From assembly GCA_947462685.1 (NCBI GenBank), contig CANHPL010000001.1, forward strand, positions 186,001-250,000: DNA of 64,000 nucleotides, written 5' to 3'. This DNA comes from Burkholderiaceae bacterium. Lineage in GTDB: Bacteria; Pseudomonadota; Gammaproteobacteria; Burkholderiales; Burkholderiaceae. The translations under genes and the position numbers were made by a program. Positions 1 through 64,000 of this stretch are shown piece after piece. Every line of letters begins with the position of its first letter. Position 1 is the stretch's first letter. Below the pieces are notes generated by a model. The model saw only the letters and a list, made by a program, of their open reading frames with translations. It was not told the DNA's origin and ran no database searches.

Positions 1-1612
1 CATAATGCGGCGCAATCTTGACTGCTGTATGAACCCTAGAGGTTGTTGCTCCGCCGATCATCAATGGCGTTTTTCTACTTCTAAAGTATTCATCTTTTTG
101 CATCTCTTGTGCAACGTAAGTCATTTCTTCAAGAGATGGGGTAATTAAGCCTGATAAACCAATGATGTCGGCTTTTTCCTCTTTAGCTTTTTCCAAGATT
201 TGACTACAAGGAACCATCACTCCCATGTTGACGACGTCAAAATTGTTACATTGTAAAACCACCGTTACGATGTTTTTACCAATGTCATGGACATCCCCTT
301 TCACGGTTGCCATGATAATTTTTCCTTTGGACCTGACATCCTTACCAGCAGCCTCGTATTGTCTTTTTTCTTCTTCAATGTATGGGATTAAATGAGCTAC
401 GGCTTGTTTCATCACTCTAGCACTTTTGACCACTTGCGGTAGGAACATTTTCCCAGCACCAAATAGTTCGCCAACGACATTCATGCCGTCCATAAGCGGG
501 CCTTCAATCACCTCAATTGGTCTTCCGCCTCGATTTGCGATTTCTTGTCGAACCTCTTCGGTATCTTCCACAATAAAATTAGTAATTCCTTGGACTAAAG
601 CATGAGAAAGTCGGTCTTGAACCGGCAACTCTCGCCAAGCAAGTGTTTCTGCCTGTTTAACACCACCACCTTTATAGTTATCCGCAATCTCTAACAGGCG
701 TTCAGTTGGAGTTTTACCTTCTTTTTCTTTAAAGCGATTCAGAACTACATCTTCTACACGCTCACGGAGTTCTTGATCTAAATCTGCATATACGCCTAAT
801 TGGCCCGCATTCACGATACCCATGTCCATACCGGCTTCAATGGCGTGATACAAAAATACCGTATGAATGGCCTCACGAACTACATCATTACCTCTGAAGG
901 AAAAGCTCACATTGGAAACACCACCACTAACTTTTGCACCAGGCAAATTCGTTTTAATCCAACGAATGGCATTGATAAAATCAACTGCATAATTGTCATG
1001 CTCCTCAATACCTGTTGCAATTGCAAAAATATTCGGATCAAAAATAATATCTTCGGGTGAAAAATCAATTGCACTGAGAAGTAAGTCGTATGAACGTTTA
1101 CAAATTTCTGTTTTTCGCTCAAAGGTATCCGCCTGTCCTTTTTCATCAAAAGCCATCACGACGGTTGCCGCACCATAACGCTTAATTAACTTCGCCTGAT
1201 GAATAAATGGCTCAATACCTTCTTTTAAAGAAATAGAATTAACGATTGCTTTACCTTGCACACATCTGAGGCCAGCTTCAATCACAGACCATTTAGAAGA
1301 ATCAATCATGATGGGGACTCGTGCGATATCTGGTTCAGAAGCGATGAGATTTAAAAACCTCACCATTGCAGCCTGCGAGTCCAGCATGGCTTCATCCATG
1401 TTGATATCTATAATTTGAGCACCATTTTCAACTTGTTGACGAGCTACTTGTAAAGCCTCATCAAATAAATTATTCAATATCAAACGCGCAAAAGCTTTCG
1501 AGCCAGTGACATTGGTTCTCTCACCAATATTCACAAATCGAATATAAGACTCTAAATTGAACGCCTCTAGCCCAGCGAGTTTCAATAAGGGTATAGGAAC
1601 ATCTTTACTCAC
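1..1612 (-). CDS. metH: Methionine synthase MetH, pterin-/B12-binding part (partial, runs off window start)
   Basis: Open minus-strand frame reads [44 protein letters not shown]...[27 protein letters not shown] start overlaps the stop of the upstream homocysteine-methyltransferase ORF. Not in the ORF track because it is partial. Confidence 0.9.
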
Positions 1613-2684
1613 TCACTGGCTCCTTATAAGCATTCCATTTTGCGACCCACTGACGTGGTTGATAATTTTGTACGGCTTTTGCAATCGCTGCGATATGAGC
1701 TGGTGTAGTACCACAACACCCACCTACCAAATTAACAAGACCGTCTTTAGAAAAGTCCTCTAAAAGATGTGATGTAATTTGTGGGGTTTCATCAAAGCCA
1801 GTATCACTCATCGGATTTGGTAAACCTGCATTGGGATAACAAGATACTGCCACATCACAAATTTTTGCAAGCTCTGCAATGTAGGGCTTCATTAAGGTTG
1901 CACCTAACGCGCAATTTAGTCCAAACATAAGTGGTTTTGCATGTCGCAAACTATTCCAAAAGGCTTCAACTGTTTGGCCAGATAATATTCTTCCTGAAGC
2001 ATCCGTCACCGTGCCAGAAATCATGAGGGGTAGACGTTGTTTTGAGTTTTCAAAATATTCATCAATGGCAAAGATTGCTGCCTTTGCGTTTAAAGTATCA
2101 AAAATAGTTTCAACGAGTAATAAATCAGCTCCGCCCTCAACTAGTGCTTCAACTTGTTCGTAATAAGCTTGTCTGAGGGATTCAAAATCAACATTTCTTG
2201 CTCCAGGGTCATTCACATCTGGAGAGATACTTGCTGTTTTAGGGGTTGGGCCCACAGCTCCAGCCACAAAACGGGGTTTTTCTGGGGTACTAAATTTGTC
2301 ACATGCCGCACGGGCTAATTTCGCTGAAGCACGATTCATTGCCGTAGCCATGTGCGCCAATCGATAATCTTCTTGAGCAATCGTCGTTGCGCCAAATGTA
2401 TTCGTCTCGATAATGTCTGCGCCTGCTGCCAGATATTGCTCATGTATTTCTGCAATAACCTCTGGCTTTGTAATCGACAAGAGCTCATTATTCCCTTTTA
2501 AATCAATAGGGTGATTCAAAAGATCAGGTAAATCCCCACGAAAATCTTTTTCTGATAATTTATATTGTTGAATCATGGTTCCCATCGCACCATCTAAAAT
2601 CAAAATGCGTTTTTTCAGCAACTCCGGGAGCTGTTGCCCCTTGGTGTAAGAACTTATCGAAGAATTAACTGTTTTCTGGGTCAT
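1605..2684 (-). CDS. metH: Homocysteine S-methyltransferase domain of split methionine synthase
   Basis: [30 protein letters not shown]... and C-terminal [11 protein letters not shown] motif; start placed at MTQKTVNSS rather than the longer ORF start at 2789. Confidence 0.9.
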
Positions 2685-2759
2685 AAAATACTTAAAGATT
2701 GATTTACTGACTAAAGTCCTATATTTTACATTTAATAAACTTTTATATTGGAGAGAGAT

Positions 2760-3314
2760 ATGTTTACTGGAATGCCAGACTTTCATCAAAGCGTTGAGAT
2801 GATGAAGAATATGTGGTCTTCTGCCGCAAAAGGTGGCGCAGATGCTTCTTCTGGCTTTGGATTGCCAGGCATGAGTACACTCAATCCCTTTGGTATCCCC
2901 GTGGTGGATATTGAGGAGCTTGATAAAAGGATTAAGGATCTTAAAAGTGTAGAGGCCTGGCTAAGCTTAAACCTGAACGTTCTACAAAATACTATACAAG
3001 GTTTAGAGGTGCAAAAAGCAACTTTGTCTACTCTTCAGGGGATTGCAGAGACGATGCGGGCAGCAACAGAACCTTCGGAAACCCAGGAAGGTACTAGTCA
3101 AAAAAAACCAACTGACTTCACAGGCGCCGGAGGTAAATTAGCGCAAGATATCATGAATCAAATGTCTAAATCAATGACAGGCATGATGGATGCTTTTCCA
3201 ACGGGTGCTGGAATAAAATCCAAAGTCGTTAAAAAACCTGTAGTGAAAAAAGCTGCCACAAAATCTACTTCTGCGAAAACCACAAGACCCCGTGCTCGTC
3301 GATCTGCCGCTTGA
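2760..3314 (+). CDS. phaM: PhaM-like polyhydroxyalkanoate granule-associated protein
   Basis: [19 protein letters not shown]...[51 protein letters not shown] and a Lys/Arg/Ala-rich C-terminus, as in Burkholderiales PhaM. Confidence 0.8.
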
Positions 3315-4323
3315 TGGTACCTCTACGCCATAAATAATTTAGATGGGCAATAGCCTCACCCATGGCAAAAGTCATTTGATGGGTATCTAATTTGCGATGG
3401 AATAAAACTGGAAGTAGCTTTTTGGCGGTAATAGGCTCTTGGCATGCATCAAATGTTTCTTTGAGCCGAGCATCATGGTGGTCTCTTAATTGGCCAATCC
3501 GATAATGTAAACCTTGAAAAGGTTTACCATGCGATGGCAAGACCAGCGTTTTTTTGTCTAAAAACTCATACTTTGCAATTGAATCTAAAAACATGCCTAA
3601 AGGATCTGCATCTGGCTCGGCATCATAAACGCTAATGTTGGTAGAGATTCTAGGTAACATCATATCGCCAGAAATCATGATTTGATCTTGAATGCAGGCA
3701 AACGATAGATGCTCCGGTGCGTGCCCATAACCACTAATCGCTTGCCAATGACGGTTACCAATGAAAACCTGCTCGCCATCCATGACTCTTCTAAAGCGCT
3801 GCGGAACTTTTGGTACAAGACTACTGTAGTGGTCTGCTCTTGCACGCACTTTTTGTAAATCTTCCTCTTCAGTTAAGCCATGCTTGTAAAAGTGATCCGC
3901 AGAACCACCCCCTCCGGCAACTGAACCAATGTTTAAGCCGCCCTCTTTTGAGCTCAACCATTTTGCCATCAGAAAATCTGTCATCGACATCCACAACGGA
4001 ACTTGCCACTTTTCACAAAGCCAATGCGCCAATCCTATATGGTCAGGATGCATATGAGTAACTATTACACGCACAATAGGTAAACCTTGTAAACAATTTG
4101 CAAAAATCGTTTCCCAGGCCTGCTTCGTAACATCACTGGCGATTCCACAATCAACAATTGTCCAACCTTCTTTGCCTTCAAAACAATCGCGCAATAACCA
4201 CAAATTAATATGATCAAGAGCAAAAGGAAGGGGCATTCTCAGCCAAAAAACGCCATCAGCTACTTCTTGTAAGTGACCTAATTCAGGTAAAGTATCTTCT
4301 AAGGGGTAATTTATATGTTCCAT
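3265..4323 (-). CDS. MBL-fold metallo-hydrolase
   Basis: THMHPDHIG metal-binding motif in the 352 aa ORF; 3' end overlaps phaM. Confidence 0.85.
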   Translation of the reverse strand: MEHINYPLEDTLPELGHLQEVADGVFWLRMPLPFALDHINLWLLRDCFEGKEGWTIVDCGIASDVTKQAWETIFANCLQGLPIVRVIVTHMHPDHIGLAHWLCEKWQVPLWMSMTDFLMAKWLSSKEGGLNIGSVAGGGGSADHFYKHGLTEEEDLQKVRARADHYSSLVPKVPQRFRRVMDGEQVFIGNRHWQAISGYGHAPEHLSFACIQDQIMISGDMMLPRISTNISVYDAEPDADPLGMFLDSIAKYEFLDKKTLVLPSHGKPFQGLHYRIGQLRDHHDARLKETFDACQEPITAKKLLPVLFHRKLDTHQMTFAMGEAIAHLNYLWRRGTIKRQIDEHGVLWFSQK

Positions 4324-4366
4324 AAGGTTATTTTATTACGTAAGTTGTTTCATTTAATATATTTAT

Positions 4367-4636
4367 ATGTCTAATTTTCCTAAGCTTCATTCATCTCCAT
4401 ATGCATATGATATTGCTCAAGTCATTCTCGACGGGTTTAACAAAGATGATCGTATTTTTCGAGCAACCAGCTTTCATGCTAAAAAGAACTTTGCATCACA
4501 AAATTGGCAAGGTAATCGAAAGTTAATTGCCGCCAAAACTGTTCCTGAATCATACTGTACCTTCTTGCTTAGGGTTGTAAGAATCAATGCATACTTTATG
4601 AAACATCGTGCTAATTTTTTTAACCCTCAAACTTGA
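4367..4636 (+). pseudogene. aceK: Remnant of isocitrate dehydrogenase kinase/phosphatase (AceK) N-terminus
   Basis: MSNFPKLHSSPYAYDIAQVILDGFNKDDRIFRATSFHAKKNFASQNWQG resembles the AceK N-terminus (FPKLLSSQI..D-A...L..F..HYRIFRE...AK..-E..DW-G); the remaining ~40 codons do not, and the ORF is only 89 aa. Confidence 0.7.
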
Positions 4637-4736
4637 CGAAATTTTTAAAATCTTTTTAAAAATGGTCGCAATCCTGCTCATTTTGACTATCCTAATCAGC
4701 CATATTTGTGCACCGTTATCCATCTAATCGAATACT

Positions 4737-5402
4737 ATGACAACATCTAAAAATCCGCATATCCTAAACAAACTTTTTGAGAATAATCAGACTTGGGCCA
4801 ATCGTGTTACCAAAGATGATCCCGATTACTTTCAACGTCTAGCATCTCAACAGACACCTGAATATCTTTGGATTGGATGCTCTGACTCCAGAGTTCCGGC
4901 CAATCAAATTATTGGCCTTGCCCCTGGTGAGATTTTTGTTCACCGCAATATCGCCAATGTCGTTGTTCATACAGATTTAAATGCCTTGTCTGTGATTCAA
5001 TTTGCTGTGGATCAGCTAAAAGTGAAGCATATTATTGTTGTTGGTCACTACGGCTGTTCTGGAGTTAAAGCTGCTTTAGACAATATTCGTGTTGGTCTTG
5101 CTGATAACTGGATTAGACACATTAAAGATGTTGATGACAAACACGGGCCTTATTTGGGAAAGGTTTTAAATTATCAAGAACGTTTTAATCACTTGTGTGA
5201 ACTCAATGTAATTGAACAAGTTGTTAATGTTTGTGAAACAACGATTGTGCAAGATGCTTGGCTAAGAAACCAAGAACTGACTGTTCATGGTTGGATTTAT
5301 GGTCTTAAAGATGGTTTAGCTAGAGATTTAGGGATGAGTATTCAAAATATCTCAGAGCTCAAAGAACGCTACGCTATCATGATTGATTCGTATACATCTT
5401 GA
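4737..5402 (+). CDS. can: Beta-class carbonic anhydrase
   Basis: CSDSRVPANQI, HRNIANVV, GHYGCSGVKAAL motifs. Confidence 0.95.
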   Translation: MTTSKNPHILNKLFENNQTWANRVTKDDPDYFQRLASQQTPEYLWIGCSDSRVPANQIIGLAPGEIFVHRNIANVVVHTDLNALSVIQFAVDQLKVKHIIVVGHYGCSGVKAALDNIRVGLADNWIRHIKDVDDKHGPYLGKVLNYQERFNHLCELNVIEQVVNVCETTIVQDAWLRNQELTVHGWIYGLKDGLARDLGMSIQNISELKERYAIMIDSYTS

Positions 5403-6316
5403 TTGATCTACCAAAAAATATCCATATCATTGAACGAGGTTGGCTTTCTGCCAACCAGATCTATATTTATGACCATGCATCAATTGATGTGGTTGATAGT
5501 GGCTTTTGTTTTCATGGTCAGCAAACGATTCAATTATTACAATCGTTTTTAGATCAGCATCCCTCATTAAAACCTCGTCAACTTTTCAATACTCATCTGC
5601 ACTCCGATCACTGTGGGGGGAATCGTGCTTTACAAGACGCTTTTCAATTTACGTGTCTTGTTCCTGAATCTGAATTTACATCCGTCCGTAACTGGCCTCT
5701 AGCGCAACAGTCATTTGAGTATTTAGGTCAACCTTGTCCCAAATTTACTGCTACTAAATCTTTAAAAATTGGCTCTACTATTCAGATCGGTTCATTTGAT
5801 TTTGAAATCCACGGTACACCAGGACATCATGCCCATTCGATTCTTTTATTTGCCCCTTCTTTAGGATTGCTTATCTCTGCAGATGCATTATGGGAAAAAG
5901 GTTTTGGTGCACTTTTTTCTGAGGTTTCTGATCGATCAGGTTTTCAGGAACAACGTGCCACTCTTCAATTGATCGAATCTTTACCGGTCAAAGTGGTTGT
6001 ACCAGGACACGGAAACCCTTTTGTGAATATTCAATCTGCACTTGATAATGCTTATTCTCGTCTAGATTATTTAGAGTCTTCCCCGCAACGAAACACGCAC
6101 CATGTAGCACAAGTTTTGTTCCAGTTTATGGTGATGTTTACTGAAAAACTATCTTTAGAAGACGGTCTCAATTGGTGCCTCAAAACACCTTTATTCAGAA
6201 TGTCTGCAGATCAATTAGGACTAAGTATTGAAGAACTATTTTCGCAAACACTTGAATATCTTCAAAATAAACAAAGTTTATCTTTTACTGATGGAAAGAT
6301 TAAGCATCGTTGGTGA
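5399..6316 (+). CDS. MBL-fold metallo-hydrolase (TTG start overlapping can stop)
   Basis: NTHLHSDHCGGN motif; GTPGHHAHS; VPGHG. Confidence 0.85.
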   Translation: MIDLPKNIHIIERGWLSANQIYIYDHASIDVVDSGFCFHGQQTIQLLQSFLDQHPSLKPRQLFNTHLHSDHCGGNRALQDAFQFTCLVPESEFTSVRNWPLAQQSFEYLGQPCPKFTATKSLKIGSTIQIGSFDFEIHGTPGHHAHSILLFAPSLGLLISADALWEKGFGALFSEVSDRSGFQEQRATLQLIESLPVKVVVPGHGNPFVNIQSALDNAYSRLDYLESSPQRNTHHVAQVLFQFMVMFTEKLSLEDGLNWCLKTPLFRMSADQLGLSIEELFSQTLEYLQNKQSLSFTDGKIKHRW

Positions 6317-6382
6317 ATGAATTACTTCGGTCAATTTCAAGCCCTGTTCCCCTTAAAGAATTCTAGCTAAATCTTGAACTGA

Positions 6383-7099
6383 TTAAAACCGGTAACCTGC
6401 CCCAAATAAGAATGTATATCCTGAAGCTTTTATATCGATACTTGTATTAGCAACCCCTTGATATGGTCCATTTATATTTGCGGTGTAGTCCAAGAAATTC
6501 GTATACAAACCCTCAGCAAATATATAGAGTTGATTTTGTAAAGCTTGCTTGTAGCCTAAGCCCAAAGTAAACCCACCAACAAGCACACTGGTAGCAGGTG
6601 TTACAGAATCACTATAGATTAAGGATGCTGTTGATAAAGCAACTTTTCCATAAACAAGTTGATTATTTGATAACTCATAACTCGGCAAGACAGCGATGTT
6701 AATGGGATTCTTCATTTGATAAGATCCTACTAGCGAGTTTGGAACTATAACGCCAGGTAAATTAGTGGTAACTTTACTATTTGCTGACCCTGAGGTGACG
6801 GGCATAAAGTCAATACTCAAACCTAATAGCCATTTAGGAGCAATTCTGAAGTTATAACCGCCTCCAATATTGCCAGTCAAAACTGATAAATTATCAGTTG
6901 AAATATTTTGTGGAAAAACTCCATTTTGATTTAAAAGAGAACTAGATTGATCAAATGAAGATCCAACATTCGTGTATCCAATAGCGCCCTGAAAAAATGC
7001 GCCTTCAAAGACGGATTGAGCACTAGCATTTCCAATGCTAATGAACAAACCTAGAAAAACGATAGGCATAAAAAGTTTTTTTGTATTTAATTTTTTCAT
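6383..7099 (-). CDS. Outer-membrane beta-barrel protein
   Basis: Signal peptide followed by alternating beta-barrel pattern ending SGYTFLFGAGYRF. Confidence 0.7.
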   Translation of the reverse strand: MKKLNTKKLFMPIVFLGLFISIGNASAQSVFEGAFFQGAIGYTNVGSSFDQSSSLLNQNGVFPQNISTDNLSVLTGNIGGGYNFRIAPKWLLGLSIDFMPVTSGSANSKVTTNLPGVIVPNSLVGSYQMKNPINIAVLPSYELSNNQLVYGKVALSTASLIYSDSVTPATSVLVGGFTLGLGYKQALQNQLYIFAEGLYTNFLDYTANINGPYQGVANTSIDIKASGYTFLFGAGYRF

Positions 7100-7263
7100 T
7101 TCACGAATTCCTTTTATTTTTTAAAAAAATCATTTTTTGAGTAGCAAGTTTTTCACTGCGATCATACAAATAGAGAACTGAATCAAATATATCTTTATCA
7201 TACTCATCAAACATAGCAATGATTTCTAATTTCGGGGACTTTCACAAACTACCCCTCACGACA

Positions 7264-9087
7264 TTACTCCACCGTCACGCTCTTTGCCAAGTTTCTGGGT
7301 TTATCCACATCTGTGCCAAGGGCTAAAGCCGTATGATAGGCAAGTAGTTGCAGTGGCACCACATGCAAAATTGGTGATAAGTTTCCATAATTCTCTGGCA
7401 TTCTGATGACATGAATACCTTCGGATGATTGTATGTGCGCATCAACATCGGCAAATACAAATAGTTGGCCACTTCGAGCCTGTACTTCTTGCATATTTGA
7501 TTTGAGTTTTTCGAGCAACTCATCATTAGGAGCAACTGTTACCACGGGCATTGTTTCATCGATTAATGCGAGTGGCCCATGCTTTAACTCCCCCGCTGGA
7601 TAGGCCTCTGCATGTATGTACGAAATCTCTTTCAATTTTAAGGCCCCTTCAAGGGCGATTGGGTAATGCATACCTCTACCCAAAAATATGGCATTTTTAA
7701 ATTGAGCAAATTTTGCACTCCAGGCGATGATTTGTGGCTCTAGAGCTAAAACAGCGTTTAGGGCGGCGGGCAAATGTCTGAGTGCTTCAACTTCTTTTTG
7801 CTCTGCTTGTGGATCTAACTTGTTTTCTTTTTTTGCTAGTGCAAGGGCTAAAAAATATAGCCCAACGAGCTGTGTCGTAAATGCTTTCGTTGAAGCAACG
7901 CCAATCTCTGTTCCTGCTTTTGTCTGAAACTTCCAAAGTGTTTCACGCATCATGGCACTAGTTGCCACATTACAAATGGCAAGAGTCAGGTGATGGCCTA
8001 ATGATTTTGCATGGCGAAGTGCCGCTAAAGTATCTGCGGTTTCACCAGACTGAGATACGACTACCACTAAGGCTTTTGGATTTGGCACAGAAGTTCTGTA
8101 TCGATACTCACTGGCTATTTCCACTTGTACATTAATCCCTGCCAGCGACTCGATCCAATATTTAGCAACACAGGCAGAGTAATAACTGGTTCCACATGCG
8201 AGTATCAGAATCTGTTTAATCTCGAGCCACTCCTCATTTGTTGCTCCAAAAATATCTGGGTCAATCATTTCAATATCACCGACTGTGTTGGCTAAAGCAA
8301 AGGGCTGTTCAAAAATTTCCTTTTGCATAAAATGTTGGTAAGGTCCAAGCTCTACTGACGCGGCTAATTCTGGAACATCCTTAATCGATCGAATCGCTAA
8401 TTGACCTTGCAGATCATAAATTTTTACATGGTGTGCGGTGATTTTCACTACATCACCTTCCTCTAGATACGTCATTTGTTTTGCATGTCTTGCTACTGCT
8501 AATGCATCTGAAGCCAAGAAATTTTGTCCCTCCCCATAAGCAATTACCAAGGGTGAACCGACTTTGGCGCCAACCAATGTATCTGGCGCATCTGTCGCAA
8601 TTACGGCAATGGCATAGGCACCATGCAACTTCGGTAAAATCGCTTGCACAGCCTCTACTAAGGAGCGTTGACTCATTTTAGAATAATGGTCATGAATTAA
8701 GTGAGCAATTACTTCAGTATCTGTTTGTGACTCGAAGATATACCCTTTAGCACGTAAATCTTGTCTTAAAATCTCAAAGTTTTCAATAATACCGTTATGT
8801 ACAACGCCAATTAAATCGCCTGAAAAATGCGGATGTGCATTCGCAGTATTAGGCTTTCCATGAGTTGCCCAACGGGTATGCGCAATCCCCCAGGTACCCT
8901 CAAAATTTGCTGTACTTAGTCGAAGATCCTCTACCCTTGAGGTAGTTCTACTTCTTTGAAGTCCGAGCCTAGAGTCAACAACAGCTAAACCACAAGAATC
9001 ATATCCCCGATATTCAAGACGTTCGAGTCCTTCAACCAAGATTTCCACAACATTATTTTTTGAGACTGCCCCAACAATTCCGCACAT
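7264..9087 (-). CDS. glmS: Glutamine-fructose-6-phosphate aminotransferase (isomerizing)
   Basis: [36 protein letters not shown]... C-terminal [18 protein letters not shown]. Confidence 0.98.
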
Positions 9088-9100
9088 AGATATTTACTTT

Positions 9101-10468
9101 CTACTGAATCTTTTTTGGTGGGCGCTGCCACTTCAAGCTAAATTGCTTGACCCGACTAATGGTAAGTTGCTGGGTAGGCGCATCCTTTGTAAGGGTTGTT
9201 CCAGCACCGATGGTTGCACCCTTACCAACGGTCACAGGTGCTACCAGCTGAGTATCTGAGCCAATAAATGCATCATCCTCAATGATGGTTTGATATTTAT
9301 TAACACCATCATAATTACAGGTAATCGTACCTGCACCGATATTAACTCGACTTCCTACCTGAGCATCCCCGATATAAGATAAATGATTTGCTTTACTGCC
9401 TTTACCAATACGACTATTTTTTACTTCGACAAAATTACCGATATGCGCATGTTCATCAATTTCTGTTCCAGGCCGAAGTCTGGCATAAGGGCCAATGACG
9501 GCTGACTCGCCAACAACCGCCCCTTCAAGATGTGAAAACGCTTTAATCTGTGAGTTAGCCCCAATTTTGCTATCTTTGATGACGCAGTAAGGGCCAATAT
9601 GTACACCGTCAGCAATCTCAACCTGACCTTCAAAGACGCACCCAATATCAATCGTGACATCATTGCTACATTTAAAATTACCTCGTATATCGATACGATT
9701 GGGATCAATTAAGGTAATCCCACCTTGAAGCAGATCAAGGGCTTGATGACTCTGCCAAGCTCGCTCCAATGCTGCCAACTGAACACGACTATTGACCCCT
9801 TCGACTTCAAACCCATACTGCGGCATCATGGTACGAATTGGAACCCCCTGCCCTGCCGCTAATCCCACAATATCCGTTAAATAATGTTCGCCTTGCACAT
9901 TATTGGGCTGTATTTGAGCTAACCATTGACGCAATTCTTTGGTTGGGCAAGCCATCATACCCGTATTGATTTCTCGAATTTGCTTGATCTCGACAGTGGC
10001 ATCTTTTTCTTCGACAATCCCGATGACCTCACCATCAAGGGATCTGACAATCCGTCCATATCCGTGAGGATTTTCTAATTCTTGGGTCAAAATCACCAAG
10101 GTTTCATCTTGAGCTAAACGTAACAAATCTGTGAGCGTACTCGCTTGAATTAATGGCACATCCCCGTATAAAATTAGAGTACTTAAATCCTCATTTAAAT
10201 AGGGTAGTGCTTGCATGACAGCATGCCCAGTCCCTTTTTGTTCTGCCTGTATTGCAATCGTAAAATTAGAATGGTGTAAGTTAAGATATTCCTTCACAGC
10301 ATCTTGGCCATGGCCAAGAACAATACAAGGCTTGACCGAAGAATCTATCTTTTGGACCGTGTCTAAAACATGGCCCAACATCGGTTTGCCAGCGATAGAA
10401 TGCAGTACTTTCGGGAGGGCCGAGTACATTCTCTTCCCTTGTCCGGCTGCTAAGATCACAATATTCAT
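9101..10468 (-). CDS. glmU: Bifunctional UDP-GlcNAc pyrophosphorylase / GlcN-1-P acetyltransferase
   Basis: MNIVILAAGQGKRMYSALPKVLHSIAGKPML; hexapeptide-repeat C-terminus. Confidence 0.97.
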   Translation of the reverse strand: MNIVILAAGQGKRMYSALPKVLHSIAGKPMLGHVLDTVQKIDSSVKPCIVLGHGQDAVKEYLNLHHSNFTIAIQAEQKGTGHAVMQALPYLNEDLSTLILYGDVPLIQASTLTDLLRLAQDETLVILTQELENPHGYGRIVRSLDGEVIGIVEEKDATVEIKQIREINTGMMACPTKELRQWLAQIQPNNVQGEHYLTDIVGLAAGQGVPIRTMMPQYGFEVEGVNSRVQLAALERAWQSHQALDLLQGGITLIDPNRIDIRGNFKCSNDVTIDIGCVFEGQVEIADGVHIGPYCVIKDSKIGANSQIKAFSHLEGAVVGESAVIGPYARLRPGTEIDEHAHIGNFVEVKNSRIGKGSKANHLSYIGDAQVGSRVNIGAGTITCNYDGVNKYQTIIEDDAFIGSDTQLVAPVTVGKGATIGAGTTLTKDAPTQQLTISRVKQFSLKWQRPPKKIQ

Positions 10469-10500
10469 AGAGTCATTATATGTCTTTGGATAGACGTACT

Positions 10501-11415
10501 TTAAGGCATCGAAAAGAACTTCACTGATTGAATGACTTCTTCGGAGAAACAGGCTTCGTCAAGCCCTTCATCGATGGCTAAGTCACCGATTCCATTAAGT
10601 GCGGTATCGCTAACAACTAGTTCTTTAAAATTAAATAATTGTGCATCCAAAAGATGCGATGGAACCACATGTGTTAGCGCCCGAAACATGCTTTCTACCC
10701 GTCCGGGGTGAGTTTTACCCCATTGCTTGAGTAGCTCCTTCATGGCATTACGTTGTAAATTTGGCTGACTACCGCAGAGATTGCAAGGAATAATTGGAAA
10801 CTCTTGATCTATTGCATATCGCTCTAGGTATTTTTCTGGCACATAAGCAAGAGGTCGAATCACAATATGTTTGCCATCATCGGACTGTAATTTGGGTGGC
10901 ATAGACTTTATCTGTCCGCCATAAAACATATTTAATAAAAAAGTTTCTAAAATATCCTCGCGATGATGCCCGAGCGCAATTTTGGTAGCTCCAAGTTCAT
11001 CCGCAACACGATATAAAATACCTCTTCTCAAGCGGGAGCATAAGCCACAAGTCGTTTTGCCATCGGGAATAACGCGCTTCACAATACTATAAGTATCTTG
11101 CTCTTCAATATGGAAAGGCACTTGAAGGTGCCTTAAATAATTTGGTAAGATTTCTTCTGGAAAACCCGGTTGTTTTTGGTCAAGATTCACGGCAACTAAA
11201 TCAAAATAAATTGGAGCACGATCTCTCAGTTTTAACAGTATGTCCAACATGGCATAACTATCTTTACCCCCAGAAACACAGACCATCACTTTATCGCCCT
11301 CTTCAATCATCTTGAAATCATTAATGGCTTGACCCATTAATCGGCATAGCTTCTTAACGAGCTTGTTTTCTTCAAAAGCAACTTTTCTTGGATCTGTGTG
11401 GACCGTCATATGCAA
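10501..11415 (-). CDS. ttcA: tRNA 2-thiocytidine biosynthesis protein TtcA
   Basis: [19 protein letters not shown]-loop; [10 protein letters not shown] and CNLCGSQ motifs. Confidence 0.96.
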
Positions 11416-11808
11416 TTATTTTTTGATTTTAAAAACTTCTACCCCAACGCCATCACAATCTGGATAAACGTCAGGCTTTTCTGTTGAAACTCTAGCAGCA
11501 AGTACCAATGGATGGGCGAGCATTTTATTTACAACTTCATCACATAAAGTTTCTTGTAATTGAATATGTCCATGACTCACAATCTCTTTAATTGTCTCTC
11601 TCATGAAATCATAATCAACGACTTCATGGAGTTGATCATCTTGAGGGGTATTGTGCAGTAAGGGCACGTATAAATCAATATTGACAATGACATGCTGTTC
11701 GGCTTTTTTTTCAAAATCATGTACGCCAATATTGATTAATATCTCGTAATTACGTAAAAAAAGGCGTCGACAGTTCTGTAGATCTTGATTGCTTGAGGCT
11801 AAGTTCAT
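11416..11808 (-). CDS. folB: Dihydroneopterin aldolase
   Basis: INIGVHDFEKKAEQHVIVNIDL...VVDYDFMRETI pattern. Confidence 0.88.
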   Translation of the reverse strand: MNLASSNQDLQNCRRLFLRNYEILINIGVHDFEKKAEQHVIVNIDLYVPLLHNTPQDDQLHEVVDYDFMRETIKEIVSHGHIQLQETLCDEVVNKMLAHPLVLAARVSTEKPDVYPDCDGVGVEVFKIKK

Positions 11809-12590
11809 AAATTCCTATTGGCTTGAGTAAGAAACATGACATCTCGAGGTGATGATTGTAAATGCTGCCCACCATCCACAAATAAAACACTACCTGTCAA
11901 TGCTTGAGCTTGCGTAATGTATAAAATTGCCTGGGCTATATCTTCTGGGGTGGATGATCGCCCTAATAAGACGGCTTGATGTGCTTCTTCAAATCCTGCC
12001 TGGCTTTGATCTCCTGAGGTAAGAGAAATTCCGGGAGCCACTCCCATGATTCTCAGTTGCGGAGCAAAGAACATGGCCTGCATTGTCACCGCTGCCTCTA
12101 AAGCACTTTTGGATAAGGTATATGAAAAAAAATCGGGATTAAAGTTGCCTAACTTTTGATCAAGTAAATGAACCACCACTCCTTTTTTTTGCGGTTGATC
12201 TTTTAAACATTGTGCAAATATTTTGGTTAAAAGTGCAGGAGCGGCTAGATTGACTGCCATATGTTGTGTCAATTTCTGATATTGAAAACTGCTAGGGTCA
12301 TCATATTCAAAAATAGAAGCATTATTGACAATACAGTCTGGCAAGCCCAGTTTTTCCATGCAAATCGGCAAAAGTTGCTCAACTTCAGATTCTTGCGCAA
12401 GATCTGCTTCAAGACAAATGGCCTGTTGCCCCATGGCTTTAACTATTTTGGCCGTTTCATCAGCTTCTTGCTTAGATTTGCCATAATGAATAGCAATATC
12501 CCAACCAGCCTTGGCCATTTCAAGAGCGATAAAATGTCCAATGCGTTTTGCAGCACCGGTGATTAATACAATTTTACGAGTTTCATTCAT
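11805..12590 (-). CDS. SDR-family oxidoreductase, pteridine reductase-like
   Basis: ITGAAKRIGHFIALEMAKAGWDIAIHY; FSYTLSKSALEA; next to folB. Confidence 0.8.
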   Translation of the reverse strand: MNETRKIVLITGAAKRIGHFIALEMAKAGWDIAIHYGKSKQEADETAKIVKAMGQQAICLEADLAQESEVEQLLPICMEKLGLPDCIVNNASIFEYDDPSSFQYQKLTQHMAVNLAAPALLTKIFAQCLKDQPQKKGVVVHLLDQKLGNFNPDFFSYTLSKSALEAAVTMQAMFFAPQLRIMGVAPGISLTSGDQSQAGFEEAHQAVLLGRSSTPEDIAQAILYITQAQALTGSVLFVDGGQHLQSSPRDVMFLTQANRNL

Positions 12591-12607
12591 GAGGATTACT
12601 TAGTAGC

Positions 12608-13837
12608 ATGGAAATATTAACGAACAGCGAAGCTTTACAGCATTGCAGCCTATTATCCAACCTTATTGATGATGACATCAAAAAAAATGATGGTTGGTTG
12701 TCATTTTCTCAATGGATGGATCATGCACTTTATGCACCGCAACTTGGTTACTATACCTCGGGAAGTTTTAAATTTGGTGCCAAGGGTGACTTTATTACGG
12801 CCCCAGAAATTAGTTCGTTATATGGCGCCACCCTAGCAAACACCATTGCACCTCTATTGGAATATTTTTCTGAGCAAAAAGAAGTGAGCACAATTTTAGA
12901 ATTCGGGGCTGGTTCTGGAAAGCTCTGCCAAGATATCCTTGAGCAACTTTTAGAGATAAATCAATTACCTGATCGGTACTTGATCCTCGAGGTCTCACCT
13001 GATTTAATCGATCGTCAACGAAATCGTCTAAAGAACTTCCTAAAAGAGCGAAATGTTACTACCAAAGTTGAATGGTTGTCTGAGATGCCAAACGATTTTA
13101 AAGGTGTCATTCTCGCCAATGAGGTCTTAGACGCAATTCCTTTTAATCTCATCATCCGAAAGGGTAACAAATGGCACTTTCAAGGTGTTACGATCAATCC
13201 AACGCCTAATTCACCTTCATTCTCTGATCACTGGCTGTGGCAAAGTGGTGAAGAGGTTCCCACAGATTTACTACCTGACTACCTGATTCAATCGACTCAG
13301 TCATATCCTGAGAATTACCTGACAGAAATCCATCCTCGCGCCCATGCGTGGCTAGATATGATTGCTCATCATGTGTCTCAGGGACTTATCATTGCCATTG
13401 ACTATGGTTTTCCTGAGCACGAGTACTACCATCCACAAAGAACCTTAGGTACGCATATTGCCCATCATCGTCATCAATCGATTCCTGACATGTTTTACTT
13501 ACCAGGTCTTTGTGATATCACTTCACATGTAGAATGGTCTTCCCTCAATCGTGTAGCCGCGCGTGCTGGTTGTAGTCTTGCTCATTATCAAAGTCAAGGA
13601 TCTTATCTTCTGCACGCAGGAATTGGGGATATGTTCCTCAACACAGTCAGTCCGTCAGATTCTGTTAGGTATATATCCGAGGCACATGCTTTTCAAAAAC
13701 TCATTTCTGAAGCAGAAATGGGTGAATTATTCAAAATCATTGCTTGGTATAAAAATTTACCAGCGAGTACTGAATTTGAAAATCGATGTGCTAACTTACC
13801 GGGATTTACCAACAGGCAGCGATTGCTTGCAGTCTAG
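12608..13837 (+). CDS. Class I SAM-dependent methyltransferase, MidA/NDUFAF7 family
   Basis: SFSQWMDHALYAPQLGYYTSG...GDFITAPEISSLYG, EFGAGSGKL, IDYGFPEHEYYHPQR. Confidence 0.88.
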   Translation: MEILTNSEALQHCSLLSNLIDDDIKKNDGWLSFSQWMDHALYAPQLGYYTSGSFKFGAKGDFITAPEISSLYGATLANTIAPLLEYFSEQKEVSTILEFGAGSGKLCQDILEQLLEINQLPDRYLILEVSPDLIDRQRNRLKNFLKERNVTTKVEWLSEMPNDFKGVILANEVLDAIPFNLIIRKGNKWHFQGVTINPTPNSPSFSDHWLWQSGEEVPTDLLPDYLIQSTQSYPENYLTEIHPRAHAWLDMIAHHVSQGLIIAIDYGFPEHEYYHPQRTLGTHIAHHRHQSIPDMFYLPGLCDITSHVEWSSLNRVAARAGCSLAHYQSQGSYLLHAGIGDMFLNTVSPSDSVRYISEAHAFQKLISEAEMGELFKIIAWYKNLPASTEFENRCANLPGFTNRQRLLAV

Positions 13838-14909
13838 ATGATGCGATAGCTGACTGAATTTCTAAGCCATCCTTAGTTTGAAGATTTTTTGCAATCAAGC
13901 CTGCATCAATTGAGGAGGCTGCTTGAAGAGCCAATTGCCACTTTTCAACTTGAAAACCTATCAAGTGAGCGGCAGCAAATATTTTTTCAAGTCGATCAGG
14001 TTTTCGCCACACATCAACGGTATTAAAAAGCTGTAAAACTTCCTTGGCCTGTACGTTTAGTTTTGGCAGTATTTTATAAAAATGATGAAACGCGTTTGCA
14101 AAGTTTCTTAACTCTGTTGGTATCTTCCACTGGGCAGTCCACTCTTCAAGCGCATATTCATCTATTTGAGATAGGAAATAAGCGATCTGTATTTGTAAAT
14201 CCGGGTTATGTGTTACACCTCTATCTACATATTCTTTTGTTAGATTTAAATGATGTATTTCCTCAAGCCCTTTTGGAAAAATATAACTACTAGCGTCTGT
14301 CTGCATCAAAACGTCTAGCATTTTAGAAGGATTTTTTTCTAATAACCCGCGGCTTAACTCTTGCCACACTCTTTCTGCGACTAAGTACTTCAGTTCGCCG
14401 TCATGCACCATCTGCTGTACCAAATCTAATGTACTTGGATGGATATTAAAGTTGTCTAACCTTGCCATAAAACGTGCTAAACGAAGGATACGCAGTGGAT
14501 CTTCATTAAAGGCATTACTTACATGCCGAATGACTTGCTGCTCAAGATCTTTCTGCCCCCCACATGGATCTATAAGCGGCCCAATCATCTCTCCCTCAAG
14601 ATTAATTTCTTGAGCGATTGCATTGATCGTAAAGTCCCGCCTTAACAAATCTTGCTCTAGAGTGACTTCTGCAGAGGTATAAAAAGTAAAGCCCTTATAA
14701 CCCTGTCCCGTTTTACGCTCCGTCCTAGCTAACGCATATTCATCTTTTGTCTTTGGATGTAAAAAAACTGGAAAATCTTGGCCAATTGGGATAAAGCCAT
14801 TGGCTTGCATTTCTGCTGGGGTAGAGCCAACCACCACATAATCTCTATCTTTTGGAGTGACGCCGAGTAATTGGTCTCTGAGAAAGCCACCAACAATATA
14901 AACTCTCAA
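13806..14909 (-). CDS. cca: CCA tRNA nucleotidyltransferase
   Basis: VYIVGGFLRDQLLGVTPKDRDYVVVGSTP; RRDFTINAIA. Confidence 0.95.
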   Translation of the reverse strand: MRVYIVGGFLRDQLLGVTPKDRDYVVVGSTPAEMQANGFIPIGQDFPVFLHPKTKDEYALARTERKTGQGYKGFTFYTSAEVTLEQDLLRRDFTINAIAQEINLEGEMIGPLIDPCGGQKDLEQQVIRHVSNAFNEDPLRILRLARFMARLDNFNIHPSTLDLVQQMVHDGELKYLVAERVWQELSRGLLEKNPSKMLDVLMQTDASSYIFPKGLEEIHHLNLTKEYVDRGVTHNPDLQIQIAYFLSQIDEYALEEWTAQWKIPTELRNFANAFHHFYKILPKLNVQAKEVLQLFNTVDVWRKPDRLEKIFAAAHLIGFQVEKWQLALQAASSIDAGLIAKNLQTKDGLEIQSAIASSRLQAIAACW

Positions 14910-15820
14910 TTCATTAAGCTTTCTAATGATGTTGGTGTAATACCAAAAACATTCATCAATGCATTGGGTTCATTTGTGGGTAAAACACTCGGTACTTTCA
15001 TGGAGTCCAAGTTATCGCGGGACATGATGGTTGGCCCAGGTACGTTTTCAAGAACGAGTGCTTGAATATATCCCATCCAAGCAGGAAGCGGAATAATTGG
15101 GCGTTTTAATCCTTCTTTTTTGGCCGCAAATTGAATGATTTGAGCCAATGTAAAAACTTCTGGTCCAGCCAAATCATATGACCGATGGATCGTTTGTGGC
15201 ATATCAATCGAGGCTATAAATGCATTAGCAACATCTGTTACTGCAACCGGCTGAAATAGATTCTTGGCACCAGCAAGCGGCATTACAGGAAAATATTTTT
15301 GTAATTTGCCAAACATATTAATGAAATTATCATTGTTGCCAAAAATAACTGATGGTCTAAAAATGGTCCAGTCTAATCCGGAGCTTTTCACGAACTCTTC
15401 TGCAACACCTTTACTTCTGAGGTACATGGAGGGGCCGTTTATATCTGCTCCTAATGCGCTCATATGGATATATCTTTTTAATCCACGTTGTTTCATGGCG
15501 GCCATAATCATCTGAGGAATTTCTACATGAGCATGTGCAAATTCTGGACCGCAAGGAGTTCCTTTACTTGAGTGTAGGACACCTATTAAATTAATGACAA
15601 CATCTTCTGGTGTTAAGGTTTTAAAAAACTCATTCAACGATGCTGGGGAGAAATCAGGTAAATGAACCCCCCTGACTAATACATTTTTACTTTCAATTTC
15701 AGCAATTAGATCTTGATGGCGCGTTGGAATAATCGATGGATACTCGCAAAAAGTGAGCCTCTTGGAGATATTATTCCCAACAAAACCAGAACCACCAATT
15801 AGAACAACACGATCTTTCAT
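14906..15820 (-). CDS. Complex I NDUFA9-subunit-like NAD(P)-binding protein
   Basis: VVLIGGSGFVGNNISKRL; atypical SDR fold with FQPVAVTDVANAF. Confidence 0.8.
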   Translation of the reverse strand: MKDRVVLIGGSGFVGNNISKRLTFCEYPSIIPTRHQDLIAEIESKNVLVRGVHLPDFSPASLNEFFKTLTPEDVVINLIGVLHSSKGTPCGPEFAHAHVEIPQMIMAAMKQRGLKRYIHMSALGADINGPSMYLRSKGVAEEFVKSSGLDWTIFRPSVIFGNNDNFINMFGKLQKYFPVMPLAGAKNLFQPVAVTDVANAFIASIDMPQTIHRSYDLAGPEVFTLAQIIQFAAKKEGLKRPIIPLPAWMGYIQALVLENVPGPTIMSRDNLDSMKVPSVLPTNEPNALMNVFGITPTSLESLMN

Positions 15821-15837
15821 TGATACTCTCCAAAAAA

Positions 15838-17778
15838 TTATGGCAAGTTGCTATTGACGGCTTGGGTTGGATTAACAGTTCCAAGTTTAGCCTTTAATGA
15901 CTGTGGTTTGCCCGTGCTTAAGATCTCATAATATACGGCATTTGAGAGTACATTTTTGACGTAGGTTCTAGTTTCAGTAAACGGAATTGTTTCTGCAAAG
16001 ATCTCCATACTGACAGGTTTTGTAAGTGTTTGACGCCATTGCTTAGGTCTTCCTGGTCCAGCGTTATATGCAGCTGAAGCCAATCCCCATGAACCATCAA
16101 GCTCATTTAGAACCATATTAAGGTAATTACTTCCAAGCACTAGATTAGTTTGTAATTCAGATAACTTGTCGGGAGTGTAATCACTCATACCAATTTTTTT
16201 AGCTACAAATTGTCCAGTGGCTGGCATGACTTGCATCAGTCCTGAAGCGCCAACATTCGAGCGTGCTGCCGTTACAAATCTAGACTCCTGTCGAATTAAG
16301 CCATAGACCCAATTGACATCCAACTGGATTTGCTTAGTAATAGGGTTCAATTTATCAATAAAAGGAGTTGGGTATCTTAATGAAAAATTATGCTCTTGCT
16401 TGGTTCTATCCGATGTATTTACTGCACGATCAATCATATTAATTTTTTTGCCATATTCAGCAGCGGCAAGTAATTCTTTATCAGACATACCACGTAATTC
16501 CCAATTCCATTCACGATTACCTTCAGTTCGAAGATTCATGTCATACAACTTGGCGGCTTTGTTAAATGCCGGAATACTTTTACTAATCGACTTCGTATCC
16601 GCATCTGTAATGATAGTTTTTGGGGGAATCTGAATAGTTCTACCAAGTTCCTCTAATGAAAGCTGTCCGTAGAAATTAAATTGGTTTGCAAGTTTCTCAA
16701 ATTGCTCCTTAGAGCGCTCATCCCCTAATTCTTTTAAGGCTTTACCATACCAATACGTCCAGGCTGGATCGCGTAAGCGAACCGCCTCTGGCATTGTTTC
16801 TACAGATTCTTTTACCAAACGCCAATCTTTTTCTCGTAAGGCTGCGCGCACTTTCCACTCACTTGATTCTGGTGAAAGTAATTCACTATGCCCAAATGCA
16901 TGTTGTTTGCGATAAGCATCGATTGCGGTTGGATCTAGTTTTTTTGCTAAAAATTGACCAATCACTCCCCAAGCCATTCCTTTATATTCAGCATTATTTT
17001 TCCAATCATTTTCTTCAAATGTCTTCATTGCCAAATTAGGATTCGTACGCGCTTTCTTGACAATGCCAGCAACTGGATCATCCACCCCCATTCTTTGTCC
17101 AAGGCTATCAAAATTCATCTCTGTAGCACTGCGGCTAATACTCTGAGTCTCTTGTTTTGATAAACCACCCCGAGCATAGAGTTGAGAGATAAGCTCAGGG
17201 CAAGCATCGCCAAAATATTTAGGGTCTAATAAAGTAGCCTTTGCTTGAGCCCCAACACTTTTAGGTGGCTCACCTTTTGCCATCTTCGACAACATGGCAT
17301 AACATTTGACTTGGGTATCATCGTCTAAAGCAAATTGAGGATACTCAAGATCAAAATTAGCCCAGTCTTTTCTTTTCCCGAGTACCAGCAACCAATCATT
17401 GCGCATCCGATCTGCAAGACCGCTCCCTTTATATTTTTTAAGAAAGTTATTTACTTCACTATCTGCATCTGTCGATGCATTAGATTTTGCCGAACTATCA
17501 TATAAACGAGGTTTTATCCTGAAATACTCAACATAATCCGTCATTTCATAATCTGTCAGTTGATTAGCTAATTGAGATGCTTTTAAAAGGTCATTTTTCT
17601 TAGCAGCCTCTCTTAACTCGATAAACTTCTTATCTTGTTCGGAAAGATTTTCCACTTTTTTTCCGGCCGAAGATGCCTGATTACTACTCGTGGACTTAGG
17701 TGTATTCTTTGTTGTTGCACAAAGACTTATACTGAAGAACAAGGATATGATAATTACGGATGTTCGAAGAAGTTTCAT
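15838..17778 (-). CDS. Soluble lytic murein transglycosylase
   Basis: GLIRQESRFVTAARSNVGASGLMQVMPATG and YNAGPGRPKQWR SLT motifs; signal peptide. Confidence 0.93.
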   Translation of the reverse strand: MKLLRTSVIIISLFFSISLCATTKNTPKSTSSNQASSAGKKVENLSEQDKKFIELREAAKKNDLLKASQLANQLTDYEMTDYVEYFRIKPRLYDSSAKSNASTDADSEVNNFLKKYKGSGLADRMRNDWLLVLGKRKDWANFDLEYPQFALDDDTQVKCYAMLSKMAKGEPPKSVGAQAKATLLDPKYFGDACPELISQLYARGGLSKQETQSISRSATEMNFDSLGQRMGVDDPVAGIVKKARTNPNLAMKTFEENDWKNNAEYKGMAWGVIGQFLAKKLDPTAIDAYRKQHAFGHSELLSPESSEWKVRAALREKDWRLVKESVETMPEAVRLRDPAWTYWYGKALKELGDERSKEQFEKLANQFNFYGQLSLEELGRTIQIPPKTIITDADTKSISKSIPAFNKAAKLYDMNLRTEGNREWNWELRGMSDKELLAAAEYGKKINMIDRAVNTSDRTKQEHNFSLRYPTPFIDKLNPITKQIQLDVNWVYGLIRQESRFVTAARSNVGASGLMQVMPATGQFVAKKIGMSDYTPDKLSELQTNLVLGSNYLNMVLNELDGSWGLASAAYNAGPGRPKQWRQTLTKPVSMEIFAETIPFTETRTYVKNVLSNAVYYEILSTGKPQSLKAKLGTVNPTQAVNSNLP

Positions 17779-17858
17779 TTTTTATTTATTAACTAGCTAA
17801 GCAAAAGATTTCGTATGATGTATTAATCATACAAAACCATTGAGAAATTTTACTATTC

Positions 17859-18482
17859 ATGAAAAACCCTTCGACAGAATTGATTCGAAAAGACTTCATT
17901 GAAAAAAGGCTTGATTTGCAAAAGGATCATGCTCATTATCTATTATCGCTTGATTCTTTGAATAAAAATATTTTATTTCTGTTAAAAGAGATTGAAAAAA
18001 CCTCAATAAAACAAATTCTTCATGTTGGATTTTATTGGCCAATCCGCGGTGAACCATCGATTACCAACATGCTACTTGAATGGAAAAATCAAAACCCTTC
18101 AAGAAAATTAGCATTACCGGTTTGTAAAATGGGTCAGGTACTTACATTTCATGAATGGACCCCTACTTCTGAAATGACAAAAGGTTTTGCAAATATTGCT
18201 GAACCTGCAGGCACAGATATTCTAAATGTTGATTTAATCTTTATACCCTGCGTTGGCTGGCAAAAGAGTGCTGATAAAATTTGGCGGCTTGGTTATGGTG
18301 GTGGCTTTTATGATCGGTCGCTTCAATCTTGGGAAAAAGTTGGTCGTCGTCCAATTTATATTGGTATTGGTTTTGAATTCTCCCAACTATTACCCTCCAA
18401 ATGGAGTCCCCAAGCACATGACTATCCGTTAGATGGCCTAATTACTGAATCCACTTGTTTCCTAGCTCCATTAACTAACTGA
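17859..18482 (+). CDS. 5-formyltetrahydrofolate cyclo-ligase
   Basis: FYWPIRGEPSI...RLGYGGGFYDRSL motif. Confidence 0.9.
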   Translation: MKNPSTELIRKDFIEKRLDLQKDHAHYLLSLDSLNKNILFLLKEIEKTSIKQILHVGFYWPIRGEPSITNMLLEWKNQNPSRKLALPVCKMGQVLTFHEWTPTSEMTKGFANIAEPAGTDILNVDLIFIPCVGWQKSADKIWRLGYGGGFYDRSLQSWEKVGRRPIYIGIGFEFSQLLPSKWSPQAHDYPLDGLITESTCFLAPLTN

Positions 18483-18487
18483 TAAAA

Positions 18488-19027
18488 ATGGATGTATTCA
18501 AACGTCAATTTATATGGAAATCAATCGGGTTGATGAGTGTATCTGCATTATTTGTATCGCCCTACAGTCTTGCCCAATCTAGTTACTATCTCCCGAGTCG
18601 ATTGATGAATCTTTATCTGATTCATCAATCGCCGTTTACGAAGAATTTTCTATTCTTTACCATTCAATGCTCTAACCCGGTATTGGATTTTGTTAATAAA
18701 GGGCAGCGTCTACTTTTAAATTGCAATATTGAAATTTCAGCACCAAATCAAAAACCAGTTCAGGGGGAGTTAGCCCTTGACTCTTCATTTCAATACGATC
18801 CAAAAACCTATCAAATTGCTTTGTTTGACCCCAAATTATCTTCAATCCATTTGGATGCTTTAAATGAAAAAGATAATCTTCTTTTAAAACAATTAAGTTC
18901 CTTTTTTGGTCCAATTTTTCATCAACAAGTAGTGTATGAATTATCTGCCTCTGATCTCAAAATGTTAAAAAAGCCACCATCCTCAATACGTATTGAGGAT
19001 GGTGGCTTACGTTTTAACTTTGATTAA
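18488..19027 (+). CDS. Hypothetical secreted protein
   Basis: N-terminal signal-like segment (SIGLMSVSALFVSPYSLAQS); no recognised domain. Confidence 0.6.
   Translation: MDVFKRQFIWKSIGLMSVSALFVSPYSLAQSSYYLPSRLMNLYLIHQSPFTKNFLFFTIQCSNPVLDFVNKGQRLLLNCNIEISAPNQKPVQGELALDSSFQYDPKTYQIALFDPKLSSIHLDALNEKDNLLLKQLSSFFGPIFHQQVVYELSASDLKMLKKPPSSIRIEDGGLRFNFD
18971..19008. terminator. 38-bp perfect palindrome between convergent genes, possible bidirectional terminator
   Basis: AAGCCACCATCCTCAATAC|GTATTGAGGATGGTGGCTT, preceded by an A-run; lies inside the 3' end of ORF 18488-19027. Confidence 0.75.
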
Positions 19028-19866
19028 TCTTCTAAGTTGTGCAGAATTGAAATCGTCGGTTCAGCCATGTTTAAGGTATAGAAATGTAGACCTGGAGCAC
19101 CACCAGCAATCAGCTGATGACACAAATCTGTTACCACTTCTAGCCCATAAGCTTTGATAGATTGAGTATCATCACCGAAACTTTCAAGTCGCTTACGTAA
19201 CCAACGAGGAATCTCCGCTCCACAAGCATCAGAAAAACGAATTAACTGTGTACTGCTAATTATGGGCATAATCCCCGGAATAATGGGTACATGAACATCA
19301 TAACTACTGACATCTTCTAAAAATTGAAAATATGCATCTGAATTAAAAAAGTACTGCGTAATAGCTGAGTTAGCGCCAGCTTGTATTTTTTGGACAAACT
19401 TTTCAATATCATCTACAGCAGAACTCGCCTGAGGATGAAACTCTGGATATGCTGCAACTTCAATATGAAACCAATCACCCGTAGCTTCTCGAATAAAAGC
19501 TACGAGTTCATTGGCGTGATTAAACTCTCCATAATTTCCCATTCCAGAGGGTAAATCACCTCGCAATGCGACAATTCTTTTGATGCCTATGGCTTGGTAT
19601 TGATGCAACAATTCCAAGACCTTTGCTTTGGTACTGCCCACACATGATAAATGCGGAGCTGCAGCAATACCGCCTTCATGTATCTCTCGAACGGTATTCA
19701 TTGTGCCATCTTGAGTTGAACCCCCAGCGCCAAATGTTACTGAGAAGAAGCTTGGGGCTAACTCTTGAATAAGTCGCCCCCTCACTACCCGTAGTTTTTC
19801 AGCGCCCTCTTCTGTCTTAGGAGGGAAAAATTCGGCGCTGAGTTCAATATTGTCGAGTAGGCTCAT
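19024..19866 (-). CDS. metF: Methylenetetrahydrofolate reductase
   Basis: LSAEFFPPKTEEGAEKL; SVTFGAGGSTQDGT; LHFYTLNMAEPT. Confidence 0.97.
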   Translation of the reverse strand: MSLLDNIELSAEFFPPKTEEGAEKLRVVRGRLIQELAPSFFSVTFGAGGSTQDGTMNTVREIHEGGIAAAPHLSCVGSTKAKVLELLHQYQAIGIKRIVALRGDLPSGMGNYGEFNHANELVAFIREATGDWFHIEVAAYPEFHPQASSAVDDIEKFVQKIQAGANSAITQYFFNSDAYFQFLEDVSSYDVHVPIIPGIMPIISSTQLIRFSDACGAEIPRWLRKRLESFGDDTQSIKAYGLEVVTDLCHQLIAGGAPGLHFYTLNMAEPTISILHNLED

Positions 19867-19869
19867 TGT

Positions 19870-21303
19870 TTAATAGCGGTAATGATTTGGTTTAAATGGC
19901 CCAGATTTATCCACGCCAATGTAATTCGCTTGTTGATCGGTCAGAACTGTTAATTCTGCATTTAAATTCTGTAATTGCAAAATTGCCACTTTTTCATCTA
20001 AATGCTTAGGCAGTGTATAAACTCCAATCGGATACTCTTTGGTATGTGCTTTTGTCCATAACTCAATTTGCGCAATTGTTTGATTCGCAAATGATGAGCT
20101 CATCACAAAAGACGGGTGACCTGTTCCACAACCTAAATTGACTAGGCGGCCTTTTGCTAAAAGAATAATTCTTTTTTCTGGTTGACCATTTTGCGCTGGG
20201 AAAATGATGTGATCAACTTGCGGCTTAATTTCTTCCCATTGATATTTTTCAACACTAGCAACATCAATTTCGTTATCAAAGTGACCAATATTACATACAA
20301 TCGCTTGGTTCTTCATCTTGAGCATGATGTCATGAGTAATTACATGATAGTTTCCCGTTGCTGTAACAAAAATATCTGCTTTATCAGCTGCATATTCCAT
20401 CGTTACGACTCGATAACCTTCCATTGCCGCTTGTAGTGCACATATTGGGTCAACTTCTGTTACCCAGACTTGTGCAGATAATGCTCTTAATGCTTGAGCT
20501 GATCCTTTACCAACATCGCCATAACCGGCAACAACAGCTACCTTACCCGCAATCATGACATCGGTCGCACGCTTAATTGCATCTACTAAAGATTCGCGGC
20601 AGCCATATAAATTATCAAATTTACTCTTTGTTACTGAATCATTCACATTGATTGCTGGGAATTTCAGTTCACCTTTAGCAAACATTTGATACAAACGATG
20701 AACACCCGTTGTAGTTTCTTCAGTAACTCCCTTAACTTCAGCTAAGCGGACGGAATACCATGTTGGATCAATAGCTAATTTCGCTTTAATCGATGCGTAC
20801 AAGATTGTTTCTTCTTCGCTCGTTGGATTATTTAAAACAGAACTATCTTTTTCAGCTCTTGCTCCGAGGTGCAATAACAAAGTTGCGTCTCCACCATCAT
20901 CTAAAATCATGTTGGAGTAGGTTTGATCATTCCACTCAAAGATACGATGTGTAAAGTCCCAGTACTGTTCTAAAGTTTCGCCTTTGATGGCAAATACAGG
21001 TGTGCCATTTGCTGCGATTGCCGCAGCTGCATGATCTTGCGTAGAGTAAATATTGCATGACGCCCAACGCACTTTAGCACCCAATGCTTCAAGTGTTTCA
21101 ATTAACACTGCAGTTTGAATCGTCATGTGTAATGAACCAGTAATTCGTGCGCCTTTTAATGGCTGTGCAACTTGATACTCTTTACGAATTGCCATGAGTC
21201 CTGGCATTTCTGTTTCAGCAATAGCGATTTCTTTTCGTCCAAAATCAGCTAATGTGATATCAGCAATAACATAATCGTTTTTTAAATTTGATACTGAGTT
21301 CAT
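19870..21303 (-). CDS. ahcY: Adenosylhomocysteinase
   Basis: [27 protein letters not shown]...; C-terminal [10 protein letters not shown]; start set at MNSVSNLKN. Confidence 0.97.
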
Positions 21304-21376
21304 GCCACTCTCCAAAAATTACAGAAATCTCGAGGGGCTGTAATGAAAGCCCACCAACCAAGAGTTCAAAAGGTTA

Positions 21377-21472
21377 GTGAGCGCCGTTGCCTAGACTCTT
21401 TCTTGAGTCCCTCCAAGCCTGGGGTAACTTAGATATAAATCATCTAAGTTAACCTCGCAACGCTCCTTGGAG
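21377..21472 (-). promoter_or_regulatory. SAH riboswitch upstream of ahcY-metF
   Basis: Minus strand reads CTCCAAGGAGCGTTGCGAGGTTAACTTAGATGATTTATATCTAAGTTACCCCAGGCTTGGAGGGACTC...CAACGGCGCTCAC: P1 CCAAGG/CTTGG, conserved GGAGCGxTGC, CCCAGGCT, and the 3' CAACGGCGCTCAC pseudoknot strand. Confidence 0.9.
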
Positions 21473-21483
21473 AATTTTAAATA

Positions 21484-22650
21484 TTATAAACCTGCTGCAG
21501 ATTTCAGTGCGATTACACGATCTCGAGCTTCCCAGGTAAACTCTGGCTCTTCACGACCAAAGTGGCCATATGCGGCCGTTTTACGATAAATTGGTCGAAG
21601 AAGATCAAGCATTTTTACAATACCTTTTGGTCTTAAATCAAAGTGCTCACTCACCAACTTTGAAATTTCCTCATCAGATATTTTGCCAGTTCCGTAGGTG
21701 CTCACCATCACTGAAGTTGGTTTTGCAACACCAATTGCATAAGAAACTTGAACTAAACACTTTGATGCCAAGCCAGCCGCAACGACATTTTTTGCAACAT
21801 AACGAGCAGCATATGCAGCGGATCTATCTACTTTGGATGGGTCTTTTCCAGAAAATGCGCCACCGCCATGAGGTGCTGCGCCACCATAAGTGTCAACAAT
21901 GATTTTACGGCCAGTCAAACCACAGTCTCCTTGTGGTCCACCAATCACAAATCGACCTGTAGGATTTACCAAATACTTGATTTCACCCTTGATGAGTTCT
22001 TTTGGCAATACCGGTTTAATAATTTCCTCAATCACCGCTTCACGTAACTTGTCCAATTCCATTTCTGGGGAGTGTTGTGTAGACAATACAACCGTATCGA
22101 TAGAATCAGGTCGACCATTCACATAGCGCAAAGTGACTTGTGATTTAGCGTCAGGTCTTAACCAATTGAGTCTTCCATCTCGACGCAGTTGTGATTGACG
22201 CTCTACTAAACGATGCGAAAGATAAATCGGCATTGGCATGAGTTCTGGTGTTTCATCAACGGCATACCCAAACATCAACCCTTGATCGCCTGCGCCTTGA
22301 TCTAAAGGATCATCTTCAGCTTTATTAACGCCCTGTGCGATATCTGGGCTTTGTTTGTCGTAAGCCACTAAAACAGCGCAGCCACGATAATCAATACCAA
22401 AATCGGTATTATCATAGCCGATTTCACGAAGCGTTTCTCGAGCTACTTTGATGTAATCTACGTTGGCCGAAGTGGTAATCTCACCAGCGAGTACAACTAA
22501 ACCAGTATTACAAAGTGTTTCTGCTGCAACTCTTGCTGTAGGATCCTGCGCAAGAATTGCGTCAAGAATAGAGTCTGAGATTTGATCAGCAACTTTGTCA
22601 GGGTGACCTTCGGATACAGATTCAGATGTGAAAAAATAATCATTTGCCAT
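21484..22650 (-). CDS. metK: S-adenosylmethionine synthetase
   Basis: [61 protein letters not shown]. Confidence 0.98.
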
Positions 22651-22668
22651 ATAAGTTCCTTAATTAAA

Positions 22669-22691
22669 AGTTCGACAACACGTGCCGAACT
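22669..22691 (-). terminator. Hairpin upstream of metK start, candidate expression platform / weak terminator
   Basis: Minus strand AGTTCG-GCACGTGTTGT-CGAACT followed by TTTTAATT. Confidence 0.5.
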
Positions 22692-22697
22692 ACCTAT

Positions 22698-22755
22698 ACG
22701 GCGACGCTTTAGCAGAATTTATAGTCGCCCTGCAAGTTGTCTTAACTCGGCGATG
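22698..22755 (-). promoter_or_regulatory. SAM-II (SAM-alpha)-type riboswitch aptamer upstream of metK
   Basis: Minus strand TCGCCGAGTTAAGACAACTTGCAGGGCGACTATAAATTCTGCTAAAGCGTC: P1 TCGCC/GGCGA, L1 ...TTAA..TTGCA, then ATAAA and GCTAAA, colinear with the SAM-II consensus as I recall it. Confidence 0.82.
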
Positions 22756-22761
22756 ATAACT

Positions 22762-22790
22762 AGTATAACGATTCTTCTGAATTTTTTCAA
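22762..22790 (-). promoter_or_regulatory. Sigma70-type promoter for metK leader
   Basis: Minus strand TTGAAA-17 nt-TATACT, ending just upstream of the riboswitch. Confidence 0.75.
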
Positions 22791-22821
22791 ACTTCATGTT
22801 TTTTTGCATATCATATAGGGA

Positions 22822-23670
22822 ATGCATTGGTTAATTCATCTTATCGGTCGCCTTCCTTTGAAGTATCTACAATCCGTAGGTGCTTTTTTAGGTCTCTTAA
22901 CTTATTGGTTCTCACCAAAAGATAAGGCTTTGATCCTTGAAAATTTATCGTATGCCCACCAGCTATATAGCTTTCAAGCAAACCCGAAAGAGGTTGCCAA
23001 GTCTGCTGGAAAAATGTTAACAGATAGTCTTTGGATTTGGCAACACCCGACAAAGGCCCTTCAAAAAACAGAATTGATTCACTGGGATATCGTAGAAAAT
23101 GCAATGGCAGAGGGTAAGGGACTACTAATGCTGACCCCTCATTTAGGTGCATTTGAAATGATCCCACGTGTCTTGGCGGAACATTTTCCTGCGACTATTA
23201 TTTATAAACCCGCTAAACAACATTGGTTGAATGATCTGATTGAAGAAGGTAGAGCACATCCTCGCATGAACTTTGTACCTGCAAATATGCAAGGAGTTCG
23301 TCAAATTGCTCGCGCCCTGGTCCGCGGTGAAGCCGTCGGAATCCTCCCAGATCAAGTGCCAGGAAATGGCGAAGGTGTTTGGGCCCCATTTTTTGGTAAG
23401 CCTGCCTACACTGCCGTTTTACCCGCAAAGATTGCTCTGAAAAATAATATACCTACGATTATTTTTTCGGCGATTAGAAAACCCGATGGCGCTGGTTGGT
23501 CCGTAATTGCCCAAAGAATGTCAGAACCGTTTAATACTGATCCAGTTGCTGCTGCAACACAACTCAATCATTTTTTGGAACAAATAATTATGAACAATCC
23601 TGATCAATATCTTTGGATGTACAAAAGATACAAGCACCCTATTGGTGCGCCACTGCCTCCTTCAGTATGA
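22822..23670 (+). CDS. Lipid A biosynthesis / lysophospholipid acyltransferase family
   Basis: LTPHLGAFEMIPRVLAEHFPATIIYKPAK...GILPDQVPG; HX4E motif. Confidence 0.9.
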   Translation: MHWLIHLIGRLPLKYLQSVGAFLGLLTYWFSPKDKALILENLSYAHQLYSFQANPKEVAKSAGKMLTDSLWIWQHPTKALQKTELIHWDIVENAMAEGKGLLMLTPHLGAFEMIPRVLAEHFPATIIYKPAKQHWLNDLIEEGRAHPRMNFVPANMQGVRQIARALVRGEAVGILPDQVPGNGEGVWAPFFGKPAYTAVLPAKIALKNNIPTIIFSAIRKPDGAGWSVIAQRMSEPFNTDPVAAATQLNHFLEQIIMNNPDQYLWMYKRYKHPIGAPLPPSV

Positions 23671-24566
23671 AAATCTTAAATCAATTTTTGAACTATTTAG
23701 GACTTGGTCTTTTATACTTCTTAAATGCCTTACCTATGACGGTGAACCATGCCATTGGTGATGCTATGGGTTGGATTGCCTATCATTTGCCGATTGAGCG
23801 CAAAAAAGTGGTCGATATTAACTTAAGACTTTGCTTCCCTCATTTGTCCGAACAAGAGTTAAAAAAATTATGCCTACAGCATTGGCAATTATTTGGTCGA
23901 TCGATTACAGAGCGCGGATACCTATGGTTAGGTACTAAGGCCGAAATTGAAAATCTAGTGCAAATCAAATCTGACATTGATATAGATGATGGTAAACCCC
24001 GTTTATTTTTTAGTATGCACTTATTAGGTATTGAAGCTGGATTAATCGGCTTTTCCCTTTATCTATCTCAACGAGGTTTTCAAAACCCGACCACGCTTTA
24101 CATCAAAATGAAAAATGATTTTTTTGATAAAAAAATTAAGTTTTGGCGGGAGCGTTTTGGTGCAAAAATGATTCTTCGTCAACAAAATACTAGGGAGTTG
24201 ATTCGTGCTGTTCGGTCTAATCAAGCTGTGGTGATTTCTCCAGATATGGATCTTGGTAAACAAGACTCGGTATTTGTACCATTCTTCGGTGTGCCAACTT
24301 GTACAGTAACATCCATTTCTCGATTTGCAAAAATTGCAAATGCTGAGGTCTGTCCTATTATTACGACTTTAAATCCTGGTGGGAAATCCTACACTGTTCA
24401 TATCAGTAAGCCGCTAGAAAACTTCCCAAGTGGGGACGAGGTGGCAGACACGCTTCGATTAAATCAATTCTTTGAGGCGCAAATCAGCCCTCGCCCAGAA
24501 GAGTATTATTGGGTTCATAAACGTTTTAAAAATCGGCCTGAAGGCCAAGCTAGGTTTTATTCATGA
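23667..24566 (+). CDS. Lipid A biosynthesis acyltransferase (second paralog)
   Basis: MKILNQFLNYLGLGLLYFLNALP...; FSMHLLGIEAGLIG; PDMDLGKQDSVFVPFFGVP; ATGA overlap with the upstream gene. Confidence 0.9.
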   Translation: MKILNQFLNYLGLGLLYFLNALPMTVNHAIGDAMGWIAYHLPIERKKVVDINLRLCFPHLSEQELKKLCLQHWQLFGRSITERGYLWLGTKAEIENLVQIKSDIDIDDGKPRLFFSMHLLGIEAGLIGFSLYLSQRGFQNPTTLYIKMKNDFFDKKIKFWRERFGAKMILRQQNTRELIRAVRSNQAVVISPDMDLGKQDSVFVPFFGVPTCTVTSISRFAKIANAEVCPIITTLNPGGKSYTVHISKPLENFPSGDEVADTLRLNQFFEAQISPRPEEYYWVHKRFKNRPEGQARFYS

Positions 24567-25429
24567 AACTTCACTTTACAAAAATGCATGGTGCAGGTAA
24601 TGACTTTATTGTCATTGATGCGATTGCTCAAAATATTCGTCAGTTAACCAAAGAAAATTGGATTTTTCTGGCTAATCGTCAATTAGGTATCGGTGCAGAT
24701 CAAATATTATTAGTTGAATCTCCAACCAACATAGATGCGGATTTTCGTTACCGCATTATTAATCACGATGGCTCTGAAGTAGAGCAATGCGGTAATGGGT
24801 CAAGATGTTTTGTACGTTTTGTTCGTGAAAAAGGCTTAACTTCGAAAAAAGAAATTAGAGTCGAAATAGCGCATACAACCATTACCCTATCAGAACAAGA
24901 GGACCAGCGTGTTCGGGTCAATATGGGGTCCCCGATTTTTCAACATGACTTGATTCCTTTTATCCCAGGTAATCTTGATACACAAGTGATCGGCCCCGTT
25001 ACTGAATTTTTATTACCTTTAAAACACTCTTCTGTTTGGATAACACCTCTTTCTATGGGGAATCCTCACGCGGTCCAATTAGTAGAGTCAGTAAATACCG
25101 CTTTAGTTGGCCAAATTGGCTCAGAAATTGAGAACCATCCAAGCTTTCCTAAAAGGGTCAATGTTGGGTTTGTCGAAGTGGTAGATCGAGGCCATATCAA
25201 CATCCGAGTCTTTGAAAGAGGCTCTGGAGAAACACTTTCCTGCGGCACAGGAGCATGTGCAGCTGTAGTAACCGCCATCTTAAAAAATCTCGTTGACTCG
25301 CCAGTCACTGTTCAAACCCGCGGTGGATTGCTAGAGATCGTTTGGCAATATGCACATCAAGGTCTTCATGCCGACGTCATCATGACAGGTCCTGCTACAA
25401 CTGTTTATGAAGGCGTTATTGAGATTTAA
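24563..25429 (+). CDS. dapF: Diaminopimelate epimerase
   Basis: KMHGAGNDFIVID; EQCGNGSRCF; ETLSCGTGACAA. Confidence 0.97.
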   Translation: MKLHFTKMHGAGNDFIVIDAIAQNIRQLTKENWIFLANRQLGIGADQILLVESPTNIDADFRYRIINHDGSEVEQCGNGSRCFVRFVREKGLTSKKEIRVEIAHTTITLSEQEDQRVRVNMGSPIFQHDLIPFIPGNLDTQVIGPVTEFLLPLKHSSVWITPLSMGNPHAVQLVESVNTALVGQIGSEIENHPSFPKRVNVGFVEVVDRGHINIRVFERGSGETLSCGTGACAAVVTAILKNLVDSPVTVQTRGGLLEIVWQYAHQGLHADVIMTGPATTVYEGVIEI

Positions 25430-25588
25430 TCTATACGCATGCTGATGTAATTGATTTCTTATCTGTAAAATTTTGATGTCAAATACAATATTTTATTTAT
25501 TTGCATCAATCATTAAAAGCCCTCTATTATTGGTGAAGAATAGTGTCGACACATTTGAGCGATCGATCTGTGGGCAAAACAGACTTAA

Positions 25589-26263
25589 TTAGGTCACTCT
25601 TTCATTGATCCCGTAATGATGACGATATTCCTGCACTTTAGGTAGATATTCTTTCAAAACCATATCGTTTGTTTTCTCCAAAAACTGTAATAGATCTGCG
25701 AGATTCGCAATCGCAATAACCGGAATACCAAAATCTTTTTGGACAGCCTGTACCGCAGAGAACTCACCAATGTCGATGGCATTTCCAGATTTTTCCATAC
25801 GATCTAAAGCAATTAATACAGCACAAGGTGTTGCTCCAGCTTTTAGAATTAACTCAACCGACTCACGTACTGAAGTTCCTGCAGAAATCACATCATCAAC
25901 AATCACAACTCGCCCTTGCAGAGGTGCGCCAACCAAAATACCGCCTTCGCCATGATCTTTTGCTTCTTTTCGGTTGTATGAAAATGAAACATTTTTACCT
26001 GAATTTGCTAAAGCAATTGCCGTACTAGCTGACAAGGTAATGCCTTTATATGCCGGACCAAATAACATATCAAATTCAATTTGTGCAGATAGTAAAGTGC
26101 GGGCGTAAAATTCACCTAAAGCACCTAATTTAGCGCCGTCATTAAAATCACCGGCATTAAAGAAATAGGGTGAAAGACGACCTGCTTTAGTTTTAAATTC
26201 GCCAAAAGATAATACTTTGGCCTGAAGTGCAAATTCAATAAATTCAGAGGAATGAGGTTTCAT
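25589..26263 (-). CDS. pyrE: Orotate phosphoribosyltransferase
   Basis: FIEFALQAKVLSFGEFKTKAGRLSPYFFNAG; VVIVDDVISAGTSVRES; start at MKPHSSEF. Confidence 0.96.
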   Translation of the reverse strand: MKPHSSEFIEFALQAKVLSFGEFKTKAGRLSPYFFNAGDFNDGAKLGALGEFYARTLLSAQIEFDMLFGPAYKGITLSASTAIALANSGKNVSFSYNRKEAKDHGEGGILVGAPLQGRVVIVDDVISAGTSVRESVELILKAGATPCAVLIALDRMEKSGNAIDIGEFSAVQAVQKDFGIPVIAIANLADLLQFLEKTNDMVLKEYLPKVQEYRHHYGINERVT

Positions 26264-27059
26264 GTTAAGAATAATAACTGCAAATGTTAATGGTATACGG
26301 TCCGCGGCAAAAAAAGGCTTTTTTGAATGGATGAAAAGCACTCAAGCAGACTTTATTTGCTTACAAGAAATTAAAGCACAGTTCGATGATTTATCAACAG
26401 ATTTAACCTCTCAATTAAATTACTTATCGTATTTTCATTGCGCACAAAAAAAGGGCTATAGCGGTACTGGAATTTATTCAAAACATGTTCCCGATGAAGT
26501 ACTTACCGGTTTTGGTATTCCTGAATTTGATGATGAAGGACGATATACGGCCTTACGCTTTGGCAAGTTGTGGATTATCTCTGTCTACTTTCCTTCAGGT
26601 TCTAGCTCTGAAGATCGGCAAGCTGCCAAATTTCGTTTTTTAGAGGTTTTTTTACCCCATCTTCAGAACTTAAAAAAGCAAGGTTTTGAAATTGCCTTAT
26701 GCGGTGATATCAACATCGCTCATCAAGCAATTGACTTAAAAAACTGGAAAGGTAATCTCAAAAATTCTGGCTTTCTGCCTGAGGAGAGGGCTTGGATGAC
26801 TCATTTATTCGATTCCGAAGGATTTGTTGATGTCTATCGAAAAATTGAGCCAAGCGCCACTGACAGTTGTTACACCTGGTGGAGTCAGCGAGGACAGGCA
26901 TATAACAATAATGTTGGTTGGCGGATTGACTACCACATTACCACTGCCGGTTTAGGGTCTTTCGCTTCGGCACAACAGATTTATAAAAAAGAGCGCTTCT
27001 CTGATCATGCCCCTTTAATCATTGATTACGATTGTAATTTATCTGCATTTTCTGCTTGA
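26262..27059 (+). CDS. xth: Exodeoxyribonuclease III
   Basis: MLRIITANVNGIRSAAKKGFFEWM; LQEIKAQ; WRIDYHI; SDHAPL. Confidence 0.95.
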   Translation: MLRIITANVNGIRSAAKKGFFEWMKSTQADFICLQEIKAQFDDLSTDLTSQLNYLSYFHCAQKKGYSGTGIYSKHVPDEVLTGFGIPEFDDEGRYTALRFGKLWIISVYFPSGSSSEDRQAAKFRFLEVFLPHLQNLKKQGFEIALCGDINIAHQAIDLKNWKGNLKNSGFLPEERAWMTHLFDSEGFVDVYRKIEPSATDSCYTWWSQRGQAYNNNVGWRIDYHITTAGLGSFASAQQIYKKERFSDHAPLIIDYDCNLSAFSA

Positions 27060-28384
27060 TCACTACTTTGAATGAGATTTAATTTACCCACAAACCATAC
27101 CAAAATGAGTACCGGTACACCTATGATTGCAGTAGAAATAAAGAACGTTGAATATCCAAAATGGTCTACATAAACCCCAGAAAATCCAGCCATCCATTTT
27201 GGAATCAATAACATCATTGAACTAAAAAGAGCATATTGTGTGGCGCTATACGAAATATTCGTAAGAGATGATAAGTAGGCGATAAAAGCTGCAGAAGCTA
27301 TGCCAGAGCTTAAATTATCCGCTGATATCACAAAAACTAAACCGGTCAAATCATGTCCCTGTGTCGAAAGCCAAGCAAACAGTAAATTACTTGCAGCTGA
27401 TAAGATCGCGCCTAACATCAAAATACGATAAATACCAAATCTGATGGTTAAGCCTCCACCAATAAATGCCCCGAGTAACGTCATAATGACTCCAAATACC
27501 TTGGTCACACTTGCAACTTCATCTTTGGTATAGCCCATATCGACATAAAAGGGATTCGCCATAATCCCCATCACCACATCACTAATCCGATATACGGCTA
27601 TTAATGAAAGAATTAAAACGGCATGCCATTGATATCTTTTTAAAAAATCTGCGAAGGGCTCTAAAAATGCCACTTGAATCCATTGCTTCATCGAGTGCAC
27701 TTGCATTTTCGGAACATAGGGCTTCTCTTTGGAGAGTAACACTGTCACTACGCCTACCAACATCGATGCAGCCATGCATAAATAAGCCACTTGCCACCCA
27801 TGGTGATCATAGACATTGTCTGGAGTTAGTTGGGCACGTGCCGCAATCCACAAAACCCCTGCACCGGCCCAAATCATGGCAAATCGATAACCTGTCTGAT
27901 ATGCTGCCGCCAGCACGCCTTGCATTTTGGTGTTTGCCGACTCAATACGAAATGCATCTAACGCTATATCTTGGGTAGCTGAGCCAAAGGCCACCAACAC
28001 AGCAAAGAATGCTACTGCATGGACTTGCTGTGAAGGATCAGACATTGACATGCCGACTAGGCCCACCATGACCAATATTTGAGCAACTAATAACCAAGCT
28101 TTTCTACGCCCAAGACAATTCGACAACAACGGCAATGTTAGCCGGTCAACTAATGGCGCCCACACCCATTTCAATCCATAAATAAGTCCTATCCAAGATA
28201 AATAACCGATCGTACTTCTATCAATGCCTGCCTCTCTTAACCAAAAACCTAGAGTCCCTAAAACAAGTAACAACGGCAATCCCGCGGAGAAACCTAAAAA
28301 GAACATCTGCAGAGTAATTTTTTGGGTATAGGCGCAAAAAATTTCTGCTAAGGATTGTTTTGTTTCAGGCGTTGAACTGGACAT
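27026..28384 (-). CDS. ampG: AmpG-like MFS transporter (muropeptide permease family)
   Basis: FFLGFSAGLPLLLVLGTLGFWLREAGIDRSTIGYLSWIGLIYGLKWVWAPLVDRL. Confidence 0.88.
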   Translation of the reverse strand: MSSSTPETKQSLAEIFCAYTQKITLQMFFLGFSAGLPLLLVLGTLGFWLREAGIDRSTIGYLSWIGLIYGLKWVWAPLVDRLTLPLLSNCLGRRKAWLLVAQILVMVGLVGMSMSDPSQQVHAVAFFAVLVAFGSATQDIALDAFRIESANTKMQGVLAAAYQTGYRFAMIWAGAGVLWIAARAQLTPDNVYDHHGWQVAYLCMAASMLVGVVTVLLSKEKPYVPKMQVHSMKQWIQVAFLEPFADFLKRYQWHAVLILSLIAVYRISDVVMGIMANPFYVDMGYTKDEVASVTKVFGVIMTLLGAFIGGGLTIRFGIYRILMLGAILSAASNLLFAWLSTQGHDLTGLVFVISADNLSSGIASAAFIAYLSSLTNISYSATQYALFSSMMLLIPKWMAGFSGVYVDHFGYSTFFISTAIIGVPVLILVWFVGKLNLIQSSDQAENADKLQS

Positions 28385-28387
28385 TCT

Positions 28388-28978
28388 TTAGGCGCTTTGA
28401 ACTCGGTAAATCGCGAGGCTTCCTAGCAGGTTGGCACACCAACTAATTTCTTTACCATCATGCAATATGACACGGTCTAGTATTTTGATACCAATCTTAC
28501 TAGCTAATGCTTCAAAATCTGCAATGGTTAAAACACGCACATTGGGTGTGTTGTACCAATCAAATGGTAATGTTTTTGATACGGGCATTCTGCCTAAAAG
28601 AATATCAATGCGGTGAGACCAATGTGCAAAATTAGGAAATGAAATAACACATTCTTTACCTACTCGTACGATCTCATTTAAGATCGACTCTGTTTCATGA
28701 ATGGTTTGCAGTGTCTGTGAAAGTACCACCATATCAAAACTTTGGTTTTCGAATAAAGCCAGGCCAGCCTCTAAATCTTGCTGAATGACATCTAATCCTT
28801 TTTCGACGCACGCCAACACACTTAAATCAGAAATCTCTACGCCATAGGTTTGTACTTTTTTTTGTGCTCTGATATATTCTAAAAAATCTCCATCACCACA
28901 GCCAAGATCTAATAAACTCGAATTGGGTTGTATCCAATTTGCAATGGCAGAAAAATCCGCACGAACTTTTGTACTCAT
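28388..28978 (-). CDS. metW: Methionine biosynthesis protein MetW
   Basis: [62 protein letters not shown]; next to metX. Confidence 0.95.
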
Positions 28979-30111
28979 GCCAAATCCTTTTGCATTTTTG
29001 AAAAATATGCGCGCAAAATGCCATGATATCTTTCATCATCGAGTAAGAAAGCGTCATGTCCATGAGGTGCATCAATCTCGGCATATGTTACTGAATGTTT
29101 CTCATCTAACAAGGCCTTTACAATTTCTCGACTTCGTTCTGGGGCAAAACGCCAATCCGTTGTAAAGCTAATGACGAGGGATTTTGATTGCATAGCAGCT
29201 AACGCTTTGGATAAGTTTCCTCCATGATTTTTAGCTGGATCAAAATAATCAAGGGCTCTAGTAATAAGAAGGTAGGTATTTGCATCAAAGTAATCAGCAA
29301 ATTTTTCGCCTTGATAACGAAGATAACTTTCTACCTCAAACTCCGTATCAAAACTAAATCGATAGTCTTGCGGGTCGCCTTGGAGACGCTTTAAATCCCT
29401 ACCAAACTTTTCTGCCATATCATCATTTGATAAATACGTAATGTGGCCAATCATTCTTGCCACACGAAGACCTCTTCTGGGTGTGACTTGATGAGCGTAA
29501 TAATTACCTTCATGAAAGTCCGGATCACTCATGATGGCACTTCGCGCAATTTCATTAAAGGCAATATTTTGCGCTGATAAACTTGCTGCCGAGGCAATAA
29601 TCAGACAATGTTCAACACGTTCTGGAAACTGAATTCCCCAAGCAAGTGCCTGCATACCGCCCAAACTTCCACCCATGACAGCAGCAAATTTTTGAATTCC
29701 AAAATAATCAGCAAGTCGTGCTTGAGATCCCACCCAGTCCTCAACAGTCACCATAGGAAATTTACTGCCATAAGGTGCATTGGTTTCAGGATTGATGCTC
29801 ATAGGACCAGTAGAACCAAAACAAGATCCCAAATTATTGACTCCAATTACAAAATAGTGATCGGTATCCAAGGGCTTTCCTGGGCCAATCATGTTATCCC
29901 ACCATCCTGCTTTTCCGGTTACGGGGTCAACTCCTGCAACATGATGCGAAGCATTTAGGGCATGACAGATTAAAACTGCATTCGTTTTATTTGCGTTTAA
30001 TTGCCCGTAGGTTTGGACTTCTAAAGAGTAGGAAGCTAACTGAGCGCCACTCTTTAGTGCTAGGGGCTCATTAAATTGAATTGAATATGACTGAGTATTT
30101 AGACCAGTCAT
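28975..30111 (-). CDS. metX: Homoserine O-acyltransferase MetX
   Basis: [15 protein letters not shown]...[47 protein letters not shown]. Confidence 0.95.
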
Positions 30112-30758
30112 ACAAGCAGAAGTACGCCCATGGATGCTGTTGCATTATCTAGTGGGGATTTTGTAAAGCCACTTCTCGCGAAACGATGCCAACGACCGAC
30201 AACATATGCCATGACTAACCCAGATCGATGGCTGATATCGTCCGCTGACCAACTAATATTTTGTTGGGTTTGCATAATACGAAAGGATTGCTTCATAGAC
30301 GCTTCAACACGCTCTAATACTTGATTAATACGCTCTTGCAGTCGAGCATCTTCTTGAAACAAGGAATCCCCCAATAAGACTCGAGTCATTCCGGGGTTTT
30401 TCTCAGAAAAAGCTAGTAACATCATCGCAATTTCTTGAATCTGGATTCTGCCATCTTCTTCTTTGGCTATGATTTGATTGATGAGCCCAAAAATGGTCTG
30501 TTCAATAAATGCTATCAGACCGTCAAACATTTGGGCTTTACTTGCAAAATGTCGATATAGTGCTGCTTCAGAAACTTGAATTTTGGCAGCTAATGCTGCT
30601 GTTGTCACTCTTTCACCTTGCGGGTTTTCTAACATTTCAGCTAAAGCTTGCAAAATTTGGATGCGGCGCTCCCCCGGCTTGGGACGCTTGCGGCCCTTTG
30701 TTTCTTCTAGGGTTGGAGTACCGTTTGTCTCCAGATTTACTGCATCTTGGCTACTCAT
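30108..30758 (-). CDS. slmA: Nucleoid occlusion factor SlmA (TetR family)
   Basis: [56 protein letters not shown]. Confidence 0.92.
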
Positions 30759-31661
30759 TTATTGTGATCGAATCATTGTTCCAAAAGCTTGTTCTGTCAA
30801 AATTTCCAATAGCAGAGAATGCTCTATTCTGCCATCAATGATATGTACTGAATTTACTCCACTTCTTGCTGCATCAAGCGCTGATGATATTTTTGGTAGC
30901 ATCCCCCCTGATATCGTACCATCTGCAAATAAGGCATCGATTTCTTTTGCGCTTAAATCGGTCAACAACTCACCTTTGCTATTCATTACACCTGGAATAT
31001 TGGTCATCATCACCAACTTTTCTGCATGCAAAATCTCTGCCATTTTCCCTGCAACTAAGTCTGCATTAATATTGTAAGCCCTTCCATCCTCACCAAATCC
31101 AATTGGTGAAATAACCGGAATAAAGGCATCATCTTGTAAGGCCTTAACTACTGCCGGATTGATTGAGCTAATTTCACCGACGAAACCAATATCGATTTTT
31201 TTTGTCGGATCATCTTTATCCGGCATCAATAATTTTTTTGCCTTAATCAAACCACCATCTTTGCCGGTAAGGCCAACTGCTTGACCGCCGAATTGGTTAA
31301 TCATCATAACGATGTCTTGTTGTACTTCTCCACCAAGTACCCACTCCACAACTTCCATCGTTTCATCATCGGTAACGCGCATGCCTTGAATAAAGGTTCC
31401 AGCTTTGCCTATTTTTTTCAAGGCATCATCAATTTGTGGGCCGCCACCATGAACCACGACTGGATTCATGCCAACCAATTTGAGTAAAATTACGTCTCGA
31501 GCAAAGCCTTCTTTAAGACGCTCCTCAGTCATCGCATTACCACCGTATTTAATCACGATAGTTTTGCCATGATATTGGCGAATATAAGGCAGCGCCTCAG
31601 CAAGAATTTCTGCCTTGAGTGTTGGTGCAATATCGCTTAGGGTAAGGTCTTTATGTTCCAT
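30759..31661 (-). CDS. argB: Acetylglutamate kinase
   Basis: [43 protein letters not shown]. Confidence 0.97.
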
Positions 31662-31829
31662 AATTTTTTTAACAAATAATCCTAATGATAAGTGAAAGTT
31701 AAGAAAATATTAATTTTTTGTCATTTTCTAAATATACCCCTCTAATTCAACCCTTTTATTTCCATTTTGAAACATCAATCTAGTAATGCATTTTTTTACT
31801 TAGTTTTTAAATAATGGTACATTAGCTGT

Positions 31830-32210
31830 ATGTTTTACATTCATCATCCTAAGTCAAAATTACTTTCCAATTGGTGCAAAGTCATATTGTTTAGCATTTT
31901 GTTTACGCAATTTTTAGGATATCAGCATCGGGTAGCTCATGCGTTAATAAGCAACTCTCAACATGTATCCGCCCCCCAATTTAATACCTTACCTGTAGCT
32001 TTTGAGGGGTCAGACTTTTTTACCCATCAAGACATTAAACATGAATGTGCTTCTTGGGATCATGCTGTATTAGGTTATGGATTTTCAAGCCTTCTATTTC
32101 AAATAGAACTCTTATCCCTTAGCTTTGGAATCAATCGATCAAGTTATCAATCCAACTGTTTTTCCAAGACCTTTTCTTATCACTCAAGAGCCCCGCCTAC
32201 CTCAAATTAA
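31830..32210 (+). CDS. Small secreted/membrane-anchored protein, DUF2946-like
   Basis: N-terminal hydrophobic helix, CASWDHAVLG segment and terminal FSYHSRAPP motif; sits before a TonB-dependent receptor. Confidence 0.55.
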   Translation: MFYIHHPKSKLLSNWCKVILFSILFTQFLGYQHRVAHALISNSQHVSAPQFNTLPVAFEGSDFFTHQDIKHECASWDHAVLGYGFSSLLFQIELLSLSFGINRSSYQSNCFSKTFSYHSRAPPTSN

Positions 32211-32239
32211 TTCTTTTTTTTAATTAATTTAAGGGCGTT

Positions 32240-34276
32240 ATGGGTAAATATCACATTTGTTTTTTATATGTATTTTTTTTGAGTTCATGCTTTTTTTATA
32301 GTCATTTCATCTTTGCGCAAGAACAATCGATTCGGGTAACAGATATTCCGCCATTAACCGTCGAAGGTTCTACCGCGTTTTCCAATAACTCTGAACTGAA
32401 TATTGGTCAAAGGGAACTCCAAAATAGATTCTCCGCCAATATTGCTGACTCTTTAAATGATCAGCTTGGATTTAGTAGCTCATCTTTTGGTCAAAGTTCG
32501 AACCGACCAATTATCAGGGGGATGTCTGGTTACAGAGCCCCAACTCTTCAAAATGGCATGAACTCTGGAGACGTATCGAGCGTTTCTCCTGATCATGCGG
32601 TTGCTTCTGAGGTCATGTTTAGTCAAGCTATAGAATTGTTACGCGGTGGCGAATCACTACGTTATAGCTCTGGCGCAAATCAGGGTCTTATCAATGTGGT
32701 TGATCAGAGAATACCCTCGACTATTTTAGCGGAGCCCAGTGCTAGTCTTATTGGTCAATATAACTTGAACCAACGGGGTCTATCGACTGGCATATTGGCT
32801 GAAGACTCGATTGGCAACTGGACGTTACATGTTGATAATACTTCACGTCATTTGAATGATTATCAACGTCCTGATGGTCAAACTCAACCATATTCTTTTA
32901 CTCGTCAAAATGATTTTGGGGTAGGTGCAAGTTATTTTAGAGCATCGGGTTTTACCGGGTTTTCTTTTAGTCAATTTCAAAATTTGTATGGAATACCTTC
33001 TCAAGAAGGCTCTCAAATTGACTTATTTCAAACGCGTTTTTCCGTACTCGATGAAGAATCAAATCCATTCGCGGGCATTTCCAAACTCAAATCGCAATTT
33101 ACTTATACCAACTATAAGCATCAAGAGATTTCCAATGTTCAAACGCCAGAGTCTGAGTTTAAAAACAAGTCCTATGAAGCTCGCTTAGAGTTATTTCATC
33201 ATCCTTATGAAGGCTGGAATGGATCTTTTGGCTTTCAAGCGGGTAGTGGAACCATCTCTGCATCTGATTTAACAAACCCCAACCTCAATGCGGCTATCAT
33301 TCCCTCTACAACATCTACCAATTTTGCTATGTTTGCCGTGGAAAATAAGTCCTTTGGCCAAATTGCTGTTCAACAAGCCTTACGATATGAGTGGCTTAAA
33401 CGTAGTCCTGATTCATCTATTCCATATACAGATAACCCTAATTTTGATATTCCTACTGGTGGCAATGCACCGCTGAGTACTACACCAAGCTCAAATCAGT
33501 TTTCTCTCATTTCTTTATCTTCACAAGCTGCCTGGAATTACTCTGTCGAACATGCCATATTAATTCGCTATAGCTTTACTCAACGGGCTCCCGGTGTTGA
33601 TGAGTTGTACTCGTTTGGAAATCATGATGCAACTGCCACTTTTGATGTCGGCAACAACAATCTGAATAAGGAAAGCTCGAATCATTTTGAAATGGGCTGG
33701 AGAAAAAATAAAGGTCTCACACAGGCAAAGCTTAATCTTTATCAAGATTTTATTTCAAACTTTATTTATACCCAATATACAGGTGCAACAGATCAAAATA
33801 GTGGCTTTCCTGTTCGTCAATTTTTACAAGCAAATGCAATTATTAAGGGAATAGAATCTGAGATTACTTACAATCTAAATGGTGATGGGTTTTCTGGTCG
33901 CATTTTTGGGGATTATTCAGAAGGCACTCTAGACCAAGGTGGCCACTTACCTCTTCAGCCAGCAACTCGCATTGGTGGGGCGATTTATTACAACCGATTT
34001 GATTGGAAATCAAATCTCTCATTCATTCATGCATTTGGGCAATATAAAACTGCCACATCTACTTTTTATAACGAACCTAGTACCGCAGGGTATAACAAAT
34101 TAGATTTTAGATTGTCAAAATCGCAAGCAATCAATCGAATACTAGTTACTTACTATTTACAGGCAAATAATTTATTGAACGATACCATCCGATTCTCAAC
34201 AACTGTGGACACTCTCAGAATGTATGCCCCACAACCTGGTAGAACCTTTATTTTAGGAATAAAAGTAGACTACTAG
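32240..34276 (+). CDS. TonB-dependent receptor, ZnuD-like
   Basis: RPIIRGMSGYRAPTLQNGMNSGDVSSVSPDHAVASEVMFSQAIELLRGGESLRYSSGANQGLINVVDQRIP plug; C-terminal beta-barrel. Confidence 0.85.
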   Translation: MGKYHICFLYVFFLSSCFFYSHFIFAQEQSIRVTDIPPLTVEGSTAFSNNSELNIGQRELQNRFSANIADSLNDQLGFSSSSFGQSSNRPIIRGMSGYRAPTLQNGMNSGDVSSVSPDHAVASEVMFSQAIELLRGGESLRYSSGANQGLINVVDQRIPSTILAEPSASLIGQYNLNQRGLSTGILAEDSIGNWTLHVDNTSRHLNDYQRPDGQTQPYSFTRQNDFGVGASYFRASGFTGFSFSQFQNLYGIPSQEGSQIDLFQTRFSVLDEESNPFAGISKLKSQFTYTNYKHQEISNVQTPESEFKNKSYEARLELFHHPYEGWNGSFGFQAGSGTISASDLTNPNLNAAIIPSTTSTNFAMFAVENKSFGQIAVQQALRYEWLKRSPDSSIPYTDNPNFDIPTGGNAPLSTTPSSNQFSLISLSSQAAWNYSVEHAILIRYSFTQRAPGVDELYSFGNHDATATFDVGNNNLNKESSNHFEMGWRKNKGLTQAKLNLYQDFISNFIYTQYTGATDQNSGFPVRQFLQANAIIKGIESEITYNLNGDGFSGRIFGDYSEGTLDQGGHLPLQPATRIGGAIYYNRFDWKSNLSFIHAFGQYKTATSTFYNEPSTAGYNKLDFRLSKSQAINRILVTYYLQANNLLNDTIRFSTTVDTLRMYAPQPGRTFILGIKVDY

Positions 34277-34288
34277 GCATTTGGTGAT

Positions 34289-34846
34289 TTAATCTCCAAA
34301 TAATTTTTGGCGAAGCTCACGTCTTTCCTGAGCTTCAAGTGACAAATTGGCGGTTGGTCTGGCAAGCAATCTCGAAACTCCGATTGCTTCGCCGGTTTCT
34401 TCACACCAACCGTATTCTCCAGATTCGATTCTTCCGAGTGCTTGTTCTACTTTCTTCAAAAGCTTTCTTTCGCGATCTCTAGTTCTTAATTCTAGAGCAT
34501 GCTCTTCTTCAATAGTTGCTCGATCAGCAGGGTCTGGAACCAAAGTGTTTTCTCGTAAATTTACGGTCGTGGCATCTGCATTTTTTAAAATATCATCACG
34601 TAATTTTTGTAGGCGTTCTTTAAAAAACTCTAATTGCTCTGCATTCATATAGTCTTTATCAGACATTTTCGTTAACTGTGCTTCAGAAATTAATTCAATT
34701 ACTTTCGTTGTAGCCGGTTTTTTTGTTTTAGTAGTCATTTCATTTTTAGCTTGATCTTTAGATCCAGCTTTATTTCCTTTAGTATTTTTTTCAGTATCTA
34801 TGTTTGTTTTTTTACTTACTGTTTTTTTTATGGTCGATGTAGGCAT
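34289..34846 (-). CDS. dksA: RNA polymerase-binding transcription factor DksA
   Basis: FFKERLQKLRDDILKNA...DPADRATIEEEHALELRTRDRERKLLKKVEQALGRIESGEYGWCEETGEAIGVSRLLARPTANLSLEAQERRELRQKLFGD; Lys-rich N-terminal extension; start at MPTSTIKK. Confidence 0.95.
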   Translation of the reverse strand: MPTSTIKKTVSKKTNIDTEKNTKGNKAGSKDQAKNEMTTKTKKPATTKVIELISEAQLTKMSDKDYMNAEQLEFFKERLQKLRDDILKNADATTVNLRENTLVPDPADRATIEEEHALELRTRDRERKLLKKVEQALGRIESGEYGWCEETGEAIGVSRLLARPTANLSLEAQERRELRQKLFGD

Positions 34847-34884
34847 TTTTTGATCCTTATATATTTTTTTATGTTTCTTGAAGA

Positions 34885-35931
34885 TTAAACTAAACAACCC
34901 TCTAAACCCATCATTAAAGTATCTTTTGGTAAATCCTGTCCTATAAATACAATTTTTGATTGCTTTAACTCTGTGCCCCACGGACCTGCCATATCGCTGC
35001 CCATCATTTCATGGACACCCTGTAAGACCACTTTACGATTTGAACCTTTAACGTATAAAACTCCCTTATAACGTAATAATTTTTGACCAAATACGGATAA
35101 TATGCCCCCTAAGAAGTCTTCAAGTTTTTTGTGATCAAAAGGCTTGTCACTTCTAAACACAAAAGATTGAATTTTATCGGTATGACCATGGTGGTCATGA
35201 TGATGCTCGTGCCCATGGTGATGATCATGATCGTGATCATGACTATGATCATGTCCACAATCCTCATGATCCTCTTGTTCTAAAAAATGTGGGTCAATAT
35301 CTAATTTTGCGTTTAAATTAAATCCATGAAGGTCAAATACTTCATCTAGATTGACCACACCATGAGTAATTTCTTTAATTGGTGCTTTTGGGTTCATATG
35401 GACAATGCGATTTCTTAAAGCCTGTCGAATTTTTTCATCCACAACATCACATTTAGTAATGAATATTTGATCTGCAAAACCGACTTGATTTTGAGCTTCT
35501 TCATGTTGATCTAATTGCTGATCACCATGTTTGGCATCAACCAATGTCACAACAGCATCTAAAACATAATGTTCAGCGACATCATCATCCATAAAAAATG
35601 TTTGAGCTACTGGGCCTGGATTGGCGATTCCAGTTGTTTCTATCACCACACGGTCGAAGGATATTTGTTTAGCTTTTTTCTGTTCCCACAACTGATTCAA
35701 TGCCTCTACTAAATCGCCACGAATAGTGCAACAGACACAACCGTTACTCATTTGCACAATCTGTTCATCACTATTTTGAATAAGAATTTCGTTATCGATA
35801 TTTTCTTCGCCAAACTCATTTTCTATAACTGCAATTTTCTTTCCATGATCAGCAGTTAATATGTGTTTTAAGAGCGTCGTTTTGCCGCTTCCCAAAAAGC
35901 CAGTCAAAATCGTTACAGGTATAAGTGCCAT
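34885..35931 (-). CDS. CobW/COG0523-family GTPase (putative metallochaperone) with His/Asp-rich insert
   Basis: VTILTGFLGSGKTTLLKHIL; NGCVCCTIRGDL; HDHSHDHDHDHHHGHEHHHDHHGH. Confidence 0.93.
   Translation of the reverse strand: MALIPVTILTGFLGSGKTTLLKHILTADHGKKIAVIENEFGEENIDNEILIQNSDEQIVQMSNGCVCCTIRGDLVEALNQLWEQKKAKQISFDRVVIETTGIANPGPVAQTFFMDDDVAEHYVLDAVVTLVDAKHGDQQLDQHEEAQNQVGFADQIFITKCDVVDEKIRQALRNRIVHMNPKAPIKEITHGVVNLDEVFDLHGFNLNAKLDIDPHFLEQEDHEDCGHDHSHDHDHDHHHGHEHHHDHHGHTDKIQSFVFRSDKPFDHKKLEDFLGGILSVFGQKLLRYKGVLYVKGSNRKVVLQGVHEMMGSDMAGPWGTELKQSKIVFIGQDLPKDTLMMGLEGCLV
35160..35270. repeat. Low-complexity catgatgatcatg repeat encoding the His-rich linker
   Basis: Repeated catg/gtgatcatga units within the CobW CDS. 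Confidence 0.8.
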
Positions 35932-35966
35932 TTTTTCCTAAATCTTTGCTTAAGCCATAGATATGC

Positions 35967-37172
35967 TTAAATTCGTTCCAATAATAAACCCTTGAGATAA
36001 TCGCCTTCAGGGAAACATGTTAATTTAGGGTGGTCTAGCCCTGATGTCAAGCGCTTTAGTACGCGAAATTTAAATTCGCCCGATTTTTGATGGCTAGCTG
36101 CCTCTTTACTTGCCGCAAAAATTGTTTTTTCAAAAGTCTCCATATCCATGGCACCCGAACAAGAGAAAGTGAGTATTAACCCACTTTTATTCAACATTTG
36201 CATTGCTGTTCGATTAATTTCTTTATATGCCCGAATTGCTTTCGATAAATGTGCTGCTGAGGGAGCAAATTTAGGAGGGTCCAAGATAATTAAATCAAAG
36301 AACTCTTCTCGAATCCGCATATTTTTGAGGGTTTCAAAAGCATCTTCATCTAACCACTTTGTGCGACTTTCCTCAAAATTATTCAATTTAGTCTGCTTTT
36401 TTGCTATATCTAAAGCATCGCCGGAGGAGTCCACAGAAATGACTTCTTTAGCGCCACCTTGTAAGGCAGATAATGAAAATCCTCCCGTATAGCAAAACAT
36501 ATTTAATACTCGACGACTTTGAGATAACTCTTGAACAAGCAGACGATTGTCCCTCTGATCTATATAAAAACCTGTTTTATGACCGTGTATTGGATCAACC
36601 AAATAAGAAATGGCATTTTCTTTGACCAAAACTTCTGTATTAGGCTGCACTCCATATAAAAGACCTGTTTGTGACTCAAGTCCTTCTCTTTGTCGAACGG
36701 CAGCATCTGATCGCTCATAAATCGAATCACAGTCTGTCTGTTGGGCAAGAATCTCTACAATGACATCTTTCCAATGGTCTGCCCCAGCACTTAAGAACTG
36801 ACACACTAAAAGCTTGTCATATTGATCGACAATGAGTCCAGACAGACCATCCGCTTCGCCGAAAATTAGTCGAATGGCATTCGTATTTTTAATCCATTTT
36901 TTCCGATGCTCTAGGGCAGTAGCTATTTTTCTTTTGAAAAAAGCATGATCAATCGCCTCCTCTGGATCCCACGTCCACATTCTTGCTCTGATTTGTGAAT
37001 GAGGGCTATATGCTGCTCTGCCAATCATTTTTTTTGCGTCATTAAACACACTCACGGTTGTTCCAAGACCGACTTTACCTTCATAGCGCGCCACTGTACT
37101 TGAAAAGATCCATGGATGTTGGTGAAGTACTGAGTGCTCTTTACCACCCTCTAAAAAGATACTTGCTTGCAT
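35967..37172 (-). CDS. RlmI-family 23S rRNA methyltransferase
   Basis: N-terminal PUA-like region; NMFCYTGGFSLSALQGGAKEVISVDSSGDAL; LDPPKFAPSAAHL. Confidence 0.9.
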   Translation of the reverse strand: MQASIFLEGGKEHSVLHQHPWIFSSTVARYEGKVGLGTTVSVFNDAKKMIGRAAYSPHSQIRARMWTWDPEEAIDHAFFKRKIATALEHRKKWIKNTNAIRLIFGEADGLSGLIVDQYDKLLVCQFLSAGADHWKDVIVEILAQQTDCDSIYERSDAAVRQREGLESQTGLLYGVQPNTEVLVKENAISYLVDPIHGHKTGFYIDQRDNRLLVQELSQSRRVLNMFCYTGGFSLSALQGGAKEVISVDSSGDALDIAKKQTKLNNFEESRTKWLDEDAFETLKNMRIREEFFDLIILDPPKFAPSAAHLSKAIRAYKEINRTAMQMLNKSGLILTFSCSGAMDMETFEKTIFAASKEAASHQKSGEFKFRVLKRLTSGLDHPKLTCFPEGDYLKGLLLERI

Positions 37173-37174
37173 AT

Positions 37175-38167
37175 TTATTTACTTACCTTTGACCGTGGAT
37201 GCGCTAAATCGTAAGCTTGCGCTAAATGTTGAAAATCTAGGGCAGTATAAATCTGAGTGCTCCCAATGCTGGCATGTCCAAGCATTTCTTGAACGGCTCT
37301 CAGATCATGGGATGATTGCAATACGTGACTTGCAAAACTATGGCGCAACATATGTGGATGAACATGAACAGGCAATCCAGACCTCATGGCGAGATTTTTT
37401 AAACGCTCTTGGACAGTTCTTGGAGAAAGTCTTTGAGCTTTTTGATTCATGAATAAGGGGCCTTCAGTCTTGACTTGTTCCTCCATTTTTTTTGCCCATA
37501 CGTCAAACCAAGTTCTAAGAGCCTGCATCGCTGACGATCCGATGGGAACAATTCGACGTTTTCCACCTTTACCTAAAACATGAACTTCTTGACTATCCCA
37601 AGCAATCCATCCCAAAGAGTCTTTTGCATACCCTTTTGTAAGTGAACTATCAATTCCAAGAATTTCAGATAAGCGCAATCCAGACGAATAAAATAGCTCA
37701 ACCAAGGCATGATCTCGCAAAAAAGGCCATGGTTCAGTTAATGATCGGCTGGCTTCTTGTTGGGCTTTTTCCATTAATACAATGGCGTATTCAACACTCA
37801 ACGCTTTAGGCAAACTCTTGGCTTTTCTAGGAGCACGCAAGTCTTGAACTGGATTTACTCTAATCTCATTAACGAGTAAATATGTTTTACTGGTTGCTAG
37901 CCAATCAAAAAACGTTCTCCAAGCAGACAGAAGTCTTGATATTGAGCGTGGTGAGGAACCTTGGCTATGGAGTTTTGCAACCCAAGATCTCGTATGAGTG
38001 TTCGTCACTTGATGTAACTCTACATGCTGTTCAGATATATATTTACAAAGAATATTTAAATCTTGGCGATAGGCTTTGAGGGTGTGGGGGGATAGTTGTC
38101 TAACAACCCTAAGCTCTTCTATGAATTGTTCAACCGCAAGGAGTTCCCCAGTGGTTGTGCTTTGCAT
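37175..38167 (-). CDS. xerC: Tyrosine recombinase XerC
   Basis: LSPHTLKAYRQDL; YSSGLRLSEILGID; HMLRHSFASHVLQSSHDLRAVQEMLGHASIGSTQIYTALD. Confidence 0.95.
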   Translation of the reverse strand: MQSTTTGELLAVEQFIEELRVVRQLSPHTLKAYRQDLNILCKYISEQHVELHQVTNTHTRSWVAKLHSQGSSPRSISRLLSAWRTFFDWLATSKTYLLVNEIRVNPVQDLRAPRKAKSLPKALSVEYAIVLMEKAQQEASRSLTEPWPFLRDHALVELFYSSGLRLSEILGIDSSLTKGYAKDSLGWIAWDSQEVHVLGKGGKRRIVPIGSSAMQALRTWFDVWAKKMEEQVKTEGPLFMNQKAQRLSPRTVQERLKNLAMRSGLPVHVHPHMLRHSFASHVLQSSHDLRAVQEMLGHASIGSTQIYTALDFQHLAQAYDLAHPRSKVSK

Positions 38168-38808
38168 TACTGATCCTGAAATCGATACAGCGCTGCGGCA
38201 GCAAATTGAGCTAATTGATGAATGTAACTAAGGCCCATCTGGGGCAAAAATTTTTCCTTGTCTTGACTCGCCATCAACAGCACGCCCAAGGTGGTACTTT
38301 GATACTTTAATTGAATCAATATAATACTGCCATCATCTAACAAAAGATCTGCGCTAACTAAATTCGTTGCAAGATCAACACTGCCACAAATAGGCGCTTG
38401 ATCGAGTTTCGTCTTTAATTCATCAAAGACTTGTTCTGGAGGAATAATTTCTACTTTTCCAATATCAAATAACTTATGAAGGCTAGTCGTAATGCTTTCG
38501 ATTGTTGCATTTCTATCTTTAGAGGCAAGCAAGCCCTCTAACCACTGCATCATTAAGGTTTGAGTGCGATCATTTTCAGTTCCAAAACGCAACATTTCAG
38601 ATAATCGCTGATTTAGATCTCGATTTTGATTTCTCAGCAAAGCCATTTGTTTTTCTTGTAAAGAAACTGCTTTCCCACTATGCGAGTTAACCAGCTCAAT
38701 TTGAGTTAATAAGTCTGGATGACGATCAAAAAATCCTGGCGTTGATAAAAGCCATTGGGCAATTAAATGCTCTTGATCTTGTTGAGGTTGATTGATATCC
38801 GAATCCAT
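38167..38808 (-). CDS. DUF484 family protein
   Basis: WLLSTPGFFDRHPDLLTQIELVNSHSGKAVSLQEKQMALLRNQNRDLNQRL; next to xerC. Confidence 0.88.
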   Translation of the reverse strand: MDSDINQPQQDQEHLIAQWLLSTPGFFDRHPDLLTQIELVNSHSGKAVSLQEKQMALLRNQNRDLNQRLSEMLRFGTENDRTQTLMMQWLEGLLASKDRNATIESITTSLHKLFDIGKVEIIPPEQVFDELKTKLDQAPICGSVDLATNLVSADLLLDDGSIILIQLKYQSTTLGVLLMASQDKEKFLPQMGLSYIHQLAQFAAAALYRFQDQ

Positions 38809-38830
38809 TTGAGTATCTTTTCTTGATTAA

Positions 38831-40315
38831 TTAGTTGCTTAATTTTTCTTTTAATATTTGGTTCACTTGAGAAGGATTAGCTTTACCTTTGGATGCTTTC
38901 ATAATTTGGCCCACTAAAGAATTAAATGCCTTTTCCTTACCACTTCTATATTCCTCTACAGATTTTGGATTATCCGAGAGAACTTGGTCAATAATTTTTT
39001 CAATTGCTCCCACATCACTGATTTGCTTTAATCCTTTTTCTTCAATAAGCGCATCCACAACCCCCTGATCAGCTAATACACCTGATGTACCTCTTTCCCA
39101 AAGTGTTGCAAATATATCTTTTGCAATTTTGTTAGAAATAGTTCCATCTTGAATTCTTTGTAAAATTTGAGCAAGGTGGGATGGGCGTAACGGTGCTTCA
39201 GATGCTTCAAGACCATCTCGATTCAATGCCGACGCAAGATCTCCCGACATCATATTGACCGCGGGTTTCACTAAGTCCTCTTGGATTAAAGTGAGTAACT
39301 CAATAAAGTAATCTGCGGTTGATTTACTTTGGGTTAAAAGAGACGCATCATAGTCACTTAACCCATATGAGGTTCGCCACGAATTTCTTAACGTACTTGG
39401 TAAAGCTGGCATATTTGCTTGAATCTGCAAAATCATATCTTGTGTAATCTGAAGTGGCAATAAGTCTGGATCAGGAAAGTAACGGTAGTCTTGAGCATCC
39501 TCTTTACTTCTCATACTTCGGGTCTCTTGACGATCTGGATCATATAAACGCGTTTCTTGTTTAACGACGCCACCGTCTTCAATAAGCTCAATTTGCCGTT
39601 GTACTTCGTACTGAATAGCTTCTTCTAAGAATTTAAAGGAGTTCAGGTTTTTTATCTCACATCGTGTGCCAAATTCTTGTTGTCCTATTGGTCTGACTGA
39701 AACATTGGCATCACACCGAAATGAGCCTTCTTGCATATTGCCGTCACAAATTCCAATCCACATGACTAGTGCATGTAATTCTTTTGCATAAGCAACTGCC
39801 TCAGCAGCGCTGCGCATGACTGGGTCAGTAACAATTTCTAATAGAGGTGTTCCTGCTCGGTTTAAATCAATACCACTCGATTTTTCACCATGAAGTCCCA
39901 CAAAATCGTCGTGTAATGATTTACCAGCATCTTCCTCTAAGTGAGCTCTTGTGAGTTGAATTTCTTTTTTGACGCCTTCAACCTCAATGGCAATCTTCCC
40001 ACCGATCACGATTGGTAATTCAAATTGACTAATTTGATAACCCTTGGGCAAGTCTGGATAAAAATAATTTTTTCTTGCAAAAATGCTGGTTGGAGCAATC
40101 TTAGAGCCGATTGCTAACCCGAAACGAATAGCATGATTAACCGCTTCTTCATTCAATACGGGCAAAGTTCCAGGAAGCGCCAAGTCAACAGGACACGCCT
40201 GAATATTTGGCTCTGCGCCAAAGGCAATACTTGCTCCACTAAATATTTTTGAATTCGTTTTTAGTTGAGCATGAGTTTCAAGCCCAATTACGACTTCCCA
40301 ATTTGACCTTGTCAT
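38831..40315 (-). CDS. gatB: Asp/Glu-tRNA amidotransferase subunit B
   Basis: [24 protein letters not shown]; start at MTRSNWE. Confidence 0.97.
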
Positions 40316-41811
40316 TTTTTGACTCCGGAATTTGTTGGAGCTAATTGATGCCAAGAACTGTTTTGTTGGAACTGATCGGCTATTTGCAGCATCTTTGCTT
40401 CAGAAAAATAATTTCCAATGATTTGTAAGCCGATTGGTAATCCTTGTTGACTCATGCCACATGGAATACTCATTGCAGGTAGGCCTGCAAGATTTGGGCT
40501 AAGTGTATATATATCTTCTAAATACATTTCTACAGGATCTTTAGATTTTTCACCAACTTTCCATGCGGCCTGAGGAGCGACTGGCCCCATCAAAACATCA
40601 CACTTGGCGAACGCTGCTTGAAAATCCTCGGCAATAATTCGTCTAATCTTCTGTGCTTGCAGGTAATACGCGTCGTAGTAGCCCTGGGATAGAACATATG
40701 TCCCAATCAAAATTCGACGTTTTACCTCGGCACCAAAACCTTCTGATCTAGATCTCTCATACATTTGATTGAGATCTTTGTATTCTTTTGCTCTAAATCC
40801 ATAACGTACGCCATCATATCGACTCAAATTACTGGAGGCTTCTGCAGGTGCCAAAACATAGTAAACCGGTATTGAAAGCTTTGTTTTTGGCAAAGACACT
40901 GCTATACAAGTTGCACCTAACTCTTCGAATTTTTTTAAGGCCTCTTGAACTGAGTTACGAACCTCCTCTTGCAATCCTTGTGCAAAATACTCCTCTGGAA
41001 CACCGATACGTAAACCTTGAAGAGGTAAGCCGCCAGAAGTCGCCCAAGGTTTCCCAATTAAACCTTGGTAATCCATAGCGCCCTTTCGTAATGAAGTAGA
41101 GTCTCTAGGATCGTGCCCTGAAATTGCATTCAATATGAGTGCACAGTCCTTTGCGGATTTACCCATTGGACCGGCCTGATCAAGAGAAGATGCATAAGCA
41201 ATCATCCCGTACCTCGACACGCTTCCGTAAGTTGGCTTAATGCCCGTTATCCCACAAAACGCTGCTGGCTGGCGAATGGAGCCCCCGGTGTCAGTGCCGG
41301 TTGCAATCGGCGCCAAACCAGCTGCCACTGCCACAGCAGAGCCTCCAGAAGACCCTCCTGATACATAACTGGTGTTCCAAGGATTGAGTGCGGCACCATA
41401 GGCTGAGTTTTCATTTGAGGAGCCCATGGCAAATTCGTCCATATTGGTTTTACCCAAACACACCATACCGGCCCCATTGGCGCCAAGTAACTCCACAACC
41501 CTTGCATCATATGGGCTTAAAAAGTTTTCTAACATTTTAGAAGCAGCTGTGGATTTCCAATCCTTGGTCACAAATACATCTTTGTGCGCAATGGGAATTC
41601 CAGTCAAAGGCCCGGCTTCTCCTTTAGCAATTTTTTGATCTGCGGATCTTGCGTCTCTGAGGGAAAAATCCTCTTGGACATCTAAATAGGCATTGAACTC
41701 CTTAGATCTAGCCATACGGTCCAAGAAATATTGAGTAAGCTCAACACTTGATATTTCCTTAACTAAGAGGGCATCAGAGAGCTCTGTAAGCGATTTTTCG
41801 TGCCAGTTCAT
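40312..41811 (-). CDS. gatA: Asp/Glu-tRNA amidotransferase subunit A
   Basis: Amidase signature [35 protein letters not shown]. Confidence 0.97.
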
Positions 41812-42101
41812 TCAATTACCTTCGGTACTAAATAAAGTCCCTCATGGCTGACAGGCGCAGATAACATATTATTTGTACGATTATTATCTTCAGACACAAC
41901 ATCCACCCTTAATGCTTGACTAAGTGGCTCAATTAATGCAATTGGGTGAAAAAGAGGCTCAACCCCTGTTGTGTCAACTGACTGCAACTCGGCAACCAAA
42001 TTCAATATGTTTTCTAGCTCCTTAGAAACCTGTTTGGTCTGGTGAGGATCTAATTCCAAACCTGAGAGTTTGGCTAAATGATTAATTTCTTCAATATTCA
42101 T
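41808..42101 (-). CDS. gatC: Asp/Glu-tRNA amidotransferase subunit C
   Basis: [48 protein letters not shown]. Confidence 0.95.
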
Positions 42102-42165
42102 AACGTGCTTGCAGTATCATATACATTATCTTCTAAAAACTAGTTTATATTGTAAACTTTAATAA

Positions 42166-43221
<1,056 letters not shown>

Positions 43222-43247
43222 CTCAACCATAAAAACTGAGGTGCAAA

Positions 43248-44147
43248 TTGTTTCGGAGTTCCCCGATCTTATTTAATCAAGGCGCACCTTTTGTAAAGTT
43301 GTTTTTTTCTTTATTGTTGGGTTCAGTGATTATCTTTGCAGATTACAAACTGCATGCTACTGAAAAAATAAGGCTGGTTGGAAATAATCTCCTCTTTCCA
43401 ATTCAACAATTACTATCCCAACCTGGTAAATTTTCTGATTTCTCTTTAGATTATTTTCAAACACGTTCTTCTTTAAAACAGAAGTTGGAGGAACAGTCTT
43501 CGCAGCTGGACTATCTCCGACTAATGGCAAATCAAGCAGAGACATTAGAATCTGAAAACGCACATCTACGAAAGTTGTTATCTCTTCAACAAAAATCAAA
43601 CGTAAAATCTTTGGCGGCTGAAGTAATTTTTAGTCCATTAAGTCCGAGCTCGCAAAGAATTATCATTAATCGAGGTAATGCTGACGGCCTTAAATCAGGA
43701 ATGCCTATTGCATCCGAAGCTGGAATAATGGGTCAAATTGTTAGAGTTTTTGAAAACTCTTCTGAAGTCGCACTTCTGGAGGATCGTGACTTTGTCATCC
43801 CCGTTCTAGTTGAGCGCAATGGCTTAAGAACGGTCCTGTTTGGTGTTGGTCGGGGGGAGCCTCTAGAATTACGTTATGTCAATAATCTTGCTGACTTAGA
43901 TGTCGGCGATCATTTAATTACTTCAGGTATTGATGGTACTTATCCTGCGGGGATTCCGGTCGCAATTATTAGTAAAATTGATCGATCGTCTGATAACTCT
44001 GGAGCAATTATTGCTTGCAAACCATTGGCCCAATTACATCATCATCGACATTTAATTGTCTTGCTATATCAACCAACTACAACCGCCCTTAGACCTGCAG
44101 AGTCTGAGACAGTAAAAAATAGATTACGTCAGAAAAAAGGAAATTAA
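43248..44147 (+). CDS. mreC: Rod shape-determining protein MreC
   Basis: Position after mreB; coiled coil then GLKSGMPIASEAGIMGQIVRVFENSSEVALLED. Confidence 0.95.
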   Translation: MFRSSPILFNQGAPFVKLFFSLLLGSVIIFADYKLHATEKIRLVGNNLLFPIQQLLSQPGKFSDFSLDYFQTRSSLKQKLEEQSSQLDYLRLMANQAETLESENAHLRKLLSLQQKSNVKSLAAEVIFSPLSPSSQRIIINRGNADGLKSGMPIASEAGIMGQIVRVFENSSEVALLEDRDFVIPVLVERNGLRTVLFGVGRGEPLELRYVNNLADLDVGDHLITSGIDGTYPAGIPVAIISKIDRSSDNSGAIIACKPLAQLHHHRHLIVLLYQPTTTALRPAESETVKNRLRQKKGN

Positions 44148-44647
44148 TGGCCTTTTCAATTTTCAAGCTTCGCTCGATGACAGGACCATTCTTAACTCTC
44201 CTAGGTGCGTTTATTTTGAATATGTTTCCATGGGGCAACTCCCCTTGGGTTCCTGATTTTCTACTCATTACTTTAGCGTTTTGGGTTTTACAAGCCCCAG
44301 AAAAGATTAATTTAATATCCGCATTTGTACTGGGTCTATTGATGGATATTCAAACATCTCAGTTTTTAGGTGTTCACGCCATCGTTTATGTAACGGCTAG
44401 TTTTGTCATTATTTATGAGCAGCGTCGTTTATTGAATGCGACTTTACTTGGTCAAACATTTATCATGCTAAAAGTATTTTTAATTGCTAATTTTGTATTT
44501 TTATTAATACTTTGGATCATTTGGCCGGGTAGGGAAATTTCTTTTGCCTTTATCATCATACCAAGCGTCATTGAAACTTGTTTATGGCCTATCTTTAAGA
44601 AGGTTTTATCAAATCGTGCATCTTTTATCAATCATCATCAAACTTGA
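44147..44647 (+). CDS. mreD: Rod shape-determining protein MreD
   Basis: 166 aa multi-TM protein in mreBCD order. Confidence 0.92.
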   Translation: MAFSIFKLRSMTGPFLTLLGAFILNMFPWGNSPWVPDFLLITLAFWVLQAPEKINLISAFVLGLLMDIQTSQFLGVHAIVYVTASFVIIYEQRRLLNATLLGQTFIMLKVFLIANFVFLLILWIIWPGREISFAFIIIPSVIETCLWPIFKKVLSNRASFINHHQT

Positions 44648-44658
44648 TGAGGTAATGC

Positions 44659-46575
44659 ATGGCTCAGCAAAACGACTCTTATTCATCTTTAGAAACCTTT
44701 CAAAGTCGCATTCAAATCGCCCTATGGTTTGTAATGATTTGTTTATTGGTTTTGTTTTTTCGCTTCTTTTGGTTACAAGTCGTTAAACATACGAAATATT
44801 CAACTGCATCGGAAAGTAACCGCATAGCAATTATCACAACGCCAGCACAACGAGGTCTTATTATCGATCGTAATGGAATTGTTATTGCAAGAAATTTTCC
44901 ATCTTACTCTCTAGAAATTACTCCGGCAGGTCTCAATCAACCAATTGAGGAATTAGTCACTTCACTAAATGCCGTTCTTAAAATATCGAATAAAGATCGA
45001 CAAAATTTTTATCGATCGCTCCAAGGAGCCAAAAAAACTGAAAGTATTGCCATTCGCAACTTCTTAAATGATGAAGAGGTGGCAAGATTTATGTCTCGAA
45101 GATATGCATTTCCGGGAGTTGAAGTTCAAGTTCGCTATTTTCGTGAATACCCCTATGAAGAATTGGGCGCCCATCTCATCGGATATACAGGAAGAGTTTC
45201 TCAAAAAGATCGTGAAAAACTTCTCGCCGAACTTGAAGAAACTTCTGATGAGACCAGCAGTGATGAATTACGCCCCATGAAAATAAAGGGTATTCAACAA
45301 GTAGGAAAAATTGGTCTAGAACAAAGTTATGAAAAAGAATTAAGGGGCACTCTTGGTTATAGTCAAGTTGAAATCACAGCTGGGGGACGGGTAGTTCGTA
45401 ACCTTTCTTCTACCGCGCCAACAGCTGGCTCTAATTTGTCTCTTGCGGTAGATATTAAATTACAGTACCTCATGGAGCATCTCTATGACAAAAAAAGGGG
45501 CGCTGCTGTTGTCATAGAGGTAAGTACCGGGGATGTCCTAGCATTTGTTTCAATGCCCACATATAATCCAAACGCCTTTATTGATGGTATAGATGCTGAC
45601 TTATGGAAAAAATTAAATAGCTCTCCAGAAAAGCCTTTATTTAATCGTCCATTACGTGGAACCTATCCGCCTGGCTCAACGTTTAAGCCTTTTATGGCTT
45701 TAGCTGCTTTAGAAGGAAAATTCAGAACGCCAGAACAAGGCATTAGTGATCCGGGGTTTTTTAAATTTGGCACAACCACCTTTAGAGACGATGCTGTCAA
45801 TGGTCATGGGTTTGTCAATATGCGTCAATCTATCGCTGTATCTTGTGACACGTATTACTATATTTTGGCTCGAGATATGGGTATAAATGCCATCAGCTCT
45901 TTTATGAAAGATTTTGGTTTTGGTCAATTATCAGGCATTGATATCAATGGGGAGGTAAGGGGAATACTACCTTCTAAAGAATGGAAAAAAGCATATTATT
46001 CTGACCCATTAAAGCAAGCGTGGGGTGAGGGTGACACGATTTCTATTGGAATTGGACAGGGCTACAATAGCTATACCATCTTACAACTTGCGCAAGCTAC
46101 TGCCATTCTTGCTAATCAAGGTGTAGTCATGAGGCCTCATTTAGTCAAAATGATTGAAGACCCCATCACACACCAAAAAACTCTGACAGTTCCCTCAGAA
46201 ACGACTAAATTAAATATCAAAAAAGAAAATTTAGCTGTTATTACTGAAGGAATGCTAGCGGTGAATCGAACAGGTACTGCCAGGGTTCCATTTGGCGGTG
46301 TGCGATATTCAGTTGCTGGAAAAACTGGTACATCACAGGTTTTTAGCCTTGGTGGTAAACAATACAACGCAAGTGCTATTTCTGAATTTAAAAGAGATCA
46401 CGCCCTTTATATTGCCTTCGCTCCAACAGATAAACCTAAATATGCGCTTGCTTTAGTGGTTGAAAATGCTGGGTTTGGCGCCACAGCTGCAGCACCAATC
46501 GCTAGACAAACGCTTGATTATTTAATGCTAAACACTTGGCCACAAGGAGTTCCTCCATGGAAAACCGCTCCGTAA
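44659..46575 (+). CDS. mrdA: Penicillin-binding protein 2
   Basis: RNFPSYSLEITP; RPLRGTYPPGSTFKPFMALAALE; GKTGTSQV. Confidence 0.97.
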   Translation: MAQQNDSYSSLETFQSRIQIALWFVMICLLVLFFRFFWLQVVKHTKYSTASESNRIAIITTPAQRGLIIDRNGIVIARNFPSYSLEITPAGLNQPIEELVTSLNAVLKISNKDRQNFYRSLQGAKKTESIAIRNFLNDEEVARFMSRRYAFPGVEVQVRYFREYPYEELGAHLIGYTGRVSQKDREKLLAELEETSDETSSDELRPMKIKGIQQVGKIGLEQSYEKELRGTLGYSQVEITAGGRVVRNLSSTAPTAGSNLSLAVDIKLQYLMEHLYDKKRGAAVVIEVSTGDVLAFVSMPTYNPNAFIDGIDADLWKKLNSSPEKPLFNRPLRGTYPPGSTFKPFMALAALEGKFRTPEQGISDPGFFKFGTTTFRDDAVNGHGFVNMRQSIAVSCDTYYYILARDMGINAISSFMKDFGFGQLSGIDINGEVRGILPSKEWKKAYYSDPLKQAWGEGDTISIGIGQGYNSYTILQLAQATAILANQGVVMRPHLVKMIEDPITHQKTLTVPSETTKLNIKKENLAVITEGMLAVNRTGTARVPFGGVRYSVAGKTGTSQVFSLGGKQYNASAISEFKRDHALYIAFAPTDKPKYALALVVENAGFGATAAAPIARQTLDYLMLNTWPQGVPPWKTAP

Positions 46576-47699
46576 TAAAACGTCTGAGTTTCCTTTGGCA
46601 AGGATTAGATCCCAGCCTTGCTATTATTTTGTTATGTTTGGTCGTGGTTGGTAACATCACATTTTTATCAGCAAGTTCTGGAACTGTTGTGGGCTGGGTT
46701 GAGCAGTCTAGAAACTTATTCACTGCTTTCATCATTATGTGGGTTACCTCTCGAATACCAATTAAGTGGTTAGAAAAAATGTCGCTTTGGGTTTATCTCA
46801 TTGGCGTTACTCTTTTAGTAGCTGTAGCAATATTTGGGATAATCAAAAAAGGTGCCCGTCGTTGGCTCAACATCGGTATTGTGATTCAACCATCGGAAAT
46901 TATGAAAATTGCGATGCCCATGATGCTAGCTTGGTATTTCCATAAAAAAGATGGCATAGTCCAACTGAAGGATTTCTTCATTGCCTTTTGTTTATTGTTA
47001 CTCCCAATTTTTCTTATTGCAAGACAGCCAGATTTAGGGACCGCCATTTTGGTGTTTGCTGCTGGATTTTATGTAATCTTATTTGCGGGGTTGCCATGGA
47101 AATTTGTACTTCCTTTCGCAGTTGTTGCTCTCTTGGGAATTGTTTTGATTATAATTTTTGGTGATACCCTTTGTACGAAAGGAGTCACATGGCCTTTATT
47201 AAAAAGCTACCAGCAACACCGTGTTTGTACCTTACTTGACCCTACCTCAGATCCATTGGGTAAAGGCTTTCACACACTTCAATCCATGATTGCCATTGGC
47301 TCTGGGGGGCTTTTCGGTAAAGGGTGGATGAAAGGAACTCAAACGCACTTGGAGTTCATCCCAGAAAAACACACAGACTTTATCTTTGCTGTTTACTCTG
47401 AAGAGTTTGGTCTTTTTGGAAACTTAATGCTGATTATTTTATTTTTTCTTTTAATACAAAGGGGTTTGCAAATCGCATCCGCAGCACCTAATTTATATTC
47501 TCGATTACTAGGGGGCTCAGTAACCCTTATTTTCTTTACTTATGCATTTGTCAATATGTCGATGGTTAGCGGTCTTTTACCTGTGGTTGGGGTGCCTTTG
47601 CCCTTTATTAGCTATGGGGGTACTGCACTCACGACTTTAGGATTTGGTGTTGGTCTCTTAATGAGTATTAATCGAGGAAGACGATTAATACAAACTTAA
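46557..47699 (+). CDS. rodA: Rod shape-determining protein RodA
   Basis: GARRWLNIGIVIQPSEIMKIAMPMMLAWYF; GKGWMKGTQTHLEFIPEKHTDFIFAVYSEEFG; start at MENRSVIK. Confidence 0.96.
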   Translation: MENRSVIKRLSFLWQGLDPSLAIILLCLVVVGNITFLSASSGTVVGWVEQSRNLFTAFIIMWVTSRIPIKWLEKMSLWVYLIGVTLLVAVAIFGIIKKGARRWLNIGIVIQPSEIMKIAMPMMLAWYFHKKDGIVQLKDFFIAFCLLLLPIFLIARQPDLGTAILVFAAGFYVILFAGLPWKFVLPFAVVALLGIVLIIIFGDTLCTKGVTWPLLKSYQQHRVCTLLDPTSDPLGKGFHTLQSMIAIGSGGLFGKGWMKGTQTHLEFIPEKHTDFIFAVYSEEFGLFGNLMLIILFFLLIQRGLQIASAAPNLYSRLLGGSVTLIFFTYAFVNMSMVSGLLPVVGVPLPFISYGGTALTTLGFGVGLLMSINRGRRLIQT

Positions 47700-47704
47700 T
47701 GTGT

Positions 47705-47736
47705 AAAAAAAAGCCCATTTTTCATTGGGCTTTTTT
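47705..47736. terminator. Bidirectional rho-independent terminator between rodA and hup
   Basis: AAAAAAGCCCA-TTTTTCAT-TGGGCTTTTTT. Confidence 0.9.
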
Positions 47737-47753
47737 ACTAAATGCTTTAAGAA

Positions 47754-48038
47754 TTACTTCTTACGCTTGTTTACGCTATCTTTAAATGCTTTACCAGCAG
47801 AAAATTTAACGGTTTTTGATGCTGCAATTTTGATTGCTTCACCAGTCTTCGGATTACGGCCAACACGAGCGGCACGCTTTCCTGAACTAAATGTACCAAA
47901 ACCGATTAACTGAACGTTATCGCCTTTAGTAACAGCTTTTTTAATTGTATCTAATGCAGCATTTAATGCGTGCTCTGCTTTGGCTTTAGATAATTCTGAT
48001 TCGTCAGCAATAGCTGCAACGAGTTCTGCTTTATTCAA
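47754..48038 (-). CDS. hup: HU family DNA-binding protein
   Basis: [67 protein letters not shown]. Confidence 0.97.
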
Positions 48039-48232
48039 ATTATGCTCCTTGAAATGAAATGACTAAAAATATAAACTTATAAAATAAGCGCAAATTAAAC
48101 GCACTTCCATTTTAACCATACTTCATGGGCTTGTGAAACCTTTTATTTAAGGAAAACCCTTATTTTTATTAGCTCTGTAGTTTTTATATGCTTTTAAGGC
48201 TTATTTCATAGACATTTTTATAATGAATATGC

Positions 48233-48263
48233 AAAAAAAATATCACCCAAGTGATATTTTTTT
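48233..48263. terminator. Rho-independent terminator
   Basis: AAAAAAAATATCAC-CCAA-GTGATATTTTTTT. Confidence 0.8.
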
Positions 48264-48294
48264 CTTACGATTTATTTAGTTCCCTTCACTGCGC

Positions 48295-48678
48295 CTACTG
48301 CAATATCCCCTCTCGAATATCTGGAGCTCCCTTAATTTTGTTTACAAAATACTCTGTCTCTGCAAAACAATTAGTTGGAATACCCACATGTTGATTGTAT
48401 TCAATTTCCACTCGTTTCCCAATATTGGAAGAAACCATTTTTGCTAGCTCATCATCTCTAACAGAAAAGGAGAATTTCTCTTGATTACCCAACATGCTCC
48501 CAGTAACCAACTCTCCTTCCCAGGTTTTACAAACCCATCCACGCTTAGAGAATTTTTGTAAAAACCCGGCTCGACTTCCTGTTGAATAGGAATAGGATAA
48601 GGTAAGCCATGTGTATAGAACAAACAGAATGATAAGAATAAAAAATACTAATAATAATTTCCTTAAAAAACTAGCCAT
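48295..48678 (-). CDS. Hypothetical single-TM protein
   Basis: N-terminal TM helix; GWVCKTWEGEL segment. Confidence 0.7.
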   Translation of the reverse strand: MASFLRKLLLVFFILIILFVLYTWLTLSYSYSTGSRAGFLQKFSKRGWVCKTWEGELVTGSMLGNQEKFSFSVRDDELAKMVSSNIGKRVEIEYNQHVGIPTNCFAETEYFVNKIKGAPDIREGILQ

Positions 48679-48767
48679 TGTTTTCTCCTTTGAGTGACTT
48701 CACTATACCAAGATTATTTTAAAGTTTGTTTTAGCTCTTTTCTATTAAATCCCACTATCATTGAGTC

Positions 48768-49244
48768 ATGTCAAAAAATTCTTATCTATTTCTTTTTGTC
48801 GCATGTTCATGCTTGCTTAGTTTTGCTTTATATATTCAGCATCTTGGCTGGCTTGGGGTTCTCTATCCGCCTTGTCCACTATGTATATTACAAAGAATTG
48901 CTTTTTTGCTGATCGCTGTGATGTGTCTGATGGCGTTTTGTTTTGAAAAAACCAAAAAAATATTTTATTATTTAGCTCTATTAGCTTGCCTTTTAGGCTT
49001 GGTCATCGCATTACGTCATCAATGGGTGATTGCCCATCCAGAATCCTCCTGTGGACTTGATCCTTTAGAGGTGTTTATCAATCAATTTAGCTTCGTGCAA
49101 GCAATTCCGTTTTTCTTCAAAGCGGATGGTTTTTGTAGCATGCCGCTTCCGCCCATACTTTTTCTTTCTGTACCGAGTTGGTCATTATTGTTTTTTTGTA
49201 TATTCTTTATTCTCCTTATCAAAAATTTCCGATTGAAAAATTAA
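48768..49244 (+). CDS. dsbB: Disulfide bond formation protein DsbB
   Basis: Four TM helices, PPCPLCILQRIAF CxxC, and periplasmic Cys pair. Confidence 0.9.
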   Translation: MSKNSYLFLFVACSCLLSFALYIQHLGWLGVLYPPCPLCILQRIAFLLIAVMCLMAFCFEKTKKIFYYLALLACLLGLVIALRHQWVIAHPESSCGLDPLEVFINQFSFVQAIPFFFKADGFCSMPLPPILFLSVPSWSLLFFCIFFILLIKNFRLKN

Positions 49245-49253
49245 GGCTTATCT

Positions 49254-49835
49254 ATGAGTTTGGAAGCATTGATGGTTAGCACGGCCGTTGTCACTCTCGC
49301 AGAAATGGGGGATAAAACACAATTGCTTGCCTTTCTTCTTGCTGCGCGTTTCAAAAAACCTTTGCCTATCATTGCTGGAATTTTAATAGCCACCATACTG
49401 AACCACGGCCTTGCTGGAGCCCTTGGGGCTTGGATAACTTCTATAATAAGCACCGAACTACTGCGTTGGATTCTTGGTTTTTCATTCCTGGGAATGTCTA
49501 TTTGGACCTTAATTCCGGACAAAATAGATGAAACAGAACAACTATCTATAGCTTCTTATGGAGTATTTCTAACCACCTTAATTGCTTTTTTTCTAGCGGA
49601 GATGGGTGATAAAACACAAATCGCAACCGTTGCATTAGCAGCTAATTACCAGGTGCCATTTACAGTGGTTGTTGGCACAACTTTGGGTATGCTATTTGCT
49701 GATGTACCTGCAGTTTTTTTAGGTAATTCATTTGCTAAACACTTACCTTTACGGCTGATTCGCATGGTTGCAGCAGGTATTTTTGCAATCTTAGGTGCTT
49801 TGATTTTATTCAAAGTAGATCAATTCATTACTTAA
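49254..49835 (+). CDS. TMEM165/GDT1 family cation transporter
   Basis: Duplicated LAEMGDKTQL / LAEMGDKTQI motifs. Confidence 0.93.
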   Translation: MSLEALMVSTAVVTLAEMGDKTQLLAFLLAARFKKPLPIIAGILIATILNHGLAGALGAWITSIISTELLRWILGFSFLGMSIWTLIPDKIDETEQLSIASYGVFLTTLIAFFLAEMGDKTQIATVALAANYQVPFTVVVGTTLGMLFADVPAVFLGNSFAKHLPLRLIRMVAAGIFAILGALILFKVDQFIT

Positions 49836-50307
49836 TCTGCATCGATTGCTTTGAGTGCGGTTTCATTCTTACAGAGTAAGAGGCAATAAAAACCTCCCCC
49901 AATAAGCACATTAATGCCAGGATAAAACAACTAATTCCTCCAATGAAGGTATATAAAACATAATCTGAGATACTCATTTTTCCAGCTATTGTTTCTGCAA
50001 AAAACAACTCTAATATCGTCAAACCTATTTGGATAGCGCATAAGACGAGTAAAGCCATCGAGACATTAACTAAATGAGCTCTCTTCGAGAGATAGTGGAG
50101 CTCCTCGTCATGAAAGCGCTTTAACACCTGCTGATGGTCAGGGTCTTTTTCACTCATAATGTCAAATTGCAAAGCCCTTGACCGATCAATGACTCTAGCA
50201 ATCCGCTGGGTCAACGCGCCAATCATTCCCGCAACGGCCGTCAATAAAAATACCGGTGCAACTGAAAGTTGAATACTCTCACTCAAAAAATTAGGGTTAA
50301 AAGCCAT
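49828..50307 (-). CDS. DUF2721 family membrane protein
   Basis: IQLSVAPVFLLTAVAGMIGALTQRIARVIDRSR. Confidence 0.85.
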   Translation of the reverse strand: MAFNPNFLSESIQLSVAPVFLLTAVAGMIGALTQRIARVIDRSRALQFDIMSEKDPDHQQVLKRFHDEELHYLSKRAHLVNVSMALLVLCAIQIGLTILELFFAETIAGKMSISDYVLYTFIGGISCFILALMCLLGEVFIASYSVRMKPHSKQSMQIK

Positions 50308-50404
50308 AAGGTTGATTCCAAAATAAGCTGTTATTCATGATACACCCTAAATTTGGGGCAAAAAATCTCTCATCACTTGAAGAGGGGATCTCTATTCGTG
50401 CTAA

Positions 50405-50560
50405 TTAATATATTAAATTTGTAAATATTTTTTCGCTATTTTCAGCCAATGTATACATCACTTGTTTGATTAACCAAACATTTATAGTTGCAGCTTCATT
50501 TGTCTCACGCTTATAACCTAATTCTTTAGGCAACTCGACACGATGTAAATGGTTGCTTTC
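50405..50560 (-). pseudogene. Possible degraded gene fragment in a long intergenic region
   Basis: 52-codon minus-strand frame ESNHLHRVELPKELGYKRETNEAATINVWLIKQVMYTLAENSEKIFTNLIY* with protein-like composition, no start codon. Confidence 0.3.
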
Positions 50561-50626
50561 TCATCTTAATAATGCCAAATGATTGGTTATGACTTCAAGT
50601 TAATTTATGCCTGAATTTATGAGAAA

Positions 50627-50657
50627 TTGATATTCAATCGAGTGGACGGACTATAAT
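50627..50657 (+). promoter_or_regulatory. Candidate sigma70 promoter for prfC
   Basis: TTGATA-19 nt-TATAAT. Confidence 0.45.
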
Positions 50658-50688
50658 CATTTTTTATAGTTTTGCTGACAATATTTCA

Positions 50689-52344
50689 ATGTGTCAGTTT
50701 TGTTTGATTGATATGACCAATTCTCCCCCAATCCAAATCATTGCCAAAGAAGTATCTCGCAGAAGAAGTTTTGCGATCATTTCACACCCGGATGCAGGTA
50801 AAACGACCTTAACAGAAAAACTTCTTTTATACGCTGGAGCAATACAGATTGCTGGAAGTGTAAAAGCAAGAAAAGCATCTCGGCACGCAACTTCTGATTG
50901 GATGGAAATTGAAAAACAACGAGGAATTTCCGTTGCAAGTTCTGTGATGCAAATGGAATATCGCGACTGTATCATTAATCTTTTAGATACCCCTGGTCAC
51001 CAAGATTTTTCAGAAGATACCTATCGCGTATTAACTGCAGTTGATTCTGCACTCATGGTAATTGATGCTGCGAATGGCGTTGAATCTCAAACTCGAAGAT
51101 TAATTGATGTTTGTCGCGCTAGAAACACTCCTCTTATTACATTTATTAATAAACTAGATCGTGAGGTCAAGCGGCCTCTAGATTTGATGGATGAAATTGA
51201 GGAAGCCCTTGGCATGGCAGTTGTTCCTATGACTTGGCCCGTTGGTATGGGTAAATCTTTTGCTGGAGTGATTGATATCAGTCAAGAGGCTATGCGAATG
51301 TTTAAAGCTGGTGAAGATCGTGTGGATATAAATACTGATAAAAGTATCAGTATTCATGACCCTGCCTTGGCCTCACAATTAGGTGAATCTTTATCCACCG
51401 CCTTGTCTGAAGTTGAACTGGTACAAGGCGCTATGCCAAGCTTTAATTTAGAGGAGTTTTTGGCAGGGAAACAATCCCCCGTATTTTTTGGCTCCGCAAT
51501 TAATAATTTTGGTGTCCAAGAAATTTTAAATACGCTTGTCGAACTAGCTCCCGCTCCGAAATCAAGGCTAACGATTCAACGTGAAGTATTGCCATCAGAA
51601 AAAAACTTCTCTGCAGTCGTTTTTAAAATTCAAGCAAATATGGATCCTGCACATCGAGATCGTGTAGCCTTTTTAAGGATTTGCTCAGGATATTTTGAGC
51701 GAGGTATGCGTTTAAAGATTTCGCGTAATGGCAAAGAAATAAGAACTAATAATGCACTTTCATTTCTATCGCAACGACGAGACATTTTAGATGAGGCTTT
51801 TCCAGGAGATATTATTGGTTTGCCAAATCATGGTTTGTTACAGCTTGGCGATACCCTTACTGAAGGGGAAAAATTACAATTTACGGGACTACCTTTCTTT
51901 GCCCCAGAAATTTTTAAATTAGTTGAAACGGCAGACCCATTACGCACAAAACAATTAAGAGAAGGCTTAATGCAACTGGGGGAAGAGGGTGCAATTCAAG
52001 TATTTAAGCCATTAGTTGGAACACAGATGCTTTTAGGCGCGTTTGGTCAACTGCAATTTGAAGTTGTCGCCCATCGCCTCAAGAGTGAATACAACGCCGA
52101 AGTTAGATTATTACCTGCTAGATACTCTTTATCCCGGTGGATTAGTTGTAAAGACCCAATCACATTGAAAAAATTTATACAGGAGAACTCGCATCGTATA
52201 AGTGAAGATGTTGTTGGGGCTCCCGTATTTTTAGCTTCTCATAAGTCTGAACTAGAAGTTGCCCAACAGCTTTGGAAAGATATTGAGTTTCATGCGCTAC
52301 GCGAGCATGCTGGTCTCGTATTCCAAAAAGACTTTTCTCAATAA
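50689..52344 (+). CDS. prfC: Peptide chain release factor 3
   Basis: RRSFAIISHPDAGKTTLTEKLLLYAGAIQIAGSVKARKASRHATSDWMEIEKQRGISVASSVMQ; true start may be 50713. Confidence 0.97.
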   Translation: MCQFCLIDMTNSPPIQIIAKEVSRRRSFAIISHPDAGKTTLTEKLLLYAGAIQIAGSVKARKASRHATSDWMEIEKQRGISVASSVMQMEYRDCIINLLDTPGHQDFSEDTYRVLTAVDSALMVIDAANGVESQTRRLIDVCRARNTPLITFINKLDREVKRPLDLMDEIEEALGMAVVPMTWPVGMGKSFAGVIDISQEAMRMFKAGEDRVDINTDKSISIHDPALASQLGESLSTALSEVELVQGAMPSFNLEEFLAGKQSPVFFGSAINNFGVQEILNTLVELAPAPKSRLTIQREVLPSEKNFSAVVFKIQANMDPAHRDRVAFLRICSGYFERGMRLKISRNGKEIRTNNALSFLSQRRDILDEAFPGDIIGLPNHGLLQLGDTLTEGEKLQFTGLPFFAPEIFKLVETADPLRTKQLREGLMQLGEEGAIQVFKPLVGTQMLLGAFGQLQFEVVAHRLKSEYNAEVRLLPARYSLSRWISCKDPITLKKFIQENSHRISEDVVGAPVFLASHKSELEVAQQLWKDIEFHALREHAGLVFQKDFSQ

Positions 52345-53334
52345 TTATTGTGGCTCAATGTTGGCAGTTTTTACAACTTCACTCCATTTGATTGACTCCG
52401 ATTTGATTAAAGCAGCAAATTCTTCTGGAGTACCTCCACCTACTTCATTGCCTTGCTGCAACATAAAGTCACGCAGTTGTGGGTCTTTCAAGATTTGATT
52501 GACTGCTAAATTCAGCTTATCAATAATTGCTTTAGGTGTTCCTTTTGGAGCAATCAACCCTTGCCAATTATTAACTACAATTTGCGGAAATCCTAACTCA
52601 GTAAAACTTGGTACATCCTTTAATAAAGGTGATCGTGTTTTGCTGGTGATTGCGATTGGTCTTAGCTTTCCAGCCTTAATACTTGGCATAGCAGAATACA
52701 TTTGATCAAACATCATATTGACACTACCGCCCATTAAATCAGTTAAACCTGCTGCGCCACTTTTGTAAGGTACATGTATCATTTCAATATTGGCACTTTG
52801 TTCAAATAGTTCAGCTGATAGTTGATGACTTCCACCAATTCCTCCAGAAGCAAATGTTAATTTACCGGGCTTGGCCTTTGCATCTTTAATCACATCATTA
52901 ATTGAATAGTAGGAAGAATTAGGCTGAACGACCAATACCAAAGGGCCTCTTTCAACTAGGATAATTGGCACCAAATCTTTTTCAGGATCATAGCGTAAAC
53001 TTTTAAATAAAGCCTTATTTACAGCTAGTGGCGCAAAGTTGCCCATACCAATCGTATATCCATCTGGCGCTGCCTTAGCAATATACTCTGTGCCAATATT
53101 TCCACCAGCTCCAGCTTTATTTTCAATAATAACTGGGGTTTTTAGCAGCGTACTCAGTTGAAGCCCGATTTGGCGACTTCTTGAGTCTGCTCCACCACCA
53201 GCGCCATAGGGGACAATAAATGTAATCGGCTTTGTCGGATATTCACTTTGGGAAAATACTTTGGATGAAAAACAACCCAGCAAAATTGGCACAATCAGTA
53301 AAAATCTTCTCATTTTTCCATAATGCATAGTCAT
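52345..53334 (-). CDS. Bug/TctC family tripartite tricarboxylate transporter substrate-binding protein
   Basis: SEYPTKPITFIVPYGAGGGADSRSR; APDGYTIGMG. Confidence 0.93.
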   Translation of the reverse strand: MTMHYGKMRRFLLIVPILLGCFSSKVFSQSEYPTKPITFIVPYGAGGGADSRSRQIGLQLSTLLKTPVIIENKAGAGGNIGTEYIAKAAPDGYTIGMGNFAPLAVNKALFKSLRYDPEKDLVPIILVERGPLVLVVQPNSSYYSINDVIKDAKAKPGKLTFASGGIGGSHQLSAELFEQSANIEMIHVPYKSGAAGLTDLMGGSVNMMFDQMYSAMPSIKAGKLRPIAITSKTRSPLLKDVPSFTELGFPQIVVNNWQGLIAPKGTPKAIIDKLNLAVNQILKDPQLRDFMLQQGNEVGGGTPEEFAALIKSESIKWSEVVKTANIEPQ

Positions 53335-53412
53335 TCATCTCCTGTTAAGATTGTCTTTGCTCTAGTATATTTTAAATATTAAAAATTCTCTACTTATAAG
53401 CGACTACTCTAT

Positions 53413-54381
53413 ATGCGACGTCTAAAAATTATTTTAACTATTCTTACTTTTGTCTCTTTATTTTGGGGTACCAGCTATGCTTCAGACTACCCAAATAAGC
53501 CGGTAACTATATTAGCTCCTGTCGCTCCGGGGGGAGGGCTTGATCTTATCGCAAGAACAGTAGCTGAGCGCCTAACTAAAGCCCTAGGACAAAATTTTCT
53601 GGTTGATAACCAAAGTGGTGGTGGGGGTATCATTGCCTCGCAAAAAGCCGCTCGTGCAACTCCCGATGGATACACTTTAATGCTATCCTATGTTGGGACT
53701 CATGGTACCAATCCCGCGGTTCGGAAAATTCCTTATGATGCCGTGAAGGATTTTTCTCCCATCGCCATGGTCGGTGGTACTCCAAATGCACTTGTTGTTT
53801 ATAGTGGCTTGCCTGTTAAGAACTTAAAAGAGTTTATTCAATATGCAAAAGATAATTCGGCCAAGATGAGTTATGGCTCAGCTGGGCCTGGAACTCTTAC
53901 TCATTTAGCCATGGAGCAACTCAAGCAACAATCTGGCTTTGAAAGTACCCACGTTCCTTATAGAGGAATTTCCCCTGCATTCATCGATGTAATTGCAGGT
54001 CAAACCCTTTCGATGATGCCTGGTTTGGCTGCTGCAATGCCTCATATTAAAACGGGCAAAGTCAGGCCTATCGCTGTAACTGGCCCGAAGAGACACCCTT
54101 TAATTCCTGATGTTCCAACGTTTAAAGAGCTAGGACTTGAGGGCTTTGAGGGCGTCCAATGGTATGGTGTTTCTGGTCCAGCCAACTTACCTCCAGCTAT
54201 CATTACACTGCTCAATACTGAAATCAATAAAGCGATTCAAAATCCTGAGCTAAAAGAGCGCTTATCGGGAGAAGCTATCCAAACCATGCCAATGACTCCT
54301 GAGCAATTTGGTCAATATATCAAAGATGATATTGCTCGGTGGAGTAAAATTGCCAAATCTCGAAACATTCAAATAGACTAA
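53413..54381 (+). CDS. Bug/TctC family substrate-binding protein
   Basis: SDYPNKPVTILAPVAPGGGLDLIAR; TPDGYTLML. Confidence 0.93.
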   Translation: MRRLKIILTILTFVSLFWGTSYASDYPNKPVTILAPVAPGGGLDLIARTVAERLTKALGQNFLVDNQSGGGGIIASQKAARATPDGYTLMLSYVGTHGTNPAVRKIPYDAVKDFSPIAMVGGTPNALVVYSGLPVKNLKEFIQYAKDNSAKMSYGSAGPGTLTHLAMEQLKQQSGFESTHVPYRGISPAFIDVIAGQTLSMMPGLAAAMPHIKTGKVRPIAVTGPKRHPLIPDVPTFKELGLEGFEGVQWYGVSGPANLPPAIITLLNTEINKAIQNPELKERLSGEAIQTMPMTPEQFGQYIKDDIARWSKIAKSRNIQID

Positions 54382-54385
54382 ATAT

Positions 54386-55759
54386 ATGGCCATCAATACA
54401 CAAGTAAATGCGGATCATAACGCTCCTCCAATTACCCAAATCCTCGCTAAATTTATTAGCTCTCATCCGTCGAAAGGCTGGGATGACTCTGTAGACCACG
54501 AAGCACATCGTACGTTTATGAATTGGTTAGGTTGTGCTGTTGGTGCTGCTAAGCATGAGAGTGTTGAAGCTACATTGGCTGCTGTTCAAGAATTTGAATC
54601 CGCGCCCCAGTCGAGTATTTTAGGTAGGTCTGAAAAAGTCGATATGGCCAACGCGGCTCTCATTAATGGCATTAGCTCACACACCTTTGACTTTGATGAT
54701 ACTCATCTTAAAACAATTATTCATCCGGCTGGTCCTGTCGCTTCAGCCATATTAGCCCTTGGAGAAAAAATAGGTGCGACAGGTCGTGAGATCATCGACG
54801 CCCTCGTCATCGGTGTCGATGTTTCTTGCAGAATTGGTAATGTGATGTACCCGGATCATTATGATCGAGGTTGGCATATTACTGGCTCTACAGGAACTTT
54901 AGGTGCTGCGGCAGGATGTGCTCGGTTACTCAAGTTAAGCGAGGCTCAAACTCTAATGGCTTTGGGTATTGCTGCTTCTCAACCTATTGGTTTTCGTGAA
55001 CAATTTGGGACGATGACAAAACCTTTTCACCCAGGTGGTGCTGCTAAAGCTGGATTAACATCAGCCTTAATGGCAAAGCATGGCTTTACCGCAAGTAATA
55101 AGGCTATCGAAGCGCCTCGTGGAATGGTTCAGTCAGTTTCTACTAAATATGACTGGTCTGAAGTAACGACTGAACTCGGCGAACGTTTTGAAATTTCATT
55201 AAATACCTATAAGCCATTTGCATGCGGCATTGTGATTCATCCGAGTATTGATGCGTGTGTTCAACTTCGTAATCAGGGCGTAACCGCTGATAACTTGGAA
55301 CGCTTAGAGCTTAAAGCGCACTCACTGGTCCTAGAACTTACCGGCAAGAAAACACCAAAAGATGGTTTAGAAGGTAAATTTAGTGTTTATCACGGTTGCG
55401 CATGCGGCATAGTGTATGGGCAAGCTACGGAAGATCAATACCATGATGAAATTGTTCAAAGTCCTGAAATGGTGGCTTTACGGGCAAAAGTTCAAGCTAC
55501 AGTAGATAACTCGATTAATGAGGCTTCGGTAGATGTGACGGCATACCTCAAAGATGGTCGCAAACTACATATCTTTGTTGAACATGCGATTGGTTCTTTA
55601 CAAAACCCAATGACAGATGATCATCTCAATCAAAAATTTAGTGATTTAAGTACGCCAATTATTGGGGCAGCCAATACGAGCTCTTTAATTGCCAAGTGTT
55701 GGGATTTAAAAAATTTAAATCAGCTTCAAGATTTACTTCAGTACGCTAAGCCATTTTAA
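54386..55759 (+). CDS. MmgE/PrpD family protein
   Basis: NWLGCAVGAAKHESVEATLAAV; INGISSHTFDFDDTH; FHPGGAAKAGLTSALMAKHGFTAS. Confidence 0.92.
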   Translation: MAINTQVNADHNAPPITQILAKFISSHPSKGWDDSVDHEAHRTFMNWLGCAVGAAKHESVEATLAAVQEFESAPQSSILGRSEKVDMANAALINGISSHTFDFDDTHLKTIIHPAGPVASAILALGEKIGATGREIIDALVIGVDVSCRIGNVMYPDHYDRGWHITGSTGTLGAAAGCARLLKLSEAQTLMALGIAASQPIGFREQFGTMTKPFHPGGAAKAGLTSALMAKHGFTASNKAIEAPRGMVQSVSTKYDWSEVTTELGERFEISLNTYKPFACGIVIHPSIDACVQLRNQGVTADNLERLELKAHSLVLELTGKKTPKDGLEGKFSVYHGCACGIVYGQATEDQYHDEIVQSPEMVALRAKVQATVDNSINEASVDVTAYLKDGRKLHIFVEHAIGSLQNPMTDDHLNQKFSDLSTPIIGAANTSSLIAKCWDLKNLNQLQDLLQYAKPF

Positions 55760-55787
55760 ATCATAGGGCTTGCGCCCTATGATTTAA
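55756..55787. terminator. Bidirectional hairpin containing both convergent stop codons
   Basis: TTAAATCATAGGGC-TTGC-GCCCTATGATTTAA, 14-bp perfect stem. Confidence 0.8.
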
Positions 55788-56338
55788 TGCGCTCGAGTTG
55801 CTTTGGAGAGTAACATCTTTTGCAATGGACCGTCTTTCAACACATACTGTCGCCAAATGGCCATGATGGCATGTGAGCCAATAAATAGATATATTGCGTT
55901 ACCCCAATATACATGGATATATTTGTAAGTCTTTGCAAGCTCGATGTTGGCTTGAGTCAATACTGGATATAAATTGCCGAAATATGGTACGGGGTTTCCT
56001 GCTGATTGCATGAGCAATATCCCGGTCACTGGCATACCCAACATAAATATATACAAACAAAAATGAATACTTTTTTTAAATGCTCTAGATAACGTTTTTT
56101 CTTGTTCAATGGGATTAATAACAAATAACCGAGTAATGATTCTTACTAAAACTACTAGCAATATCATTTGGCCAATAAGCATATGATACGTTTTAAGATC
56201 TACTAGCCATGGGTGATCTCTTGGTACATAATTTTTAATTTCAATTAATAGTAATGCCCCAAGGATTAATGCAAAACTTAACCAATGAAAAAAAATAATC
56301 AGTGGGTGATGGGTTGATTTATTCATAAAGCTCCTCAA
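55784..56338 (-). CDS. Cytochrome b561 family protein
   Basis: HPLIIFFHWLSFALILGALLLIE; conserved His in TM helices (YHMLIGQ, YIHVYWGNAIYLFIGSHAIMAIWR). Confidence 0.88.
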   Translation of the reverse strand: MRSFMNKSTHHPLIIFFHWLSFALILGALLLIEIKNYVPRDHPWLVDLKTYHMLIGQMILLVVLVRIITRLFVINPIEQEKTLSRAFKKSIHFCLYIFMLGMPVTGILLMQSAGNPVPYFGNLYPVLTQANIELAKTYKYIHVYWGNAIYLFIGSHAIMAIWRQYVLKDGPLQKMLLSKATRAH

Positions 56339-56464
56339 AGTAGGGGTGATAAAAATGGCGTATCTACTTTGATGTCTTTATGTAACTATCGGTGATAGTA
56401 TGGATGCATCTCTACAAATATGTTACTGCAAATTGAGTGTGATCCACTTTTGATAACTTAAAAA

Positions 56465-56494
56465 AAATAAGGTTGATAACAATCAACCTTATTT
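56465..56494. terminator. Rho-independent terminator downstream of the Bug gene
   Basis: AAATAAGGTTGAT-AACA-ATCAACCTTATTT, 13-bp stem. Confidence 0.85.
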
Positions 56495-56512
56495 AGTGGA
56501 GAATAAAAGGCT

Positions 56513-57493
56513 TTACTTCAAATTAGCAGCCTTACTTATACGGTAAGCAACCACCATTTCACTGCGAATGTAGTTATCAAATGCATCTGGTTTCATGACA
56601 AGGGGTTCAGCGCCTAGTTTTGCAAAACGATCTTTAACTTCTTTAGTTTGCAAAGCCTTTGCTACTTCGTCATTCATTCTTTTAACTATATCAGCAGGAA
56701 CTCCAGAAGGCGCTAAGAGTCCAACCCATAATACATAGTCAGAATCCGGGATGCCGGCCTCAAGGGTTGTAGGAACATTTGGTAATAAGGCCGTTCGTTT
56801 AGCAGTGCTAACCGCTAGGGCTTTTAATTTTCCACTTTCTACTAATGAAATCACCGATCCTAGTGGAGAAAAGAACCAATCTGCTCTTCCACCAATCACA
56901 TCAGAATTTGCCTCAGGTGTACCTTTGTAAGGTATATGAAGCGCCTTGATATTTGCTGCCAAATTAAATTTTTCTGCGTTCAAGTGAGTAGCACTTCCCA
57001 CTCCTGCTGATGCAAAATTTAATTCGCCTGGCTTTGCTTTTGCTTCAGCAACTAGATCTTGTGCAGTTTTCCAGGCTTTTGAAGGTGCTACAACTAAAAC
57101 ATTTGGGGTAGCCCCAAGTGTGGCAACTCCCTTAAGGTCTTTTAAGGTGTCATATGGCAGGTTATTGTAAATAAATGGATTTAAAGCATGGCCCGAGGAG
57201 TGGACTAAGAAGGTATATCCGTCTGCATCTGCTTTGGCTACTTGGCCTGCCGCTATTGTGCCTCCAGCGCCAGGTTTATTTTCAATAATAATTTGTTGTC
57301 CCAAACTAGAGCTCATAACATCAGCAACTGCCCGACCAATAATATCTGTTGCACTACCTGCAGTAAATGCAACCACAAAACGAATTGGCTTATTTGGGTA
57401 ATTTTGCGACTGAGCTTGTGTTGTAGTCATAGTAACAACGCAAATGAGCACAGCTTTTAAAAACGAGAATTTTAATTTAATTTGTTTTAACAT
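56513..57493 (-). CDS. Bug/TctC family substrate-binding protein
   Basis: QNYPNKPIRFVVAFTAGSATDIIGRAVADVMSSSLGQQIIIENKPGAGGTIAAGQVAKADADGYTFLVHS. Confidence 0.93.
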   Translation of the reverse strand: MLKQIKLKFSFLKAVLICVVTMTTTQAQSQNYPNKPIRFVVAFTAGSATDIIGRAVADVMSSSLGQQIIIENKPGAGGTIAAGQVAKADADGYTFLVHSSGHALNPFIYNNLPYDTLKDLKGVATLGATPNVLVVAPSKAWKTAQDLVAEAKAKPGELNFASAGVGSATHLNAEKFNLAANIKALHIPYKGTPEANSDVIGGRADWFFSPLGSVISLVESGKLKALAVSTAKRTALLPNVPTTLEAGIPDSDYVLWVGLLAPSGVPADIVKRMNDEVAKALQTKEVKDRFAKLGAEPLVMKPDAFDNYIRSEMVVAYRISKAANLK

Positions 57494-57503
57494 TTTACGG
57501 CTC

Positions 57504-58844
57504 CTATAAAAGCCCTAAGGCTTGAGTTATTTTTTTTGCGGAACTATTTAGATGCTCAATTTGAGGTGCTAATTGAACATTTACCAATTGACCATTTTTC
57601 TTTTTCCACTCACCGGCAATCATCACATTTTCAATATTAGCCAAACTCGTTTGCATAATGACGGCGCTAACAGGATCATTGACCGGTTGCATATTTAAGT
57701 CACTAGCTCTAATCATTACTAAGTCTGCTTGTTTACCAGCGCGTAACGTTCCAATTCGATCGAGTTGACCAATCACCCTTGCCCCTTCGATGGTTATCCA
57801 ACGTAGTGCCTCTCTCGTTGTGATGGTACTTGTTGATGGAATCGTACCATGCTTTTCACGATAAGAAAAATTATCTAGACTTCGTTGAATGCCTAAAGCA
57901 ATGCGGGCCTGTATAAACATTTCGCCACCACAAACGCTTTCTAAATCAACCCCTAAGGATGGTGCTTTACCAAAATCTCTTAATCTACCCGTTAAGGGAT
58001 GACCGTGCCCCTGTGACATCTCACTCTCAGCTGTCGCAGAAAAAGTCATGCCTAAATCACAAAATCTTTTCAGCTGTTCATCACTCAAAGCATGTCCATG
58101 CACGATATTAATGGCCGGACCCAAAAGGCCTTTTGACTCTAAAACCTCCCATCCTTCCGGAGTTCTTGGAGGACCACCGCCTTGATGCATTGATGCAATC
58201 ATATTTAATTCTTTCGCCATCATAAAATCATGAAGCGCAACATCCAGTGTTGAATAGTGTGGCCCTAAAATGGCCGTACCGATAGTGATGAGATCATGAC
58301 TGCCATATTGGAGAGCTAGGCGTTCTAATTCTTTTCGAGGGTGAGGGCGCTCCCAAAAAGGAACTTCCCCTTCTTTAGGCTCTGGCTTTGGAGTTCCATG
58401 AAAAAACGCCGCTCTAATACCAGATTCTTGAAGTCCTTTAATTGCAGCATCATTATGCTCAGGCGTCTTATTGTTATGACACCAATCAACTAACGTGGTT
58501 GTCCCACAATTAATTTGATTAAGGGCCCCCATTTTATTGGCAATATACAAATCTTCAGGTTCAAATACCGTTGCAAGTCCTGAGTGCATTTTTTGAAAGT
58601 ACTCTAGCAATGTCCAATTGGAAGCAACGCCGCGTAAAGCAGTTTGCCAAGTATGCATATGTGCGTTGATTAAACCTGGAATAACGATATATCCCGCTCC
58701 CTCAATCGTCTGATCTGCTTGAACATTAATATGCTTTGCAATTTCTTTTATTTCTGATCCGTCAATCAAAATATCAGCTCCCAAAAGATCTCCCTGCTGA
58801 TCCATTGTGACTATCGTTGCACCGCGTATTAATGTTTTTTTCAT
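57504..58844 (-). CDS. Amidohydrolase, TRZ/ATZ (AtzB-like) family
   Basis: IPGLINAHMHTWQTALRG; VHGHALSDEQL; GQLDRIGTLRAGKQADLVMI. Confidence 0.9.
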   Translation of the reverse strand: MKKTLIRGATIVTMDQQGDLLGADILIDGSEIKEIAKHINVQADQTIEGAGYIVIPGLINAHMHTWQTALRGVASNWTLLEYFQKMHSGLATVFEPEDLYIANKMGALNQINCGTTTLVDWCHNNKTPEHNDAAIKGLQESGIRAAFFHGTPKPEPKEGEVPFWERPHPRKELERLALQYGSHDLITIGTAILGPHYSTLDVALHDFMMAKELNMIASMHQGGGPPRTPEGWEVLESKGLLGPAINIVHGHALSDEQLKRFCDLGMTFSATAESEMSQGHGHPLTGRLRDFGKAPSLGVDLESVCGGEMFIQARIALGIQRSLDNFSYREKHGTIPSTSTITTREALRWITIEGARVIGQLDRIGTLRAGKQADLVMIRASDLNMQPVNDPVSAVIMQTSLANIENVMIAGEWKKKNGQLVNVQLAPQIEHLNSSAKKITQALGLL

Positions 58845-58846
58845 TT

Positions 58847-59773
58847 TTATTGTGCCTCTAAACCATCACTAATCGTTTTGTTTTCTGACTTTAAATCCAA
58901 GCCAGCATCTTTTGCCGTTTCGATTAAAAGAGCCGAGAAATCAATATCTCCATAACCACGGCCTATCATTCTTGCAACTGACTCACGCGTTGCGGCTGCA
59001 GACGGCATAGATACTCCATGCGCTTTAGCAGCAGCCATACCGAGATCCATGTCTTTTAAAAGTAACTCTGGAGTAAAGGTTACTTGCTCAAAATTAAGGT
59101 TGGTTAATACTGGAGTTTTGTAGCGTGTATACATCGATCCTAATACGGAATCATTAATGCTTTCTAGGAATAAATGTCTGGGAATACCAGCTTTCTCAGC
59201 GAGCACTGTGATTTCACAAAGGTTTTGAATAACGACGCCAAACATCGTATTGTGTGCAATTTTCCAAACCCTTGCTAATTCACCCTCACCAATCCACATA
59301 CATTTTCTTGACATCGCCTGAAAATATGGCTCAACCTTGTCATATAAATCTTTAGGTCCTGATGAGACCATTAATAATTTTCCTGCTTTAGCAACTTTCG
59401 CATTTCCCGAGACAGGTGCACATAAATATGCGACTCCTAATGCCTCTAATTGTTGGCGCACTTCTGCTGAACCTTCTTGTGAAATAGACGAACTATCAAC
59501 GACAACCTTTGGTTTGGTTGCGGTTGTTACAAGGCCGCCCTCTCCTAATAAAACTTGTTTCAAGTCTTTTGTTGTAGAAACCATTGTGATGACAGTTTCA
59601 CAAGCTGATAAATCAAGGATTTTATCAACCACTGTTGCCCCGTATTCTGCTAATGGATCGGCTTTACTTCGGGTTCGATTCCATACATCTACTCCATAAC
59701 CTGCCTTAGTTAATCTTTTAACCATGGACTCGCCCATTCTTCCTAATCCAATCCACCCAATTTTCTGTGCCAT
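58847..59773 (-). CDS. NAD(P)-dependent oxidoreductase, 3-hydroxyisobutyrate dehydrogenase family
   Basis: IGWIGLGRMGESMVKRLTKAGYGVDVWNRTRSKADPL; CAPVSGNAKVAKAGKLLMVSSG. Confidence 0.92.
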   Translation of the reverse strand: MAQKIGWIGLGRMGESMVKRLTKAGYGVDVWNRTRSKADPLAEYGATVVDKILDLSACETVITMVSTTKDLKQVLLGEGGLVTTATKPKVVVDSSSISQEGSAEVRQQLEALGVAYLCAPVSGNAKVAKAGKLLMVSSGPKDLYDKVEPYFQAMSRKCMWIGEGELARVWKIAHNTMFGVVIQNLCEITVLAEKAGIPRHLFLESINDSVLGSMYTRYKTPVLTNLNFEQVTFTPELLLKDMDLGMAAAKAHGVSMPSAAATRESVARMIGRGYGDIDFSALLIETAKDAGLDLKSENKTISDGLEAQ

Positions 59774-59804
59774 ACTAAATTCTCCAAAGTTGATTCAAAT
59801 AAAA

Positions 59805-60680
59805 TTAAATGCTTAGTTGTGCTTTTCTTTCTAAAACTCTAATAATAGCGGCATAGTCCAATTGTCCATCACCGTCTTGTATTGCTTGTTTCATCCAATC
59901 TAGGGTCATTTCAGTTTGTGCTATGGGTGACCCAAACTCCTGTGCAGCTTGATTGATTAAGGATAAATCTTTAATCATTTGTTCCACTGTAAATGTCGGT
60001 GAAAAATCTCTTTCCCCTAAAGGCTTACCAAGTTGAGCCATTTTGGCTTTCATAATCGGGGAACCAACTGCGCTACTCGTAATGACCTCCCACATATCCT
60101 GCCAATCTAAATTACCTAGTCTACCAAGTGTCAATCCTTCAGCCAACATCGCACTTGTTTGCGCAATCATCAAATTAACAACTAATTTCATTAACCTGGC
60201 TTGTTCATGAAGTCCTAAATAGATAACCTTCGGTCCCCAACATGACAGCAATCCATGCGCTTGATCATAAATCTCTTTTTTACCTGAAGTTAGTACGGTT
60301 AATTGTGCAGCGGTGGCCATATGATTATTCCCTGATACTGCCACTCTTAAATATTCAATATGATTTTCTTTTAGCCACAACGCTGCCTGACTTGATGCTG
60401 AAATGGAAATCGTGCTTGTATCTATGTATATCGTATTTTTGGAGGATTTTTTACTTATTTGTTTTGCAATATCTAAAAATGCTGCATCATTAGGCATCGA
60501 TGTAATGATCCACTCTGCCCAGGTGAAATCTTTGTCATTTCCAGCAGTCAATCCATGTTGTTCTGCAAGACTAATTTGTTGGGGATTAATATCAATAACT
60601 TTTAATTCGTGGCCAGCATTCTTTAAATGGGTTGCCATCGGTAACCCCATTTTTCCAATACCGATGAAGAGTATATTCAT
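59805..60680 (-). CDS. NAD(P)-dependent oxidoreductase, 3-hydroxyisobutyrate dehydrogenase family
   Basis: NILFIGIGKMGLPMATHLKNAGHELKVIDINP; VAVSGNNHMATAAQLTVLTSG. Confidence 0.9.
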   Translation of the reverse strand: MNILFIGIGKMGLPMATHLKNAGHELKVIDINPQQISLAEQHGLTAGNDKDFTWAEWIITSMPNDAAFLDIAKQISKKSSKNTIYIDTSTISISASSQAALWLKENHIEYLRVAVSGNNHMATAAQLTVLTSGKKEIYDQAHGLLSCWGPKVIYLGLHEQARLMKLVVNLMIAQTSAMLAEGLTLGRLGNLDWQDMWEVITSSAVGSPIMKAKMAQLGKPLGERDFSPTFTVEQMIKDLSLINQAAQEFGSPIAQTEMTLDWMKQAIQDGDGQLDYAAIIRVLERKAQLSI

Positions 60681-60700
60681 TTTAAGGTCTCTCTTGATTC

Positions 60701-60744
60701 GTGATTTTTATCACCTATAGTTTCTATTTTTTATAGTTTCTATA
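60701..60744. promoter_or_regulatory. Operator-like cluster: GTGA-N6-TCAC and two TATAGTTTCTAT copies
   Basis: gtgatttttatcac at 60701-60714; TATAGTTTCTAT at 60716-60727 and 60732-60743, 16-bp phase. Confidence 0.5.
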
Positions 60745-60757
60745 TTTTAAGTGTTTT

Positions 60758-62167
60758 TTATTTAGTTTTAATTTTTTTACGAATGTCATCGCCTGCATCA
60801 TGGCTCATTGTTCTTTGTCTGTATAAACCCCAAATGGGTAAAACTAGAACCAATATAAATGACAACCTAAAATCTGCAATACTCGGCTCGTTCGGATTAC
60901 CTTGATTAATCAACGTTGCCAAACTTATTGCCAAAGACCCTACTGCAATTCCTAAAGCCATACTCAATTGGGTTCCGGTACTTGCCAAGGAGGATGCTGA
61001 ACCCATCTTGTTTTGTGGCACATCGGCTAGTCCTAATGTGTTAATGGATGTAAATTGCATCGATCTTACTAAGCCGTTGATAAATAAAATAATCAAGACC
61101 AATGTTATCGGCATTGATGCGGTGATAAATGCGCAGGACATTAATGACAAAATAATTGCAATGCCATTAATCGTCATCACTTTTTTAAACCCATATTTAT
61201 TTAGTATGGGTGTTGTAATCGCCTTCATGGCTAAATTACCTATAAAAATACTCATTACAATCAAGCCAGCCTGAAATGGGTCTATCCCTAATCCAAGTTG
61301 TAAATATAAAGGTAATAAAAAAGGAGTTGTATGCAAGGCGATTCTGAATAAATTTCCTGCGATTAATGTCGACTCGAATGTCGGAATTTTTAATAACGAT
61401 AGATCTATCATGGGGTGTTCAACCTTCCTGAAATGCTGAATTGCCAGAAAGCCCATCACCATTCCTAGCACTAAAAATGCCAAGATAAATTGTATATCTT
61501 CTCTAATATGTCGACAAAGTTCAATTGCATAAATTAAACTAGATAAAGCTAAGCCGCTGAGGAAAAAGCCCTTGATATCCAATGGTAACTTTTTAACCTC
61601 ATCATTACCTTTAATTAATATCAAACTTAAGATGATTCCTACTATTCCGATGGGAACATTGATAAAAAAAATCCAATGCCAACTAGCATACGTCGTAAAT
61701 AGTCCACCTATTGCGGGACCTACAACAGGCCCAATTAATGCTGGCCAAGTAATTAATCCGATTGCAGGAATGATGTCTTCTTTCGGGGTATTTTTTAAGA
61801 CGATTATCCTACCCACTGGCACCATTAATGCGCCGCCCACCCCTTGTAAAACTCTTGAAAAAATAAAAAAATTGAGGCTTTCACTAATTCCGCACAGTAT
61901 AGATGCCCCCGTAAATATGGCAATTGCAAGCGTAAATATTCTACGAGCCCCAAACCGATCAGCTAACCATCCACTAATTGGAATCATGACTGCTAGGGTT
62001 AATAAATATGCTGTAATACCTACACCTACATCTACCGCAAATACTTTAAAATCAAGTGCCATCATTGGTAAGGCCGTTGCAATGACTGTGCTGTCCAATG
62101 TTTCCATAAAAAATGTTGTTGCCACTAGGTAAAGTAAATAATTATTTTTCTTTGCTTGCATATACAT
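60758..62167 (-). CDS. DHA2-type MFS drug/efflux transporter (EmrB-like)
   Basis: FFMETLDSTVIATALPMMALDFKV; GWLADRFGARRIF; SRVLQGVGGALMVPVGRII. Confidence 0.92.
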   Translation of the reverse strand: MYMQAKKNNYLLYLVATTFFMETLDSTVIATALPMMALDFKVFAVDVGVGITAYLLTLAVMIPISGWLADRFGARRIFTLAIAIFTGASILCGISESLNFFIFSRVLQGVGGALMVPVGRIIVLKNTPKEDIIPAIGLITWPALIGPVVGPAIGGLFTTYASWHWIFFINVPIGIVGIILSLILIKGNDEVKKLPLDIKGFFLSGLALSSLIYAIELCRHIREDIQFILAFLVLGMVMGFLAIQHFRKVEHPMIDLSLLKIPTFESTLIAGNLFRIALHTTPFLLPLYLQLGLGIDPFQAGLIVMSIFIGNLAMKAITTPILNKYGFKKVMTINGIAIILSLMSCAFITASMPITLVLIILFINGLVRSMQFTSINTLGLADVPQNKMGSASSLASTGTQLSMALGIAVGSLAISLATLINQGNPNEPSIADFRLSFILVLVLPIWGLYRQRTMSHDAGDDIRKKIKTK

Positions 62168-62545
62168 TTATTCTTTGGTCAGTTGCTCTTTTAGGACTTT
62201 TATAGATAGTTGTGGTTTTATTTTTATTCTTGGCTTGGTAATGATAGCGTTATTTAGAGTTACTTTATTTTCATTTAGTCGAATCAGTTCTGAGCTAACA
62301 TTTCCCAGCGTAATTTCATTGCAGTGATAAAACAAGCGCGTACCCTTTCTTACAACCCATACTAGATTTGCAATTTGTAACTGTTTTAAATGGAAACTTA
62401 GGGTTGCATGAGGTATTTCTACTTTCAACATTATTTCTTGCGGTCTTAAACCAGCATCACCACTATGAACAATGAGATTAAATATTTGTAACCGTATGGG
62501 ATGGCTTAAACCTAAAAATGCTAGGGAGGCTTTTTCTATTTCCAT
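62168..62545 (-). CDS. ArsR-family winged-helix transcriptional regulator
   Basis: AFLGLSHPIRLQIFNLIVHSGDAGLRPQEIMLKVEIPHATLSFHLKQLQIANLVWVVRKGTRLFYHCN. Confidence 0.9.
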   Translation of the reverse strand: MEIEKASLAFLGLSHPIRLQIFNLIVHSGDAGLRPQEIMLKVEIPHATLSFHLKQLQIANLVWVVRKGTRLFYHCNEITLGNVSSELIRLNENKVTLNNAIITKPRIKIKPQLSIKVLKEQLTKE

Positions 62546-62551
62546 ATTTCC

Positions 62552-62574
62552 AATTATATCGAATTATTATAGTT
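62552..62574. promoter_or_regulatory. Candidate ArsR operator
   Basis: AATTATA-N9-TATAGTT imperfect palindrome just upstream of the ArsR-family gene. Confidence 0.4.
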
Positions 62575-62720
62575 CATTGTTTTTAATAATATTTCGCATA
62601 ATGGGTGGTTTTTTAATTAATAAAATGTTATTCTTTAAGATGATCACAATCCTGTGCCCACCATTGGGTTCTTATTTGAGCATTGCTCCCGTAAAAAATC
62701 ATTTATTTGGGGAGTAATCC

Positions 62721-62942
62721 ATGGCTACAGGCCAAAATCAAAAAAATCGTAAAAACAATTCTTTGCTCACGAAAACCGGCAAAGCAAGATTAGGTCCACT
62801 TAATTTAAATCAATTAGGTGCAATGCTTGAGAAATCAACAAAACCTAAAGAGCAAGCAAAAATTAAAAGGGCAATGGCCAAACGTCCTCCGGCTAATCCG
62901 GCTAAACAAGAAGGGGCTTCATCGGAGTCGATCGCTGAGTAA
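62721..62942 (+). CDS. Small basic conserved-type hypothetical protein
   Basis: 73 aa, Lys-rich; ribosome-binding-like ggggag upstream of ATG. Confidence 0.6.
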   Translation: MATGQNQKNRKNNSLLTKTGKARLGPLNLNQLGAMLEKSTKPKEQAKIKRAMAKRPPANPAKQEGASSESIAE

Positions 62943-62955
62943 TTGATCTTTACTC

Positions 62956-63147
62956 ATGAGAAAAGTCATTGACCTATATAAAAAGTCTGCAAAAGATCAA
63001 CTTTTGTGGACTTATATTATCAATCTAGGGCAAGATGGCTCCCACCCAAGTCTTTTAGACTTTAAAGAAGAGGCTCTGCGCTTGGCGACTCTTGATAATC
63101 TCGGCAATGAACAATCTCTCATCATTAAAATTAGAGACCGTGACTGA
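62956..63147 (+). CDS. Small hypothetical protein
   Basis: 63 aa ORF MRKVIDLYKKSAKDQLLWTYIINLGQDGSHPSL, same strand and 13 nt after the previous ORF. Confidence 0.5.
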   Translation: MRKVIDLYKKSAKDQLLWTYIINLGQDGSHPSLLDFKEEALRLATLDNLGNEQSLIIKIRDRD

Positions 63148-63192
63148 CTGCTGGGCGACGAGTTCATCACCCAGCTAAATCAAGGGTATTTC

Positions 63193-64000
63193 TCACTGTT
63201 TTGTTTGTTCAACCCGCTTGACTAACATTTGTTTTCCTAAAAAAACAGAAAACACCACTAAGGCTGCAAAAATAAAGTTGATAGCCTCAAGCTTTTCTGA
63301 AAGCAAAATGTTGGCACAAATTAATGTGATGAATGGCTGTGTAAGTTGCACTTGACTCACCCTAGATATACCTCCCAAAGATAAGCCTTCATACCAAAAG
63401 AAGAAGCCGATATACATTGAGAACAAGCCTAAAAATAAAAGTGATTGCCAATACATCGATGGGGCTTCTAAGTAATTTGGCTGAAAAGTAATATACGTGA
63501 CTGCAGCGTTAATTGGTAAAGCTATCACGACCGCCCAGGAAATTACAAGTTTAGGACTCATGAATCTAGAAAGTTCTGCTCCTTCGGCATAGCCCAAGGC
63601 GGAAAAAATGGTTGCAGTCATTAGCAGAAAATCCATATAAGAGAATGACCCGGACCCTTGAATCAACGCATAGGTCAAAACCAATCCCGTACCTAATAAT
63701 GAAGCAAACCAAAATCCTTTTGACGGTCTTTCTTTATGCCTCACCACTCCAAACACTGTCGTTAATAAAGGCATAAACCCAAGAATAATACCTCCATGAG
63801 AAGAGCTTCCATTTGCCATCGCTAACGTCATTAAGTACGGAAAGCAAATAACAATACCAATAATAATTAAAAATATCCTGCGCAAAATAGTCCATGATGG
63901 AATGGGGGATTTTGTGATGAGTATGTATCCTAAGCCAGCGATTCCAGCGATTAGCGCTCTTCCAAATGAAACAAAGGCGGGATTAAAAACTTCTACGGCT
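63193..64000 (-). CDS. EamA/DMT family transporter (partial, runs off window end)
   Basis: Multi-TM; open frame continues upstream of the tracked ATG as AVEVFNPAFVSFGRALIAGIAGLGYILITKSPIPSWTILRRIFL to the window edge. Confidence 0.85.
   Translation of the reverse strand, partial: AVEVFNPAFVSFGRALIAGIAGLGYILITKSPIPSWTILRRIFLIIIGIVICFPYLMTLAMANGSSSHGGIILGFMPLLTTVFGVVRHKERPSKGFWFASLLGTGLVLTYALIQGSGSFSYMDFLLMTATIFSALGYAEGAELSRFMSPKLVISWAVVIALPINAAVTYITFQPNYLEAPSMYWQSLLFLGLFSMYIGFFFWYEGLSLGGISRVSQVQLTQPFITLICANILLSEKLEAINFIFAALVVFSVFLGKQMLVKRVEQTKQ

Follow-up and report, generated by a model that had tools for sequence, protein, structure and literature searches.

Among the described riboswitches, SAM-II and SAM-V are the closest to the leader considered here. 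In SAM-II, nucleotides U10, U11, U12, U20, U21, G22, C23, G42, C43, U44, A45, A46 and A47 are listed as invariant (PMC3764141). The closest structural analogue, SAM-V, acts as an OFF switch of translation (PMC6061858). In its pocket, two U from a U:A.U triple face the sulfonium, the adenine of SAM is paired to another U and one A holds the amino acid end; at the equivalent of position 10, a U hydrogen-bonds the adenine-reading U without touching SAM (PMC6061858). The view of an initial annotation of this locus that SAM-II is best known from alphaproteobacteria is too narrow, given the Bordetella SAM-II listed by Corbino (2005; PMC1273637) and the beta- and gammaproteobacterial metX/metZ leaders treated below. 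For betaproteobacteria, a metXZ RNA element was described by Leyn et al. (PMC4239095), and according to this 2014 survey of methionine regulation, attempts to find a betaproteobacterial regulator of metK were unsuccessful (PMC4239095). A described betaproteobacterial metK RNA was not found in the open-access literature, and with Rfam as the RNA catalogue searched, the element reported here is apparently uncatalogued as an RNA family. A conserved, SAM-II-derived leader in Burkholderiales would provide a testable answer to the question of the missing metK regulator.

The element is located on the minus strand of the window, i.e., the whole 64-kb stretch of DNA that was analyzed, in the following context:

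19024-22790, minus strand: cluster of metK with its SAM-II-like leader, an SAH riboswitch, ahcY and a MetF-like ORF
19870-21315, minus strand: ahcY, downstream of the SAH riboswitch
21372-21474, minus strand: SAH riboswitch directly 3' of metK and before ahcY (Rfam RF01057, 51.8 bits, above the gathering score)
21484-22650, minus strand: metK (SAM synthetase, from the ORF call), the gene regulated in the proposed model
22657-22661, minus strand: Shine-Dalgarno-like AAGGA, judged by its placement relative to the metK ATG
22698-22756, minus strand: SAM-II-like aptamer, the whole 59-nt match of covariance models R2 and R1
22762-22790, minus strand: sigma70-like promoter TTGAAA-17-TATACT (10/12 matches), which would start transcription just before P1

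The MetK protein of the window is 87-91% identical to MetK of same-genus genomes, with the most similar proteins found in a Burkholderiaceae bacterium and in Polynucleobacter, so that the window probably stems from a Polynucleobacter-like organism. Besides metK, no SAM synthetase gene was found in the genome of the window. As three promoter-like matches occur in 500 bp where 1.4 are expected, the promoter on its own is weak evidence. When the window is scanned with cmscan, a single match exceeds the gathering thresholds, the SAH riboswitch, which begins about 10 nt past the metK stop. Since this riboswitch and ahcY follow right after metK, the gene appears to be flanked by a SAM-type and an SAH riboswitch at its two ends. 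An SAH riboswitch is likewise situated right after metK at locus L066. The cluster in the window is closed by the MetF-like ORF (19024-19866), which was named from its sequence only. The metX gene of the same genome (28975-30111) lies inside an operon, and a search for a SAM-II-like copy upstream of it showed that this operon is without such a leader.

Detection, helices and pocket of the metK leader

Running the Rfam SAM-II model on the leader, a check proposed in the initial annotation, gave no support for that class: a cmscan of 22600-22850 with E values up to 10 returned no SAM_alpha, SAM_V or SAM-II_long_loops, and neither RF00521 (threshold 36 bits) nor RF01826 (threshold 41 bits) matched the window even at E 10. 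Seventeen matches of RF00521 in the whole genome of the window, scoring up to 17 bits, are considered noise, as all 14 control genomes gave matches too. RF01826 had no match anywhere in 299 genomes, which leaves this search with no positive control and hence uninformative. In relatives, RF00521 produces full-length, sub-threshold matches at the homologous leader position, with 20.3 bits at L058 and 19.9 bits at L070 (E 0.012 for the L070 leader alone).

Detection is clear with models derived from metK leaders. R2, a covariance model built from 28 leaders, all from outside the genus of the window, scores the element at 64.7 bits (E 4e-16), its only significant match across the 64 kb; the runner-up reaches 7.8 bits (E 1.1). 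R1, which contains the window sequence, yields 72 bits and a single significant copy in the genome of the window. The secondary R1 matches in this genome (up to 16.8 bits) were discarded, the two best being without the L1 motif on inspection. Of 20 alphaproteobacterial SAM-II loci, R2 also recovers 15 at the place matched by RF00521, so the metK-leader family and SAM-II are homologous.

The aptamer is composed of the following parts:

22749-22753, minus strand: P1 5' strand UCGCC, pairing with 22725-22729
22743-22748, minus strand: GAGUUA (G8 A9 G10 U11 U12 A13), third triplex strand by pocket comparison
22741-22732, minus strand: GACAACUUGC, present as given in the initial annotation
22739-22741, minus strand: P2b 5' strand GAC (pseudoknot), pairing with GUC at 22703-22705
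22730-22735, minus strand: P2a 5' strand UUGCAG, with UUGC invariant and the last two positions covarying
22725-22729, minus strand: P1 3' strand GGCGA, covarying with the P1 5' strand
22703-22715, minus strand: CUGCUAAAGCGUC, comprising the P2a 3' strand, bulged U44, A45-A47 and the P2b 3' strand GUC
22713-22703, minus strand: GCUAAAGCGUC, located where the initial annotation had placed it

All sequence elements listed in that annotation were indeed recovered in place on the minus strand, with one correction: the run after CGAACT, given as TTTT, contains three T (TTTAATTAAG). The metK leaders of same-genus and other Burkholderiales genomes share the pattern UCGCC-GAGUUA-n-GACAACUUGC-RGGGCGA-(optional stem)-AAAU-CYGCUAAAGCGUC, and GCUAAA is present in all 97 parsed metK leaders. 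Among 36 distinct leaders, 98.3% of the P1 and pseudoknot cells are paired, compared to at most 50% with the partner slid, and double-sided changes are found in five of the six P1 pairs (six of six in a larger set whose alignment was fitted to the model). The two outer pairs of P2a covary (GC 20/AU 14 and GC 32/AU 4), P2b shows a GC to AU double change in four sequences with 100% of cells paired, and the CUGCUAAAGCGUC segment covaries with L1. The covariation of P1 and P2 is thus retained in the orthologous leaders, and the proposed SAM-II-type, H-type pseudoknot of P1 and P2 is supported in P1, P2a and P2b. The assignment of the element to metK also stands, as it recurs upstream of this gene across Burkholderiales; its conservation in metK leaders of this order is far beyond chance.

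Of the 13 positions invariant in SAM-II, 12 are kept in 96-97 of 97 metK leaders, U11 and U12 each in 96. The exception is position 10, which is G in 88 leaders including that of the window, U in six and A in three; in metZ leaders matched by the same model, it is U in 26 of 27. The three A10 cases probably reflect a register effect, because these gammaproteobacterial leaders seem to have a P1 that is one pair longer. Equivalents of all the ligand-contacting nucleotides named above for SAM-V are kept in the metK leaders. By comparison with the roles assigned in SAM-II and SAM-V, these include U11/U21 for the sulfonium, which U11 would face, U44 for the adenine and A47 for the amino acid end (PMC3764141; PMC6061858). 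Since the position 10 equivalent of SAM-V does not touch SAM, G10 is probably a second-shell change. The metK leaders thereby offer naturally occurring variation at a position of the pocket that was regarded as invariant.

Distribution and element types

R1 matches 180 of 250 Burkholderiales genomes (E up to 0.05). For the GTDB class Gammaproteobacteria, the figure is 99 of 369 genomes (E up to 0.01), with both types of element counted in each case. In Burkholderiales, the metK element occurs in Burkholderia, Cupriavidus, Bordetella/Achromobacter and Polynucleobacter relatives, among others. The gene context was recorded for 192 model matches, a non-random sample: 98 are located upstream of metK, 84 of them with GAGUUA, and 27 upstream of metZ, 25 of them with GAUUUG. 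The other matches precede metX, metE, AAA ATPases or genes not covered by the query set, and non-metK matches with a named gene are mostly found upstream of metZ/metX. The metZ/metX type carries CAGCUUGC in L1 and, in 18 of 29 leaders, an intrinsic terminator. Three metX leaders (L139-L141), scored by RF00521 at 36.2, 28.5 and 23.3 bits, sit where metXZ was described (PMC4239095), from which we infer that the metXZ element is SAM-II-like.

Two gammaproteobacterial genomes (L142 and L143) exhibit a GAUUUG-type element upstream of metK, with RF00521 scores of 39.2 and 34.1 bits; SAM-II-like control of metK would consequently not be confined to the G10 form. SAM-II-like RNAs were also found at L188, L191, L192, L196-L198, L216, L230, L231, L233-L235, L241, L242 and L247, in most cases as tandem pairs in which a GAUUUG-type copy is followed about 90-200 nt on by a GAGUUA- or GAUUUA-type copy, a layout resembling the SAM-II/SAM-V tandem of Pelagibacter. 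The genes that follow code for MATE-family exporters (Pfam MatE, E 4e-28 at L233 and 6e-29 at L241) and/or consist of an ORF of about 100 aa that starts with MYDC and is without a Pfam match.

In genomes of the GTDB class Gammaproteobacteria (L153-L155, L158-L160 and L165), SAM-II-like copies occur singly, in tandem or in threes upstream of genes outside methionine metabolism, namely AAA/MoxR-type ATPases (L153, L158 and L160), an HD-domain protein (L165) or unnamed ORFs. A GAUUUA-type element (R1, 46-51 bits) precedes ORFs at L161, L163 and L164, that of L161 coding for 175 aa without a Pfam match. RF02424 (Bp2_287, "Burkholderia sRNA") has sub-threshold matches on the strand opposite to SAM-II-like leaders, which suggests that this family may be a SAM-II-like leader recorded on the wrong strand:

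L154, 1574-1696, plus strand: RF02424 sub-threshold match
L158, 1582-1690, plus strand: RF02424 sub-threshold match
L159, 1376-1499, minus strand: RF02424 sub-threshold match
L167, 1458-1594, plus strand: RF02424 sub-threshold match
L176, 1508-1566, minus strand: RF02424 sub-threshold match

The replacement of an invariant U by G in most metK leaders, with U retained in nearly all metZ leaders, could indicate that the aptamers of the G10 branch have altered or loosened their choice of ligand (e.g., SAH, or SAM as well as SAH) while still regulating metK, and the relatives upstream of MATE exporters and of the uncharacterized ORF fit such a change. Nevertheless, we regard it as very unlikely: the SAH-rejecting, sulfonium-facing U11 and U21 are kept, and a separate SAH riboswitch serves the neighboring ahcY. 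In addition, G10 and U10 forms both occur at metK, which argues against a ligand change, and both occur at MATE genes as well, so that position 10 does not track the gene. It is also quite unlikely that the elements at metK, MATE and AAA genes constitute a distinct, SAM-II-descended aptamer class whose changes at position 10 and in P2b alter the ligand or the selectivity; if this were the case, the tandem arrangement with a true SAM-II copy would place exporters and other genes under a switch with two inputs.

Expression platform and proposed mechanism

Downstream of the pocket, the leader contains strands that could couple the pseudoknot to the start of metK:

22699-22706, minus strand: CGU-C-GCCG, 5' strand of H2, which overlaps with the P2b 3' strand, complementarity kept
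22692-22702, minus strand: sequestering strand GCCGUAUAGGU, pairing with 22646-22656 in the predicted fold
22681-22687, minus strand: H2 3' strand CGGCACG, complementarity kept
22669-22691, minus strand: hairpin AGUUCG-N11-CGAACU, followed by UUU and nested inside the sequestering stem, the "terminator" of the initial annotation
22646-22656, minus strand: start-codon region ACUUAUAUGGC, the sequestered partner in the predicted fold

In every lineage, the H2 5' strand has a complementary partner further downstream; over 41 distinct strands, the duplex with the own partner has -12.6 kcal/mol, compared to -9.0 with shuffled partners and -10.0 with mismatched ones (p about 6e-9). The segment that follows the H2 5' strand acts as the putative anti-Shine-Dalgarno strand. 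Over 79 representative metK leaders, its own target is bound with -15.0 kcal/mol, versus -11.3 for mismatched and -12.1 for shuffled sequences (p 5e-10 and 4e-8), and the helix over the Shine-Dalgarno/start region varies by lineage. Taken alone, the 8-bp anti-start duplex of the window is no better than its shuffled versions (-6.6 versus -6.3). The predicted minimum-energy fold of the window (-24.6 kcal/mol) places GCCGUAUAGGU on ACUUAUAUGGC, with the start codon fully paired.

The initial annotation had proposed transcriptional attenuation, in which SAM binding lets the AGUUCG/CGAACU hairpin terminate transcription, while without SAM a GACAAC/GUUGUC antiterminator forms. In favor of this proposal, the window and its clade do contain both the hairpin and the complementary hexamers, in the nearest relative (L039) the hairpin is followed by a long run of T, and SAM-II-like metZ/metX elements mostly carry terminators. 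In the window, however, the U run amounts to UUU only, and the hairpin is without a counterpart in most relatives. A conserved intrinsic terminator between aptamer and gene is absent from metK leaders, a terminator-like hairpin being present in one of 98, versus 18 of 29 metZ/metX leaders. Both competing pairings of the annotation exist: GGCGAC/GUCGCC is partly conserved in leaders and forms transiently in several prefix folds, but GACAAC/GTTGTC does not hold as a general antiterminator, as it is exact in only eight of 91 leaders, all within the window's own clade. Attenuation is thus not a conserved mechanism of these leaders and, as an explanation for the window, appears unlikely. The conserved competitor is H2 instead, which, together with the sequestration of the Shine-Dalgarno/start region, points to a translational mechanism as the likely one. 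The SAM-II-like RNAs of beta- and gammaproteobacteria would accordingly be split into a terminator type at metZ/metX and a translational type at metK, sometimes arranged in tandem.

The metK leader is therefore best explained, and with good probability, as a riboswitch from the SAM-II/SAM-V superfamily that senses SAM and switches off the translation of metK; its ligand, direction and mechanism we infer from homology and gene context. In this model, plentiful SAM would stabilize the triplex and P2b so that H2 cannot form, and the H2-loop strand, left free, would cover the Shine-Dalgarno sequence and start codon, switching metK off. When SAM is scarce, H2 would capture the H2-loop strand during transcription and metK would be translated. 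In the clade of the window, GGCGAC/GUCGCC may also help to capture this strand.

Apart from G10 in the pocket, a point against this model is that equilibrium folding of 93 leaders showed no significant difference in Shine-Dalgarno accessibility between a free (0.26) and a blocked (0.23) P2b strand (p 0.38). For the window, the sequestered fold (-24 kcal/mol) far outweighs the H2-enforced one (-11.7 kcal/mol), which means that the ON state has to be reached kinetically or with the help of additional pairings such as GGCGAC/GUCGCC. The strength of the sequestering stem at equilibrium and its insensitivity to the modeled ligand state would also fit a leader that is a structured protein target or a start-codon stem sensing temperature instead of a metabolite sensor. 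This is highly improbable, as conservation sits exactly on the SAM-II triplex positions and not on the stem.

Comparison with known riboswitches

The metK leader shares with SAM-II (RF00521) the H-type pseudoknot, the third strand with U11 and U12, UUGC opposite GC-U-AA with bulged U44, A45-A47, the L3 adenines, the association with a methionine-pathway gene and a promoter just before P1. It differs in that the window element falls below RF00521 detection and has G at position 10, while in the metK element P2a is longer by two covarying bp, P2b is short (GAC/GUC), an optional stem is found between P1 and L3, and the platform appears translational rather than a terminator. Consequently, the initial identification as a SAM-II aptamer is upheld for the type of pseudoknot but not as plain membership, in view of the missing RF00521 and RF01826 matches, G10, the longer P2a and the short P2b.

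Like SAM-V (RF01826), the metK element combines the same pocket with a longer P2 and putative translational OFF control, and the tandem of a SAM-II-plus-terminator copy and a translational copy has its parallel in Pelagibacter. Unlike SAM-V, the window element has no RF01826 match. Furthermore, the Shine-Dalgarno sequence of SAM-V is part of a 2-bp P2a helix, whereas in the metK element H2 would gate a separate, distal helix that covers it. In the window, the Shine-Dalgarno sequence (22661-22657) is situated on the 3' side of the aptamer, about 40 nt away from its end (22703) and outside of the P2a helix.

The metXZ element (Leyn et al., 2014; PMC4239095) is likewise a betaproteobacterial pseudoknot leader. 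The metX/metZ leaders found by RF00521 and R1 contain UUGCRG and CYGCUAAAG, as do metK leaders, but are distinguished by U10 (GAUUUG), CAGCUUGC in L1 and the terminator. The SAH riboswitch (RF01057), located upstream of ahcY in the window, belongs to the same operon region and pathway, yet its fold and ligand are unrelated. As 12 of 13 pocket positions are kept, and RF00521 and the models built here cross-detect weakly at the right places, the sequence comparisons identify the metK leader as a divergent branch of the SAM-II/SAM-V superfamily and not as a plain SAM-II member.
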